Source: Herbaspirillum sp. CF444 (lineage in GTDB: Bacteria > Pseudomonadota > Gammaproteobacteria > Burkholderiales > Burkholderiaceae_D). Taken from it: a DNA stretch of 64,000 nt. Every line of letters starts with the position of its first letter. The stretch's first letter is position 1. Below the pieces are notes generated by a model that was given only the letters and a program-made list of their open reading frames with translations, was not told the origin of the DNA and ran no database searches. Made by a program: the position numbers and the translations under genes. Shown here piece after piece: positions 1 through 64,000 of this stretch. Location of the stretch: the NCBI RefSeq assembly GCF_000282135.1, contig NZ_AKJW01000088.1:1-64000 (forward strand), read 5' to 3'.

Positions 1-610
1 CGTCGGCGACCGCCGCTGCGATGACGTCGGTCAGGTAATACTCGCCCTGGGCGTTGTCGTTGGACAGCGCCCCCAGCCAGGCGCGCAGCTTGGCGGTCGG
101 GGCCACGATGATGCCGGTGTTGACTTCCTGAATCGCGCGTTCGGCTTCGTTGGCGTCCTTTTGTTCAACGATGCGGGTGATCTTGCCATGTTCGCGCACG
201 ATGCGGCCGTAACCGGTCGGGTCCGCCACGGTCTCGGTCAGCACGGCCAGCTTGTCGTTGCCGGCGGCGGCCAGCAGGCGTTGCAGCGTCGCCGGCCTGG
301 TCAGCGGCACGTCGCCGTACAACACCAGCGTGGCGGCGTTGTCGTCGATGAAAGGCAGCGCCTGTGCGACCGCGTGGCCGGTGCCGAGCTGGGGCTCCTG
401 TTTGGCGAATGACAGCGCCTGGTCGGCAAAGCCGGACGGCACGGCGTCGCCGCCATGACCGTAGACCACGCACAGCGTGGACGGCGCGAGCGTCTTTGCG
501 GTATCGACGACATGAGCCAGCAACGGCTTGCCGGCGAGGGGGTGGAGGACTTTCGGCAGCGCGGATTGCATGCGCTTGCCCATGCCGGCGGCGAGGATGA
601 CGACGTTCAT
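1..610 (-). CDS. glmU: GlmU, bifunctional UDP-GlcNAc pyrophosphorylase / GlcN-1-P acetyltransferase (N-terminal part, cut by window edge)
   Basis: Read on the minus strand from the ATG at 610, the frame stays open to base 1. The protein begins [20 protein letters not shown], the nucleotidyltransferase signature with its G-x-G-x-R motif and the following [13 protein letters not shown]. Further on, [13 protein letters not shown] and [10 protein letters not shown] match the uridylyltransferase domain of GlmU. The enzyme makes UDP-GlcNAc in the cytoplasm for peptidoglycan and LPS. Only about 203 residues of a protein of about 450 are here, so the C-terminal acetyltransferase domain lies outside the window. 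The family is clear; only the missing half is unverified. Confidence 0.93.
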
Positions 611-879
611 ACGTTCAGGAATGGTGGCGAAAAGTAAGCTGAAAGTGTAGCACGCGCCTGCCCCTGCGACGGTTGCGAAAGCTTGTCCAAATGCAAAGTT
701 GAGGGTCATTTCCGCATGTTCTCGGCCCTTTGACTGCGACTGTTCTCATTAAGATGGTAGCCGCTGGATGGTGGCCGATGATGCTGCCGCTTGCGCACAT
801 GAAGATTCGCCCTCGCAGAAGAAAACGGACAAGCGGGCGGCATCAGATCGCTATCGAAAACAGCTTTTTAAGGTTGTGC

Positions 880-1938
880 ATGAAGATTCTCCTCCTGAAT
901 GACGAGTTCTATACTACCGGCGCCAGCATCGCCATGTTGCGCCTGGCCGAGCGCCTGGTGCAGAACCATGAAGTCTCGGTCATGGCGCGCATCGACGGCG
1001 AAGGCGAGATCAAAAAGAAATTCGAAGCGCTCGGCATCCCCATCGTCAAGGACATCCAGGCGGGAGCGATCGATCTGCTGATCGCCAATACCCTGTTGTC
1101 CGGCGCCCATGTCGCCCAAGCCGCGCCGAAAGTCCCCGTCATCTGGTGGATCCACGAAGCCGAGATCGGCCGCGACATGTTGCTGCGCTTTCCGCAGCTC
1201 GCCGGCGGTTTCAAGCATGCTTCCCACATCGTGTTTCAGACCGAATTCCAGCGCATCGTGTACGGCAGCTTCCTGTTCGACAGCACGGCCACGGTGCATG
1301 TCATGCCGTTCTGGAACGACGCGATCTACCGTCAGGCCGACCTGCAACCCGAGGCGAAGCCGGCAAACAAGAAGCGTATTCTGTGCATCGGCACGATCGA
1401 GCCGCGCAAGCGCATCGCCGACACGATCATGGCGGTCGACAGCCTGGAAGCCGACGTGCGCAATCAGATCGAATGCATCTTCATCGGCAAGTACCTGCAA
1501 TTGCCGGAAGGCGCGCGCAAGCTCGCGGACGCCTTCCCGGAGCGCTATCGCATGCTCGGCGAATTGCCCAACGAAGTGGCCCTGTCTTACATGGCTTCCG
1601 CGGACCTGTTCGTGCTGGCCAGCGACAGCGAGTCGCAGCCGCTGACGATCTGGGAAGCGTTCGAACTGGAGGTGCCGGTGTGTCTTTCCGATCTGGAAAC
1701 CTATCGGCACATCGGCCTGCGCCATGCACGCAACGCCATGATGCATCCGGTCGGCAACATCGACATCCTGGCGACCAACATCCGCACGATGCTGACCAAC
1801 GACAACCTGCGCAAGAGCATCACCTCCGCCGGCAAGAGCCTGTTGCTGAAGAACCTGACCGACGACTGGACCGACAGGTTTGAACGCCTGGTGTATCGCG
1901 TCAACACCGAGATGGAAATCAAAAAGCTCGGCTATTGA
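880..1938 (+). CDS. GT4-type (GT-B fold) glycosyltransferase
   Basis: A 352-residue protein starting MKILLLNDEFYTTGASIAML. The ATG at 880 is chosen over codons further upstream because the protein then opens directly with the first beta strand of a GT-B fold, and a weak AAGG lies 6 bp before it. The C-terminal half has the donor-binding module: LCIGTIEPRKR near residue 165, then MLGELPNEVALSYMASADLFVLASDSESQPLTIWEAFE, with the E-x7-E-like glutamates of family GT4. No signal peptide or membrane segment is seen. The likely role is cytoplasmic sugar addition to a polysaccharide. The GT31-like gene follows 90 bp downstream on the same strand. Donor and acceptor are unknown. Confidence 0.82.
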   Translation: MKILLLNDEFYTTGASIAMLRLAERLVQNHEVSVMARIDGEGEIKKKFEALGIPIVKDIQAGAIDLLIANTLLSGAHVAQAAPKVPVIWWIHEAEIGRDMLLRFPQLAGGFKHASHIVFQTEFQRIVYGSFLFDSTATVHVMPFWNDAIYRQADLQPEAKPANKKRILCIGTIEPRKRIADTIMAVDSLEADVRNQIECIFIGKYLQLPEGARKLADAFPERYRMLGELPNEVALSYMASADLFVLASDSESQPLTIWEAFELEVPVCLSDLETYRHIGLRHARNAMMHPVGNIDILATNIRTMLTNDNLRKSITSAGKSLLLKNLTDDWTDRFERLVYRVNTEMEIKKLGY

Positions 1939-2028
1939 TCCGGCAGTCGCGCCGGCCGCGATGCTTGCTTCAGTTACCGCTTCAGTTGCCGCCTCAATTG
2001 CCATTTCAATCACCTGAACGAGACAACG

Positions 2029-2931
2029 ATGACTTTTAACCAACGCGCGACGACGCTGTTGCAGCTGCCCGTGTCGCCACTGACCTGGGACGGCATTCTG
2101 AAAGAATGCCAACGCCTGGAAGAAGATTTCCTGCAGATTCCTTCCGGCTACAAATGGGCGCTGGACTATAAGTGTTTTCAGGTCGAGCAGGCGCGCGGCA
2201 ACACCGCCGCCTCGCTGGCTTACCTGAAGACGGCGATCGCCACCATGCCCTACAACAGCGACATCATCGGCGACTACAAGGGCGTCGTGAAGAAGGAGTC
2301 GGGCGTCAAGAACATGGTGATGATCGTCGCCAGCAAGAAGACGGAAGCAAAGGCCTTGCGTCTGGCGGCGCAGTTTGACAACGCCAACGTCGAATACATG
2401 ATCGTCAGCGGCGCGGATGCGCCATCCATCAAGCACGTGCGCGCCTTGCAGGTGGATGCCTCGGACGCTTATGAAGGCTTGCCGAAAAAGGTCGCCGCGG
2501 CGCTGACCTGGGTGTATGAAAACATCGGCGGCAACGTCGGCGTGCTCAAGGTCGAGGACCGCATGATCCTGCGCGAACCGGAGAAGCTGCGTCAAAGCCT
2601 GTCCGCCCTGGCGCAGGAGAATGCCTATGCCGGCGTGCGCTCGGCCAACCTGGATCATGACCGCTGCCTGCACTGGGGCCAGTGCAAGGATCCGCTGCTG
2701 AACCGTCGCGTCTACGGCAAGCCGGTACTGCGCCCGTGGGCCAACGGCAGCGCCTATTATCTCGGCGCCGGACCGCTGGAAAAAGTCGTGCTGGCGCTGA
2801 TTCGCTTCCCCGGTTTGTTCGACGGCGAATACTACGAAGACAAGCTGATCGGCGACGCGCTGGTGTTTGAAGCGGTAGAGCCGAAGTTCCTGAACAGCTA
2901 CGCCGACTTCGGGCTGGCCGAGGGCATCTGA
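2029..2931 (+). CDS. Putative glycosyltransferase, GT31-like C-terminal region
   Basis: A 300-residue protein. Residues 1-85 look helical and repeat-like. From about residue 90 it has alternating strands and helices (KNMVMIVASKK onward), then GGNVGVLKVEDRMILREP, where V-E-D sits in the place of a DxD-type metal site. Later come VLRPWANGSAYYLGAGPLEKV and EYYEDKLIGDAL. The order 'acidic site, then NG-x-A/G-YYL, then ED-x-x-x-G' resembles the Galactosyl_T (GT31) pattern. That assignment is inference from motifs, not a search result. It lies just downstream of a GT4 gene and converges on the large two-domain glycosyltransferase, which supports a polysaccharide role. Confidence 0.6.
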   Translation: MTFNQRATTLLQLPVSPLTWDGILKECQRLEEDFLQIPSGYKWALDYKCFQVEQARGNTAASLAYLKTAIATMPYNSDIIGDYKGVVKKESGVKNMVMIVASKKTEAKALRLAAQFDNANVEYMIVSGADAPSIKHVRALQVDASDAYEGLPKKVAAALTWVYENIGGNVGVLKVEDRMILREPEKLRQSLSALAQENAYAGVRSANLDHDRCLHWGQCKDPLLNRRVYGKPVLRPWANGSAYYLGAGPLEKVVLALIRFPGLFDGEYYEDKLIGDALVFEAVEPKFLNSYADFGLAEGI

Positions 2932-2939
2932 CGGATGCC

Positions 2940-2963
2940 GCTGCTTCCCAGCAGGGAAGCAGC
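2940..2963. terminator. Perfect 10-bp stem between convergent genes
   Basis: GCTGCTTCCC at 2940-2949 pairs with GGGAAGCAGC at 2954-2963 around an AGCA loop. It lies exactly in the 38-bp gap between two convergent genes. There is no T-run on either side, so it may act as a bidirectional barrier or mRNA 3' end rather than a classical intrinsic terminator. Confidence 0.5.
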
Positions 2964-2969
2964 GACGAA

Positions 2970-4925
2970 TCAGAAAAAGTCGGTCGGCTGCTCGGAAAAA
3001 TATTCCGTATCGCAGCGTCGCAAAACATCATGCCGCAGGGCGCGGAAGCGTTGCAGGTAGGCGTTGTCTCTCGATTGCTGGTACGCCACCTTGAGTGCAT
3101 CGAGCGTGACCATTTCGTCGCGGCACGGGTAAAACAGCGGATTGCCTATACGCATGACGCCGATGTTCAGGTTGACGACCTGCAGTTCCGGCATCAATGC
3201 CAGCACCAGCGAGGCGATGCGTTCCATGATGAATACCTTCATCTGCACGGTGCTCTTGCCGTAGTCGGTGATCTCGGTCAGCTTCCTGGCCAATGCGCTG
3301 TCGCCGGCTTCGGCGATCTCGAACATGCGCTCATTGATGGCAAACCATTTTTCCCAGAAGACCGGTTTGGCGACGATGTAGTTGCAGAACACCGTGGTGC
3401 GGAAATCGTTGATCAGATTCTGGATGTCGACTTCCAATCCCACGGCGCGCATCAGTTCGATGGTGATCGGCAGCAGTTCGGGATGGCGCCGGTTGCCTTG
3501 CTCAAACACGCTCAGATAGCACGCCGCATCGGACATCGTTGGTGAAAACGTGTAGACGTCCGCGCCGGGATTGGCGTCCATGAGCGCATGCACCTGATGC
3601 GCCTGCAGGCCGCTCTTGTTATGGAACTGCGGCGACAGGAAGCCGTAGTATTCGTCGGCGTTGAGCGCATTGCTCAGGAAGTAGTCGCGGATGGCCCAGA
3701 ATTCGAACCAGTCGGGACGCGGATTGCCGACGACTTCCAGTGGAATGAAACCGGGATCCAGCGAGCGGCGGGTGGCTTCGTTGTAATGGATTTGCAGGAT
3801 GTTCTTTTTCATGATGACGGCATCCGTTGTTGATGTTGCGGCGGCAGGAGCGGCAGGAGCGGCGGAAACCGCCGGGGTAGCCGGAGCAATGGATTCGCGC
3901 TTGTCGGTAAGGCTGCCGTAGACGGTGTCGTACAGCGTCGCCTTGGCGCGCAGGTCGAAATCTCTGCGGACTTCGTCCTGTCCTGCCTCAGCAATCGCCT
4001 TCCTCTTCTCCGGGGATTCGATCAACTGCGTAATCGTGTCCAGCCAGGCCTGATCGTCGTTGGGCAGCAGGAAACCGGTCCGGTCATGCGTGACGACCTG
4101 GTTGTAGACCGTGACGTCGCTGAAGACCGAGGCGATCCCCGCCGCCGAATAATCGAGCCACTTGATGTAGCTCTTGCATTGGTTGTATTCGTCGCTGGCC
4201 AGGGGGATGAGCGCGATGTTCCATGCCCATTGCTTGAGCTGCGCGGCGTAGTCGACGTATTCGTGGATAAAGCTCTGGAAGATGGCGTTGGGATGGTTTT
4301 CCCAGCCCTTGGGGCATTCCCATCCGACAAAATGGATTTTCAGCCGCGCGCCGTAACGTTCGCACAGCGCCTGCAGCGACTTGTTCACCAGCGCGAAATT
4401 GGACGGCTGGATCGACGAGCCGAGCAGGCCGATGGTGATCGTGTCGCCCGGCAGCGGCGCCGGCACCGGCCGGAAAAACAGGTCGAAGTCCAGGTAGTTC
4501 GGCAAGACATGGACCCGCGGATTGAGCGGACGGTATTTTTCCGCGAGGAATTCGGTCGACACGACAATCGCCCTGGCGCGGCGCGCGGTGTATTCGATGC
4601 CTTCTTTCCAGCTCGCGCCGGCGGCTGCTTCCGGGTGGTCGTGGGGGATGTCGTTGAGCAGGTCGTCGGACTCGTAGACCACCGGCTTGCCGAGGTTGAA
4701 AATGGCCTCCAGCGCCGAAATCGGCAGCAGGCCGGGCGTGAAGCGATGCATCAGTATCAGGTCTGCGCCGTCCACGGCGTCGGTCATGATGACGCCGTTG
4801 CGTATGCCCCAGATCAGTTCCCATTCATCTTCCAGATGCGCGAACGGACGGATCAGGCGGATTTGCGGGCAGGGGCTCCAGGTCGATTCGACGGTGTAGA
4901 TCAGGATGCGTTTCTTGCGGGTCAC
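2970..4925 (-). CDS. Two-domain glycosyltransferase: GT4-like N-terminus fused to a locus-specific C-terminal domain
   Basis: A 651-residue protein with a GTG start at 4925 preceded by AGGAAA. Residues 1 to about 342 form a GT-B-like glycosyltransferase: RKKRILIYTVESTWSPCPQ at the N-terminus, KPVVYESDDLLNDIP, VHVLPNYLDFDLF, TIGLLGSSIQPSNF, IKWLDYSAAGIASVFSDV and GFLLPNDDQAW. An Ala/Pro-rich linker (about 343-371) leads to a 280-residue domain starting near Met372 (MKKNILQIHYNEATRRS, base 3812). That domain is clearly homologous to the N-terminal half of the protein at 7876-9540: both have YGF[LV]S, DAAC[YF]L, the Y[IV]VAKP[VL]FW block and ERIASLVLAL. An internal start at Met372 is possible. 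Function of the C-domain is unknown; a glycan-binding or second transferase role is a guess. Confidence 0.75.
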   Translation of the reverse strand: MTRKKRILIYTVESTWSPCPQIRLIRPFAHLEDEWELIWGIRNGVIMTDAVDGADLILMHRFTPGLLPISALEAIFNLGKPVVYESDDLLNDIPHDHPEAAAGASWKEGIEYTARRARAIVVSTEFLAEKYRPLNPRVHVLPNYLDFDLFFRPVPAPLPGDTITIGLLGSSIQPSNFALVNKSLQALCERYGARLKIHFVGWECPKGWENHPNAIFQSFIHEYVDYAAQLKQWAWNIALIPLASDEYNQCKSYIKWLDYSAAGIASVFSDVTVYNQVVTHDRTGFLLPNDDQAWLDTITQLIESPEKRKAIAEAGQDEVRRDFDLRAKATLYDTVYGSLTDKRESIAPATPAVSAAPAAPAAATSTTDAVIMKKNILQIHYNEATRRSLDPGFIPLEVVGNPRPDWFEFWAIRDYFLSNALNADEYYGFLSPQFHNKSGLQAHQVHALMDANPGADVYTFSPTMSDAACYLSVFEQGNRRHPELLPITIELMRAVGLEVDIQNLINDFRTTVFCNYIVAKPVFWEKWFAINERMFEIAEAGDSALARKLTEITDYGKSTVQMKVFIMERIASLVLALMPELQVVNLNIGVMRIGNPLFYPCRDEMVTLDALKVAYQQSRDNAYLQRFRALRHDVLRRCDTEYFSEQPTDFF

Positions 4926-5242
4926 AGCTGTTTTCCTCGTTGTTGTTGCTGCGCATGTCCGGAGCCGGCGCGATCGCGGTCATGATGTCCCGGACATGGC
5001 AAAACCCGGCTGATATGAAGCTCGCCGGCGGAGAAGCATTTTGCCAAAACACTGAATAGTCGTATGAAAACCAACGTTTTGCGGCGCTTTCGCCGCCAAA
5101 TATAACGTACAATTTTCCACAGAGTCGCCCGCCGTCGCACTGAAAATGCAGCTGGAACGGGCTCTGCGTAAAACGAAAACCATATTATGCCGCCGTCGGC
5201 GTCGGCGCTATCCGTTGAAATGACCTATGTTTGGGGGTGTTT
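4926..5242. promoter_or_regulatory. Divergent intergenic region of the polysaccharide locus
   Basis: A 317-bp gap between a leftward glycosyltransferase gene and the rightward CDP-sugar operon, so it should hold both promoters. It contains a 6-bp-stem hairpin (GCGGCG CTTT CGCCGC, 5081-5096), an AT-rich stretch after it (TATAAC, TACAAT around 5101-5113) and a lone DnaA-box-like TTTTCCACA (5113-5121). No promoter is convincing at both -35 and -10. No JUMPstart/ops sequence was found. Confidence 0.4.
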
Positions 5243-6019
5243 GTGAAAGTTGTGATTCTTGCAGGCGGTATGGGAACGCGTCTGGGCGAAGAAACCGATG
5301 TGCGTCCGAAACCGATGGTGGAAATCGGCGGCAAGCCCATCCTGTGGCACATCATGAAGAGCTATTCGCACTTCGGCTTCAATGAGTTCGTGATCCTGCT
5401 CGGGTACAAGGGCTTCCTGATCAAGGAATATTTCGCCAACTACTTCCTGCACCAGGGCGACGTCACCATCGACCTGGTCGACAACAAGGTGGAAGTGCAC
5501 CGCAACAAATCCGAACCCTGGAAGATCACGCTGCTGGAAACCGGCCTGCACACCCAGACCGGCGGTCGCCTGCTGGCGGCGCGCGATTATCTTGGGGAGG
5601 AGGATTTCATGCTGACCTACGGCGACGGCGTCGCCGACGTCGACATCAAGGCGCTGGTGGCGCATCACGATCAGCACAAGGCGCTGGTCACCATGACCAC
5701 GGTACAGCCGGAAGCGCGCTTCGGCATGGTCAACACCGATGAAAAAGGCTACATCAACGATTTTCGCGAAAAGCCGCCGGGAGACCTGGGCTGGATCAAC
5801 GGCGGTTTCATGGTGTGCCGCGCCGGCGTGTTCGACTACCTGCAGGACGGCGAAGCCACCATTTTCGAGCGCGCGCCGCTGGAAAACATCGCGCGCGACG
5901 GCATGCTGCTGAACTGGCAGCATCAAGGTTTCTGGAAGTGCATGGACACGCTGCGCGACAAGATCCAGCTCAATCAATTGTGGGACAGCGGCGCGGCGCA
6001 ATGGAAGAAATGGGCTTGA
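5243..6019 (+). CDS. rfbF: Glucose-1-phosphate cytidylyltransferase
   Basis: Makes CDP-glucose from CTP and glucose-1-phosphate, the entry step to CDP-linked 6-deoxyhexoses. The protein starts MKVVILAGGMGTRLGEETDV, a nucleotidyltransferase signature, followed by RPKPMVEIGGKPILWHIMK. Later come LTYGDGVADVD and a GFWKCMDTLRDK C-terminus, both typical of RfbF. The GTG at 5243 is preferred over the in-frame TTG at 5231 because GGGGG lies about 5 bp before it and the resulting 258 residues equal the family length. It is the first gene of a tight operon (22 bp to the epimerase). Its partner dehydratase rfbG is on the other strand, 8 kb away. Confidence 0.92.
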   Translation: MKVVILAGGMGTRLGEETDVRPKPMVEIGGKPILWHIMKSYSHFGFNEFVILLGYKGFLIKEYFANYFLHQGDVTIDLVDNKVEVHRNKSEPWKITLLETGLHTQTGGRLLAARDYLGEEDFMLTYGDGVADVDIKALVAHHDQHKALVTMTTVQPEARFGMVNTDEKGYINDFREKPPGDLGWINGGFMVCRAGVFDYLQDGEATIFERAPLENIARDGMLLNWQHQGFWKCMDTLRDKIQLNQLWDSGAAQWKKWA

Positions 6020-6041
6020 AAATGGAGCGAAATTCGCGCAC

Positions 6042-6593
6042 ATGAAGACCTTGCCCACAGACCTGCCCGGCGTACTGCTGATCGAAACGGATCGCCGCCG
6101 CGACGAGCGCGGCGGGTTTGCCCGCTGGTTCTGCGACGCCGACCTGGCCGACGCGCTGCAGGGCGCGACCATCCGTCAGATCAACCATTCCCACACGGTG
6201 CAACGCGGCAGCGTGCGCGGCATGCATTTTCAGCATGCGCCGCATGCCGAGAAAAAAATCATCCGTTGCCTGGCCGGGAAGATTTTCGACGTCGTCGTCG
6301 ACCTGCGCCGCGGCTCGCCGACCTTTCTTGCCTGGCGCGGCTTCGAACTGGAGGCAGGCGACGACCGCGCCCTGCTGATTCCGGAGGGATACGCCCACGG
6401 TTTCCAGGCGCTGACCGATGAAGTGCAGATGCTGTACCTGCACACCGCGCCGTACACGCCGGCGGCCGAGGGCGCGTTGCGCTTCGACGATCCTCGGGTT
6501 GCCATTGCGTGGCCCTTGCCGCCACAGAATTTATCCGAACGCGACCTGCAGCATCCTTTGCTGGGCGCCGATTTTTCCGGGATCAGCTTATGA
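6042..6593 (+). CDS. RmlC-like NDP-4-keto-6-deoxyhexose epimerase
   Basis: A 183-residue cupin-fold sugar-nucleotide epimerase. It shows the RmlC signature: DERGGFARWF, QINHSHTVQRGSVRGMHFQ (catalytic-type His62), PEGYAHGFQAL (about 114-123) and the DDPRVAIAWPL C-terminal block. It is clearly diverged from the second RmlC in this window (10533-11078), which sits with rfbABD. Because this copy lies between rfbF and a C-methyltransferase, it more likely acts on a CDP-4-keto-6-deoxyhexose, epimerising C3 and/or C5. The substrate is inferred from context only. The stop overlaps the next start as ATGA. Confidence 0.8.
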   Translation: MKTLPTDLPGVLLIETDRRRDERGGFARWFCDADLADALQGATIRQINHSHTVQRGSVRGMHFQHAPHAEKKIIRCLAGKIFDVVVDLRRGSPTFLAWRGFELEAGDDRALLIPEGYAHGFQALTDEVQMLYLHTAPYTPAAEGALRFDDPRVAIAWPLPPQNLSERDLQHPLLGADFSGISL

Positions 6594-7813
6594 AATGCCG
6601 TCATTGCCAGACCGAGTTGCACGACACCTTTATCGACCTGGGTTTTTCGCCGCCGTCCAACGACTACCTGCGTCCGGAAGACCTGATGCGGCCGGAAACC
6701 TGCTATCCGCTGCGCGTGATGGTATGCCGTTCCTGCTGGCTGGTGCAGACGCAGGATTACGCGCACTATGACCAGTTGTTTGAGTCCGATTACGCGTATT
6801 TTTCGTCGACGTCGACCACCTGGTTGAAGCATGCCGCCGATTATGTCGAGATGATCACGGCGCGCCTGGCGCTGGACAAGAACTCCAAGGTGGTCGAGAT
6901 CGCGGCCAACGATGGCTATCTTTTGCAATACGTGCAGCAGCGCGGCATTCCCTGCCTCGGCGTGGAGCCGACCACCAGCACCGCCGACGCCGCGCGCGCC
7001 AAGGGCATTCCCATCATCGAAGAATTCTTCGGCGTCAGGCTGGCGCAGGACATCGCGGCGCGCGACGGCAAGGCCGATCTGATCGCGGCCAACAACGTGC
7101 TGGCGCACGTGCCGGACATCAACGATTTCCTGGGCGGCATGGCGGTGCTGCTGAAGGATGAAGGCACCATCACGATTGAATTCCCGCACCTGCTGAACCT
7201 GATCGAACAGAGCCAGTTCGATACGATTTATCACGAACATTTTTCCTACCTGGCGCTCGGCAGCGTCGACCGCATGATGCACGCATTGGGTTTGCGCGTG
7301 TACGACGTGGACCAGATCCCTACGCACGGCGGCAGCCTGCGCGTATATGCCTGCCATGCGCAGGCCGCGCATCAGCCAACTGCGGCATTGCGCCGCGTGC
7401 AGCAACAGGAACTGGATTTCGGCCTGGAAAAGATCGACACGTATCAAGGCTTCCAGGCGCGCGCCGAAACAATCAAGCTGGACTTGCTGCAATTCCTGCT
7501 GGAGCAAAAGCGCCTGGGCAAAAAAGTCATGGCCTACGGCGCCGCCGCCAAGGGCAATACCTTGCTGAATTATTCCGGGGTGCATGCCGACCTGTTGCCG
7601 CTGGTGGCCGATGCCGCGGCATCCAAGCAGGGCAAGTACATGCCGGGCAGCCATGTGCCCATCGTCGCGCCGGCAGCCTTGCTTGCCGCGCGTCCCGATT
7701 ACGTGCTGATCCTGCCGTGGAACCTGAAGGCCGAAGTGGAGGCGCAGCTCGCCGAAATCCGCGGCTGGGGCGGCCGCTTCGCGATTGCCGTGCCGCACAT
7801 GCAGGTGTGGTAA
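6590..7813 (+). CDS. SAM-dependent sugar C-methyltransferase (NovU/TylC3/TcaB9 type)
   Basis: A 407-residue protein with the full architecture of nucleotide-sugar C-methyltransferases. An N-terminal zinc-site pair of CxxC motifs comes first (CRHC at residues 3-6 and CRSC near 45). The SAM-binding domain follows with VVEIAANDGYLLQ and NNVLAHVPD. The active-site block is TIYHEHFSYLALGSV, then PTHGGSLRVYA. The C-terminal nucleotide-binding region has KKVMAYGAAAKGNTLLNYSG. The family methylates C3 or C5 of NDP-4-keto-deoxysugars, so with RfbF and RfbG it points to a branched CDP-6-deoxyhexose. It overlaps the epimerase stop by 4 bp. Which carbon is methylated cannot be read from sequence. Confidence 0.88.
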   Translation: MKCRHCQTELHDTFIDLGFSPPSNDYLRPEDLMRPETCYPLRVMVCRSCWLVQTQDYAHYDQLFESDYAYFSSTSTTWLKHAADYVEMITARLALDKNSKVVEIAANDGYLLQYVQQRGIPCLGVEPTTSTADAARAKGIPIIEEFFGVRLAQDIAARDGKADLIAANNVLAHVPDINDFLGGMAVLLKDEGTITIEFPHLLNLIEQSQFDTIYHEHFSYLALGSVDRMMHALGLRVYDVDQIPTHGGSLRVYACHAQAAHQPTAALRRVQQQELDFGLEKIDTYQGFQARAETIKLDLLQFLLEQKRLGKKVMAYGAAAKGNTLLNYSGVHADLLPLVADAAASKQGKYMPGSHVPIVAPAALLAARPDYVLILPWNLKAEVEAQLAEIRGWGGRFAIAVPHMQVW

Positions 7814-7875
7814 CGCCGAAGTTCCTGTAGCGCTCGCCCGGGCGCATGAATGCACTGACACGTACTGACCATTCC

Positions 7876-9540
7876 ATGAACATTTACCTGTATCAGATAG
7901 CGCGCAACGCCGAAGCCGGCTTCATGGCTTTGCCTCGCGAGGGTCTCGAGGGGAGCGAGGACTGGGGCGACTATGCCGCCATTCGCGCCTATTTCACGAG
8001 CGAAGCCGTCGACGAAGAAGCCTTGTACGGTTTCGTTTCCGCAGATTTTATTCAGCGCACAGGTCTGAACGCCGATGATATTGCACGTTTCGTCGATCAG
8101 CAGCCCGACAACGAGGCGTATCTTTTCTTCCCGTTCGCCCGCGATGCGGCATGTTTTCTGAATGTGTTTGAAGAGGGCGAATTCCGTCATCCCGGTTTGC
8201 AGCAGCTTGCTCAGGACTATCTGGACGCAGTTGGTCTGTCGCTCGATCTGCGCGAGTTCGTCACGGATTTTCGCGCGGTTGCACATACCGGCTATGTCGT
8301 CGCAAAACCGCTGTTCTGGAAGACATGGTTCGATCTGACGGAGAAAGTCTTCGAGCTGGCGGAATCCGGCAACGATGCGTTGGCGGCGCGACTCAATGCA
8401 GCGTCTGCCGGCACGCCGCAAGTGACGATGAAGTCTCTGCTGACGGAGCGCATCGCGTCGCTGGTGCTGGCGCTGGATCAGCAATTGCATATCGCCGTGT
8501 TCGATCATACGAAGTTGCCGTTGGCCGATCTGGCATTGCTGACCTATCAGGACAAGTTGTCCGAGCTCGACGCCATGAAGCGGGATTATCTTGCGACAGG
8601 CGACATCACGCACATCGATAGGTTTCTGGTGCTGCGAAACAGCATTCTGCAGGTTAGCAAGCTGGAGAAAGCATCGACGCCGGAACCGGCAACGCCACAA
8701 GCCGTCGCCGGCGGGCATGATGCCGAACTGGTCTACGGATGCATCACGCACGTCGAATTGCCGATCCGTTTTCCCGATTTCGTCACGCCGATCTACCTCG
8801 GCGAATCGCAGGTGGAAGGTCGTCTCAATCTGCGCGAGCTGGCGCCGCAGTGGGTGCCTTACCACCCTATCGTCGGCGGCATGGTGGGCAACTTCGCCTT
8901 GCGCAATCACATCCTCAAGAACTACCCGAACGTCAAACGCATCGGTGTCTGCATGTACCGGAAATTCATCTCGCGCGATCGCATCAGCGGCGTGCCGGCG
9001 GAAGACAACTGGATGATGGACGTGGTGTCGAACAAGGACCTGGCGCAGCGGACTTTCGACAGCATGCTCGATCCCGGTTCAAGCGCGTTGCTGGTTGGAA
9101 AAACCTGCGGCTTTCTTGCCGATGGCCAGAGTGCGGGATATTTGAAGCACTATGCGCGCGCGCATCATGTGGAGGACATGCTGCGTTTTGCCGCGGAGGC
9201 GGTCGAGCTTGGCGTCCTGCACGGCAACGAGGTGGAACTCTTCTTCGATGAACGCGTGTTCTTCATGGGCGGCGTCGAACTGGGCGTGTTCCCGGCCGAT
9301 TTCTGGCTCAAGAGCATTGCCGATATCGAAGCGGTGGCGTGGGCTTGCGTGCAGCGCTATCAGGTCAAGCGCGAGGGATACCAGTCGCGCGCCTGGGCGT
9401 TCTGTGCGGAGCGTCTTGGAAGCTATCTGTTGTTGCGTTACCTGCGATCGATTTGCGGCGGCGACAACTTTGAACAGTTCATGGGGCAACTGAACCTGAT
9501 CACGCAAGGTGATCAGACGCTGTACGTGCCGAGCAACTGA
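7876..9540 (+). CDS. Two-domain protein: shared locus domain plus DUF4422-like putative glycosyltransferase
   Basis: 554 residues from ATG 7876; an upstream ATG at 7846 would add 10. The 7876 start is preferred because MNIYLYQIARNA aligns with MKKNILQIHYNEA, where the same domain begins inside the protein at 2970-4925. Residues 1 to about 275 are that shared domain (YGFVSADF, RDAACFLNVFEEGE, YVVAKPLFWKTWF, ERIASLVLAL). Residues from about 280 to the end contain VYGCITHVELPI, then FALRNHILKNYPNVKRIGVCMYRKFIS and, near the C-terminus, SRAWAFCAERLGSYLLLRYL. This layout recalls the DUF4422 family ('W.WKN..ADYIGL.HYRRYF' and a late E-R-L block). The resemblance is my reading, not a search result. 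Probably a cytoplasmic transferase in glycan assembly. Confidence 0.68.
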   Translation: MNIYLYQIARNAEAGFMALPREGLEGSEDWGDYAAIRAYFTSEAVDEEALYGFVSADFIQRTGLNADDIARFVDQQPDNEAYLFFPFARDAACFLNVFEEGEFRHPGLQQLAQDYLDAVGLSLDLREFVTDFRAVAHTGYVVAKPLFWKTWFDLTEKVFELAESGNDALAARLNAASAGTPQVTMKSLLTERIASLVLALDQQLHIAVFDHTKLPLADLALLTYQDKLSELDAMKRDYLATGDITHIDRFLVLRNSILQVSKLEKASTPEPATPQAVAGGHDAELVYGCITHVELPIRFPDFVTPIYLGESQVEGRLNLRELAPQWVPYHPIVGGMVGNFALRNHILKNYPNVKRIGVCMYRKFISRDRISGVPAEDNWMMDVVSNKDLAQRTFDSMLDPGSSALLVGKTCGFLADGQSAGYLKHYARAHHVEDMLRFAAEAVELGVLHGNEVELFFDERVFFMGGVELGVFPADFWLKSIADIEAVAWACVQRYQVKREGYQSRAWAFCAERLGSYLLLRYLRSICGGDNFEQFMGQLNLITQGDQTLYVPSN

Positions 9541-9549
9541 CATCATCAC

Positions 9550-9588
9550 CCTGCCAAAAATTCTTCCGGCAGGCGTGTCTTTTTTCTC
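9550..9588. terminator. Weak terminator-like hairpin between convergent genes
   Basis: CCTGCC (9550-9555) can pair with GGCAGG (9568-9573), followed by a T-rich stretch from about 9579. The stem is short and the loop long. It fits the end of the rightward CDP-sugar operon, which converges here on rfbD. Confidence 0.4.
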
Positions 9589-10536
9589 TTAAGCCAGCTT
9601 GCGCCCATCAGCCAGACTGTATTCGCGGACGATTTCGTCCAGGCAGGCTGCAACATCGGTCTGCCACTGCGGCATGGCCACGGCGAAGGTCGATTCCAGT
9701 TTTGCGCCGGACAAGCGGGAATTTTGAGGGCGATGCGGCGGCACCGGATAGGTGCTGGACGGCACCGGCGTAATGGCGCCGGCGCCACCGACTTTAATCG
9801 GCACGTTCAAGGCTTGCAAGCGATCGACGATAAATGAAGCATAGCCATGCCATGAAGTTTCGCCTGCGGCAGTGAGGTTGTAGATGCCGCTGGTGCGGCG
9901 CAGGTGATCGAGGTCAATCCGTGTGCCGGGCGTCGTTTGCTGATTGACCAGCAAGCGGCGCGTCACGTCGCTGATGGTTTTCGACCATGTCGGTGCGCCG
10001 AACTGGTCGCCGACGATGGTGAATTTTTCCTGCTCTTGCGCCAGCCGAATCACGGTCTTGAGGAAGTTGCCGCCGCCGACGCTGTAGACCCAGCTGGTGC
10101 GCAATATCCAATACGCTTCGCAGTGGCGCGCAATGGCTTCTTCGCCGGCGCATTTGCTCTGGCCGTAGACATTGATCGGATGCGTCGGCGCGGCCTCGTC
10201 GTAGGGCGTATCCCGCGTGCCGTCGAAGACATAGTCGGTCGAGTAGTGCACCATCGGCGCACCCAGACGCTGGGCTTCCTCCGCGATGACGCCGGGCGCT
10301 TCGCCGTTGATGCGCATGGCCAGTTCCGGCTCGCTCTCGGCCTTGACCACTGCAGTGTAGGCGGCCGGATTGACGATCAGGTCGGGGCGCGTGGCGCGGA
10401 TGGCGTCGCGAATCTGGTCCAGGTCCGCCAGATCCATTTGCTGGCGCGAGAATGAAATGATTTCTCCGAGGCCTTGCAAACTCAGCGCCAGTTCATTGCC
10501 GATCTGGCCGCTCTGGCCGGTGAGCAGGATTTTCAT
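9589..10536 (-). CDS. rfbD: dTDP-4-dehydrorhamnose reductase
   Basis: Last step of dTDP-L-rhamnose synthesis: NADPH-dependent reduction of the 4-keto group. The 315-residue protein from ATG 10536 begins MKILLTGQSGQIGNELALSL (Rossmann motif) and has HYSTDYVFDGT, the VYGQSKCAGE catalytic Y-x3-K, RTSWVYS and a late RPQNSRLS, all standard for RmlD. One oddity: the usual TAVDKAE block reads TAVVKAE, with a Val codon at 10345-10347. The start overlaps the rfbC stop by 4 bp, so it is the last gene of the rfbG-galE-rfbBACD operon. Confidence 0.93.
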   Translation of the reverse strand: MKILLTGQSGQIGNELALSLQGLGEIISFSRQQMDLADLDQIRDAIRATRPDLIVNPAAYTAVVKAESEPELAMRINGEAPGVIAEEAQRLGAPMVHYSTDYVFDGTRDTPYDEAAPTHPINVYGQSKCAGEEAIARHCEAYWILRTSWVYSVGGGNFLKTVIRLAQEQEKFTIVGDQFGAPTWSKTISDVTRRLLVNQQTTPGTRIDLDHLRRTSGIYNLTAAGETSWHGYASFIVDRLQALNVPIKVGGAGAITPVPSSTYPVPPHRPQNSRLSGAKLESTFAVAMPQWQTDVAACLDEIVREYSLADGRKLA

Positions 10537-11078
10537 GCAAATACCTCGGCGTTCGCCAGCAGGGTTCCGTTGACGTCCTTGGCCGACAATAAGGGAGCCG
10601 CTTCCGCGCGCCAGTCGATGCCGATTGCCGGATCGTTCCAGAGGATGCAACGTTCGTGCTCGGCCATCCAGTAGTCGGTGGTCTTGTAGAGAAACTCGGC
10701 ATACTCGCTGCGCACCAGAAATCCATGGGCGAAGCCGGGCGGAATCCACATCTGCAGTTTATTTTCCGCCGACAGAATGGTGCCCGTCCATTTGCCGAAG
10801 GTCGGGGAGTTCTTGCGGATGTCGACGGCGATATCGAGCACTTCACCGACGGTAACGCGCACCAGTTTTCCTTGCGGGTGCTGGATCTGATAATGCAGTC
10901 CGCGCAAGACGTTGCGCGCCGAGCGCGAATGGTTGTCTTGTACGAAATTGGCCGTGATGCCGGTCAGTTCTGCAAAGCGGCGGGTATTGAAGCTTTCGAA
11001 GAAGAAGCCGCGGGCGTCGCCGAACACGGTCGGTTCGACAATCATGACGTCGGGAATTTCGGTGGGGATGATTTTCAT
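10533..11078 (-). CDS. rfbC: dTDP-4-dehydrorhamnose 3,5-epimerase
   Basis: 181 residues, the usual RmlC length. Motifs: FGDARGFFFESFN, QDNHSRSARNVLRGLHYQ with the catalytic-type His62, PPGFAHGFLV, and NDPAIGIDW. It converts dTDP-4-keto-6-deoxyglucose to the L-lyxo 4-keto sugar for RfbD. It lies 10 bp after rfbA and overlaps rfbD by 4 bp, so the rhamnose genes are translationally coupled here. This is the conventional RmlC of the window, in contrast to the diverged paralogue at 6042-6593. Confidence 0.94.
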   Translation of the reverse strand: MKIIPTEIPDVMIVEPTVFGDARGFFFESFNTRRFAELTGITANFVQDNHSRSARNVLRGLHYQIQHPQGKLVRVTVGEVLDIAVDIRKNSPTFGKWTGTILSAENKLQMWIPPGFAHGFLVRSEYAEFLYKTTDYWMAEHERCILWNDPAIGIDWRAEAAPLLSAKDVNGTLLANAEVFA

Positions 11079-11088
11079 GTCGGAAAGC

Positions 11089-11994
11089 TCAGTAACTCAT
11101 GTCTGTCAGCAAGCGCAGCAGGTATTGACCGTATGCGTTCTTCTTCAACGGCGCGGCCAGTGCTTCCAGTTGCTCTGCATTGATGTAGCCGCGTCGATAA
11201 GCAATCTCTTCGGGGCAGGCAACCTTCAGGCCCTGGCGTTTTTCGATGGTGGCGATGAACTGGCCGGCTTCCAGCAGCGAGTCATGGGTGCCGGTATCCA
11301 GCCATGCGATGCCGCGCCCCATCAATTCCACTTGCAACTGGTTGCGTTCCAGATAGGTGCGATTGACGTCCGTGATTTCGAGTTCGCCGCGTGCCGATGG
11401 TTTGATGCTGTCGGCAATGTCGCAGACCTGGTTGTCATAGAAGTACAGGCCCGTCACCGCGTAATTCGATTTCGGTTCGACCGGTTTTTCGACGATGCCG
11501 ATGGCGCGGCGCTGGCGATCGAATTCGACTACGCCATAACGCTCCGGGTCGGTCACGTGATAGGCGAAGACCGTCGCGCCATCTGGTGTTGCCGCTGCTG
11601 CGCGCAATTGGTTTTCAAAATCGCGGCCGTAAAAAATATTGTCGCCGAGGATCAGCGCCGACGGCGCATTGTCGATGAAACTGCGGCCGATGATGAAGGC
11701 TTGCGCCAGGCCGTCCGGCGACGGCTGCACCGCATAGCTGAGGTTCAGTCCCCACTGCGCGCCGTCGCCCAGCAGCTCGGCAAAGCGCGGCGTATCCTGC
11801 GGCGTCGAGATGATCAGGATGTCGCGGATGCCGGCCAGCATCAGGCTGGTCAGCGGGTAGTACACCATCGGCTTGTCGTAGATCGGCATGAGCTGCTTCG
11901 ACATGACCGTCGTGGCAGGATACAGGCGCGTGCCGGATCCGCCGGCGAGGATGATGCCTTTGCGGTCCGGCATCGGGCGGGTGTTGGTGTTCAT
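11089..11994 (-). CDS. rfbA: Glucose-1-phosphate thymidylyltransferase
   Basis: Forms dTDP-glucose from dTTP and glucose-1-phosphate, first step of the rhamnose pathway. The 301-residue protein has [69 protein letters not shown] and [18 protein letters not shown], all diagnostic of RmlA. The start at 11994 overlaps the rfbB stop by 4 bp. An internal Met eight codons later is also possible, since residues 1-9 are not conserved. Confidence 0.95.
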
Positions 11995-13070
11995 GCGTTC
12001 TCCTCGTCTGCATCCTCGGCGCCGTAGTGCAACTCCAGCCATTTCAGGTAACCGCCGGTGCGGATGTTGGCGACCCATTGCGGATGATCGAGATACCAGC
12101 GTACGGTCTTGGCGATGCCGGTCTCGAAGGTTTCCGCCGGCTTCCAGCCAAGTTCCCGCTCCAGTTTGCGGGCGTCGATGGCATAGCGGCGGTCGTGTCC
12201 GGGACGATCCTGCACGAAGGTGATCTGGTCGCGGTAGCTGCCGGCGGCTTTCGGTTTTTGCTGGTCGAGGATGTCGCACAATGTGTGGACGACGTCGAGG
12301 TTGGCCTTCTCGTTCCAGCCGCCGATGTTGTAGGTTTCGCCGACCTTGCCGCGCGCCAGCACCTGGCGGATCGCGGTGCAGTGATCGCTGACGAACAGCC
12401 AGTCGCGGATCTGCTGGCCGTCGCCGTAAATGGGCAGCGCCTTGCCGTCGAGCGCGTTGAGAATGACCAGCGGAATCAGCTTCTCGGGGAAATGATAGGG
12501 GCCGTAATTGTTGGAGCAGTTGGTGGTCAGCGTCGGCAAGCCGTAGGTATGGTGATAGGCGCGCACCAGATGGTCCGACGCCGCTTTGGAGGCGGAGTAG
12601 GGACTGTTGGGCGCGTAGGGCGTGGTTTCGCTGAACGGCGCATCGTCCGGTCCCAGCGTGCCGTAGACTTCGTCGGTCGATACGTGCAGGAAGCGGAACG
12701 TCTCCTTGTCTTCGGAACCGAGGCCGGACCAGTAGGCGCGCGCCGCTTCCAGCAGGCTGAACGTGCCGTTGACGTTGGTATGGATGAATTCGCCGGGACT
12801 ATGGATCGAACGATCGACGTGGCTCTCCGCGGCGAAGTGAATGATCGCGCGCGGCCGGTGCTGCTCGAACAGCCGGGCGATTTTTTCGCGATCGGCGATA
12901 TCGGCCTGCACGAAATGATAGCGTTCGTCGCCGTCGAGGCTGGTCAGGTTGTAGGGATTGCCGGCGTAGGTCAGTTTGTCGATATTGAGGACGTGCTCAT
13001 CCTGGCCCGCCAGAAAATCGAGAATGAAATTGCTGCCGATGAATCCGGCGCCGCCTGTTACAAATATCAT
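11991..13070 (-). CDS. rfbB: dTDP-glucose 4,6-dehydratase
   Basis: 359-residue extended SDR enzyme that makes dTDP-4-keto-6-deoxyglucose. It has [54 protein letters not shown] (T-D-E catalytic region), [10 protein letters not shown] (Y-x3-K), [15 protein letters not shown] and DWLFVSDHC. It is the first gene of the rfbBACD block, 90 bp after galE on the same strand. It is distinct from the CDP-specific dehydratase RfbG at 14204-15283. Confidence 0.96.
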
Positions 13071-13160
13071 GGCCTAGTCCGTATTTTGTTCGTCTCGTGT
13101 TGATTTTCCACCCTGTTCACGCAGGCAGGGCATCCGCATGCGCCATGTGCACCGTGTGCA

Positions 13161-14177
13161 TCATGCGCGAAAGCCGTTCGGATTGCCCATTTGCCAGCGC
13201 CAGCTGTCGGCGCACATGGTTTCCAGCGAACGTGTCGCTTCCCAGCCCAGCAAGGATTTCGCCAGCGTGACGTCGGCATGGTAAGCCGGCAGATCGCCGG
13301 AGCGACGCGGTCCGATGGTGTAGGGAATGTTCTTGCCGCTGGCTTTTTCGAATGCCTTGACGACGTCCAGTACGCTGTGGCCGCGGCCGCTGCCCAGATT
13401 GAGGGCAAAACATTGCGGCTGCCGGAGATATTCCAGCGCCTTGACGTGGCCGACCGCAAGGTCTTCCACGTGGATGTAGTCGCGCACGCCGGTGCCGTCG
13501 GGCGTATCGTAATCTCCGCCCCAGATGTTGAGCTTGTCGCGCTTGCCGATGGCGACCTGCGTGACAAAGGGCATCAGATTGTTTGGCGTACCCTGAGGGT
13601 CTTCTCCGATCAGGCCGCTTGCATGCGCGCCGACAGGATTGAAGTAGCGCAGCAGCGCGATGCGCGTATCCGGCTGGGCGACATGCAGGTCGCGCAGAAT
13701 GTCTTCCGCCATGAGCTTGCAGCGTCCATAAGGGCTGGTGGACGACAGCGGATGATCTTCGGTATAGGGGAGAAATTGCGGGACGCCATAGACCGTCGCC
13801 GATGAACTGAAGACGATGGTCTTGACACCGCTTGCCTGCATCGCTTCCAGCAAGCGGACGGTGCCGACAACATTGTTGTCGTAATAGTCCAGCGGCTTGG
13901 AAACAGATTCGCCGACAGCCTTCAGGCCGGCGAAATGGATGACGGCGTCGCATCGATATTCGCGTAGCGCGTGCTCCAGTGCCGCACGGTCGCGGACGTC
14001 GCCTTCGATCAGCGTCAGCGTTTTGCCGGTGATCTTCTCGACGCGGCGTGTCGCTTCGGGGAAACTGTTGCAGAAATTGTCGAAAACCACGACCTGGTGT
14101 CCGGCGTTGAGCAACTCCACGCAAGTATGCGATCCGATATAACCTGCGCCGCCTGTGACGAGAATATTCATCTTCAT
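13161..14177 (-). CDS. galE: UDP-glucose 4-epimerase
   Basis: 338 residues, beginning MKMNILVTGGAGYIGSHTCVELL. It has HFAGLKAVGES, VFSSSATVYG, PYGRCKLMAEDIL with the Y-x3-K catalytic pair, RYFNPVGAHASGLIGEDP and DYIHVEDLAVGH, the standard GalE set. It interconverts UDP-glucose and UDP-galactose in the cytoplasm and so feeds a galactose residue into the surface glycan. It sits between rfbG (26 bp upstream) and rfbB (90 bp downstream), probably in one transcript. Confidence 0.95.
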   Translation of the reverse strand: MKMNILVTGGAGYIGSHTCVELLNAGHQVVVFDNFCNSFPEATRRVEKITGKTLTLIEGDVRDRAALEHALREYRCDAVIHFAGLKAVGESVSKPLDYYDNNVVGTVRLLEAMQASGVKTIVFSSSATVYGVPQFLPYTEDHPLSSTSPYGRCKLMAEDILRDLHVAQPDTRIALLRYFNPVGAHASGLIGEDPQGTPNNLMPFVTQVAIGKRDKLNIWGGDYDTPDGTGVRDYIHVEDLAVGHVKALEYLRQPQCFALNLGSGRGHSVLDVVKAFEKASGKNIPYTIGPRRSGDLPAYHADVTLAKSLLGWEATRSLETMCADSWRWQMGNPNGFRA

Positions 14178-14203
14178 TCCGACTTGATTGATATAGCCCG
14201 GAA

Positions 14204-15283
14204 TTATGTCAGATTCTGGTAGAACTCAATCTGGCTTTCGCTCAGGTCGCGCATGTCCTCGTTGTTGATGTAACCGCTATACCATTGCGCGGTCAGTTCC
14301 AGGGCCGTATAGAGCTCCATCTTCGGAATCCAGTCCAGGCGCTGGCGCGCCTTGGAAATGTCCAGGCGCAGGAAGGCGGCTTCATGCGGTGCGTTGGCCT
14401 GGCTTTCGAGTCGTACTTCGACCGGCGTCACATCGTTCTTTTGCAGCGAATGGTTGAAGGTCGCACACAACTGGCTGACGGTTTGCAGGTCGGTGTCGGC
14501 CGGGCCGAAGTTCCAGCCCTCGGCAAACTGCTGTCCGGATTCGAACAGGCGCTGGGCCACGCACAGGTAACCCGACAGCGGCTCCAGCACGAACTGCCAC
14601 GGGCGGATGGCGTGCGGGTTGCGGATGCTGACGGCTTCTTCTTTTTCCAGCGCGCGGATGAAGTCGGGAATCAGGCGATCATTGGCGAAATCGCCGCCGC
14701 CGATCACGTTGCCGGCACGCACGCTGGCGATGGCTGCCTGCGATTCCTTGCCATGCTGGAAATACGAGCGGCGATACGCCGAGGTCACCAGCTCCGCGGC
14801 GCCTTTGCTGCTGCTGTAGGGGTCATGGCCGCCCATCGGGTCGTCTTCGCGGTAGCCCCACAGCCATTCGCGGTTCTCATAGCATTTGTCGCTGGTGACG
14901 ACCACCACCGAGCGCACGCTCGGCGTATGGCGCACGGCTTCGAGCACGTGCGCGGTGCCCATCACATTGATGGCGAAAGTGTCGATCGGTGAATTGTAGG
15001 AATCGCGCACCAGCGGTTGCGCCGCCAGGTGAAACACGACGTCCGGCTGCACCGCCGCCATGGTTTCGCTCAGGTGTTTCAGGTCGCGCACGTCGCCGGT
15101 GGTGGTTTGCACGCAATTCTGGATGCGCGCCAGATGGAACAGGCTCGGATTGGTCGGCGCCGGCAGCGAATAGCCATAGACCTTGGCGCCCCAGCGGTGC
15201 AGCCATAAAGTCAGCCAGCTACCTTTGAAGCCGGTGTGGCCGGTAATGAAGACGCGCTTGTCGCGCCAGAATTGTGCTGCCAT
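14204..15283 (-). CDS. rfbG: CDP-glucose 4,6-dehydratase
   Basis: Converts CDP-glucose (from RfbF) to CDP-4-keto-6-deoxyglucose. The 359-residue extended SDR protein has KRVFITGHTGFKGSWLTLWL, LAAQPLVRDSYNSP, VVVTSDKCYEN, WGYREDDPMGGHDPYSSSK with catalytic Y-x3-K, AGNVIGGGDFANDRLIPD and RPWQFVLEPLSGYL, the distinctive RfbG features. ATG 15283 is chosen because GAGGAAG lies a few bases upstream; an in-frame TTG at 15286 is less likely. It leads the leftward operon, separate from rfbF on the other strand. No RfbH-type dehydrase is present, so the product keeps its C3 oxygen. Confidence 0.94.
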   Translation of the reverse strand: MAAQFWRDKRVFITGHTGFKGSWLTLWLHRWGAKVYGYSLPAPTNPSLFHLARIQNCVQTTTGDVRDLKHLSETMAAVQPDVVFHLAAQPLVRDSYNSPIDTFAINVMGTAHVLEAVRHTPSVRSVVVVTSDKCYENREWLWGYREDDPMGGHDPYSSSKGAAELVTSAYRRSYFQHGKESQAAIASVRAGNVIGGGDFANDRLIPDFIRALEKEEAVSIRNPHAIRPWQFVLEPLSGYLCVAQRLFESGQQFAEGWNFGPADTDLQTVSQLCATFNHSLQKNDVTPVEVRLESQANAPHEAAFLRLDISKARQRLDWIPKMELYTALELTAQWYSGYINNEDMRDLSESQIEFYQNLT

Positions 15284-15656
15284 CAAACTTCCTCATGCAC
15301 GAAATAAGCAGTGTCGGGCATGTGCAGAGGTGTGGATGCTATCCATCACGGCGGAGGAAGTCCTGAATATCCGGCTTCCTTTTCTGAGGTTTGCTACCTC
15401 AGCCCCCTGCGGCTGTCGCGACTTTCTTGATTTGATTGATATCGTCGTCCGGGTACGCATTTCAAAAAATGATGCGAATTACGTATCCGACGAGCAAATT
15501 AAATCATGATGCTCAGTCGCTTCAAGCGATGATCAGGAGGGTATTTGGCATCTAATCCGTGCGACTATCGGCTTTGTAAATTTTATTTACATGTGTCGCC
15601 GGGAAAAAGCACGCGGGCTTGTCCCGCGTGGATTTGCGCGGCGAACTTAATCGGCA
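15284..15656. promoter_or_regulatory. Intergenic leader/promoter region upstream of rfbG with two inverted repeats
   Basis: A 373-bp gene-free stretch, more AT-rich than its surroundings. It holds a 7-bp perfect inverted repeat CTGAGGT-TTGCT-ACCTCAG (15384-15402) and a looser one, CGCAT...ATGCG (15455-15476), around a run of A. Neither has a T-run in the right place for a terminator, so they look more like operator or leader structures of the rfbG operon. No clear sigma70 promoter was found by eye. The ttcA terminator occupies its far end. Confidence 0.4.
15604..15630 (-). terminator. Intrinsic terminator of ttcA
   Basis: On the minus strand CACGCGGG, a 5-nt loop and CCCGCGTG (15610-15630) are followed by C and five T (15604-15608). 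It lies about 27 bp after the ttcA stop. Confidence 0.8.
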
Positions 15657-16640
15657 TCAATCGGCGGGATGCAGCGAGATGACATTCTGCGCAGTAGGGT
15701 TGCTCGTGGCGCAAGGATCTTCATCGAAGGCGATATCGCCATCCGCATCGGCGATGCCGGTTGCTTTCAGATTGGCGAAATCGAACAAATTCCTGTCCAT
15801 CAGATGGGATGGCGCCACGGTCGACAGCGAAGCAAAAATATTGTCGACGCGGCCCGGGAATTTCTTTTCCCATTCACGCATCAGGCCCTTGATCTGCTTG
15901 CGTTGCAGGTTTTCCTGGCTGCCGCACAGGTCGCACGGAATGATAGGGAATTCCTTGACCTCGGCATAGCGGGTCAGGTCGGCTTCCTTCACATAAGCCA
16001 AAGGGCGAATCACGATCTGCTTGCCGTCGTCGGACTGCAGTTTGGGCGGCATGCCCTTGAGTTTGCCGCCGAAGAACATGTTCAGGAAGAAGGTTTCCAG
16101 GATGTCGTCGCGATGATGTCCCAGGGCAATTTTCGTCGCGCCCAGTTCTGTTGCAACGCGGTATAAAATGCCGCGGCGCAGGCGCGAGCATAGCGCGCAG
16201 GTGGTCTTTCCTTCCGGCACGACGCGTTTGACGATGCTGTAGGTGTCCTGGTTTTCGATGTGATACGCCACGCCCAGTTTTTCCAGATAGGCGGGCAGCA
16301 CGTCGGCCGGGAAATTCGGCTGCTTCTGGTCCAGGTTGACGGCGATGATGTCGAAATGGATGGGCGCGCGCTCGCGCAGGGTCAGCAGGATGTCGAGCAG
16401 GGCGTAGCTGTCCTTGCCGCCGGACAGGCAGACCATGATCTTGTCGCCGTCCTCGATCATGTTGTAGTCGCCGATGGCCTGGCCGGTCAGGCGGCACAGG
16501 CGCTTGTGCAGCTTGTTGTTTTCGTAGGCGATTTTCTCGGCCTGTTTGACCGACGTCGCGGTTGCCGGCGTTGCCGGCGTGGCGTCCGGGGCGACCGAAG
16601 CATCTTCGGCGAGTTTTGCGTGTTCGAGCAGATCGTTCAT
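15657..16640 (-). CDS. ttcA: tRNA 2-thiocytidine(32) synthetase TtcA
   Basis: 327 residues. It thiolates C32 of certain tRNAs, using ATP and an iron-sulfur cluster. The PP-loop SGGKDS is at residues 73-78. The two cysteine pairs that hold the cluster are C148/C151 (TTCALC) and C236/C239 (PCDLC). [20 protein letters not shown] is also typical. The start [10 protein letters not shown] at 16640 is chosen because the upstream extension is not protein-like. An Ala/Thr/Pro-rich stretch (about 15-30) precedes the conserved [15 protein letters not shown] block. folB lies 23 bp upstream on the same strand. Confidence 0.95.
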
Positions 16641-16663
16641 CTTGGGTCCTGCGAATAAAGTAG

Positions 16664-17059
16664 TCAGTTTGCTTCTTTGATGCGGAAGACTTCCACGCCG
16701 ACCGAATCGCAATCCGGATAGACATCGGGTTTCTCCGTGGAAACGCGAACGGCGCGCACCTTGGGATGCGCCAGCATGGCCTTGATGACGTCGTCGCACA
16801 GCGTTTCCTGCAAATGGATATGGCCTTGCGCCATGCGATTGGCGATGGTGCTGCGGATGAAGTCGTAGTCGACGACTTCGTGCAACTGGTCTTTTTCCGG
16901 CGTCGACATGGCCAGTGGGATGAACAGGTCGACATTGACCAGGATGCGTTGTTCGCCTTTCTTTTCGAATTCATGCACGCCGATGTTGATCAGCACTTCA
17001 TAGTTGCGCAGGAATAGGCGGCGGCAATCGTTTAAGGCTGGGTGATAGAGAGAGAACAT
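16664..17059 (-). CDS. folB: Dihydroneopterin aldolase family protein FolB
   Basis: 131 residues from ATG 17059. It has [31 protein letters not shown], the N-terminal FolB strand with the conserved G-x-H/E region, then [11 protein letters not shown] and [15 protein letters not shown], and ends with [15 protein letters not shown]. It acts in the folate pathway, cleaving or epimerising dihydroneopterin. Its neighbour is a PTR1-type reductase (folM), which suggests the pair may serve tetrahydromonapterin rather than only folate. A longer N-terminus to 17104 is open but looks non-conserved. Confidence 0.88.
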
Positions 17060-17126
17060 AATTTCCGAAAAGAAAGGTAAAGACCGGTTTGCCGGCCTGT
17101 GCAAAATAATTGGGCAGCGGGCTTGG

Positions 17127-17900
17127 CTATTTGGCCAGGAACATCACATCGCGCTGCAGCGGTATCAGATGCTGGCCGCCGTCCACCAGAATCGTCGTGC
17201 CGGTAATGGCCGGCGCCACAGCGACAAAACAGACCGCGGCGGCGACGTCTTCCGGCGTGCTGCTTTTTCCCAGCGGCGTGACGCGATGCGCTTTTTCGAA
17301 CTCCGCCGCACTCTGGTCGCCCGATGCCATGGTGATGCCGGGCGCCACGCCGACCACCCGGACGCGCGGCGCCAGCGCCTGCGCCAGCAAGGTGGTGGCG
17401 CTTTGCAGCGCCGCCTTGGACAAGGTGTAAGACAGGAAATCGGGATTGGGATTGTACAGCTTCTGGTCCAGCAGGTTCACCACCACGGCTTGCCCATCGG
17501 CGGGCGTCGCCTCGTACAAGGCTTGCGCCAGCAACACCGGTGCGCCGACATTGGCGCGCATGTGCAGGTCCAGCGCGTCCATGGTGAAACTGTCCGCCTG
17601 GTCGTTGCGGAACAGGGAGGCGTTGTTCACCACGCAAGCCACTGGTCCCAGCTGTTGCGCCTGAGCAATCAGCGAGCGTACCTCGGCTTCATCCGCCAAT
17701 TCGCATTGCAGTGCAACGGCGCGGCGGCCCAGGGCGGTGATTTCATTGACGACCGCCAGCGCTTCATCGCGCGACTGGCCGTAGTGCACGGCGATATCCC
17801 AGCCGTCGCGCGCCAGCGCGAGCGCGATCACGCGACCGATGCGCCTGGCGGCGCCGGTGACGAGTGCGACTTGTTGGCGTGAGGAAGTCATGGCATTCAT
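17127..17900 (-). CDS. folM: PTR1-like pteridine reductase (FolM-type SDR)
   Basis: 257 residues, a short-chain dehydrogenase with VALVTGAARRIGRVIALALA (the T-G-x3-R-x-G NADPH motif of pteridine reductases) and NNASLF. In place of the usual catalytic serine it has Asp145 (NLLDQKLYN), with Tyr158 and Lys162 (YTLSK). The Asp-to-Tyr spacing of 13 equals that of PTR1 enzymes (D181/Y194 in Leishmania, from memory). This and the adjacent folB support dihydromonapterin/dihydropteridine reductase activity. The start could also be Met4. The gene is divergent from the MidA-type gene at 18057. Confidence 0.82.
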   Translation of the reverse strand: MNAMTSSRQQVALVTGAARRIGRVIALALARDGWDIAVHYGQSRDEALAVVNEITALGRRAVALQCELADEAEVRSLIAQAQQLGPVACVVNNASLFRNDQADSFTMDALDLHMRANVGAPVLLAQALYEATPADGQAVVVNLLDQKLYNPNPDFLSYTLSKAALQSATTLLAQALAPRVRVVGVAPGITMASGDQSAAEFEKAHRVTPLGKSSTPEDVAAAVCFVAVAPAITGTTILVDGGQHLIPLQRDVMFLAK

Positions 17901-18056
17901 ATCATCAGAAACAGATGGATCCGGGCCAGGCGGTTGGCCGATCCGTTGGCAAATCGTTCAGTAAATTCGGGCAAAACGGACAAAAGCGGACGAGCCGGCC
18001 GCCGCCGGGCGGACGCAGGAGCAAGGCTGCGACGTATTTCAAATACAATACCGCCC

Positions 18057-19202
18057 ATGCAACTGCAATTACCCGAACCATCCGCCGACGCGCTTGCCGC
18101 TTCCCGCTCCCTCCAGCATCTGATCGCCGACGAGATCCGGCGCAGCGATGGCTGGGTTTCATTCGCACGCTACATGGAACTGGTGTTGTATGCGCCCGGA
18201 CTGGGTTATTACAGCGGCGGCGCCGCCAAATTGGGCAAAGAGGGTGATTTTACAACCGCGCCGGAAATTTCGCCGCTTTTCGGCGCAACTTTGGCGCATT
18301 TGGCGACAGAATTGTTCGAGCAGACCGACGCCGCCATCATGGAGTTCGGCGCCGGCACCGGCAAACTGGCTTTCGACATCCTGAGCGAGTTGCGCACGGC
18401 AGGTCGTCTGCCGACCCATTATTTCATCGTTGAGATTTCGACACAGTTGCGCGCGCGACAACAGGAAACGCTGCGCGATTTCCCGCAAGTGCGCTGGCTC
18501 GACAGCCTGCCGGCATCGTTCTCCGGCGTGGTGATCGGCAACGAGGTGCTCGATGCCATGCCGGTGCAACTGGTCGTGCGCGGCGAGCACGGCTGGCTGG
18601 AGCGCGGTGTCGCGCTGGACGCCGCAGGCGCCTTCGCTTTTTCCGACCGCGCCTGCGACGCCGGCCTGGTGGCGCAGATTCCCGAGGCCGACGCGCTGCC
18701 TCCCGGCTACCTGAGCGAAGTGCATCCGATCGCCGCCGGTTTCATGCAATCGCTGGGCGCGATGTTGCAAGACGGAAAGGGCGCCGCCTTGCTGTTCGAT
18801 TATGGATTCCCCGCGCATGAGTACTATCTGCATGAACGTGGTCAAGGCACGCTGATGTGCCATTACCGCCATCACGCGCATCCGGATCCCTTCTACCTGC
18901 CGGGTTTGCAGGACGTGACCGCGCACGTCGATTTCACCGCCATGGCGAAGGCGGCGATCGACGGCGGCTTGGATGTACTGGGATATACCAGCCAGGCGGC
19001 CTTCCTGCTCAGTGCCGGCATCGGCGATCTGCTGTTGCGCACGCCGCCCGAGCAGGCGCGCGCTTACCTGCCGCAGGCCAATGCGGTGCAAAAACTGATT
19101 TCTCCGGCCGAGATGGGCGAGTTGTTCAAGGTGCTGGCCGTGGGCAAACATATCGACTGGCCGCAGCGTCTGTACGCGCACGACCGCAGTCATCGTCTAT
19201 GA
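18057..19202 (+). CDS. MidA/NDUFAF7-family SAM-dependent methyltransferase (DUF185)
   Basis: 381 residues. The N-terminal block WVSFARYMELVLYAPGLGYYSGG and the next KLGKEGDFTTAPEISPLFG are the family signature, and EFGAGTGKLAFDIL is the SAM-binding loop. VIGNEVLDAMPVQLV and LFDYGFPAHEYY follow. In mitochondria the family methylates an arginine of a complex I subunit; the bacterial substrate is not established. ATG 18057 is used because the family starts just before this block. TACAAT at 18044-18049 lies so close to the ATG that a very short or absent leader is possible. DUF2905 follows 22 bp on. Confidence 0.88.
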   Translation: MQLQLPEPSADALAASRSLQHLIADEIRRSDGWVSFARYMELVLYAPGLGYYSGGAAKLGKEGDFTTAPEISPLFGATLAHLATELFEQTDAAIMEFGAGTGKLAFDILSELRTAGRLPTHYFIVEISTQLRARQQETLRDFPQVRWLDSLPASFSGVVIGNEVLDAMPVQLVVRGEHGWLERGVALDAAGAFAFSDRACDAGLVAQIPEADALPPGYLSEVHPIAAGFMQSLGAMLQDGKGAALLFDYGFPAHEYYLHERGQGTLMCHYRHHAHPDPFYLPGLQDVTAHVDFTAMAKAAIDGGLDVLGYTSQAAFLLSAGIGDLLLRTPPEQARAYLPQANAVQKLISPAEMGELFKVLAVGKHIDWPQRLYAHDRSHRL

Positions 19203-19224
19203 ACAAAACAACAAGAGTCCGCAC

Positions 19225-19419
19225 ATGATTCGTTGGGTCGTCGTCATTTTTCTCGCTGTCATCGTTTTTTCCAGTTTGTTGCCATGGCTGGAAAAACTCG
19301 GCATCGGCCGTCTTCCGGGCGATCTGCGCTTCAAGCTGTTCGGGCGCGTGTTCTCTCTGCCGTTTGCATCGACCATCCTGATCTCGCTGGTGGTGTTCTT
19401 GCTGGCGCGCTTCCTCTAG
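19225..19419 (+). CDS. Small membrane protein, DUF2905 family
   Basis: 64 residues with two membrane segments: MIRWVVVIFLAVIVFSSLLP at the N-terminus and STILISLVVFLLARFL at the C-terminus. The linker WLEKLGIGRLPGDLRFKLFG carries the conserved L-P-G-D motif of DUF2905. Function is unknown. It lies between the MidA-type gene and a two-component regulator, 9 bp before the latter, and may share their transcript. Confidence 0.82.
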   Translation: MIRWVVVIFLAVIVFSSLLPWLEKLGIGRLPGDLRFKLFGRVFSLPFASTILISLVVFLLARFL

Positions 19420-19428
19420 GAAACCGAC

Positions 19429-20085
19429 ATGCGCATCCTGCTGGTCGAAGACGATCTGATGGTGGGTGAGGCGGTGCGCAAGGGCCTGCGCCAGGACGGT
19501 TTTGCCATCGACTGGGTGCAGGACGGCAAAGCGGCCGAACTGGCTCTGGCGCAGGAGGAGTACGCCATGGTCCTGCTCGATCTCGGCCTGCCGCAAAAGA
19601 ACGGCCTGGTGGTGCTGCAGACGCTGCGCGCCGGCGGCAACACTATTCCCGTCCTGATCACGACCGCGCGCGACGCCGTGGCCGATCGCGTTGCCGGGCT
19701 GGATGCCGGCGCCGACGACTATCTGATCAAACCTTACGACCTCGAAGAACTTTCGGCGCGCATGCGTGCCTTATTGCGCAGGCAGTCGGGCCGCGCCGAC
19801 AGCCTGATCCAGGTGCGCGAAGTGACGCTGAATCCGGCCACGCATGAAGTGTTCCTGCAAGGACGGCCGGTGAACTTGTCGGCACGCGAATTCGCTTTGC
19901 TGCGCGCTTTCCTGGATCGTCCGGGCGTCGTTTTGTCGCGCGCGCAACTGGAAGAAAAACTGTACGGCTGGGAAGACAGCATCGACAGCAATGCCGTCGA
20001 AGTGCACATCCATGCATTGCGCAAAAAACTCGGCAGCGACTTCATCAAAAACGTGCGCGGCATTGGCTATCTGGTTCCCAAATGA
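19429..20085 (+). CDS. OmpR-family response regulator (QseB/PmrA-like)
   Basis: 218 residues. The receiver domain starts MRILLVEDDLMVGEAVRKGL. The phosphoacceptor is Asp51 (VLLDLGLPQKNG), with T-T-A-R-D and the switch lysine in DDYLIKPYDLEEL. The winged-helix domain contains LSAREFALLRAFLDRPGVVLSR, SNAVEVHIHALRKKLG and a VRGIGYLVPK end. Its stop overlaps the kinase start (ATGA). The best target in view is the CTTAA-N6-CTTAA direct repeat before the Deg protease gene, the type of site bound by PmrA/QseB regulators. Confidence 0.92.
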   Translation: MRILLVEDDLMVGEAVRKGLRQDGFAIDWVQDGKAAELALAQEEYAMVLLDLGLPQKNGLVVLQTLRAGGNTIPVLITTARDAVADRVAGLDAGADDYLIKPYDLEELSARMRALLRRQSGRADSLIQVREVTLNPATHEVFLQGRPVNLSAREFALLRAFLDRPGVVLSRAQLEEKLYGWEDSIDSNAVEVHIHALRKKLGSDFIKNVRGIGYLVPK

Positions 20086-21380
20086 ATTCGATACGACGAC
20101 AACTTTTGCTATGGCTCGCGGTCGGTCTGAGCGGCGGCATTTTGCTGGCAGGCATCGTGCTGTACTTTCAGGCGCGCGACGAAGCCAACGACATCTTCGA
20201 TTACCAGATGCGCCAGATCGCCGCGTCGCTGCCGCGCCAGGCGTTTGCGCCGATTGCGCCGGGACAGGATTTGCCCGGCCTCGACGACGAAATCATGATG
20301 CAGATCTGGGACAGCACCGGCACCGTCATCTATCACTCGCACTCGCGCAGCGTCATGCCGCAGCAGGCCGAACTCGGTTTTGTCGACGTGCCGGGTCCGG
20401 GCGGCATGTGGCGCGTCTACAGTGCGCAGATCGGCAATACCGTGGTGCAGGTGTCGCAGCCGCAGAGCGCGCGCAAGGAGGTCGCCGCGCAGATGGCGGT
20501 GAAGACGGTGATGCCTTTGCTGTTGCTGTTTCCTTTTCTTGGAGCGCTGGTCTGGGTGGCGGTCGGCCATGGACTGGCGCCGGTACGGCGCGCGGCGGCC
20601 GACGTGCAGTCGCGCGACATGCACACGCTGACGCCGATTGCCGATCAAAGCCTGCCGCAGGAAATCCGTCCGCTGACGCAGGCATTCAACGATTTGCTCG
20701 ATCGCCTGCAACAAGCGATGCAGGCGCAACGCGCGTTCGTCGCCGATGCCGCGCATGAGCTGCGCACGCCGTTGACGGCCTTGCGCTTGCAGGCGCAACT
20801 GGCGGAGCGTGCCGGCAACGATGACGAGCGCCGCGCTGCTTTCGCCGATCTGAAAAATGGCCTGGAGCGCGCCACCCATCTGGTGCATCAGTTGCTGACG
20901 CTGGCGCGCCAAGAGCCGGGCGTGCAGGAGCATGCGCCGGTCGAACTGGCGGCGCTGCTGCGCAGCGTCGTGCTCGATCTGTCGCCGTTGGCGGAACACA
21001 AAGGCATCGATCTCGGCATCGTCGAAGAGATCGGCGGCAAGGTCGCCGGCAATGCCGACGCCTTGCGCGTCCTGTTCGGCAATCTGCTGTCGAACGCCGT
21101 GCAATACAGTCCGTCCGGCGGTACCGTCGACGTTTCCATGCAGGCGCAGGACGATAGTGTGACGGTGACGATTCAGGATAGCGGCCCGGGGATTCCGGAG
21201 AAGGATCTGGCGCGCGTATTCGATCGTTTTTATCGCGCCGACAACGTTCAATTGACGGTGCTCGGCAGCGGCCTCGGCCTGGCCATCGTCAGGCAGATTG
21301 CCGATTTGCACGACGCCACGGTGTCGCTGCAAAACACCGCCAAGGGTTTGCAGGCGCAAGTCGTCATGCGACTCTTGTAA
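20082..21380 (+). CDS. Sensor histidine kinase (QseC/PmrB-like)
   Basis: 432 residues. Membrane helices at about 7-30 and 143-163 flank a periplasmic sensor domain (31-142), which contains WDSTGTVIYHSHSRSVMP, a layout typical of QseC-type kinases. A HAMP-like region follows, then the phospho-His box FVADAAHELRTPLTALRLQ (His225). The catalytic domain has LFGNLLSNAVQYSPSGG (N box), DSGPGIPEKDLARVFDRFYR (G1/F) and GSGLGLAIVRQIADLH (G2). The signal is unknown. It is translationally coupled to the regulator upstream; the Deg protease gene follows after 89 bp. Confidence 0.92.
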   Translation: MNSIRRQLLLWLAVGLSGGILLAGIVLYFQARDEANDIFDYQMRQIAASLPRQAFAPIAPGQDLPGLDDEIMMQIWDSTGTVIYHSHSRSVMPQQAELGFVDVPGPGGMWRVYSAQIGNTVVQVSQPQSARKEVAAQMAVKTVMPLLLLFPFLGALVWVAVGHGLAPVRRAAADVQSRDMHTLTPIADQSLPQEIRPLTQAFNDLLDRLQQAMQAQRAFVADAAHELRTPLTALRLQAQLAERAGNDDERRAAFADLKNGLERATHLVHQLLTLARQEPGVQEHAPVELAALLRSVVLDLSPLAEHKGIDLGIVEEIGGKVAGNADALRVLFGNLLSNAVQYSPSGGTVDVSMQAQDDSVTVTIQDSGPGIPEKDLARVFDRFYRADNVQLTVLGSGLGLAIVRQIADLHDATVSLQNTAKGLQAQVVMRLL

Positions 21381-21391
21381 CAATTTGTTTC

Positions 21392-21407
21392 CTTAAGTCT
21401 GTCTTAA
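21392..21407 (+). promoter_or_regulatory. CTTAA-N6-CTTAA direct repeat, candidate binding site for the adjacent response regulator
   Basis: CTTAA at 21392-21396 and again at 21403-21407, one helical turn apart (11 bp). This is the form of operator described for PmrA/QseB-type regulators. A possible -10 (TACGAT, 21419-21424) puts the repeat over the -35 region of the Deg protease gene, as expected for activation. The match is by eye and unproven. Confidence 0.55.
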
Positions 21408-21469
21408 TTTTCGCGATCTACGATGCATTCCATCGGGTGAGAGGTTACCCATACTGCAAGGAGTGCTCC

Positions 21470-22942
21470 ATGAATCGCCGTACCGTCTTTGTTCGCAATA
21501 CGCTCGCCGTCATGCTGGCCGCTATCGTCGGCGGCAGTTATGTGTATTTCCGCGGCGCCGACATTCCTGCCGCACAGGCTGCCAATTTACCGGCGCAGGC
21601 TGCCGCGCCGCTGGCGGCGGCAACTTCCTCGCTGGCGACGCCGACCGATTTCTCCGGCATCGTCGAGCGCGCCGGTCCTGCCGTGGTGAACATCAGCGTC
21701 ACCGGCAAGGCGCAACGCAATACCGATCAGGCTGCCGAGATCGATCCCAATGATCCGTTCTACGAATTCTTCAAACGTTTCGGACCGCAGTTCCAGCAGC
21801 AACCGCGTAGTCCGCAAATCATGCGCGGCCTGGGTTCCGGTTTCATCATCAATTCCGACGGTTTGATTCTGACCAATGCCCACGTCGTTGACGGCGCGCA
21901 GGAAGTGACGGTCAAGCTGACCGACCGTCGCGAATTCAAGGCCAAGGTGCTGGGCGTGGACAAGCAGAGCGACATCGCCGTGATCCGCATTGCGGCCAAG
22001 GATTTGCCGACGGTGCAGATCGGCAATCCGGCACTGATGAAAGTCGGCGAGCCGGTGCTGGCGATCGGTTCGCCCTACGGTTTCGACAACACCGCGACCG
22101 CCGGCATCGTCAGCGCCAAGTCGCGCAGCCTGCCGGACGACAACTACGTGCCGTTCATCCAGACCGACGTCGCGGTCAACCCCGGTAACTCGGGAGGACC
22201 GCTGTTCAATCTGAAGGGGCAAGTGGTCGGCATCAATTCGCAGATCTACAGCCAGACCGGCGGCTACCAGGGTTTGTCGTTCTCGATTCCTATCGACGTG
22301 GCGATGAAAGTGGAGCAGCAGCTGGTCCAGCACGGCAAGGTAACGCGCGGCCGTCTCGGCGTCTCGGTGCAGGAAGTGAATCAGGCCTTGGCGGAGTCCT
22401 TCGGACTGAAGAAATCCGAGGGTGCGCTGGTGAGTTCGGTCGAGAAGGGCAGTCCCGCCGAGAGAGCCGGCGTGCAACCGGGCGACGTGATCCTGCGCTT
22501 CAACAACCAGCCTATCGATCATTCGGTCGACTTGCCGACACTGGTCGCCGATGCGACGCCGGGCACGACGCAAAAGATGGACGTCATGCGCAATGGTTCG
22601 ATCAAATCGCTGAACGTGGTGGTGGGCGAGATGAAGGTGGCGAAAGATACTTCAGGTAAAAACGGCGCCGAGCAGCAAGGTCGCCTGGGGCTGGCGGTGC
22701 GTCCGCTGGACAAGGACGAGCAACAGCAGATCGGCGTGCATGGCGGCCTCGTGGTGGAAGACGTCAACGGTCCGGCAGCGATTGCCGGCATCCAGAGCGG
22801 CGACGTGATCCTGTCGCTCAACGGCAATGCCGTGACCAGCGTCGAACAGTTGCGCAGCCTGGTGAGCAAGGCCGGCAAGAGCGTTGCCTTGCTGGTGGAA
22901 CGCGGCGACGACAAGATCTTCGTGCCGGTGTATCTGAATTAA
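21470..22942 (+). CDS. Do/DegQ-MucD type periplasmic serine protease
   Basis: 490 residues; AAGGAG lies just upstream of ATG 21470. An N-terminal hydrophobic segment (about 9-22) exports or anchors it, followed by an Ala/Pro-rich linker. The protease domain has the triad His138 (LTNAHVVDG), Asp168 (SDIAVIRI) and Ser241 (NPGNSGGPLF). Two PDZ domains follow: LGVSVQEVNQALAESFG with SPAERAGVQPGDVILRFN, then LGLAVRPLDKDE with IAGIQSGDVILSLNG. It degrades or refolds damaged envelope proteins. The two-component genes directly upstream and the direct repeat in its promoter suggest envelope-stress control. Confidence 0.93.
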   Translation: MNRRTVFVRNTLAVMLAAIVGGSYVYFRGADIPAAQAANLPAQAAAPLAAATSSLATPTDFSGIVERAGPAVVNISVTGKAQRNTDQAAEIDPNDPFYEFFKRFGPQFQQQPRSPQIMRGLGSGFIINSDGLILTNAHVVDGAQEVTVKLTDRREFKAKVLGVDKQSDIAVIRIAAKDLPTVQIGNPALMKVGEPVLAIGSPYGFDNTATAGIVSAKSRSLPDDNYVPFIQTDVAVNPGNSGGPLFNLKGQVVGINSQIYSQTGGYQGLSFSIPIDVAMKVEQQLVQHGKVTRGRLGVSVQEVNQALAESFGLKKSEGALVSSVEKGSPAERAGVQPGDVILRFNNQPIDHSVDLPTLVADATPGTTQKMDVMRNGSIKSLNVVVGEMKVAKDTSGKNGAEQQGRLGLAVRPLDKDEQQQIGVHGGLVVEDVNGPAAIAGIQSGDVILSLNGNAVTSVEQLRSLVSKAGKSVALLVERGDDKIFVPVYLN

Positions 22943-23021
22943 ACGGTGTTTCTCGTGGGTGTAGTGGCAGTTGCAGTAAGCAAGTGTAGTAAGTGCAGTA
23001 AATAAGTGAAGTGGGCAGGAC

Positions 23022-23052
23022 GGCCGGACAGAAGTTTTGTCCGGCCTTTTTT
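23022..23052 (+). terminator. Intrinsic terminator after the Deg protease gene
   Basis: GGCCGGACA (23022-23030) pairs with TGTCCGGCC (23038-23046) and is followed by six T. The 70 bp before it hold short, imperfect AGTAAGTG-like repeats of no obvious function. Confidence 0.88.
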
Positions 23053-23061
23053 ATTTCAGCA

Positions 23062-24861
23062 TCAATCCCAGCGATGTTTGTCGCCGCTGGCGATGGCGTC
23101 CTTGTCGCTGGCGAACATGGCTTCCAGTTCTTCGCGCGCCTGCACCGCCATCGACACCAGCTGCTGCTGGTCCTTGTAGTGCGGATACAGCTTGTTGAGC
23201 GTCTCGATATTGTGGGCGCGGAATTTCATCGCGGCACGATGCGCGCGGTAGGCGCCGAAGTCGAGCTGGCGCAGGACCTGGCGTCCCATTTGCAGGGCGC
23301 TTTCGAAGGTTTCGCGTTCCAGCACGGTGACGCCGCGATCCATCAGGTCGTACAGGTGGGTGACGTTGCGCGCGCGTGCTGCGATCTTCAGATGCGGGAA
23401 GGCGCGTTGTACCGCTTCCACCAGTTGCAGGCTGGCGGGCGCGTCGTCGATGGCAATCAGCAGCAGCCGCGCCTTGTCGGCGCCGGCAGTGCGCAGCAGG
23501 TCGATGCGTGTGGCGTCGCCATAGAACACTTTGAAGCCGAACTTGCGCAGCGATTCGATCTGGTCCGGATCATGATCGAGAATTGTCAGGCCGATGCCGT
23601 TGGCGTGCAACAGGCGGCCGACGATCTGGCCGAAGCGGCCGAAGCCGGCGATGATCACGGGATTGTCTTGCGGTTCTATCTCGTCTTCGGCGCGTTTGCC
23701 TTTGGCCAGCAGACGCGGCAGCAGCACGCGGTCATGCAGCAAGAGCAGCAATGGCGTGATCACCATCGACAGCGCGACGACCACGACCAGGATCGATGAG
23801 ATGCGCGGCGTCAGCACCTGCGCCGTGGCGGCGGCGCCGAACACCACAAAGGCGAATTCACCGCCTTGCGACAACAGGAAGGAAAAAAATACCTGCTGGT
23901 CGCGCGGGATGCGGAAGGCCTTGGCCAGGCCGAACAGCACCGCGATCTTGATGACGAGGAAGCCGACAACGAGGCCGAGGATCAGCCACGGCTGTTCAAG
24001 GAAAATACCGAAGTCGACCGACATGCCGACGGCGATGAAGAACAGGCCGAGCAGCAGGCCCTTGAACGGTTCCAGGTCGCTTTCCAGCGCGTGGCGATAT
24101 TCCGAATCGGCCAGCAGCACGCCGGCCAGGAAGGTGCCGAGCGCCATCGACATGCCGACCGATTGCATCAACAGGCAGGTGGCGATCACCAGCAACAGCG
24201 CGAAGGCGGTGAAGATTTCGCGCATGTCGGTCTTGGCGATGATGCGCAGGATGGGACGGATCAGGAAGCGACCGCCGAAGATCAGCAGCGCGATCACGGC
24301 AACCACTTGTCCGGTGTGCAGCCAGCCTTGCCCGCTGCCTTGCGCGACGGCCACGCCAAGCAGCGGCACCGCCGCCATCATCGGGATCGCGGCGATATCC
24401 TGGAACAGCAAAATCGCAAAGCCGGCCGAGCCTGCCGGTGTCGCGCTCAGCTTGCGCTCGCCCAGCGTCGCCAGCGCAATCGCGGTGGACGACAGCGACA
24501 TGCCGAGCGCGCCGATCAGCGCGACGCGCCAGTCGATGCCGCAGGCCAGCGCCGCGCCGAACAGCGCCAGGCTGACCAGTACGACTTGCGCGCCGCCCCA
24601 GCCGAAGATGCGTTGGCGCAGCGACCACAGGCGTTTCGGATCGAGTTCCAGTCCGATCAGGAAGAGCAGCAGCACCACGCCGAATTCGGAGAAGTGCAGG
24701 ATGTCTTCGACCTCGCTGATCAGACCAAGCCCCCATGGACCGATGGCGATGCCTGCGAGCAGGTAGCCGAGCACGGCGCCGAGTCCCAACTTCTTGGCAA
24801 TCGGTACGGCGATGACGGCCGCCAGCAGGTAGATCAGCGGATTGAGCAGATGTTGTTCCAT
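23062..24861 (-). CDS. kefC: KefC-type monovalent cation:proton antiporter with RCK domain
   Basis: 599 residues from ATG 24861. The N-terminal two thirds are about 12 membrane helices of the CPA2 family (LIYLLAAVIAVPIAKKLGLG, GYLLAGIAIGPWGLG, HFSEFGVVLLLFLIGLELDPKRLW). After RLLAKGKRAEDE comes a cytoplasmic RCK/TrkA-N domain: NPVIIAGFGRFGQIVGRLL, an NAD-binding G-x-G-x-x-G with D in LTILDHDPD, then FYGDATRIDLLR. The family releases K+ in exchange for H+, often protecting against electrophiles. Glutathione gating is not certain from sequence. kefF lies 34 bp upstream on the same strand, the kefF-kefC order of E. coli. Confidence 0.9.
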   Translation of the reverse strand: MEQHLLNPLIYLLAAVIAVPIAKKLGLGAVLGYLLAGIAIGPWGLGLISEVEDILHFSEFGVVLLLFLIGLELDPKRLWSLRQRIFGWGGAQVVLVSLALFGAALACGIDWRVALIGALGMSLSSTAIALATLGERKLSATPAGSAGFAILLFQDIAAIPMMAAVPLLGVAVAQGSGQGWLHTGQVVAVIALLIFGGRFLIRPILRIIAKTDMREIFTAFALLLVIATCLLMQSVGMSMALGTFLAGVLLADSEYRHALESDLEPFKGLLLGLFFIAVGMSVDFGIFLEQPWLILGLVVGFLVIKIAVLFGLAKAFRIPRDQQVFFSFLLSQGGEFAFVVFGAAATAQVLTPRISSILVVVVALSMVITPLLLLLHDRVLLPRLLAKGKRAEDEIEPQDNPVIIAGFGRFGQIVGRLLHANGIGLTILDHDPDQIESLRKFGFKVFYGDATRIDLLRTAGADKARLLLIAIDDAPASLQLVEAVQRAFPHLKIAARARNVTHLYDLMDRGVTVLERETFESALQMGRQVLRQLDFGAYRAHRAAMKFRAHNIETLNKLYPHYKDQQQLVSMAVQAREELEAMFASDKDAIASGDKHRWD

Positions 24862-24895
24862 GGTGTCGTTGTATGGTTGATCTTGGTCGGTGGCT

Positions 24896-25453
24896 TTATT
24901 GGGAAGCGGCGGCAGGCCAGTCGGGATAGCTGTCGAGCAGGGCGCGGTAGTTGGCGGCATGCATGGTCAACGCCTCCTTGCTCCGATGGTGGGCGCCATG
25001 CAGGATGTTCGGTTCCAGCCAGCGCATGCCGCACAGGCGCGCGGTCTGCTGGTAAGGCGGCAGGAAATCGGCAAACGGATGGCCGTGCCGTCCGCTTTCC
25101 TGATAGGCGTCGGCATCGCCGCCGGTGGTCGCGACCAGCCAGAAATCCTTGCCGCGCAAGGCATCGCCGCCGGGGCCGAAAGCCCATCCGCGTTGCAGCA
25201 CCAGATCGATCCATTCCTTTTGCAGCGCCGGCATGCTGTACCAGTGAATCGGATGGTGCAGTACGACCAGGTCGGCTTCACGCAACTGGGCCTGTTCGTA
25301 TTCGACGTCGATATGGAAGTCGGGATAGCACTCGTACAGATCGTGGATGCGCACCTGCGGCAAGCTGCGGGCCGCTTCGATCATGAGGCGGTTGGTGTAG
25401 GAGTGCTCGCCGCCCGGATGCGCGTAGAGGATAAGGATGCGTGAAGTGGTCAT
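24896..25453 (-). CDS. kefF: KefF-like quinone oxidoreductase, ancillary subunit of the Kef system
   Basis: 185-residue flavodoxin-like protein from ATG 25453: SRILILYAHPGGEHSYTNRLM (FMN phosphate-binding start), then DLVVLHHPIHWYSMPALQKEWIDLVLQRGWAFG, the quinone-reductase signature, and GKDFWLVATTGGD. KefF proteins bind FMN and activate KefC at the inner face of the membrane. Pairing with the antiporter gene just downstream supports the call; a general NAD(P)H dehydrogenase of the same family is the alternative. The frame is open upstream to 25615, but that extension is not family-like. Confidence 0.85.
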   Translation of the reverse strand: MTTSRILILYAHPGGEHSYTNRLMIEAARSLPQVRIHDLYECYPDFHIDVEYEQAQLREADLVVLHHPIHWYSMPALQKEWIDLVLQRGWAFGPGGDALRGKDFWLVATTGGDADAYQESGRHGHPFADFLPPYQQTARLCGMRWLEPNILHGAHHRSKEALTMHAANYRALLDSYPDWPAAASQ

Positions 25454-25710
25454 GGTGGAGCATGCCTGAGGATGAAAGAAGTCAGGGGAGATTGGAACAT
25501 ATATTGCGTCTTTGCTGTCTGGATTCATGGAGATAAAAGCAGGAGCAGAAACGAAAGCAAAGACAGGAGTAATCACTGCGCTGCTCCATGCATTCCATGA
25601 AGCGGGCATCGCCAAGGTGCCAAAATCAAATCAATGCGCTTATACTTTGGCAATCCTGTTCGCGGGTGTTGCATCTGGACCGCCATTGATTTCAACTCTA
25701 CATAGCCGCC

Positions 25711-26721
25711 ATGTCCGATATTAGCGATTCCGAAGCCAATCAGTCGAGTGCTCCCCCACCGCCGCGCCAGGGCGCGGCACAGCCTGGCGCTCAGTCAACG
25801 CCTCAGCCTGCAGCGCAGGCGACACCGCAGCAACCACATTACCCGTCATTCTCCCCGCCGCCATTGGAAACGCCCTGGGCGCAAACCTGGAAGCTGCTGG
25901 CGGCGCGTTTCAAGGCGATGTCGGACAAGGCCGGTCGCCGCATCATGCAGCGCACGCTCAAGATCGGCATCTCGGCCCGCATCTTCCATCCGGAAACCGG
26001 CGCCAAGGGTTTGCGCGGCAAGACCCTGCAATATCTTGAAGAATCGATCGCGCAATGGGTGATGTCGCGCGACGTGCTGGTGTTCATGATCCCGACCGTC
26101 AATACCAACGGCCTGGTCCATCCCAGCAATATCCGCCTGCGCGATTATGCCAAGCATCTGGACGGACTGGTGTTGCAGGGCGGCGCCGACGTATCGCCGC
26201 AAAGCTATGCCGAGGCGGCAACCCGGCCCGAATGGAACGGCGACCGCGTGCGCGACATGTACGAACTGGAGCTGCTGCACGAATTCATCGAAGCCGGCAA
26301 GCCGGTGCTGGGGATTTGCCGTGGTTGCCAGTTGATCAATGTCGCTTTCGGCGGCACGCTGTATCAGGACATCGCGACCGACGTGCCGACGGCGATCGCC
26401 CACGTCAACGATTTGTACGACAGCAATTACCATGAGCTGACTTTCCCGGCCGGCTCGACGCTGGCATCGCTGGTGAATACGCAAAGCGCACTGGTCAATT
26501 CCATTCACCATCAGGCGGTCAAGGACCTCGGACGCGACCTTTCGGTAGAGGCCGTATCGGGCAACGACAACATCGTGGAAGCGATCCGCTATCGCAAGGC
26601 GCCGTTTGTCATGGGCTTGCAGTGGCATCCGGAGTTCCACCGCGCCGGCGGCTCCGAATTGCTGGATTGCATGCCCATCCTCGACAGCTTCCTGCGGACG
26701 GCGCGCGAGACGCGCTTCTGA
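25711..26721 (+). CDS. Class I amidotransferase-type gamma-glutamyl hydrolase (peptidase C26, PuuD-like)
   Basis: 336 residues. The catalytic domain begins near TLKIGISARIF. The nucleophile elbow is GICRGCQLINVAFGGTLYQD with Cys203, and the histidine-glutamate partner is LQWHPEFHR. GLVLQGGADVSP and SIHHQAVKDLG also match the C26 family, which removes gamma-glutamyl groups, for example from gamma-glutamyl-GABA in putrescine breakdown. No other puu genes are near, so the substrate is open. Odd feature: residues 1 to about 55 are a Pro/Gln/Ala/Ser-rich, probably disordered extension not usual in PuuD. Confidence 0.85.
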   Translation: MSDISDSEANQSSAPPPPRQGAAQPGAQSTPQPAAQATPQQPHYPSFSPPPLETPWAQTWKLLAARFKAMSDKAGRRIMQRTLKIGISARIFHPETGAKGLRGKTLQYLEESIAQWVMSRDVLVFMIPTVNTNGLVHPSNIRLRDYAKHLDGLVLQGGADVSPQSYAEAATRPEWNGDRVRDMYELELLHEFIEAGKPVLGICRGCQLINVAFGGTLYQDIATDVPTAIAHVNDLYDSNYHELTFPAGSTLASLVNTQSALVNSIHHQAVKDLGRDLSVEAVSGNDNIVEAIRYRKAPFVMGLQWHPEFHRAGGSELLDCMPILDSFLRTARETRF

Positions 26722-26848
26722 TATTGGCGGAATTGAACGTTTATAGAGAGAAGCTATCAAAAGAGCCTGCGTTGCTGAGTTTTTTACCGGTGTTGCGGAT
26801 GAAATCGGAGGGCCGGACAGCACGCAATGTCGTCAACGTAGTCGTATC

Positions 26849-26870
26849 GGCGTTATTTTTCCGTAACGCC
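26849..26870. repeat. Inverted repeat upstream of the DUF883 gene
   Basis: GGCGTTA (26849-26855) and TAACGCC (26864-26870) form a perfect 7-bp stem with a T-rich loop, in the 241-bp gap before the DUF883 gene. It could be an operator or a leader hairpin. No terminator-type T-run follows. Confidence 0.4.
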
Positions 26871-26962
26871 ATGCTTGGGATGACGCTATACCGGTTGGCC
26901 GTCAAGTCGGTCGCATGCATCGCTTTCACCCGCCTGAGCATTTCAAAAAAGGAGAATTCCCC

Positions 26963-27268
26963 ATGACAAAGTCTGCCTATAAAACAGTGAGAAACGATAT
27001 GAAAACTCTGGTCAAAGATGCGCAAGAACTGTTCCGCGAAGCTGCCTCCGCCACCGGCGACAAAGCCGATGAGCTGCGAAGCAAGGGTTTGACCATGCTG
27101 GAGGCCGCTGTCGAGGCTGCCCAGAATGCACAGGCGGTAGCCATCGAAAAAGGCAAGGAAGTCGCCGCCCGCACCGACGACTACGTCCACGAAAACCCAT
27201 GGCGCGCCGTGGCGATTTCAGCCGGCGTCGGTTTGCTGGTCGGCCTGGTCATCGGTCGCAGCAAATAA
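26963..27268 (+). CDS. ElaB/YqjD/DUF883 family membrane-anchored protein
   Basis: 101 residues; AAGGAGA lies just before ATG 26963. An amphipathic helical N-terminal part (LVKDAQELFREAASATGDKADELRSKG) leads to DDYVHENPWRAVAISAGVGLLVGLVIGRSK, the conserved C-terminal tail-anchor with the H-x-N-P-W motif. E. coli YqjD and ElaB bind ribosomes at the inner membrane in stationary phase; the same role here is inference. It heads a trio (DUF883, holin-like YqjE, YqjK-like) that mirrors the E. coli yqjDEK order. Confidence 0.9.
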   Translation: MTKSAYKTVRNDMKTLVKDAQELFREAASATGDKADELRSKGLTMLEAAVEAAQNAQAVAIEKGKEVAARTDDYVHENPWRAVAISAGVGLLVGLVIGRSK

Positions 27269-27291
27269 ACGCCGCCCGCATCGGAACCGAC

Positions 27292-27684
27292 ATGGATCAC
27301 AAACACGAGCAGGCTCAACCGGCCAATTCCGGATTGACGGCCGGATTGCTGGGCATCGCCAGGAATCTTCTTGGTCTGATTATCAACCGCATCGAACTGG
27401 CTTCCCTTGAGCTGTCCGAGATCGGCGGCAATCTGATCAGGTTCCTGACGCTGTTCACGCTCGCAGCGATTGCTTTGTGGTTCGCGGTGGCGTTCTGGAC
27501 GGTGCTGGCGGTCTACCTTGCCTGGGATTCCTGGGGCTGGAAGGTGCTCATTGCATTCGGCATCTTCTTCACCGCGCTGACCGCCGTCATCATCTGGTAC
27601 GCCTATACCATTCTGCGCCAGGGCAAGTTGTCCCTGCCCGCCACCATGGCCGAGCTGCGCAAAGACCGCGACGCCTTGCTATAA
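27292..27684 (+). CDS. YqjE-like membrane protein (phage holin family / DUF1469)
   Basis: 130 residues from ATG 27292. It has a hydrophilic N-terminus, an amphipathic helix (ARNLLGLIINRIELASLELSEI) and two membrane segments (LIRFLTLFTLAAIALWFAVAFWTV and WKVLIAFGIFFTALTAVIIWYAYTIL). It is second in the yqjDEK-like trio. Despite the domain name there is no phage context. Function is unknown, perhaps envelope or stationary-phase adaptation. Confidence 0.85.
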   Translation: MDHKHEQAQPANSGLTAGLLGIARNLLGLIINRIELASLELSEIGGNLIRFLTLFTLAAIALWFAVAFWTVLAVYLAWDSWGWKVLIAFGIFFTALTAVIIWYAYTILRQGKLSLPATMAELRKDRDALL

Positions 27685-27693
27685 AGGGAAATC

Positions 27694-28110
27694 ATGGCGC
27701 AAACCGATTGGAAACCCGATGTCCCGCTGGAAGAACGCAAGCGCAGATTGCTTGCGGAAGGCGCGTTGTTCCGTATCGGCATCCTGGAAGGGCGCAGCAC
27801 CGTGCGCGCCAACCTGAATGCCGAATCGCTGGCCAAGGGCGCGCTCAATCGCATCGTCGGCGCGGTGTCGTCGACCCTCGCCGGCGCATTTTCCGGCAAG
27901 GGCGGCGGCAACCTGCAATCCTTGTCGCCGTTGCTGATCGGCGGTATTTCGCTGATCTCCAAGCGCTATCTGCGCAAGCCGCTGTTGTACGGCACCGTCA
28001 TCAGCGCCGGTGCGGCCTTCGCCTATTATCTGACGCGCAGGCAGGACAGGGCGCGCAGTGCGGAAGCGACCCCGGACTCTCGGGAGGCTTCCACGCCGGA
28101 TGGCGAATAA
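27694..28110 (+). CDS. YqjK-position protein of unknown function
   Basis: 138 residues. The start has DVPLEERKRRLLAEGALFR. The middle is Gly/Ser/Leu-rich (AGAFSGKGGGNLQSLSPLLIGGISLIS). A possible membrane segment follows (GTVISAGAAFAYYLT), then a charged tail. A gap of only 9 bp after the YqjE-like gene and the third position match yqjK, but I cannot confirm homology by motif. Probably membrane-associated. Confidence 0.7.
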   Translation: MAQTDWKPDVPLEERKRRLLAEGALFRIGILEGRSTVRANLNAESLAKGALNRIVGAVSSTLAGAFSGKGGGNLQSLSPLLIGGISLISKRYLRKPLLYGTVISAGAAFAYYLTRRQDRARSAEATPDSREASTPDGE

Positions 28111-28190
28111 TCGCATCGAAAGTGCATGATCTCCGGCGACGAACATCCGTGCTTGTCGCCAATAAATAAAGAAGAAAGAAGGAAACGAAT

Positions 28191-28847
28191 ATGCGTAAAT
28201 TGACTATCGGAGCATTGGCGCTGACCCTTGCTGCAACCGGTTGCGCCGACATGTCGGCCACTCAGCGCGGCACGGCGACCGGCGCCGGCGTAGGTGCAGG
28301 TCTCGGCGGCATCCTCGGAGCGGCCACTGGCGGCGGTGGCGGCGGCCGTACTGTTGCCGGTGCAGCTATCGGCGCCGGGCTTGGCGCGGTGATCGGTAAT
28401 GTCTGGTCGACGCACATGGAAAATCAAAAGCGCGCCATGGAGCAGGCAACCCAGGGTACCGGCGTGCAGGTCACGCAGACCCAGGATAATCGTCTGAAGC
28501 TGGAAATCCCGAGCGACATTTCTTTCAATACCGGTCGCGCAGACATTCAGCCTAACTTCCGTTCCGTGCTGGACAAGTTTGCCGCCACGCTGAACGAAAA
28601 CCAGGCGACAACAGTGACCATCATCGGCCACACCGACAACACCGGCAGCGACGCCATCAACAATCCCCTGTCGATGGAACGCGCTGCCCGTACGCGAGAT
28701 TACCTGACCGCGCGCGGCGTCTCGCCGGGACGTTTCAATATCGATGGCCGCGGCTCGCATGAGCCGTTGGTGGCAAACACCACGGAAGCCAATCGCGCCA
28801 GAAACCGTCGCGTTGAAATCTTCGTCGCGGAGCCGCAGCAGCGTTGA
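28191..28847 (+). CDS. OmpA-family outer-membrane lipoprotein (YiaD-like)
   Basis: 218 residues. Signal peptide MRKLTIGALALTLAATGC ends in a lipobox with Cys18. A glycine-zipper stretch (about 29-75, GTATGAGVGAGLGGILGAATGG onward) follows. The C-terminal OmpA domain has ISFNTGRADIQPNFRSVLDKFA, IIGHTDNTGSDAINNPLSMERA and NRRVEIFV, with the peptidoglycan-binding D and R residues. It likely tethers the outer membrane to peptidoglycan. AAGGAAAC lies upstream of the ATG, and a strong terminator follows. Confidence 0.9.
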   Translation: MRKLTIGALALTLAATGCADMSATQRGTATGAGVGAGLGGILGAATGGGGGGRTVAGAAIGAGLGAVIGNVWSTHMENQKRAMEQATQGTGVQVTQTQDNRLKLEIPSDISFNTGRADIQPNFRSVLDKFAATLNENQATTVTIIGHTDNTGSDAINNPLSMERAARTRDYLTARGVSPGRFNIDGRGSHEPLVANTTEANRARNRRVEIFVAEPQQR

Positions 28848-28900
28848 TCGGACCTGGCTGCTGATTGAGTCTTTCAAGACGATTTCAGCGACAGCAATAA

Positions 28901-28927
28901 AAAGCCCCGCATTGCGGGGCTTTTTTT
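28901..28927. terminator. Strong, probably bidirectional intrinsic terminator
   Basis: AAAGCCCCGC (28901-28910), ATT loop, GCGGGGCTTT (28914-28923), then more T. It serves the lipoprotein gene on the plus strand and could also stop the converging cytochrome gene. Confidence 0.9.
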
Positions 28928-28975
28928 GATGCCGACATCAGCGCGATCTGGCCGCGCAAGATGAGCGACGACCGA

Positions 28976-29542
28976 TTATTTCTTTGGTTCTGTTGCCGGT
29001 GCTGCTGCAGCATCCGCTGCCGGGGCAGCAGGAGCCGGGGTGGCAGGTTCTTTGAATTGGGCGCCGGATTGATTGGCCATGTAGACCACGGTGCGGGCGA
29101 TTTCGACATCATCCAGATCAGGATTGCCGCCTTTGGCTGGCATCGCGTTGAGGCCGTTGAGCGCATGCGACAGCAGTTTTTCGTAACCTTCGCCGATGCG
29201 TGCTTTCCATGCAGCCGGATCGCCAACCTTGGGGGCGCCGGCAATACCTGCGGCATGGCAGGCGGCGCAGGTGGATTTGAATACTTCTTCGCCGCTCAGC
29301 AGTTGTTTCGGTGCGCTGGCGTCGCGGAAGGTGAATCCATCGTCGGCCACCGGCTTGATGCGGGCAGCGACCATCTCAGGCGTCTGACTGGCCGAACCGG
29401 CGCCGGTCTTTTGAGCGTTCGTTACATATTGCACCAGGAGTACGATGCAGACGATGGGGACCAGAAAACCGGCCAATACAGCGGCAATCAGTTGTTTTGG
29501 CGTCTTGATTGCGGATTCGTGTTCTTGATGTGCGTCGCTCAT
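28976..29542 (-). CDS. Membrane-anchored cytochrome c5-type protein
   Basis: 188 residues. A single N-terminal membrane helix (about 18-41, LIAAVLAGFLVPIVCIVLLV) anchors a periplasmic mono-haem domain. The haem site is CAACH at 92-96, and the distal ligand is probably Met134 (LNAMPAKGG). LSGEEVFKSTCAACHAAGIAGAPKVGDPAAW and DDVEIARTVVYMANQSG are classic cytochrome c5. The last 30 residues are Ala/Pro/Lys-rich. It transfers electrons in the periplasm; partner oxidase or reductase unknown. Confidence 0.9.
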   Translation of the reverse strand: MSDAHQEHESAIKTPKQLIAAVLAGFLVPIVCIVLLVQYVTNAQKTGAGSASQTPEMVAARIKPVADDGFTFRDASAPKQLLSGEEVFKSTCAACHAAGIAGAPKVGDPAAWKARIGEGYEKLLSHALNGLNAMPAKGGNPDLDDVEIARTVVYMANQSGAQFKEPATPAPAAPAADAAAAPATEPKK

Positions 29543-29749
29543 AGTTCCCTCAGTGCAATATTCTTCGAAAGCGTTATCCTGATTTTGTGCTGCAAATCAG
29601 TGTCTATTACTGTTTAGAGAAGCGTTGTCTCGCCCAACCTTAGATTATAGACACAATGTAATTCGTTGGGAACGGAAAATAGTTGCCATGCGTGGACGCG
29701 CAAGGGGAAAAACTGTATCCTTCATCCCTCTTCGACGTTCGCGTCCGAT

Positions 29750-29825
29750 GCGGCTGTAGCTCAGTGGATAGAGTATTGGCCTCCGAAGCCAAGGGTCGTG
29801 GGTTCGATCCCCGCCAGCCGCGCCA
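29750..29825 (+). tRNA. tRNA-Arg(CCG)
   Basis: A 76-base cloverleaf with encoded CCA: acceptor GCGGCTG/CAGCCGC, anticodon stem TTGGC/GCCAA with loop CTCCGAA (anticodon CCG, reads CGG), T-arm GTGGG-TTCGATC-CCCGC. It stands alone between the cytochrome gene and the ATP synthase operon. No integrase or attachment-site duplication is seen beside it. Confidence 0.95.
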
Positions 29826-30156
29826 ACCTGACGTGTTGCGATTCAAACAATGGTCTCGTCTGTATTTTAGTTATCGTTTTTCTTGCCGAATGATCGCGTT
29901 TTTGTCAGTCGGGTGTCAGATTATTCGGTGATCTTCGTAGTCGTCCGCATTACCTTGCAGGTAATCGCGATTTCCCCAATTTTGCCCCATTGTGCAGCTG
30001 TGTGTTAAAGCTCACATCTGACATGCAACTTGACGATATAACGCCTTGATCGTGCGTTAAAAGTTTGACGAATCCTGACGCAAGCAATTATAATCGCCGG
30101 GCTTCTAAACCGCCGTCTGCTCATAATGAGTGCGGCTTGCACGATATTGGATATAT
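29826..30156 (+). promoter_or_regulatory. Intergenic region between tRNA-Arg and atpI
   Basis: 331 bp. A short inverted repeat, ATTACCT-TGC-AGGTAAT (29949-29965), lies mid-way without a T-run. The atp promoter occupies the right part. Otherwise I see nothing coding. Confidence 0.5.
30065..30094 (+). promoter_or_regulatory. Sigma70-type promoter of the ATP synthase operon
   Basis: -35 TTGACG (30065-30070), 18-bp spacer, perfect -10 TATAAT (30089-30094). The predicted start near 30101 gives a leader of about 56 nt to atpI. Confidence 0.8.
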
Positions 30157-31313
<1,157 letters not shown>

Positions 31314-31382
31314 CAAGGCTGCTGTACGGTTTTAGCTTTTCGGTTTGTTTTTTGATTTTTGTATTAACTTTTAACTTTCTAA

Positions 31383-31637
<255 letters not shown>

Positions 31638-31713
31638 TTCGGGCGGCATAGCCGATTCTCACTTTTGCCGGATTGCTTGATTCGGCACACGATATTCTGA
31701 GAAGGAAATTACC

Positions 31714-32184
31714 GTGAACTTAAATGCAACATTGTTTGCGCAGTTCGTGGTCTTCTTCATCCTCGCCGGCTTTACGATGAAATTCGTTTGGCCGCCGTTG
31801 ATCAAGGCGCTCGACGAGCGCGCGAAGAAGATTGCGGACGGCTTGGCTGCGGCTGACCGCGGCAAGGCTGACCTGGCTGCCGCTGAAAAGCGCGTTCAGG
31901 CAGAGCTGGCGACAGCACGCGACGAAGGCCAGAAACGTATCGGTGACGCTGAAAAGCGTGCTCAGCTGATTATTGAAGAAGCAAAGAAGACCGCTTCCGA
32001 AGAAGCAGCGCGCATCATCGCCAACGCCAAGGCGGATGCGGAGCAGCAAGTGACCAAAGCGCGTGAAGGCTTGCGCGGCGAAGTTGCGACCCTCGCGGTC
32101 AAAGGCGCCGAGCAGATCCTCAAGCGTGAAGTCAATGCAGCGGCGCATGCCGAATTGCTGAACCAACTGAAAACAGAGCTGTAA
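31714..32184 (+). CDS. atpF: ATP synthase F0 subunit b
   Basis: 156 residues with GTG start behind AAGGAA. One N-terminal membrane helix ([22 protein letters not shown]) is followed by a long charged coiled coil ([22 protein letters not shown] onward). It is the peripheral stalk joining F0 to F1. One base separates its stop from the atpH start. Confidence 0.97.
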
Positions 32185-32185
32185 T

Positions 32186-32719
32186 ATGGCCGAACTCGCA
32201 ACGATTGCTCGCCCTTATGCAGAAGCCCTGTTCCGCGTGGCCAAAGCCGGCAGCCTGTCGGCCTGGGCCGATCTCGTTTCCGAGATGGCACAAGCTGCAG
32301 CGCATCCGGACGTGAAAGCAATTGCGCAAAACCCGGCACTGTCGGATGCGCAGGTTGTTTCCACGTTTGCAGCCGTTCTGAAAACACCATTGAGCGTCGA
32401 AGCGCAAAACTTCGTCGGCGCACTGGTGGCGAACGGCCGTCTGACGCTGTTGCCCGAAATCGCCACACAATTCCATACGCTGAAAAACGCACAGGAAGGC
32501 GCCGCTGATGCAGAAATCACCAGCGCGTTTGAATTGTCCGATGCGCAGCTGAAGGATGTGGTCGCCACGCTGGAAAAGAAATTCGGTCGCAAGCTGACGC
32601 CAACCGTCAAGGTGGACAATGCTTTGATCGGCGGGGTGCGCGTAGTGGTCGGTGACGAAGTATTCGATACCTCGGTGCGCGCGAAGCTGCAACAGTTACA
32701 TGTTGCTTTGGCTGCGTAA
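32186..32719 (+). CDS. atpH: ATP synthase F1 subunit delta
   Basis: 177 residues. [15 protein letters not shown] is the N-terminal signature, [14 protein letters not shown] is the middle block and [25 protein letters not shown] is the C-terminal signature. It links the b stalk to the alpha subunits. Confidence 0.97.
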
Positions 32720-32778
32720 TTAATTGCCAGGGCCTTGGCGTAACAGCCTAAGCGATAGAAAAATTTTTAGGAGTTAGT

Positions 32779-34320
32779 ATGCAACTCAACGCATCTGAAA
32801 TCAGCGAGCTGATCAAGAGCCGGATTCAAGGCCTTGGCGATACCGCTGAGATTCGCAATCAAGGCACGGTTATTTCCGTGTCCGACGGTATCTGCCGTAT
32901 CCATGGTCTGTCTGACGTGATGCAAGGTGAGATGCTGGAATTCCCGGGCAACACTTTCGGTCTGGCGCTGAACCTCGAGCGCGATTCCGTTGGCGCCGTT
33001 ATCCTGGGCGAGTACGAACACATTTCCGAAGGCGACACTGTCAAGTGCACAGGCCGTATTCTGGAAGTGCCTATCGGTCCCGAACTGCGCGGCCGCGTGG
33101 TCAATGCGCTGGGTCAGCCGATCGACGGCAAGGGTCCGGTCAACGCCAAGCTGACAGCCCCGATCGAAAAAATCGCTCCTGGCGTTATCGCGCGTCAATC
33201 GGTTTCCGAGCCAATGCAAACCGGCCTGAAGTCGATCGATTCGATGGTGCCTATCGGCCGCGGTCAACGCGAACTGATCATCGGCGACCGTCAAACCGGC
33301 AAGACCGCTGTTGCGATTGATGCGATCATCAATCAAAAGGGCCAGAACGTGACATGTATCTACGTCGCGATCGGTCAAAAAGCATCGTCGATCAAGAACA
33401 TCGTGCGTTCGCTGGAAGCGCACGGCGCGATGGATTACACCATCGTCGTGGCGGCTTCGGCTTCCGAATCGGCAGCGATGCAATACGTGTCGGCCTACTC
33501 CGGCTGCGCAATGGGCGAGTACTTCCGCGATCGCGGTCAAGACGCGCTGATCGTGTATGACGATCTGTCCAAGCAAGCGGTTGCCTACCGTCAGGTTTCC
33601 CTGCTGCTGCGCCGTCCGCCAGGCCGTGAAGCATACCCAGGCGACGTGTTCTATCTCCACAGCCGTCTGCTCGAGCGCGCAGCACGCGTCAACCCCGACT
33701 ACGTTGAGAAGTTCACCAACGGCGAAGTCAAGGGCAAGACCGGTTCGCTGACGGCGCTGCCGATCATTGAAACACAAGCCGGCGACGTGTCCGCATTCGT
33801 TCCGACCAACGTGATTTCGATTACCGACGGTCAGATCTTCCTGGAAACATCGTTGTTCAACGCCGGTATCCGTCCTGCGATCAACGCCGGTATTTCGGTG
33901 TCGCGCGTCGGTGGCGCTGCTCAAACCAAGGTCATCAAGGGCCTGTCCGGCGGTATTCGTACCGACCTGGCGCAGTACCGTGAACTGGCTGCGTTCGCGC
34001 AGTTCGCTTCCGACCTGGACGAAGCAACCCGCAAGCAGCTGGACCGCGGCGCCCGCGTGACCGAATTGTTGAAGCAGTCGCAATACTCGCCGCTGTCGAT
34101 TTCCCTGATGGCCGTGACATTGTTCGCCGTCAACAAGGGTTACCTGGACGACGTCGACGTCAAGAAGGTGCTGGCATTCGAAGCAGGCGTTCACAGCTTC
34201 ATGAAGACCAGCCACGCTGCCCTGCTGCAAAAGATCGAAGACACCAAGCAACTCGATAAAGATGCTGAAGCGGCATTGGCTGCTGCGATTGCCGATTTCA
34301 AAAAATCCGGCGCGTACTAA
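32779..34320 (+). CDS. atpA: ATP synthase F1 subunit alpha
   Basis: 513 residues, the standard length. Walker A is [14 protein letters not shown], and the arginine-finger region is [36 protein letters not shown]. It forms the non-catalytic nucleotide sites of F1. TTTAGGAG precedes the start. Confidence 0.98.
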
Positions 34321-34350
34321 TCTCAACTGAAGCTATAAGGAGTCAATCTC

Positions 34351-35220
34351 ATGGCTACAGGTAAAGAGATACGTGGCAAGATCAAGAGCGTAGAAAATAC
34401 GAAGAAGATCACCAAGGCGATGGAAATGGTCGCTGCATCCAAAATGCGCAAGGCGCAGGACCGGATGCATGCGGCACGTCCCTACAGTGACAAGATTCGT
34501 AATATCGCTTCCAATCTGTCGCGGGCCAATCCGGAGTATACGCATCCGTTCATGGTCAAGCAGGACAGCGCCAAGAAGGTGGGTTTCATCATCGTCACGA
34601 CCGACAAGGGTCTGTGCGGCGGCATGAACACCAACTCCCTGCGTCTGACCACTGCGAAGATCCGTGAACTGGAAGCGCAAGGCAATGCAGTCGAAACCGT
34701 TGCGATCGGCAACAAGGGTTTCGGTTTCCTGAACCGTATCGGCGCCAAGGTGGTGTCGCATGTGGTTCAGGTCGGCGATACGCCGCATCTGGAAAAGCTG
34801 ATCGGCCCCGTCAAGGTGCTGCTCGATGCTTACCAGGAAGGCAAGCTGGATGCGGTCTATTTGGTCTACACCAAATTCATCAACACGATGCGCCAGGAAC
34901 CAACCTTGCAGCAACTGTTGCCGCTCTCGAGCGACCAGTTGCAGGCAGACGAAGGCGCGCATTCGTGGGACTACATCTACGAACCCGACGTGCAAAGCGT
35001 GGTGGACGAGTTGCTGGTGCGTTATGTCGAAGCACTGATCTACCAGGCGGTGGCTGAAAATATGGCGTCCGAACAATCGGCCCGTATGGTGGCGATGAAG
35101 GCAGCAAGCGATAACGCCGGTAACGTGATCGGCGAGTTGAAGTTGGTGTACAACAAGACTCGTCAGGCAGCGATTACCAAGGAACTGTCCGAAATCGTCG
35201 CCGGTGCGGCAGCGGTCTAA
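34351..35220 (+). CDS. atpG: ATP synthase F1 subunit gamma
   Basis: 289 residues. N-terminal helix [30 protein letters not shown] and C-terminal helix [35 protein letters not shown] form the central rotor shaft; [14 protein letters not shown] is the conserved core strand. The start follows AAGGAG. Confidence 0.98.
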
Positions 35221-35243
35221 CGACGTAATGCAGAGATGCGTAA

Positions 35244-36677
<1,434 letters not shown>

Positions 36678-36748
36678 GATCTCTTGATTCTCGTGATGTC
36701 GTCCTTGCCTGAAATCCGGGCGGGGCGGCTGAACGGATAGGAAACGAC

Positions 36749-37171
36749 ATGGCACATACTATTCACGTTGACGTAGTCTCCGCCGAAGAAGAAATCTTCT
36801 CCGGCGAGGCGGAATTCGTCGCGTTGCCGGGTGAAGCGGGTGAGCTGGGGATTTATCCTCGCCACACTCCCTTGATCACGCGCATCAAGCCAGGTGCGGT
36901 ACGCATCAAGATTCCTGGCCAGGCGCAAGACGAATTCGTTTTCGTCGCCGGCGGTTTGCTGGAAGTGCAACCTGACACCGTGACCGTTCTGGCCGATACC
37001 GCAATCCGCGGTTCGGATCTGGACGAAGCCAAGGCAAGCGCTGCGAAGAAACTCGCGGAAGAAGCACTGGCAAATCGCGATTCCAAGATCGATTACGCAG
37101 CAGCACAAGCCGAACTGGCGACTGCGGTGGCGCAATTGGCAGCGATTCAACGTCTGCGTCAGAAGCGTTAA
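36749..37171 (+). CDS. atpC: ATP synthase F1 subunit epsilon
   Basis: 140 residues. Beta-sandwich domain ([44 protein letters not shown]) and a C-terminal helical hairpin ([21 protein letters not shown]). It regulates rotation and hydrolysis. Last gene of the operon, followed by a terminator. Confidence 0.97.
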
Positions 37172-37223
37172 TTCGCCAGGCACTGCAAGCATTTCGCGAT
37201 CAGTCATCAGCATCAATGAAAAG

Positions 37224-37245
37224 GGCAGCTTCGGCTGCCTTTTTT
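37224..37245 (+). terminator. Intrinsic terminator of the atp operon
   Basis: GGCAGC-TTCG-GCTGCC (37224-37239) with a UUCG tetraloop, then six T. It lies 52 bp after atpC. Confidence 0.92.
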
Positions 37246-37498
37246 ATTTCCGGCGGCCACGCCAGGCTTTTCACCAAACACATTCGTCTCTTCGGATACC
37301 TCTCCATGCAGCCTTTTCTTTGCGCGTACGCCAGGCGCGCAAGAGAAGTCAGGCGACAGCACAGCAAGCTCATTGTTGATGAGGTAAAGTGGAACACCGG
37401 AGTGCGCGCATCGGGCCAATGCACAGGCTTGTGCAAGATCAGCGTCGATTCAGATGCTCCCTTCGCTCCGCCCATGATCAGGAAGAAAGCCGTCATCC
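37246..37498. other. Gene-free stretch between the atp terminator and the CoA-binding protein gene
   Basis: Together with the terminator this makes 327 bp without a supported gene. Open frames on both strands run through the terminator and have no recognisable domain. No promoter stands out. Confidence 0.4.
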
Positions 37499-37924
37499 AT
37501 GCATGCAAGCACCACATCCAAGCCCATCATCGCCGTCGTCGGGCTCTCGAATCGCCCGGATCGCCCCAGCCATGACGTCAGCGCCTACATGCAGCATCAG
37601 GGTTACCGCATCGTCGCCGTCAATCCCATGTACGCCGGCACGCAGATACTGGGCGAATATTGCCATGCGAATTTGCAGGAGGCAGCTCAGGCGCTTGCCG
37701 GCGCCGGCCTGAAAATCGACATCGTCGATTGCTTCCGCAAATCGGCCGACATCCCGCCTATCGTCGACGAGGCGATCGCCATCGGCGCCGGCTGCGTCTG
37801 GATGCAGCAGGGGATCGTCAACGAAGCCGCAGCAGCCAAGGCGCAGGCGGCAGGGCTGGTCGTCGTCATGGACCGCTGCATCAAGATCGATCATGCAATG
37901 GGAGTGACACACGGCGTGTTGTAG
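37499..37924 (+). CDS. CoA-binding domain protein (YccU-like)
   Basis: 141 residues, single Rossmann domain. KPIIAVVGLSNRPDRPSHDVSAYMQHQGYRIVAVNP is the start of a CoA_binding_2 domain; GCVWMQQGIVNEAAAAKAQAAGL and VVMDRCIKIDH complete it. It matches the family length. The biochemical role is not established. PPK2 follows 57 bp downstream. Confidence 0.88.
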   Translation: MHASTTSKPIIAVVGLSNRPDRPSHDVSAYMQHQGYRIVAVNPMYAGTQILGEYCHANLQEAAQALAGAGLKIDIVDCFRKSADIPPIVDEAIAIGAGCVWMQQGIVNEAAAAKAQAAGLVVVMDRCIKIDHAMGVTHGVL

Positions 37925-37981
37925 TCCAAGAACTGCCAAAGTTGGAATGACCCGAATTCACCCGCAATCAAGGAGACAAGT

Positions 37982-38788
37982 GTGAGCATCCGCGAGCAAT
38001 TCAGAGCGACGACGAAAATCGACATCAAGGACGAGAACGCCGCCCTCAAACCCTTGTCCAGCGGCGACAAGGCCGCCGACAAATTGCAGGTCCAGGGCAT
38101 CGCCGCACAGATCGGCGAATTGCAGGCCACGCTGTACGCCGCCAACGACAGAAAAGTGCTGGTAGTGTTGCAAGGGATGGACACCAGCGGCAAGGATGGC
38201 GCCGTCAACGGCGTGTTCGGCGGCGTCAATCCGCAAGGGATACGCGTTGTCAGCTACAAGGCGCCCAGCACACTGGAAAAGCAGCACGACTATCTCTGGC
38301 GCATCCACCAGCAAGTGCCGAAACAGGGCGAGCTCACCGTCTTCAACCGCAGCCATTACGAAGACGTGCTGATCACGCGCGTGCACGACTGGATCGACGC
38401 CGCGGAATGCAAGCGCCGCTACGCGCACATCAACGACTTCGAGCGCATGCTCAGCGAGACCGGCACGGTCATCATGAAGTTCTTCCTGCACATCTCGAAA
38501 GAAGAGCAGCGCCTGCGCCTGCAGGAACGCGTCGACGACCCGACCAAGCACTGGAAATTCGAGATCCAGGACCTGGAGGAGCGCAAGAGCTGGGACGACT
38601 ATCAGAAGGTCTACAGCCAGGCGATCCAGGCCACCGACGCCGACCACGCGCCGTGGTACGTGATCCCGGCGAATTCCAAGACGCATCGCAACCTGGCGAT
38701 TGCAAACATCGTGCTGGAGACGCTGCAAGACATGAAGCTGGCCTATCCGCCGGCCAAGGAAGAACTCACCGGCCTCAAGGTCAAGTAA
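37982..38788 (+). CDS. ppk2: Polyphosphate kinase 2 family protein
   Basis: 268 residues; GTG start behind AAGGAGA. PPK2 enzymes phosphorylate nucleotides with polyphosphate. Walker A is GMDTSGKDG (65-73), the Walker B region is VFNRSHYEDVLITRVH (about 120-135), and FFLHISKEEQRLRLQER with DPTKHWKFEIQDLEERKSWDDY is the lid region. The single-domain length fits the short class. Whether it prefers NMP or NDP cannot be read. The SGNH gene begins 2 bp after its stop. Confidence 0.9.
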   Translation: MSIREQFRATTKIDIKDENAALKPLSSGDKAADKLQVQGIAAQIGELQATLYAANDRKVLVVLQGMDTSGKDGAVNGVFGGVNPQGIRVVSYKAPSTLEKQHDYLWRIHQQVPKQGELTVFNRSHYEDVLITRVHDWIDAAECKRRYAHINDFERMLSETGTVIMKFFLHISKEEQRLRLQERVDDPTKHWKFEIQDLEERKSWDDYQKVYSQAIQATDADHAPWYVIPANSKTHRNLAIANIVLETLQDMKLAYPPAKEELTGLKVK

Positions 38789-38790
38789 GC

Positions 38791-39561
38791 ATGCGACGCT
38801 GGCTGCCGGAGCTTCTTGCGCTGCCCTTGTTGCCCTGGCTGCTGGCGCAGGGCAGGCACACACGGCGCGTTACGCCGCGCATGCCGGAAGCGGCAGGCGA
38901 ACGTCATGGCATTTGTAGGCCTTCGCACATCGCATCGCCTGAAGCGCTTCCTTTTACGCTGCTCGCCATCGGCGAATCACCGGTCGCAGGTGTCGGCGTC
39001 GAGACGCAGGACCAGGCAATTACCGCGCAACTGGCGCACAAGCTGGCGACGCGATGGCAGCGCCCGGTAAGCTGGGCGGCTTTCGGCAAGAACGGCGCGA
39101 CGGTGTCGGACGCCCTTCGCGACGTGGCGCCGCAATTGCCGGACGAGAAAGTGAATGTGGTGCTGATCGCTTTTGGAGTGAACGACAGTACGGCTTTCCG
39201 CAGCAGCGCCCGCTATCGGCAGGATCTGGAGACGCTGGCGGATCAGGTGCGGCAGCGGCTGCGACCCGACTTGCTGGTGATCGCCGGCGTGCCGCCGCTG
39301 CATTTGTTCCCGGCCTTGCCGCAACCGTTGCGGCATGTCCTGGGGCTGAAGGCGAGCACGCTGAGTGCGGCGGCACAAGCGCTGGCGTCGACGACGCCGC
39401 AGACGATTTTCGTGCCGGTGCACAGCAATGCGCGCGACCGCTCCCTGATGGCCGTCGATGGATACCATCCGTCGGCGTCGGGCGTGGTTCTGTGGGCGGA
39501 GCAATTGGTTGCCGCCATCGATGATGGCTTGGACGGAAAAATCCATCGCAGGACAAACTGA
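38791..39561 (+). CDS. SGNH/GDSL-family hydrolase
   Basis: 256 residues. An N-terminal hydrophobic stretch (LPELLALPLLPWLLAQG) may be a signal anchor. Block I reads AIGESPVAG, with Glu where GDSL has Asp. AAFGKNGATVSDAL gives block II and VLIAFGVNDSTAFR the G-x-N-D block III. DGYHPSASG near the C-terminus gives the D-x-x-H pair. Likely an esterase or lipase; substrate unknown. The gene lies 2 bp after ppk2. Confidence 0.82.
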   Translation: MRRWLPELLALPLLPWLLAQGRHTRRVTPRMPEAAGERHGICRPSHIASPEALPFTLLAIGESPVAGVGVETQDQAITAQLAHKLATRWQRPVSWAAFGKNGATVSDALRDVAPQLPDEKVNVVLIAFGVNDSTAFRSSARYRQDLETLADQVRQRLRPDLLVIAGVPPLHLFPALPQPLRHVLGLKASTLSAAAQALASTTPQTIFVPVHSNARDRSLMAVDGYHPSASGVVLWAEQLVAAIDDGLDGKIHRRTN

Positions 39562-39666
39562 CAGGCGGTTTTGCAGAAGCCGCCCGGCGTCAGGCGGCTC
39601 CGTTGGCCCCGTTTGCGACGAAGCGGCGAATGATCCTTCACTCACCGCAACCGACTCAATATCAAC

Positions 39667-40449
39667 TCAATGCAGCCACTTGTTGACCATGCGATCATAA
39701 TCGCCGGTCGCTTTCAGCATGTGCATCCAGGCGTCGACGAATTCCTTGAACGCGACATCCGCGCGCGGCAGCATGAAGGCTTTCTCGGCAAACTGCAGGG
39801 GTTTGTCCGGATTGATCGGGCAAAGTTCTGGATGCAGCTTGGCCTGCCACAGTACTTCGCTGGCGTCGGTCACCATCACGTCGGCCTTGCCGTCGACAAT
39901 CTGCTGGAAGATCGTCACGTTGTCCGGATGCAAGACCAGTTGCGCCTGCTTGAAGTTGGCGCGCGCAAAACGTTCGTTGGTGCCACCCGGATTGAAGATC
40001 GCGCGCGTGGCCGGCTTGTCGATCATCTCCAGCGTCTGGAATTTGGCCGCATCCGCGCAGCGCACGATAGGCGCCTTGCCGTCCACCATGTGCGACACGG
40101 CAAACGAAGCCTTCTTCAGCCGATCCATCGTGACCGAGACGCCGCCCATGGCGATGTCGCATTTGGCGAGGAAGTCGTTCATCAGCGTCGGCCAGCCGGT
40201 CTTGACGAACTGCACTTCGACGCCGAGCGCCTTGCCCAGCGACTGCGCCAGATCGACGTCGATGCCTTCAAAGCTGTTGTCTGTCCTGAAATAAGTGAAC
40301 GGCTTGTAATCGCCGGTCATGCACACGCGCAGCTTGCCGTTCTTGAGCACCTCGTCCAGGCGGCTGCTTTCCACAACTTGCGCAGCTTGCGTTACGTGAA
40401 CAGACAGGCAAGCGCACAGCAAGCCAAATGCAATCAACCATTTCTTCAT
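39667..40449 (-). CDS. pheC: Periplasmic cyclohexadienyl (arogenate/prephenate) dehydratase, PheC type
   Basis: 260 residues with a signal peptide (MKKWLIAFGLLCACLSVHVTQA). It has the fold of a solute-binding protein, but the blocks LRVCMTGDYKPFTYF, INxGGTNE-like FNPGGTNERFARANFKQAQ, LHPDNVTIFQQIVDGKADVMVTDASE, HPELCPINPDKP and FAEKAFMLPR follow the Pseudomonas PheC pattern as I recall it. PheC dehydrates prephenate or arogenate in the periplasm. No ABC permease or ATPase gene adjoins it, which favours the enzyme over a transport role. A generic amino-acid-binding protein is the alternative. Confidence 0.78.
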   Translation of the reverse strand: MKKWLIAFGLLCACLSVHVTQAAQVVESSRLDEVLKNGKLRVCMTGDYKPFTYFRTDNSFEGIDVDLAQSLGKALGVEVQFVKTGWPTLMNDFLAKCDIAMGGVSVTMDRLKKASFAVSHMVDGKAPIVRCADAAKFQTLEMIDKPATRAIFNPGGTNERFARANFKQAQLVLHPDNVTIFQQIVDGKADVMVTDASEVLWQAKLHPELCPINPDKPLQFAEKAFMLPRADVAFKEFVDAWMHMLKATGDYDRMVNKWLH

Positions 40450-40612
40450 GTCATCCTCCTGATTATTTTATTGAGCGAAGACGATATCACGCAGGTTTCC
40501 CGCCATCAATCCACCGCGCCGAAATGATTGCGTCGGCGGGCGGTACGGAACATCTGATTTCCGGTTTGGGTGCGATAATAGCGGATTGCCGACTTGCTCC
40601 ACACGATCGCTC

Positions 40613-41692
40613 ATGTCTCAATTTGCTCCGCTGAAAAACGATACCTTCCTGCGCGCCTTGCTGCGTCAGCCTACCGATTACACGCCGCTGTGGCTGATGC
40701 GCCAGGCCGGCCGTTATTTGCCCGAGTACCGGGCCACGCGCGCGCGCGCCGGTTCGTTCCTGGGACTGGCGAAGAATCCCGACTACGCCACCGAGGTCAC
40801 GCTGCAACCGCTGGAGCGCTATCCGCTGGATGCGGCCATCCTGTTCTCGGACATCCTGACCGTGCCGGATGCCATGGGGCTGGGCTTGTACTTCGCCGAT
40901 GGCGAAGGTCCCAAGTTCGAGCGTCCGTTGCGTGACGAAAAAGCGGTCATGGCTTTGCAGGCGCCGCAGCTGGACAGCTTGCAGTACGTCTTCGATGCGG
41001 TGACGCAAATTCGTACCGAGCTCAATGGTCGCGTGCCGCTGATCGGCTTCTCCGGCAGCCCCTGGACGCTGGCGTGCTACATGGTGGAAGGCGGCGGCTC
41101 GGACGACTTCCGCACCGTCAAGACCATGCTCTACGATCGTCCGGATCTGATGCGTCACATCCTCAGGACCAACGCTGCCGCGGTGGCGGCCTATCTGAAT
41201 GCCCAGATCGACGCCGGTGCGCAGGCAGTGATGATCTTCGACACGTGGGGCGGTGCGTTGGCCGATGGCATTTACCAGGAATTTTCCCTGCAATACATGG
41301 CCGACGTCATGCGCCAGCTCAAGCGCGAGAAGGATGGCGTCGCCATTCCCGCGATCGTCTTTACCAAGGGCGGCGGCCTGTGGCTGGAACAGATCGCCGC
41401 GATCGGCGCCGATGCCGTCGGTCTCGACTGGACGGTCAATCTGGCCGATGCGCGCCGCCGGGTCGGCGACAAGGTTGCCTTGCAAGGCAACCTCGATCCC
41501 AACGTCCTGTTTGCCGGTCATGCGCAGATCGAGGCGGAAGTGCGCAAGTTGCTGACTTCGTTCGGCAAGCCGGCGGCCGGCAATGGCCATGTCTTCAACC
41601 TCGGGCACGGTATTTCGCAATTCACGCCGCCCGAAGCCGTGACCGTGCTGGTGGACGCTGTCCACAGTATCAGTCGGGAATTGCGCCAATAA
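40613..41692 (+). CDS. hemE: Uroporphyrinogen decarboxylase
   Basis: 359 residues. It has [20 protein letters not shown] (N-terminal signature), [16 protein letters not shown] and [21 protein letters not shown] (second signature). It decarboxylates uroporphyrinogen III to coproporphyrinogen III in haem synthesis. GATAAT at 40574-40579 with an upstream TG could be an extended -10. The gene is followed by the DnaA-box repeat region and priA. Confidence 0.96.
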
Positions 41693-41767
41693 GGTGAAGA
41701 TTCCTGCGGGAAGCGGGAAATCTACCCGGGCGCATGCAAAAAGAGCGAATTTTAATAATTTGCCATC

Positions 41768-42025
41768 ACTTATGCACAAAGCAGGCGCTTTTTTTAGTAG
41801 GAATCATTCATATCCATATTTATAATTTGATGGATTTTGATTTCTCTCAAGTCATTGATTTTAAATGTGTTTATTTCTTGCATCGGTTTTGTGCAAACTA
41901 TCGAGACCCGCATGAAATGTGGGCCGCGGGGCTGTCAAGAGGGACTTGCCCACAAAGTTATCCACAGGATTTGTGGATAGTTGAAAAAGCACTTATGAAA
42001 CCGTGAGTTACGCATACTTTTCAAG
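41768..42025 (+). repeat. Origin-like repeat unit, copy A
   Basis: Order of elements shared with copy B: CTTATGCACAAA, AAGTC-A-TTGATTTTAAA, A-ACCCGC-type block, TGTCAAG, CACAAAGTTATCCACAG, TGTGGATAG-T-TGAAAAAG, TTATGAAACCGT-GAGTTA, CTTTTCA. Corresponding elements are offset 376-380 bp from copy B. Confidence 0.8.
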
Positions 42026-42147
42026 TTCTACTTGAGAAACATTCTAGAATTCCTGCGACCGTGTCAGGAGTTGCCTGACAAATTTTTCTTGACAGAAACT
42101 GGTGCGAACGATCTCGCTGCGATGCCGTTTCGGTGCGAAATATCGGG

Positions 42148-42401
42148 ACTTATGCACAAAATTGCTTTTGTGCGCGGCAATAATAAAAAATTAAAATTTT
42201 TTTTCAGGTTCTCGCCTGGCTTTTATAAGTCTTTGATTTTAAACAAACTAAATTTTGCTTTTGATTTAGGCAATTTATTGAAACCCGCGTCCAGACTGGC
42301 GAAAAACTTGTCAAGGCCGAGTTGTGCACAAAGTTATCCACAGCTTATGTGGATAGCTGAAAAAGTAGTTATGAAACCGTTAGTTAGGTCACCTTTTCAG
42401 G
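42148..42401 (+). repeat. Origin-like repeat unit, copy B
   Basis: Second copy, ending 15 bp before the priA start. The 8-bp inverted repeat TATCCACA/TGTGGATA is conserved in both copies, while its 5-base centre differs (GGATT in A, GCTTA here). That suggests selection on the paired boxes. Confidence 0.8.
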
Positions 42402-42416
42402 AATTACATTAAGTTC

Positions 42417-44453
42417 GTGGAACAACGCATACTTCAGATCGCACTCGATACCCCGCTTGACAGGATTTTCGACTATCGCTGGCGCGCCGGTGCTGACGAG
42501 GCCGAGCCGCAAGTCGGGCAACTGGCGATCGTGCCTTTCGGCCGGCGCGAAGTGGCGGGGTTGATCGTCGGGATGGCCGATCAGACCGATGTGCCGGCGG
42601 ACAAACTCAAGGATGTCATCGCCGTGCGCAGCCAGCTGTCGCCGTTGTCGGCGCAATGGCGGGCGTTGTGCAGTTTCGCCGCCGATTATTACCAGCGTCC
42701 TCTGGGCGAGGTCGCGCTTCCGGGCCTGCCCAAGAATCTGCGCATGCTCACCACGACCGCATTGGATCGGGCCCTGAAAAAGCTGGGCAAGCTGAGCGCC
42801 GGCCATGACGGCAGCCCCGTCAATACGCCGCAACTGAAACCCGAGCAGCAAGAGGCGGTCGACGCCATCGCCACGGCGCAGGGTTTTGCGCCGCTGCTGC
42901 TGTATGGCGTCACCGGCAGCGGCAAGACCGAGGTCTACCTGCAGGCGGCCGCGCGCATTCTGGCGCAAAGCGAAGCTGTCGGCGAGGTTGCACAGATCCT
43001 CGTGCTGGTGCCGGAAATCAACCTGACGCCGCAGCTTGAATCGAATATCCGCGCGCGTTTTCCCGGCGTGCACGTGGTCAGCCTGCACAGCGGCCTGGCC
43101 GAAGGCGAGCGCACGCTCAACTGGCTGGCGGCGCATCAGGGCCAGGCGCGCATCGTGCTCGGCACGCGCCTGGCGATCCTGTCCTCGCTGCCGCATCTCA
43201 AGCTGATCGTCATCGACGAAGAGCACGACCCGTCCTACAAGCAGCAGGAGGGCTTGCGCTATTCCGCGCGCGACCTGGCGGTGTGGCGCGCGCATCAACT
43301 GGGGATTCCGGTAGTGCTGGGCTCGGCCACGCCGTCGCTGGAAACCTGGCAGCACACGCAAGCCGGGCGCTATCGCAAACTGCAGCTGCGCGAACGCGCA
43401 GTGCGCGACGCCGTGCTGCCCACCGTGAAGATGATCGACATGGAGCGCGACCGCCCCAACGACGGCCTGACCTCTACGCTGGTCGCGGCGCTGAAGCTGC
43501 GCCTGGAGCGCGGCGAGCAGTCGCTGCTGTTCCTCAACCGGCGCGGCTATGCGCCGGTGCTCAATTGCGACGCCTGCGGCTGGATCAGCAACTGCATGCG
43601 CTGCACCTCGTTCATGGTGCTGCACAAACCGGAGCGGCGCCTGCGTTGCCACCATTGCAGCCTGGAACTGTATATTCCAAAAGCTTGTCCGACCTGCGGC
43701 AACGTTGACCTGCAGCCGCTGGGTCGCGGCACCCAGCGCGTCGAGGAAGGCTTGCAGGCGATGTTCCCCGAGGCGCGCGTCTTGCGCATCGATGCCGATT
43801 CGACCCGACTCAAGGGCGCGGCGCAGAACGCTTTCGACAGCGTGCATCGCGGCGAGGTGGACATCCTGATCGGCACGCAGATGGTCGCCAAGGGGCACGA
43901 CTTCAAACGCCTGACCCTGGTCGGCGTGATGAATCCGGACACGGCGTTGTTTTCGCATGACTACCGCGCCAGCGAGCGCCTGTTCGCGCAGCTCATGCAG
44001 GTTGCGGGCCGGGCCGGCCGCGCCGGGCAAAAAGAGGGCGGTTCTCCCAGCGAAGTGCTGATCCAGAGTCGCTATCCGCATCATCCCTTGTACGGCGCGG
44101 TGGCGGCGCACGACTATGACGGCTTTGCCACCCAGTTGCTGGAAGAACGCCAGCAGGCAGCGTTGCCGCCATTCATCTATCAGGCGCTGTTACGTGCCGA
44201 AGCCGCCGAAATCGATACCGCCCTGACCTTCCTGAAGGACGCGGCCGGTTGTCTGGAACATCCCGGCATCACCATCAACGATCCGATTCCCATGACCATG
44301 ACGCGCGTGGCCAATGTGGAACGCGCGCAATTGCTGATCGAATGCGCCTCGCGGCCGGCGCTGCAAGCCTTTCTGCGCGACTGGCTGGATGTGTTGCGGC
44401 AGATGAAGACGCGCGCCAAATGGTCGCTGGAAGTCGATCCAGTCGATATTTGA
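42417..44453 (+). CDS. priA: Primosomal protein N' (PriA helicase)
   Basis: 678 residues with a GTG start at 42417. The N-terminal DNA-binding domain (RILQIALDTPLDRIFDYRW, PFGRREVAGLIVGM) precedes the helicase. Walker A is GVTGSGKTEVYL (about 164-175), the DEAH-type box is IDEEHDPSYKQQEG (about 266-279), and the zinc-binding cysteines begin at CDACG (about 384), with NCMRC, RCHHC and CPTCG. QMVAKGHDFKRLTLVGV and QVAGRAGRAG are late helicase motifs. PriA restarts collapsed forks. The DnaA-box repeats end just upstream, so DnaA-linked control is plausible. Confidence 0.96.
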   Translation: MEQRILQIALDTPLDRIFDYRWRAGADEAEPQVGQLAIVPFGRREVAGLIVGMADQTDVPADKLKDVIAVRSQLSPLSAQWRALCSFAADYYQRPLGEVALPGLPKNLRMLTTTALDRALKKLGKLSAGHDGSPVNTPQLKPEQQEAVDAIATAQGFAPLLLYGVTGSGKTEVYLQAAARILAQSEAVGEVAQILVLVPEINLTPQLESNIRARFPGVHVVSLHSGLAEGERTLNWLAAHQGQARIVLGTRLAILSSLPHLKLIVIDEEHDPSYKQQEGLRYSARDLAVWRAHQLGIPVVLGSATPSLETWQHTQAGRYRKLQLRERAVRDAVLPTVKMIDMERDRPNDGLTSTLVAALKLRLERGEQSLLFLNRRGYAPVLNCDACGWISNCMRCTSFMVLHKPERRLRCHHCSLELYIPKACPTCGNVDLQPLGRGTQRVEEGLQAMFPEARVLRIDADSTRLKGAAQNAFDSVHRGEVDILIGTQMVAKGHDFKRLTLVGVMNPDTALFSHDYRASERLFAQLMQVAGRAGRAGQKEGGSPSEVLIQSRYPHHPLYGAVAAHDYDGFATQLLEERQQAALPPFIYQALLRAEAAEIDTALTFLKDAAGCLEHPGITINDPIPMTMTRVANVERAQLLIECASRPALQAFLRDWLDVLRQMKTRAKWSLEVDPVDI

Positions 44454-44589
44454 GCTGCTCCTCAACGCTCGTTCATCGCGCAAAACCCGCCGTATTTCCC
44501 GCAATCCCGCCGTTCGTCGCATGGCAATGGAAACGGCCGCCTGCGTTGCCTAGCATGGCGCCATTCCTTTCAATTCTTCAGGAGTTGCC

Positions 44590-45108
44590 ATGCCGTATCA
44601 AATCATCGTTCATACGCCCCTGTGGGTCTGGGCCATGCTGGCCTTTCTGGTCTATCGCGGCTGGTCGGCTGCCTCGGATCGCGAAGCGGCGATCATCAAG
44701 GTCGCGACGGTTCCGCTGCTGATGCTCGGCTTGTCGGGGCTCGGACTGTACGAGCTGGCGCATGCCGATGCACTGGCATTGGGCGCGGCTTTGCTGGCTG
44801 CCGTCGCCAGCGGTGCCGGCAGCTGGCGCGCCGCCGGCAAGGCCGGCACGGTCGCTTATCCGGAGCGTGGCACGGTCTTCATGCGCGGCAGCTGGTTTCC
44901 GATGCTGATGATGGTGGGCGTTTTTGTCGTCAAATATGCAATGGGCGTGTTGCGGGCGATGCATTCGCCGTACGTGCAGGACGCATCGGTGGTCGTCGTG
45001 GTCAGCCTGCTTTACGGCCTGTTTATCGGCGTTTCGGCAGGACGCATGTTGCGAATCTTGCATCTTTACCGGCAGGCGCAACTGCCGGCGGCGCGGTTAA
45101 GCGCATGA
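44590..45108 (+). CDS. Hypothetical membrane protein (DUF6622-like)
   Basis: 172 residues with about five membrane segments (LWVWAMLAFLVYRGW, PLLMLGLSGLGLYELA, ALALGAALLAAVASGAG, PMLMMVGVFVVKYAMGVLRAM, VVVVVSLLYGLFIGVSAGRML). TCAGGAGTTGCC precedes the ATG. The layout recalls the DUF6622 proteins common in Burkholderiales; this is from memory. No function is suggested by the neighbours priA and argS. Confidence 0.75.
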   Translation: MPYQIIVHTPLWVWAMLAFLVYRGWSAASDREAAIIKVATVPLLMLGLSGLGLYELAHADALALGAALLAAVASGAGSWRAAGKAGTVAYPERGTVFMRGSWFPMLMMVGVFVVKYAMGVLRAMHSPYVQDASVVVVVSLLYGLFIGVSAGRMLRILHLYRQAQLPAARLSA

Positions 45109-45145
45109 TCGCTTGCGTTTCCCTTTCGCCTTCCCTGAATACGCC

Positions 45146-45175
45146 TTCAATCTGAGCACGGCAAGCCGGTATAAT
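45146..45175 (+). promoter_or_regulatory. Candidate argS promoter
   Basis: Perfect -10 TATAAT at 45170-45175 and a poor -35 (TTCAAT, 45146-45151, 18-bp spacer). It is about 70 bp upstream of argS. Confidence 0.5.
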
Positions 45176-45245
45176 CCGGGGTTTATATATTCATCAATGT
45201 GCGGTGAGTGTGCTGTCAGCCTCGCCGCCGACCCCATCTGTTCCC

Positions 45246-46973
45246 ATGCTTGCTCAACAAAAACAACGCATCACCGAATTATTCCAGGCCGCGCTGGCGC
45301 CGCTGATCGCCGGCACCGACCTGACGCCGACCGTCACGCTGGAGCGTCCGCGCGACCCGTCGCACGGCGACATCGCCTGCAACCTGGCCATGCAACTGGC
45401 CAAACCGCTCAAGAAAAATCCGCGCGAACTGGCGCAGGCGCTGGTCGACGGCGTGCTGTCCCAGCCTGGCCGTGAAGAGCTGATTTCGTCGGCCGACATC
45501 GCCGGCCCCGGTTTCATCAACCTGCGCGTGGCCGACGCCGCCAAGCAGGCCGTCGTCAAGACCATCCTGGCCGAGGGCGCCGAATACGGCAAAAGCAAGG
45601 CCGGCGCCGGCAAGAAGGTGCTGGTCGAATTCGTCTCCGCCAATCCGACCGGCCCGCTGCACGTCGGCCACGGCCGCCAGGGCGCGCTCGGCGACGCCAT
45701 GTCGGCGCTGCTGCAATCGCAGGGCTACGACGTCTTGCGCGAGTTCTACTACAACGACGCCGGCGTGCAGATCGCCACGCTGGCCACGTCCGTGCAGGCG
45801 CGCGCCAAGGGCTTCAAGCCGGGCGACGCCGAGTGGCCGGAATCGGCCTACAACGGCGACTACATCGCCGACATCGCAGACGACTTCAAGGCAAAGAAAA
45901 CGGTTTCCGCCAGCGATGGCGAACCGGCCACCGCCAGCGGCGACGTCGAGGATATCGAATCGATCCGTCGTTTTGCCGTGGCCTATCTGCGCCGCGAGCA
46001 GGATCTGGATTTGCAGGCCTTCGGCGTCAAGTTCGACAACTACTATCTGGAATCTTCGCTCTACACCGAGGGCAAGGTGACTGCCGCCGTCGAGGCGCTG
46101 ATCAAGGCCGGCAAGACGTATGAGCTGGACGGCGCGCTGTGGCTCAGGACCACCGACTACGGCGACGACAAAGACCGCGTCATGAAAAAGACCGACGGCA
46201 CCTACACCTATTTCGTGCCCGACGTCGCCTATCACATCACCAAATGGCAGCGCGGCTACGGCAAGGTCATCAACGTCCAGGGCAGCGATCACCACGGCAC
46301 CATCGCGCGCGTGCGCGCCGGCCTGCAGGCGGCCAATGTCGGCATTCCGCAAGGCTATCCCGACTACGTGCTGCACAAGATGGTGACCGTGATGAAGAAC
46401 GGCGAAGAGGTGAAGATCTCCAAGCGCGCCGGTTCTTACGTCACCTTGCGCGACCTGATCGAATGGTCGAACGGTAGCGAAGCCGAGGCCGGCGATCTGA
46501 CCCGCGGAAGAGACGCCGTGCGCTTTTTCCTGATCTCGCGCAAGGCCGACAGCGAATTCGTGTTCGACGTCGACGTCGCGCTGACCCGTAACGACGAAAA
46601 CCCGGTCTACTACGTCCAGTACGCGCATGCGCGCATCTGCTCGGTGCTGGCGCAATGGGCCGGCGACGAAAGCACGCTGGACCAGGTCTCCGACCTGTCG
46701 CCGCTGACCGCTCCGCGCGAAGTCAGCCTGTTGGCCAAGCTGGCCGAATATCCGGAAGCGCTGGCGCATGCCCTGCAAGAGCTGGGGCCGCATCAGGTGG
46801 CTTTCTACCTGCGCGATCTGGCAGGCGAGTTGCATAGCTACTACAATGCAGAACGCGTGCTGGTCGACGACGTCCCCACCAAGATGGCGCGTCTGGCATT
46901 GATGAGCGCCACGCGCCAGGTGTTGCGCAATGGTCTGGCGCTGATCGGCGTATCCGCTCCGTCAAGAATGTAA
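45246..46973 (+). CDS. argS: Arginyl-tRNA synthetase
   Basis: 575 residues from ATG 45246. The HIGH-type motif is HVGH at 139-142 ([13 protein letters not shown]). The KMSKS-like loop is KISKR at 390-394 in [19 protein letters not shown], a form usual for ArgRS. The C-terminal anticodon-binding domain includes [13 protein letters not shown] and [14 protein letters not shown]. An upstream in-frame GTG at 45204 is open but the extension is not conserved in appearance. The SPOR gene follows after 8 bp. Confidence 0.96.
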
Positions 46974-46981
46974 CCCTGCAG

Positions 46982-47626
46982 ATGAATACACAAGTGAAAC
47001 AACACCAACCGAATCTTCGCAAGCAAGCCGGCGGCACCTTTCTCGGTCTCATTCTCGGTCTCATCGTCGGCCTCGGCATTGCCGTCGTGGTGGCGCTGAT
47101 GATCACCAAGTCGCCGATCCCCTTCGTCAACAAGGTGACCAAGCAGGAACGCACCGAACTGTCGCCGGGCCAGGCCGCCGATCCGAACAAGCCGCTCTAC
47201 GGCAACAAGGACGTCGCCAAGGAAGCGCCGCCGGCGCCGAAGGATCCGGATCAGAAGCCTGCTCCCGACGCCAAGAAGCCGGACACGCCGGCAGCGCCGC
47301 CAAAGACTGCCGACGTGCCGAAAGACAAGGACAAGCTGGCCGCCATCACCAAGGATCAACCTGCCAAATCCGAGAACGCCGCCGACGACAAGTGGACCTA
47401 TTTCCTGCAGACCGGCGCCTTCCGCGAGCAGGCCGACGCCGAGAATGCGCGCGCCAAGCTGGCGCTGCTGGGATTCGAAGCCAAGGTCAGCGAACGTCCG
47501 TCCGACAACGGTACCTTGTACCGTGTGCGTATCGGCCCCATCGGACAATCGGAAACAGTGAACCGGATGCGCAGCAAGTTGTCTGACAGCGGCATCGATG
47601 CCGCCATCGTGCGCATTCCAAAATAA
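46982..47626 (+). CDS. SPOR-domain cell-division protein (FtsN/DedD-like)
   Basis: 214 residues. A short cytoplasmic head, one membrane helix (about 18-42, GTFLGLILGLIVGLGIAVVVALMI), a Pro/Lys/Ala/Asp-rich periplasmic linker, and a C-terminal SPOR domain (about 137-212): YFLQTGAFREQADAENARAKLALLGFEAKV and TLYRVRIGPIGQSETVNRMRSKL. SPOR domains bind denuded septal peptidoglycan. The gene sits between argS and dsbA. Confidence 0.88.
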   Translation: MNTQVKQHQPNLRKQAGGTFLGLILGLIVGLGIAVVVALMITKSPIPFVNKVTKQERTELSPGQAADPNKPLYGNKDVAKEAPPAPKDPDQKPAPDAKKPDTPAAPPKTADVPKDKDKLAAITKDQPAKSENAADDKWTYFLQTGAFREQADAENARAKLALLGFEAKVSERPSDNGTLYRVRIGPIGQSETVNRMRSKLSDSGIDAAIVRIPK

Positions 47627-47713
47627 TTTTTATTGATCGTTTATTTGCGCTTCGCCACTGTCGTTTTTGTTTGTTTCGACAGCGGCTGCGCACCTTGAGA
47701 AGGGGTTAAGTTC

Positions 47714-48424
47714 ATGCGTTTGTTCCGTCATGCTCTCGCTGCCATCAGCCTGGGTTTGCTGGCCGTTTCGGCCGGCGCGTCTCCTGCCAATCCGCAAAAC
47801 GGCACCGATTATCGTACGCTGGAGCAAGCCCAGCCGACCGATTCCGGCAAGAAGATCGAAGTCACCGAATTCTTCTGGTACAGCTGCCCGCACTGCGCGG
47901 CCTTTGATCCGTCGCTGAGCGCCTGGGTCAAAAAGCAGGGCGACAAGATTGTCTTCAAGCAAGTGCCGGTGGCCTTCCGCGAGTCTTTCATCCCTCAGCA
48001 AAAGCTCTACTACACGCTGGAAGCCATGGGCAAGACTGCTGAAATGAATCCAAAGATTTTCCAAGCCATCCACGTCGATCATCAGCGCGTCGACACCGAC
48101 AAGACCATCCTGGAATTCATCGAAAAACAAGGCATCGACAAGCAGAAGTTCCTCGATTTGTACAACTCCTTCGGCATCCAGACCAAGATTCGCCGTGCGT
48201 CCCAGTTGCAGGAAGCCTACAAGATCGACGGCGTGCCGACGATTGCCATCGACGGCCGTTTCCTGACCTCGCCTTCGATTGCCGGTTCCTCGATGGCCAA
48301 TCAGCCGGAATCGATGCAGCAGGCCGCCTCCCTGCAAGTCATGGATCATCTGGTGGCCAAGCTGATTGCAGAAAAGGGCAGCGAAAAAGCCGCCGAGCCG
48401 GCCAAGGCCAGCAAGAAGAAGTAA
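47714..48424 (+). CDS. dsbA: Thiol:disulfide interchange protein DsbA
   Basis: 236 residues with signal peptide (MRLFRHALAAISLGLLAVSAGA). The active site is CPHC, Cys58-Cys61, in EFFWYSCPHCAAFDPSL, and the cis-Pro loop is DGVPTIAIDGRFL. The C-terminus is Lys/Ala-rich. It introduces disulfides into exported proteins in the periplasm. A terminator follows. Confidence 0.95.
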   Translation: MRLFRHALAAISLGLLAVSAGASPANPQNGTDYRTLEQAQPTDSGKKIEVTEFFWYSCPHCAAFDPSLSAWVKKQGDKIVFKQVPVAFRESFIPQQKLYYTLEAMGKTAEMNPKIFQAIHVDHQRVDTDKTILEFIEKQGIDKQKFLDLYNSFGIQTKIRRASQLQEAYKIDGVPTIAIDGRFLTSPSIAGSSMANQPESMQQAASLQVMDHLVAKLIAEKGSEKAAEPAKASKKK

Positions 48425-48441
48425 GCTTCAACGTACCGAAC

Positions 48442-48477
48442 ACGGTCCGTCGCTCGCGAGAGGACGGGCCGTTTTTA
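48442..48477 (+). terminator. Intrinsic terminator after dsbA
   Basis: ACGGTCCGTC (48442-48451) pairs with GACGGGCCGT (48463-48472), one G-U wobble, followed by a T-run. Confidence 0.85.
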
Positions 48478-48559
48478 TTGGCGTCGCCGTCGTATGATCG
48501 TCTCGCCCGCATCATTGCAGTGTTGCATCGTTGTGAACTGTCAAACTGAGAGGAATTCC

Positions 48560-49333
48560 ATGCAGCGTGTCTTCATCACCGGCGCATCCAGCGGCATCGG
48601 CGCCGCATTGGCGAAAGCCTACGCGCAGCAGGGCGCCGTGCTCGGCCTGGTCGCGCGGCGCAAGGAAACGCTGGAGCAGATCCGCGCCGGCCTGGCCAAT
48701 GCCGAACGCCATCATCTCTACGCGTTGGATGTCACCGATCACGCCGCTTTGCACCGGGCCGCGCAGGACTTCATCAGCGCAACGGGCGGCGCCGACGTGG
48801 TGATCGCCAACGCCGGCATTTCGCAGGGCACGCTGACCGAATACGTCGAAGACATTCCCGTCTTCGAACGCATCATCGCCACCAACGTGACCGCCACCGT
48901 CGCCACCTTCCATCCCTTCATCGCCGCCATGAAAGCCTCGCCGCAGCCGCAGCAATGCCGGCTGGTCGGCATCGGCAGCGTCGCCGGCATTCGCGGCCTG
49001 CCCGGCGCGGAGGCGTATAGTGCATCGAAGGCGGCGGTGATCAGCTATTGCGAATCGCTGCGCGTCGAATTGCGCGCCAGCGGCATCAAGGTCGTGACGA
49101 TTGCGCCGGGTTACATCGACACGCCGATGACGCAGGTCAATCACTACCGCATGCCTTTCCTGATGCCGGTGGAAAAATTCGCCGCGCGGGCATTGGCGAC
49201 CATCGCGGCAGGCGACAGCTATCGCGTGATCCCGTGGCAAATGGGCGTGGTCGCCAAAATGCTGCGCCTGTTGCCCAATAGCGTCTACGACTTTGCGTTT
49301 TCCAAGGCGCCGCACAAGAAACGCCATCTTTGA
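48560..49333 (+). CDS. Short-chain dehydrogenase/reductase
   Basis: 257 residues; GAGAGGA precedes ATG 48560. Classical SDR motifs: FITGASSGIGAALAKAYA (NAD(P) binding), ANAGIS, the serine in GIGSVAGIRGLPG, and YSASK (catalytic Y-x3-K). PGYIDTPM follows. Substrate unknown. fmt begins 24 bp downstream, perhaps in the same transcript. Confidence 0.88.
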   Translation: MQRVFITGASSGIGAALAKAYAQQGAVLGLVARRKETLEQIRAGLANAERHHLYALDVTDHAALHRAAQDFISATGGADVVIANAGISQGTLTEYVEDIPVFERIIATNVTATVATFHPFIAAMKASPQPQQCRLVGIGSVAGIRGLPGAEAYSASKAAVISYCESLRVELRASGIKVVTIAPGYIDTPMTQVNHYRMPFLMPVEKFAARALATIAAGDSYRVIPWQMGVVAKMLRLLPNSVYDFAFSKAPHKKRHL

Positions 49334-49357
49334 ACGACTCTGAACGATCAACAAGCC

Positions 49358-50311
49358 ATGAAAATCATCTACGCCGGAACTCCCGAATTCGCCGCCGCCG
49401 CGCTGGAAGCGCTGTACGCAGCAGGCCACGACATCACGCTGGTCCTGACCCAGCCTGATCGCCCTGCCGGCCGCGGCATGCAACTGCATGCTTCGCCGGT
49501 CAAGCAATGCGCCGTCGCGCACGGCACGCCGGTGGCGCAGCCGGTATCGCTGCGCCTGGACGGAAAATATCCCGAGGTCGCGCGCGAGGCGCATGAGCTG
49601 CTGCGCAATACACCGCACGACGTCATGATCGTCGCTGCCTACGGCTTGATTCTGCCGCGCAGCGTGCTGGATATTCCGCGCCTGGGCTGCATCAATATCC
49701 ATGGTTCCCTGCTGCCGCGCTGGCGCGGCGCCGCGCCTATCCATCGCGCCATCGAAGCCGGCGACAGCGAAACCGGCATCACCATCATGCAAATGGAAGA
49801 GGGGCTGGACACCGGTCCCATGCTGCTCATCGAATCCCTGCCGATTGCCGTGACCGACACCACCGGCAGCCTGCACGACAAGCTCGCCGCATTGGGCGCG
49901 AAGATGATCGTCGATGCCGTTCAAAAGCTGGAGCAGGGCCAATTGCCGGCAACGCCGCAACCGGAAGAAGGCGCCAACTACGCCGCCAAGATCAGCAAGG
50001 AAGAAGCCGCGCTCGACTTCACCCAGACGGCGCCAGTGCTGGCGCGCAAGATTCGTGCGTTCAATCCCTTCCCCGGCGCTTCGGCGCAGTGCGGCGACGT
50101 CACGGTCAAGCTGTGGCAGGCGCAAGCCATCGACGAAACGACCTCGGCCGCGCCGGGCAGCATCCTCGCCGCCAATGCCCATGACGGCGTTAAAGTCGCC
50201 TGCGGCGCCGGCGTGCTGCAGGTCACGGAATTGCAAAAACCTGGCGGCAAGCGTTTGCCCGCAGCGGAATTCCTCAAGGGATTTCCACTGGCGGACGGCG
50301 TATTTCGATAG
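49358..50311 (+). CDS. fmt: Methionyl-tRNA formyltransferase
   Basis: 317 residues. It has [40 protein letters not shown] and [21 protein letters not shown] with the catalytic N-x-[19 protein letters not shown]-type sequence (here SETGITIM...) gives the conserved Asp. The C-terminal OB-like domain has [10 protein letters not shown]. It formylates initiator Met-tRNA. The usual partner def (peptide deformylase) is not beside it; the neighbours are an SDR and a LysR gene. Confidence 0.93.
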
Positions 50312-50354
50312 ATAGCCGAGGCGACCGATAAATGTTACGGTGAAAGGGGGACTC

Positions 50355-51260
50355 ATGGATCAACTGGCGGCAATGCGCATCTTCAGGCGCGTGGTCGAAA
50401 GCGGCGGTTTTTCCGCGGCGGCCGATGCACTGGATATTTCTCATACGGTCGTCTCGCGCCAGGTGCGCCAGCTGGAAGACCTGCTCGGCGCACAGTTGCT
50501 CAACCGGACCACGCGGCGCTTTTCCCTGACCGAGGTCGGGCAGTTGTACTACCAGCGCTGCGTCGACATCATCGATCAGGTGGAAGACGCCACGCGCGTC
50601 GTTTCTCATCATCAGGCACGCCCTGCAGGCGTGTTGCGCATCAACGCGCCGATGGTGTTCGGCACGCTGGAGGTGCCGAACTGGCTGCCGCAATTCATGC
50701 AGGCTTATCCGGAACTGAAGGTGGACCTGGTGTGTAACGATCGCTTCGTCGATCTCATCAGCGAAGAATTCGACGTCGGCCTGCGCATCACGCACAGCCT
50801 GCCCGATTCGACGCTGGTCGCCAAGCGGCTGGCGATCAGCGACATGGCCCTGGTCGCCTCGCCGGCCTATCTGAAAAAGCACGGCGTGCCGCGCGAACCC
50901 GGAGATCTGTTGCAGCACAACTACCTGGCGTATTCGCTGGCGCTGCAGACCACCGAACTGGTGTTCGTCGGACCTGACGGCAAAGAGCAGCTGGTGAGCC
51001 TGGGCGGCAACGTACAAGCCAATACAGGCCTGATCGTCTGCGCGGCGGCGCGCGCCGGCATGGGCTTGACGGCATCGGCGACGTTCGTCGTGCATGAGGA
51101 TATCAAGCGCGGCGACCTGGTGGAAGTCATGCCTGAATATCGTTTGAAGTCGCGCGATCTTTACGTGTTGTATCCGCAGAATCACCATCTCTCGCCGAAG
51201 GTGCGCGCTTTTGTCGATTTTTTGACGGTTTATTACGCGACGCCGCGCTGGGAATTCTGA
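50355..51260 (+). CDS. LysR-family transcriptional regulator
   Basis: 301 residues. The N-terminal winged helix is MDQLAAMRIFRRVVESGGFSAAADALDISHTVVSRQVRQLEDLLGAQLLNRTTRRFSLTEVG shortened here to its key parts: the A-A-D-A-L turn and R-x-V-x-x-L-E-x-L recognition helix. The effector domain starts near GVLRINAPMVFG, of the CrgA type. It converges on a cupin and an isochorismatase-type gene, so a link to them is possible but there is no shared divergent promoter. AAAGGGGGA lies before the ATG. Confidence 0.9.
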   Translation: MDQLAAMRIFRRVVESGGFSAAADALDISHTVVSRQVRQLEDLLGAQLLNRTTRRFSLTEVGQLYYQRCVDIIDQVEDATRVVSHHQARPAGVLRINAPMVFGTLEVPNWLPQFMQAYPELKVDLVCNDRFVDLISEEFDVGLRITHSLPDSTLVAKRLAISDMALVASPAYLKKHGVPREPGDLLQHNYLAYSLALQTTELVFVGPDGKEQLVSLGGNVQANTGLIVCAAARAGMGLTASATFVVHEDIKRGDLVEVMPEYRLKSRDLYVLYPQNHHLSPKVRAFVDFLTVYYATPRWEF

Positions 51261-51272
51261 ACCGCCGGAAAG

Positions 51273-51308
51273 AAAAAAGGCTGCACCCGAAAAGGTGCAG
51301 CCTTTTTT
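51273..51308. terminator. Strong bidirectional intrinsic terminator
   Basis: AAAAAAGGCTGCACC (51273-51287), CGAAAA loop region, GGTGCAGCCTTTTTT (51294-51308). The A and T runs on both sides let it serve the LysR gene and the converging cupin gene. Confidence 0.93.
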
Positions 51309-51322
51309 ATGACAATGCGAAC

Positions 51323-51772
51323 TTACTTCTTTTCAACCGGCACCAGGTCGAAATGATCGTCCTGGTATTGGAACAACAGGCAGTCTTCGGCCTTGGTGCA
51401 ACCGCTGTAGTGCGGCATGTTCGCAGGCAGGTTATAGAAAGAACCGGCCGGGTACTCAATGCGCTTGCCGTCGATGACCGCATAGAAAGTGCCCTTGAGC
51501 ACGACGGTCGGCAGATTGCGTGTATGCAGGTGATATGGATTGTCCTTGCCGGCGGGGAAAATCACGAAGGCGTCATAAGGCCCCTTGCCGGTGATGCTGC
51601 CGCGCAGGTCTGCAACCTTGATGCCGCCGGTGCCTGGCAACTCACGCCACTTCAGGTCGGTCGTCGGGAATGAGGCCAGCGGCTGCGGCACGGCCTTGGT
51701 CGTTTTTGCCACGCCGGTTGTTGCGATGCCGGCCGCGGCCAGGAGCAGGAGTGCTGTTGCGAGATGTTTCAT
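51323..51772 (-). CDS. Secreted cupin-domain protein
   Basis: 149 residues with signal peptide (MKHLATALLLLAAAGIATTGVA). The cupin core has FVIFPAGKDNPYHLHTRNLPTVVLKGTFYAVIDGKRIEYPAGSFYNLPA in two pieces, with H-x-H (HLH) and a second-motif PANMPHYSG. It probably binds a metal in the periplasm. A CTKAEDC pair may form a disulfide. It lies 53 bp after the isochorismatase-type gene on the same strand. Substrate unknown. Confidence 0.78.
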   Translation of the reverse strand: MKHLATALLLLAAAGIATTGVAKTTKAVPQPLASFPTTDLKWRELPGTGGIKVADLRGSITGKGPYDAFVIFPAGKDNPYHLHTRNLPTVVLKGTFYAVIDGKRIEYPAGSFYNLPANMPHYSGCTKAEDCLLFQYQDDHFDLVPVEKK

Positions 51773-51825
51773 GGTGATTATCCTTAAGTAAGAGTGGGCA
51801 AACCGGCGTTGCCGCCGGGTTTGTC

Positions 51826-52437
51826 TTATTGCACTGCCAATTCCAGAACGGCATTGGTGCTCAGGACATCGCCGAAGGTATCGGCAACCGTTGTCAGTGC
51901 GGTGCGATGCAGGACGTCATGGGCAATCACGCCGCCGCCAGGCGCGTCGATGTCGCGCGTTGCCGAGGCATCGGACACGACAATCACGTCGTAACCGGCA
52001 GGGGAAGCATCGCGGGCGGCGCCGGCGACGCAAGCGTGCGTCATCAGGCCGCTGATGATCAGCGTCTTGATGCCGGCGGCTTTCAGGCTCGCATCGATAT
52101 CGGTGGTAGGGAACACGCTGACCGAGCTTTTTTGCACCAAGGTATGGTGGGCTGCAGGCTGGATGTCCTTGTGGATGGCAACCGTGTCGCCGTCAATGGC
52201 AAAGACCGGTGTGCCGGCTGGCGTGACGTGCTGTACGTGAAACACAGGCATCTTGTGCCGGTCGGCGAAAGCGATCAGACGTTTGGCGTTGTTCAGTGCA
52301 GCGATGCCGTCGGGAATCGGCATCTTGCCGGTGAAGTATTCGTTCTGGAAATCGATCACCAGCAGCGCGGTGCTGGCAGCTTGCAGTGCGGCCGGCGCGG
52401 AAGCGCCGGCGATGGTGCGAATGGTGGGATGCGACAT
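51826..52437 (-). CDS. Isochorismatase-family cysteine hydrolase
   Basis: 203 residues. The catalytic set Asp29 (LVIDFQNEYF), Lys103 (VQKSSVSVF) and Cys136 (GLMTHACVAGAARDA) is complete. The family hydrolyses amides such as nicotinamide or N-carbamoyl compounds, or isochorismate. Which applies is not evident. It starts the leftward pair with the cupin gene. Confidence 0.87.
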   Translation of the reverse strand: MSHPTIRTIAGASAPAALQAASTALLVIDFQNEYFTGKMPIPDGIAALNNAKRLIAFADRHKMPVFHVQHVTPAGTPVFAIDGDTVAIHKDIQPAAHHTLVQKSSVSVFPTTDIDASLKAAGIKTLIISGLMTHACVAGAARDASPAGYDVIVVSDASATRDIDAPGGGVIAHDVLHRTALTTVADTFGDVLSTNAVLELAVQ

Positions 52438-52630
52438 GTTTTCTTCTCCTGTGGTGATAAGCGACAGGACGAAGAATAGGCGGGATGTTGCGCGGCCGAC
52501 AGTAGCGCGGCGTCACAAGATATGTGCGCAATCGGCACATATGGGCGTCACCGTTTTTCCGCGATTGTTCCGGCGGGGACAGGCTTGCATGTCGTTGAGG
52601 ATGGTGTCCGCAGCAAGGAGGATGGGTTTG

Positions 52631-53416
52631 TCAGAGTAATTCTTGCGGCAAATCGAATCCAAGCTGCCTCAGCATGTCTTTCCTGCGGGCTTTGATGGTG
52701 TCGTCCGGGATAGGCCATTTCCGATAAATCGATACAAAGTCGAGTGCAATCGATCCGCTCGATTTGGCGTCGTTGTTTCTGCTTTCGCCTTCGTTGATAT
52801 GCACGACCGGACCGGAAATATTGAGATGGTTGAAGTCGTGTTTCAGCACCAGCGATAGCAGATAGTCCCAGTCTTCATGGCTGTTCAGATTTGCATCGAC
52901 GCGATGCATTTTAGCCATTGCCGCAGGCAAGATGATCGCATTGTTGGGGATGAAATTGCAGACCAGCAGCGAACCGATCTCGGTGTCGCCGAGGTTCATT
53001 TCGGTGGAGGAGATCGTCTGGATTTCTTGCGGCGAACGGAGCTCTTTCAACTGCGTGTAGTTGACGTAATTGACGGCGTCGTTGCGGAAACCCACGGTAT
53101 CGGCGATATCGGCGAGATAGTTCTCGCGAAAGCTGTCGTCGTCGTCCAGATAGAGGATGTAGCTGCCTTTGGCGTGGTAGACGCCGGCATTGCGGGTCTC
53201 CGCCGGACCCTTGACATGGGGCAGGACCAGGAAAATATCGTCTTCGCGCAGAAAGCGGGCGGCCGTTTCTTTGGTTTCCAGGCTGCCTTCGTCGGCCACC
53301 AGGACGATTTCGAAATCGGTGAATGTCTGGGCGAGCAAGGATCTCAGCGCTCGCGTCAGTGTTTGCGGTCTTTTGTGCGTGGTGACCACAATGGAAAACA
53401 AAGGTGTTTTATTCAT
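52631..53416 (-). CDS. Family 2 glycosyltransferase (orphan)
   Basis: 261 residues. GT-A fold: FSIVVTTHKRPQTLTRALRSLLAQTF, EIVLVADEGS, GPAETRNAGVYHAKGSYILYLDDDDSFRENYLADI (metal-binding D-D-D), and later NSHEDWDYLLSLVL with the acidic catalytic region. Cytoplasmic, no membrane segment. It stands alone, 37 kb from the main polysaccharide locus, between unrelated genes, and its DNA looks somewhat less GC-rich than the neighbours. Acceptor unknown. Confidence 0.86.
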   Translation of the reverse strand: MNKTPLFSIVVTTHKRPQTLTRALRSLLAQTFTDFEIVLVADEGSLETKETAARFLREDDIFLVLPHVKGPAETRNAGVYHAKGSYILYLDDDDSFRENYLADIADTVGFRNDAVNYVNYTQLKELRSPQEIQTISSTEMNLGDTEIGSLLVCNFIPNNAIILPAAMAKMHRVDANLNSHEDWDYLLSLVLKHDFNHLNISGPVVHINEGESRNNDAKSSGSIALDFVSIYRKWPIPDDTIKARRKDMLRQLGFDLPQELL

Positions 53417-53559
53417 GACTCAGTCGGGTTGATTTCTGCGAGATCGTACAATGGCGAGAATCCAGTTTCTCACGGCTTCCCCCTCTGAATCCTTGCGATT
53501 TCAGGGGAAAAGCCGCTGTATTCATGGTTTTGCACGCTTTTGCGAAACTCTTTTGCGTA

Positions 53560-54123
53560 TCAATCCGCAAGAATCCGGTCCAAGGTCCGCCAAAACAGCT
53601 CCGCGCCACGATGCACGTTGTCGTTCCAGTGATCGGCTGCATCCTCATCGGCGGAATCGGTGATGAACTTGAATGCACGCCAAGGCACCCCATATCGATG
53701 GCAGGTGTGAGCGATGGCGAATAGTTCCATGTCGACAACATCCACGCCTTGTTCGACCAGCCATGGATCGCTGGCGGTGACGAAGCTGTCGCCGGTTCCG
53801 CAAATGGCGTTGCCGTGGCCCGAGGCGTAACTGTTCGGTTCGTCAGACAACGGCGTGACGCCGCGCGCGGCCAGTGGGATCGCCAGCATGTCGCGCTGGA
53901 TGACGCTGGCGATGTCCAGAAGGCCGTCCACTGCGGGATTGATCTTGCCGGCGGTACCAAAGTTGACAATCAGCTGCGGCTGGCGCTGCAGGATGGCGGC
54001 GGTGGCCGTCGCGGCGGCGTTGATCTTGCCGACCCCGGTATAGATGACTTCAACGCCGTCGGGAGCATCGGCGGCGTTCAGTTCGGAGGCGAGGGCGGTC
54101 AGGATCAGGATTTTCTGGGTCAT
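53560..54123 (-). CDS. mtnN: MTA/SAH nucleosidase-like protein
   Basis: 187 residues, shorter than the usual 230 or so. It keeps the key pieces: ILILTALASEL with the N-terminal Glu, YTGVGKINAAATAT, IVNFGTAGKI, the substrate Glu in VVDMELFAIAHTCHRYGVPWRAFK, and the late Asp in ITDSADEDA. The loss is mainly in the middle region. The enzyme would split S-adenosylhomocysteine and methylthioadenosine, feeding homocysteine to MetH encoded divergently next door. A related nucleosidase of different specificity is possible. Confidence 0.75.
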   Translation of the reverse strand: MTQKILILTALASELNAADAPDGVEVIYTGVGKINAAATATAAILQRQPQLIVNFGTAGKINPAVDGLLDIASVIQRDMLAIPLAARGVTPLSDEPNSYASGHGNAICGTGDSFVTASDPWLVEQGVDVVDMELFAIAHTCHRYGVPWRAFKFITDSADEDAADHWNDNVHRGAELFWRTLDRILAD

Positions 54124-54186
54124 GGTTCTATAAAAAGGTAACGGTAGATTGGGTCAAGTCAGCAGGGGCCGGCCGGGCGTTTCACG

Positions 54187-54244
54187 TATAATTTCAAGAC
54201 TTTACCGATTGAACGAACCCGGCATGCTGCGTGACCGGGTTTTT
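54187..54244 (+). promoter_or_regulatory. metH promoter with terminator-like leader hairpin (possible attenuator)
   Basis: Perfect -10 TATAAT (54187-54192) predicts a start near 54199. The leader then forms AACCCGG (54216-54222) with CCGGGTT (54235-54241), extended inward by CATG/CGTG with one bulged A, and followed by further T (to 54244). It lies 42 bp before the metH ATG. No plus-strand gene lies upstream that it could terminate. No known riboswitch consensus is recognised. Confidence 0.5.
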
Positions 54245-54285
54245 GCATTGGGTTATTGCATTATTTCATACTGAAGAACCGAGCC

Positions 54286-58032
<3,747 letters not shown>

Positions 58033-58098
58033 TGGCTGTTGTTACGTACTCTTTTATTTAATTTTCTATTTCGTTTCCTCATTTTCTTTTCTTGCGCC

Positions 58099-58374
58099 AT
58101 GATCGATTCCGCCGACAACGTCACCCACATGTTGCCCGTCACCGGGCCGATGCGCCTGAATTTTCATACCGATCAGCCGGATGCGGCACGCGTTTTCGTC
58201 GCCGATCTGAATCAGGACTTGCTGGGCGACTGGATCGTCACGCTGAGCTGGACCGGCAAGCCGCAAGTCCGCGGCGGCGGCCGTGTCACGGTGGTCAACG
58301 ATCAGGAAGCCGGCTTCAAGATGATCCAGAAGATCGCGCAGAAGAAAGAAAAAAGCGGCTATCGGCTGGTATGA
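58099..58374 (+). CDS. Small WGR-domain protein
   Basis: 91 residues. After a short lead it is one WGR-like domain: LNFHTDQPDAARVFVADLNQDLLGDWIVTLSWTGKPQVRGGGRVTVVND in two parts, then AGFKMIQKIAQKKEKSGYRLV. The W-x-G core reads SWTGKP rather than W-G-R. WGR domains bind nucleic acids in PARPs and in MolR-like proteins. It starts 67 bp after metH, with a palindromic terminator after it, so it probably shares the metH transcript. Function unknown. Confidence 0.72.
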   Translation: MIDSADNVTHMLPVTGPMRLNFHTDQPDAARVFVADLNQDLLGDWIVTLSWTGKPQVRGGGRVTVVNDQEAGFKMIQKIAQKKEKSGYRLV

Positions 58375-58417
58375 GCGCCACAAGAATGCACGTCGGAAAT
58401 ACACCGTCATTCAGCTA

Positions 58418-58449
58418 AAAACGCGCAGGAATATTCCTGCGCGTTTTCG
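58418..58449 (+). terminator. Thirty-base perfect palindrome, probable terminator of metH-WGR
   Basis: AAAACGCGCAGGAAT (58418-58432) is followed directly by its exact complement ATTCCTGCGCGTTTT (58433-58447). As RNA it gives a GC-rich hairpin ending in four U. The T-run is short, so it may be inefficient. Its symmetry would suit both strands. Confidence 0.7.
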
Positions 58450-58620
58450 CTTTCGGGGCCTTGGCAGCACCCTTGTTCGTCTCGTGTTAGGCTGTCCCCC
58501 GCCGTGTTCTGACGAAAGCGTTGTCGTATTGATCAATATCGCATTGCTCATCCCGCGCTGACCGCTTCATCATCTCCACGGCAGGAGACCAGGACAATCA
58601 ACGAGACGGAGAACCCGCGC

Positions 58621-59895
58621 GTGACTTTCACCCCAACTGCACCACACAATCATCCACCGTCGGAAACCGACTCCTCCTACGCCGTCGTGCGCCTGCTGAT
58701 CACGCTGGTGCTGATGGTCATCGGCGCCAGCGGCATGTATGTCGTGGCCGTCGTGCTGCCGGCCGTGCAGGCGGAATTCGGCGTCGCACGCGGCGTGGCG
58801 TCGATGCCTTATACCTTGTCGATGATCGGCTTCGGCATCGGCGGCATGCTCATGGGCAAACTGGCGGATCGTTTCGGCGTGATGATCCCCTTGCTGGTGG
58901 GCGCAGTCTGTCTGGGACTCGGTTTCATCCTCGCGGCCATGGCGCCGAACATTATTGTCTTCACATTGGCGCATGGTTTGCTGATCGGTTTATGCGGCAG
59001 CTCGGCGACGTTTTCGCCGTTGATCGCCGACACCTCGCTGTGGTTCGTGCGCCGTCGCGGCATCGCCGTGGCAGTCTGCGCCAGCGGCAACTATCTGGGC
59101 GGCGCCATCTGGCCGCCTGTCGTGCAGCACTTTGTCGAGACGGTCGGCTGGCGTCAGACGTATATTGGCTTGGGTATCGTCTGCTTCATCGTCATGGGCG
59201 GCCTGGCCTTGCTGATGCGTCGTCGTCCGCCGATTGCTACGATGGCGGTAGCGCGCGGTGCTGTCGATCTGTCGTCCGAGCGGCCCTTCGGTTTGACCAT
59301 GGGCAAAGCGCAGCTATTGCTGTGCGTGGCCGGCGTGGCCTGTTGCGTGGCGATGGCGATGCCGCAGGTGCATATCGTCGCGTACTGCGGCGACCTTGGC
59401 TACGGCGCGGCGCGCGGCGCGCAAATGCTGTCGCTGATGCTGGCCTGCGGCGTGGTCAGCCGTCTGATCTCGGGGCTGATCTGCGATCGCATCGGCGGCC
59501 TGCGCACGCTGTTGCTGGGTTCGGCCTTGCAGGGCATTGCCTTGCTGCTGTTCCTGCCTTTCGACGGATTGGCGTCGCTGTATGTCATCTCGGCACTGTT
59601 CGGCCTGTTCCAGGGCGGCATCGTGCCGTCCTACGCGATCATCGTGCGCGAATACTTCCCGGCGCGTGAAGCCGGCGGCCGGGTGGGCGCCGTCATCATG
59701 TGCACCATGCTCGGCATGGCGCTGGGAGGCTGGATGTCGGGACAGATTTTCGATCTGACCGGCTCTTACCACGCCGCCTTCCTCAACGGCATTCTCTGGA
59801 ATTTGCTCAACTTCAGTATCGGTTTCTTCTTGCTGAGGCGGACATTGCGCAAGAATGACGACAGCAGCGGCAGTCTGCAAGGCGCAAGCGCATGA
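58621..59895 (+). CDS. MFS transporter
   Basis: 424 residues with 12 likely membrane helices; GTG start. LITLVLMVIGASGMYVVAVVLPAVQAEFGVARG is helix 1, and MLMGKLADRFGVMIPLLVG is the G-x-L-a-D-R-f-G loop 2-3 motif. FGLFQGGIVPSYAIIVREYFPAREAGGRVG is the repeat in the second half. It resembles oxalate/formate- or monocarboxylate-type MFS carriers in layout. Substrate unknown. No regulator gene is adjacent. Confidence 0.88.
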   Translation: MTFTPTAPHNHPPSETDSSYAVVRLLITLVLMVIGASGMYVVAVVLPAVQAEFGVARGVASMPYTLSMIGFGIGGMLMGKLADRFGVMIPLLVGAVCLGLGFILAAMAPNIIVFTLAHGLLIGLCGSSATFSPLIADTSLWFVRRRGIAVAVCASGNYLGGAIWPPVVQHFVETVGWRQTYIGLGIVCFIVMGGLALLMRRRPPIATMAVARGAVDLSSERPFGLTMGKAQLLLCVAGVACCVAMAMPQVHIVAYCGDLGYGAARGAQMLSLMLACGVVSRLISGLICDRIGGLRTLLLGSALQGIALLLFLPFDGLASLYVISALFGLFQGGIVPSYAIIVREYFPAREAGGRVGAVIMCTMLGMALGGWMSGQIFDLTGSYHAAFLNGILWNLLNFSIGFFLLRRTLRKNDDSSGSLQGASA

Positions 59896-60017
59896 GGATC
59901 AGGCGAGAAACATGCGTTTGATTTAGCGGCGCGCCTGCATTACGCTATCGGCATTGCAGGCAACCGCCTGCGAGCGTTTGCCTTTCTCTGCTGGTCTTCG
60001 CGCCGGAAAGCTCCTTC

Positions 60018-60698
60018 ATGCTGATCATTTTTCTCAAGGCCGTCCTGCTGATTCCGGTGACCTTGCTGCCGATCCTTAATCCTTTCGGCATTGCGCCGGT
60101 CTTCGCCAATCTGCTCGGCGATGTGCCGCGCCAGGTGGAGAAGCGCGTTGCGCGCCAGGTCGCCATCAATTGCTGGTTCCTGCTGGTCGGCGCCATTTTC
60201 ATCGGCTCGCATGTGCTGACTTTCTTCGGCATCTCCTTGCCTATCGTGCGAATCGGCGGCGGACTTTTGGTGGCGGTGTCGGGCTGGCGCCTGCTGAGCG
60301 ACAACGAGCATGAATCGTCGATCAAGACGCAGGTCGCCAAAACCTATGACGACGAATCCAATGAAGAACTCAAGGCGCGCAGTTTTTATCCGATCAGCTT
60401 CCCGCTGACGGTCGGCCCCGGCACGATTGCGGCTTCGATCACCCTGGGTGCGAACACGCCGGCGCGGCTGGTGGACTGGGTCATGTCGATCGGCAGCGCT
60501 GCGCTGGGATCGGCGCTGACGGTGCTGGTGGTGTATCTGTGTTACCGCTCGGCCAACAAGATCGTGAGTTTGCTGGGACGGTTGGGCACCATGGTGGTGC
60601 TGCGTTTGTCCGCCTTCATCCTGTTGTGCATCGGGATACAGATTTTCTGGTCCGGTTTCACCGGCCTGCTGGTCGAAACCGGCTTGCTGCCGCCCTGA
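60018..60698 (+). CDS. MarC-family integral membrane protein
   Basis: 226 residues with six membrane segments: LIIFLKAVLLIPVTLLPILNPFGIAPVFANLL with the conserved N-P-x-G, FLLVGAIFIGSHVLTFFGISLPIVRIGGGLLVAVSGWRLL, then FYPISFPLTVGPGTIAASITLG, the second conserved G-P-G motif. MarC proteins are poorly understood inner-membrane proteins; the old drug-resistance link is not supported. It converges on the Lon-N gene with 15 bp between. Confidence 0.9.
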   Translation: MLIIFLKAVLLIPVTLLPILNPFGIAPVFANLLGDVPRQVEKRVARQVAINCWFLLVGAIFIGSHVLTFFGISLPIVRIGGGLLVAVSGWRLLSDNEHESSIKTQVAKTYDDESNEELKARSFYPISFPLTVGPGTIAASITLGANTPARLVDWVMSIGSAALGSALTVLVVYLCYRSANKIVSLLGRLGTMVVLRLSAFILLCIGIQIFWSGFTGLLVETGLLPP

Positions 60699-60713
60699 AC
60701 AAATCCAAGAATC

Positions 60714-61328
60714 TCAGTGCAGCAGGCCGCGCTCGCCGAGCAAGTCTTGCACCAGTTCCAGACGCAGCACCGGATTGTCGAGCGCGAGCAGGTTTTGTTT
60801 TTGTTCCACGCTCATCGGCAGCATCTCGCTCCAGCGATTGGCGACCCAGCCGCAATCGTCGAGCCGGTAAGGCGATGCGACCGGGATGTCGCTTTCCGGA
60901 ATCGAATGATTCTTCAGCGACGCCAGCAGGTTCATCAAGGCCGTCACGGTGTTTTGCAATTCTTCCGGCACGGCCACGGTCTGGTCTTTTTCCAGCGGTT
61001 CGACCTGGGCCATCCACAGACCGTGCTTGAGCTGTTCCTTGGAGGTCACGCGAAAACGCGTGGTGCCGCTGCAGGAAATACGCAACAGGCCCTGCACCGG
61101 CGCCGACCATTCATTGATATGCGCCAGCGTGCCGACGGAGACGAAGGTTTCCACCTGGCCGGGCCGGCGTACTTCATTGCCCGACGTCAGCGCGACGACG
61201 CCGAACGAGGTGCCGTTGGCGATGCACTTGTTGATCATGTCCAGATAGCGCACTTCAAAGATCTGCAGTGGAAGACGACCGTCCGGAAAGAGCGCAGAGC
61301 CCAGCGGAAAAAGCGGGATGGTGTTCAT
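60714..61328 (-). CDS. Stand-alone Lon N-terminal (substrate-binding) domain protein
   Basis: 204 residues from ATG 61328. IPLFPLGSALFPDGRLPLQIFEVRYLDMI is the classic Lon-N opening, with FGVVALTSGNEVRRPG and VGTLAHINEW following, and a helical C-terminal part. No AAA+ or protease domain. Related single-domain proteins are found in many bacteria with unknown role, perhaps substrate delivery. It lies 35 bp after spoVR on the same strand, so it may belong to the yeaG-yeaH-spoVR stress transcript. Confidence 0.87.
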   Translation of the reverse strand: MNTIPLFPLGSALFPDGRLPLQIFEVRYLDMINKCIANGTSFGVVALTSGNEVRRPGQVETFVSVGTLAHINEWSAPVQGLLRISCSGTTRFRVTSKEQLKHGLWMAQVEPLEKDQTVAVPEELQNTVTALMNLLASLKNHSIPESDIPVASPYRLDDCGWVANRWSEMLPMSVEQKQNLLALDNPVLRLELVQDLLGERGLLH

Positions 61329-61363
61329 GAACTGGATTTGCCGGATGATGTTCAAAAGCGCAC

Positions 61364-62905
61364 CTAAGTTCGCAAGACATAACGGTTGTCGCTGATGCAT
61401 TCATAGCGCTGCACGATGTAGCCGTTGTCGTCGACGCTTTCCAGGTAGACGTCGAACTGCCACAGCCGCGCCATGTGACGCAGGACTTCATTGGTGCTGT
61501 CGCCCAGCGAGCGGCCGTCGCTGCGGAAGTGGCGCAAGGTCAGGCTGCGGTTGCCGCGCGTATTGACCGACCACACCTGGATATTGGGTTCGCGATGGTT
61601 GATGTCGTACTGGCGCGACAAGGCTTGCCGCACATATTGATAGCCGCTTTGATTGTGAATCGCCGAGACTTCCAGCTCGCTGCGGCTCTCATCGTCGAGC
61701 ACGGCGAACATGCGCATGTCGCGCATCAGCTTGGGCGACAGGTATTGCGCGACGAAGCTTTCGTCCTTGAAGTTGCGCATGACGTAGTGCAGCGTGTCCA
61801 GCCAGTTGCTGCCGGCCATGTCGGGAAACCATTCCTTGTCTTCGTCGGTCGGGTTTTCGCAGATGCGGCGGATATCGCTCATCATCGAAAAGCCCAGCGC
61901 ATACGGATTGATGCCGTTGTAATACGGCTTGGTGATCGGCGGCTGGAACACCACGTTGCTGTGCGAGTGCAGGAATTCCATCATGAAGCTGTCGGTCAGC
62001 TTGCCCTGGTCGTACATGGTGTTGAGCAGGGTGTAATGCCAGAACGTCGCCCAGCCTTCGTTCATGACCTGGGTTTGTCGTTGCGGGTAAAAATACTGAC
62101 CGACCTTGCGCACGATGCGGATGACCTCACGCTCCCACGATTCCAGCAGCGGCGCATTCTTTTCGGCGAAATACAGCAGGTTCTCCTGCGGTTCCGGCGG
62201 AAAGCGTTCTTCGACCTGGGCGGCGGCGGTTTCCTTCTTCGCCGGCAAGGTACGCCACAATTCATTGACCTGGGATTGCGCATAGGCTTCGCGTTCTTGC
62301 TGCTGGGCGCGCTCTTGCGCCAGCGACAGCCGTTGCGGGCGCTTGTAGCGGTCGACGCCGTAATTCATCAACGCATGGCAGGAATCGAGCAACTCCTCGA
62401 CGCGGTCGAAACCATGGCGTTCTTCGCATTCGGCGATATAGCTCTTGGCGTAGACCAGGTAATCGATGATGGCGCTGGCGTCGGTCCACAGCTGGAACAG
62501 ATAGTTGCCCTTGAAAAACGAATTGTGCCCATACGCCGCGTGCGCCACCACCAGCGCCTGCATGGTCATCGTGTTCTCTTCCATCAGATAGGCGATGCAG
62601 GGATTGGAATTGATCACGATTTCGTAAGCAAGACCCATCTGGCCGCGCTTGTAGTCGCGTTCCGTGGCGAGGAAGTGCTTGCCGAACGACCAGTGGCGAT
62701 AGTTGACCGGCATGCCGGAGGAAGCGTAAGCGTCCATCATCTGCTCGGCCGAGATGATTTCCAGCTGGATCGGATAGATATCCAGTTTGTAGCTTGCCGC
62801 CACCTTGGCGATTTCTTCGTTGTAGCGCTCGATCAGCTCGAAGCTCCAGTCCGAAGGGCAAGGCAGGGGATCATGTTTGATCGGCGTGTTCAGTCGCGTA
62901 TTCAT
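61364..62905 (-). CDS. spoVR: SpoVR-family protein (YcgB-like)
   Basis: 513 residues, near the 510 of E. coli YcgB. WSFELIERYNEEIAKVAASYKLDIYPIQLEIISAEQMMDAY in parts, NYRHWSFGKHF, YEIVINSNPCIAYLMEENTM, HAAYGHNSFFKGN, NEGWATFWHYTLLNTMYDQG and NPYALGFSMMSDI are the family blocks. The His/Glu-rich pattern looks like a metal site, which is inference. SpoVR proteins work with YeaG (PrkA kinase) and YeaH in starvation or stress. The ATG overlaps the yeaH stop (ATGA). Confidence 0.95.
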   Translation of the reverse strand: MNTRLNTPIKHDPLPCPSDWSFELIERYNEEIAKVAASYKLDIYPIQLEIISAEQMMDAYASSGMPVNYRHWSFGKHFLATERDYKRGQMGLAYEIVINSNPCIAYLMEENTMTMQALVVAHAAYGHNSFFKGNYLFQLWTDASAIIDYLVYAKSYIAECEERHGFDRVEELLDSCHALMNYGVDRYKRPQRLSLAQERAQQQEREAYAQSQVNELWRTLPAKKETAAAQVEERFPPEPQENLLYFAEKNAPLLESWEREVIRIVRKVGQYFYPQRQTQVMNEGWATFWHYTLLNTMYDQGKLTDSFMMEFLHSHSNVVFQPPITKPYYNGINPYALGFSMMSDIRRICENPTDEDKEWFPDMAGSNWLDTLHYVMRNFKDESFVAQYLSPKLMRDMRMFAVLDDESRSELEVSAIHNQSGYQYVRQALSRQYDINHREPNIQVWSVNTRGNRSLTLRHFRSDGRSLGDSTNEVLRHMARLWQFDVYLESVDDNGYIVQRYECISDNRYVLRT

Positions 62906-64000
62906 GCATGGACCTGCTTTTCAAAAAGTTCGCGGAAGACGGGATAGATTTCAGCAGCCGATTGCACTTTCTTCATCGCAAAATGCGGATGTTCGGCCAA
63001 CAGTTGCGTGTACTCGGTCCACAGATTCTGTTCCGGTTCGGCCACCTGGATATAGGCGAAGTAGCGGCACATCGGCAGGATGGCTTCTTCCAGGATGCTC
63101 CGGCATTTCGGCGAATCGTCGTTCCAGTTGTCGCCGTCGGATGCCTGGGCGCCGTAGATATTCCATTCGCTGGCCGGGTAGCGCGTCTTGATGATGTCCT
63201 GCATCAGTTCCAGTGCGCTCGACACCACGGTGCCGCCGCTTTCCTGCGAATGGAAGAAAGTGTCCTCATCGACCTCGTCGGCACGCGTGTGATGGCGGAT
63301 GAAGACGACTTCGATGTGTTCATAGTTGCGTGTCAGGAACAGGTAAAGCAGGATGAAGAAGCGTTTCGACAGATCCTTGCGCTGTTCGTCCATCGAGCCC
63401 GACACGTCCATCACGCAAAACATCACGGCGCGGCTCGACGGTTGCGGCTGGCGCACGCGATTGACGTAGCGCAGATCGAACGGATCGATGAAAGGGATGC
63501 GCCAGATGCGGCCCTTGAGGTGATGGATTTCTTCTTCCAGCAGCAGGATTTCCGGGCGCTTGTCGGCGGGATCCTTTTGCAGGTCGCACAGTTGTTCTTC
63601 CAGTTCGCGCAGTTTGGCGACAAGGGGGCCGCCCAGCGCAATGCGCCGGCCCAGCGAGCTGCGCAGCGAACGCACGATGTCGATGTTGTTGGGCGAACCG
63701 TCGACCGAATAACCGGCGCGCATGTTCTTCCAGTTGGGGATCGACATCAGATTGGTCTGGATCAGGCGCGGCAATTCCAGGTCTTCGAAGAAGTACTGCA
63801 TGAATTCTTCGCGCGACAACTCGAAGGTGAAGTCGTCCTGGCCCTCGCCCTCATTGCTGGCGGTGCTGCCGCCATCGCCGGAACCGCCGCTGCGGCGCGG
63901 AATGCGGTCGCCTTGCAGATAGTCCTGATTGCCCGGATGCACGATTTCGCGCTTGCCGCCGCGGCCGTGGTGGAAGGCCGGTTCGGAAATATCCTTGCGC
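62902..64000 (-). CDS. yeaH: YeaH-type DUF444 protein (5' end outside window)
   Basis: The frame is open through base 64000 (reading RKDISEPAFHHGRGG just before GKREIVHPGN), so only the N-terminus is missing; 365 residues are visible. SREEFMQYFFEDLELP, then a von Willebrand A-like domain with MFCVMDVSGSMDEQRKDL (MIDAS-type D-x-S-x-S), VVFIRHHTRADEVDEDTFF and GGTVVSSALELMQDII are typical of DUF444. It forms a stress unit with YeaG kinase and SpoVR. A yeaG gene is expected just past the right edge. Confidence 0.93.
   Translation of the reverse strand, partial: RKDISEPAFHHGRGGKREIVHPGNQDYLQGDRIPRRSGGSGDGGSTASNEGEGQDDFTFELSREEFMQYFFEDLELPRLIQTNLMSIPNWKNMRAGYSVDGSPNNIDIVRSLRSSLGRRIALGGPLVAKLRELEEQLCDLQKDPADKRPEILLLEEEIHHLKGRIWRIPFIDPFDLRYVNRVRQPQPSSRAVMFCVMDVSGSMDEQRKDLSKRFFILLYLFLTRNYEHIEVVFIRHHTRADEVDEDTFFHSQESGGTVVSSALELMQDIIKTRYPASEWNIYGAQASDGDNWNDDSPKCRSILEEAILPMCRYFAYIQVAEPEQNLWTEYTQLLAEHPHFAMKKVQSAAEIYPVFRELFEKQVHA

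Follow-up and report, generated by a model that had tools for sequence, protein, structure and literature searches.

Between hemE, whose last position is 41692, and priA, which begins at 42417, the 64,000-nucleotide stretch of DNA that was analysed (the window) has an intergenic gap of 724 bp (41693–42416). To the left of the gap, on the plus strand, are atpB, atpA and atpD, assigned by curated families. The gap contains two tandem copies of a unit with an outer DnaA box, an IHF site and three closely set DnaA boxes, all predicted (Table 1). An AT-rich stretch sits between the outer box and the IHF site. The priA start lies 60 bp beyond the end of box I in unit 2. A further block, AAAAAG....TATGAAACCG, follows on the 3′ side of box I and is kept in both copies across the genus.

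Table 1. Genes bordering the hemE–priA gap and predicted sites within it (window coordinates).
Feature	Position	Strand	Basis
hemE (uroporphyrinogen decarboxylase), left neighbour	40586..41692	+	TIGR01464, E 2.4e-125; start codon predicted
Unit 1 outer DnaA box TTATGCACA	41770..41778	+	predicted; box near same place in genus, family and class loci
Unit 1 IHF site AATCAATGACTTG	41848..41860	-	predicted; exact WATCAANNNNTTR consensus
Unit 1 weak DnaA box TTGCCCACA	41946..41954	+	predicted; DARS box III position
Unit 1 DnaA box TTATCCACA	41958..41966	+	predicted; DARS box II position
Unit 1 DnaA box CTATCCACA	41972..41980	-	predicted; DARS box I position, head-to-head with box II across GGATT
Unit 1 conserved block AAAAAG....TATGAAACCG	41984..42003	+	
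Unit 2 outer DnaA box TTATGCACA	42150..42158	+	predicted
Unit 2 IHF site AATCAAAGACTTA	42226..42238	-	predicted; exact WATCAANNNNTTR consensus
Unit 2 weak DnaA box TTGTGCACA	42322..42330	+	predicted; DARS box III position
Unit 2 DnaA box TTATCCACA	42334..42342	+	predicted; DARS box II position
Unit 2 DnaA box CTATCCACA	42348..42356	-	predicted; DARS box I position, head-to-head with box II across GCTTA
Unit 2 conserved block AAAAAG....TATGAAACCG	42360..42379	+	
priA (primosomal protein N'), right neighbour	42417..44453	+	TIGR00595, E 2.5e-161; predicted GTG start

The presence of two diverged copies of a DnaA-box unit, offset by 376–380 bp, was proposed in a first-pass annotation and is borne out. 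A repeat search returned a 91-nt family with 80% identity at 41933 and 42309 (spacing 376); the TTATGCACA blocks (41770 and 42150) are 380 apart, the AAGTC(A/T)TTGATTTTAAA blocks 378, and TGTGGATAG occurs at 41972 and 42348. The arms of the inverted pair are, as had also been claimed, kept while the 5-nt centres differ (GGATT in unit 1, GCTTA in unit 2). That annotation overlooked that both copies contain an exact IHF consensus and, 12 bp before TTATCCACA, a third and weaker box (at 41946 and 42322). With the third box, the inverted pair becomes a box I–II–III triad as in E. coli DARS1 and DARS2. Expressed as differences of first coordinates, the distance from the outer box to the IHF site is 78 bp in unit 1 and 76 bp in unit 2, and that from the IHF site to box III is 98 and 96 bp; box III precedes box II by 12 bp (a 3-nt gap), and box II precedes the opposed box I by 14 bp (a 5-nt gap). 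The outer box lies about 188 bp before box II.

These sites are concentrated in the gap. Nine sites within one mismatch of TTATCCACA occur in the window, six of them in the gap, and the only two exact matches to the IHF consensus in the window are those at 41848 and 42226 on the minus strand, one per unit. When the 724 bp were shuffled (single bases), the box triad appeared in none of 2000 trials; 40 stretches of 20 kb from a related complete genome (ca. 780 kb after overlap) yielded only the two triads of the same locus. The gap had no match in a plasmid collection. Triads were also seen at two other places. At 1507–1596 of stretch L106 (contig C83:101714), a triad has an exact IHF site that is reversed in orientation and nearer to box III. 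At 9813–9847 of stretch L062 (contig C18:320800), in a gap between apparent xseA and exbB genes (by eye), the triad TTGTTCACA, TTATGCACA, TGTGGGTAA has no exact IHF site and is, by its boxes, a candidate DARS1-like element.

Both copies and their inverted pairs are kept in the genus with few exceptions. The gap DNA has a match in all 34 same-genus genomes, the host included, and in the 30 genus loci that were read the order and spacing of the sites are preserved with few exceptions, some boxes being altered; L012 lacks the opposed box in unit 1, and in L024 the offset is shorter. These 30 loci contain 54 exact IHF sites, in which the four N positions vary and the fixed bases stay. Their 58 triads are accompanied by 58 outer boxes (−183 to −189) and 53 exact IHF sites (−108 to −110). 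Beyond the genus, 40 family triads have 39 such IHF sites, at −108 to −111. Of the 58 units, 55 are most similar to the same copy in another genome; comparisons within a copy give mean identities of 0.594 (copy 1) and 0.652 (copy 2), against 0.553–0.565 between copies. Judged from sequence, the tandem duplication is older than the genus.

Wider conservation was assessed with a sequence-only profile (R1) of 185 positions, running from the IHF site to past box I and trained on the 58 units from the 30 genus loci; its E-values are rough. In the host genome, R1 recovers the two units at 1e-38 and 2e-36, the next match being at 1.5e-5. All 145 genomes of the family sample match; eight of these belong to the same genus, so that 137/137 genomes of other genera do. 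The class sample gave 305 matches among 369 genomes, or 304 of 368 without the host, and the phylum sample 121 of 200. Outside the class, 74 of about 149 phylum genomes are among the matches listed (39 in one family, the remaining 35 mostly weaker), and R1 is therefore not class-specific. A reversed profile (R2, built from 20 of the 58 units) matched 0 of 143 genomes of the class, which demonstrates a low background but not the sensitivity of R2 itself, as no genome is known to match it.

Loci were fetched from the best scores, 30 from the family and 16 from the class and phylum. Among the best 30 family loci, priA and/or hemE lies beside the match in 27, including 20 of the 23 from outside the genus; the exceptions are L077, L094 and L096. 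Copy number and arrangement vary. Three tandem copies occur in a Nitrosomonas contig (L177, cores 246 bp apart), and the family genomes G054 and G111 have three matches each within about 1 kb. Some family genomes have paired units separated by ca. 3.4–3.6 kb, which surround a UvrD/Rep-like helicase gene in L228 and L230 (of the set L227–L230), or by ca. 1.05 kb, as in L227; neither hemE nor priA was present in the stretches fetched for L227, L228, L229 and L230.

The IHF site was also tested independently of the profile, using loci selected solely for the triad core (pattern CAAAGTTATCCACANNNNNTGTGNATAR); there are at least 116 such loci, of which a non-random 80 were used. Of the 85 cores in this set, 79 were testable, having 140 nt or more upstream, and 34 of these 79 have an exact IHF consensus on the minus strand, 104–116 bp before box II. 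Within 400 bp on either side of the 85 cores there are 45 exact minus-strand sites and two on the plus strand; of the 45, 34 are in the usual place, six in the place expected from a tandem neighbour, four in a mirror position (+88 to +91) and one elsewhere. In the mirror layout (L124, L144, L148 and L155), the triad has its exact IHF site on the opposite flank, +88 to +91 from box II. L149, L153 and L183 have an exact core in contigs labelled Lentilactobacillus, Cohnella and Nocardiopsis, with no IHF site at the usual place; contamination or chance is suspected for these three cores. The outer box is outside the profile, yet the 17 triads of the 16 class and phylum loci picked from the best hits have a plus-strand TTWTNCACA at −187 to −191 in 13 cases and a minus-strand one once; an exact IHF site at −109 to −111 is found in eight.

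Conserved Fis sites were looked for as well. No exact consensus was found in the gap, and sites within one mismatch of the consensus, itself weak, occurred on the expected side in 23 of 53 units compared with 44 of 53 for a control stretch; these two scans do not support conserved Fis sites, and Fis may still have a role. The host genome encodes IHF-alpha and IHF-beta, both above curated cut-offs; a Fis-family stretch and an Hda-like stretch, searched as partial queries, both scored below them.

The first-pass annotation put forward an origin-like element as one reading of the cluster, and the distance to dnaA, the box cluster near dnaA and the GC skew do not support it. In seven of seven complete same-genus genomes, the gap is 495–828 kb from dnaA. 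In the host's own draft genome, dnaA is on contig C82 (ORF 10476–11903, minus strand), and within 7 kb upstream of it there is an origin-like cluster of two module copies, 761 bp apart, with TTATCCACA boxes, CTACTACTACTA runs and then AT-rich DNA. We take these runs to resemble the DnaA-trio of other bacteria. An exact scan for the CTACTACT (trio) motif found two in this dnaA-side cluster and none in the 64-kb window. In complete same-genus genomes, 20 kb beside dnaA contain two trio-like runs in G016, G006 and G011 and one in G012, G033 and G007; in G031, the exact motif is absent from these 20 kb. The duplicated modules on C82 (17541–18600 of stretch L061), each with inverted TTATCCACA boxes and a CTACTACTACTA run plus AT-rich DNA, mean that the likely oriC is itself duplicated; they flank a small ORF that appears ferredoxin-like by eye.

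Cumulative GC skew points the same way. In the complete genome G016, it is lowest near dnaA, the sampled minimum falling in the stretch centred 58 kb past this gene, and the gap lies on the ascending part of the curve, ca. 540 kb along. Between position 0 and 520 kb, on the way to the gap, 21 of 25 stretches of 20 kb have positive skew; the seven stretches immediately left of dnaA average near zero. A coarse table had suggested a clean switch near position 0; finer sampling was noisy, and the fuller set of stretches gave the minimum quoted. Skew in G012 was too noisy for placing a minimum. Within the window, the skew does not turn from minus to plus at the gap; it shows a local dip that ends near 50 kb. 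On the strength of the dnaA distance, the trio-like motifs near dnaA and the skew, the gap was rejected as the main origin. The AT-rich stretch between outer box and IHF site, together with the oriC-like mix of DnaA and IHF sites, would suit an origin of some kind; set against the lack of the trio motif and of a skew turn, an origin here, whether main or a second one that is silent or conditional, is extremely improbable.

Control of priA by DnaA was another possibility raised at the outset. Here, the gap would be a DnaA–IHF operator of priA (or of hemE–priA transcription), coupling the restart helicase to the replication cycle. A priA gene is present in the stretch for 28 of the 80 named core loci (from at least 116), and in all 28 the core is 63–541 bp upstream of its estimated start and on the same strand. 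These loci range from Duganella, Collimonas and Herminiimonas to Cycloclasticus, Dyella and Chromatiales contigs, and gammaproteobacterial ones are included. Among the class loci fetched, eight of 14 are by priA, all upstream on its strand, and the 60 bp between box I of unit 2 and priA in the host would also be suitable for an operator. The association with priA is not exclusive, other copies being away from it. In 52 of the 80 named core loci there is no priA match in the stretch, some stretches being short, and the same geometry occurs beside other genes. Triads with an exact IHF site accompany genes for UvrD/Rep-type helicases (L228, L230), T2SSC (L237), a HerA-like protein (L240), adenylosuccinate synthetase (L242) and RNase H (L246); triads without one are found in L241 (by genes for QRPTase and a TRAM radical-SAM protein) and L245 (by COQ7). 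The scanned priA region of E. coli has no triad, and DARS2 is located elsewhere. An operator function is thus quite improbable as the primary explanation. The position upstream of priA is perhaps a favoured, and perhaps the ancestral, place of a cis element that moved in evolution, as its distribution would suggest.

The remaining suggestion of the first-pass annotation, a datA- or DARS-like element, is well supported by the IHF sites, the triad spacing and the deep conservation. We favour its DARS form: going by site arrangement, the gap on balance probably holds two tandem IHF-assisted DARS-type elements that reactivate DnaA. In E. coli, ADP-DnaA molecules paired head-to-head on boxes I and II release ADP, and the resulting apo-DnaA reloads with ATP, allowing a new round at oriC. 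By analogy, we infer DnaA binding, IHF binding and ADP release in the gap. DnaA would fill the triad III–II–I with boxes I and II facing each other; IHF would bend the DNA between triad and outer box, bringing bound DnaA molecules together; the opposed pair I–II would favour release of ADP; and apo-DnaA would take up ATP again and initiate another round at oriC, presumably timed to the cell cycle. The two copies may provide dosage or cooperativity.

The triad spacing, which equals that of DARS1 and DARS2, and the better matches of R1 to these two loci than to datA argue for a DARS-type function. A number of points argue against it. No Fis sites were seen, though E. coli DARS2 needs them; the 96–98 bp from IHF site to box III are nearer to the 97 bp from IHF site to box 3 in datA than to the 87 bp in DARS2; only eight of the 17 best class and phylum triads have the exact IHF site (−109 to −111); the dnaA distance in the genus resembles that of E. 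coli datA more than that of DARS2; and the frequent location just before priA would be compatible with a role in transcription.

Several of these points lead to the main rival, a datA-like element: either ATP-DnaA would assemble on its IHF-bent DNA and lose activity through ATP hydrolysis, or the element would, once replicated, do no more than titrate DnaA. Because geometry alone cannot tell hydrolysis from exchange, such an outcome is somewhat doubtful rather than remote. The succession outer box, IHF site, inner box with 76–78 and 96–98 bp is close to the 77 and 97 bp of datA, with the same IHF orientation; R1 weakly matches the datA box pair 733/745; and the six boxes with at most one mismatch in these 724 bp would make the gap a titrating site for DnaA. 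The 495–828 kb between gap and dnaA in the genus are comparable to the ca. 0.47 Mb given for datA and oriC (PMC5742627), and position effects of datA and the DARS loci are described in PMC4585315. This position is not kept across the family, however: R1 matches in other family genomes are ca. 18 kb to ca. 1.9 Mb (1.86 Mb) from dnaA. Location at hemE–priA was confirmed for G126 (18 kb from dnaA), G156 (183 kb) and G062 (312 kb); the profile matches in G080 are not at hemE–priA. A constant distance from oriC was considered as a sign of function and rejected, as 495–828 kb on either arm would be the outcome of symmetric inversions alone. Furthermore, datA has no III–II–I triad, which is included in the part conserved class-wide, and its boxes 907 and 919 are opposed across 3 nt, unlike those of the gap units.

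Finally, the order outer box, ca. 78 bp, IHF site, ca. 97 bp, III–II–I, which in many cases sits next to priA, could be the original form of the DnaA nucleotide switch in gamma-, beta- and perhaps zetaproteobacteria; datA (left half and IHF site) and DARS2 (triad and IHF site) would be specialised remnants derived from it. One intact element might then toggle between hydrolysis and reloading, depending on IHF and on the ATP or ADP form of DnaA. This scenario is unlikely.

Returning to the DARS-type reading, the element would be of DARS type and not a strict DARS2. Boxes I and II in head-to-head orientation are characteristic of DARSs and essential (PMC10380432; also PMC8682772). DARS2 needs IHF at IBS1–2 and Fis at FBS2–3, with spacing being important, and the same source ties Fis and the DARS2 core to E. 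coli-related gammaproteobacteria (PMC4245941). Its detailed conservation is described for that group (PMC4245941, PMC8682772), and a review refers to E. coli-proximal beta- or gammaproteobacteria (PMC5742627). The geometry thus appears to be kept more widely than the relevant parts of these sources describe. A search of titles and abstract openings found no paper treating DARS in the host's group and none on DARS at hemE–priA. A broader statement, that DARS1/DARS2-like sequences are kept in many proteobacterial species, is made in PMC10380432 with its reference 91, presumably the 2009 DARS paper, as the source; the triad core itself may therefore have been published before for related bacteria.

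If DARS activity is as proposed, a DnaA reloading site with a set IHF geometry would be present in all sampled genomes of the family (145/145) and in most of the class sample (305/369). The conserved geometry offers a sequence rule for finding the element, and makes it possible to ask whether DnaA recharging outside enterobacteria depends on IHF and not on Fis, and why a tandem pair is kept. The control circuit known from E. coli may be more general, and differently built, than thought.

Known systems share different parts of this architecture. Bacillus subtilis has intergenic DnaA-box clusters away from oriC, and in this respect the gap is similar to them. B. subtilis is said to lack IHF as well as datA and DARS loci (PMC13220808). 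For E. coli, the scan applied to the gap finds the triad in DARS1 (TTATCCACT, TGTGGATAA, TGTGTATTA) and DARS2, and not in datA. Both units have the arrangement of a DARS core, with boxes I and II head-to-head, box III behind box II, and the spacing of DARS1 and DARS2. When R1 was run against E. coli loci (9.7 kb searched), it matched DARS1 at E 1e-6 and the DARS2 core at 1.3e-5. It also matched a degenerate unit 316 bp from the DARS2 core (5.4e-6), which suggests that DARS2 may once have been a tandem too. In datA, the match to the box pair 733/745 is weak (2.2e-4), and the IHF part, at 3.7, is not significant.

The gap resembles DARS2, situated between rppH and mutH, in having a triad with 5-nt and 3-nt gaps and an IHF-like site that is on the same side as box III and oriented like the one at 745 of the E. 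coli stretch (L070), which was read as IBS2 on account of the 3 bp separating it from the other site. At 941–1087 of the same K-12 stretch, a second, degenerate IHF–triad unit slightly outscores the DARS2 core. Differences from DARS2 are more numerous: the IHF site is 96–98 bp from box III, ca. 10 bp further than the 87 bp there; one exact IHF consensus replaces two one-mismatch sites; DARS2 needs Fis sites, whereas none is supported here; and the gap has an outer DnaA box 76–78 bp beyond the IHF site, two full tandem copies, and hemE and priA instead of rppH and mutH as neighbours. DARS1, in the bioD–uvrB gap, has equal triad spacing and an identical box II, and its linker GGAAT compares with GGATT in unit 1; in contrast to the gap, no IHF site with one mismatch or fewer is present in the stretch scanned. 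datA lacks a head-to-head triad, its boxes 907 and 919 facing each other across 3 nt; the naming of its boxes (7 or 2) was inferred from the order in PMC5742627. Its box at 733 is followed after 77 bp by an IHF site of the same orientation and after a further 97 bp by the box at 907, compared with 76–78 and 96–98 bp here. The units have the triad in common with DARS and the outer spacing in common with datA.
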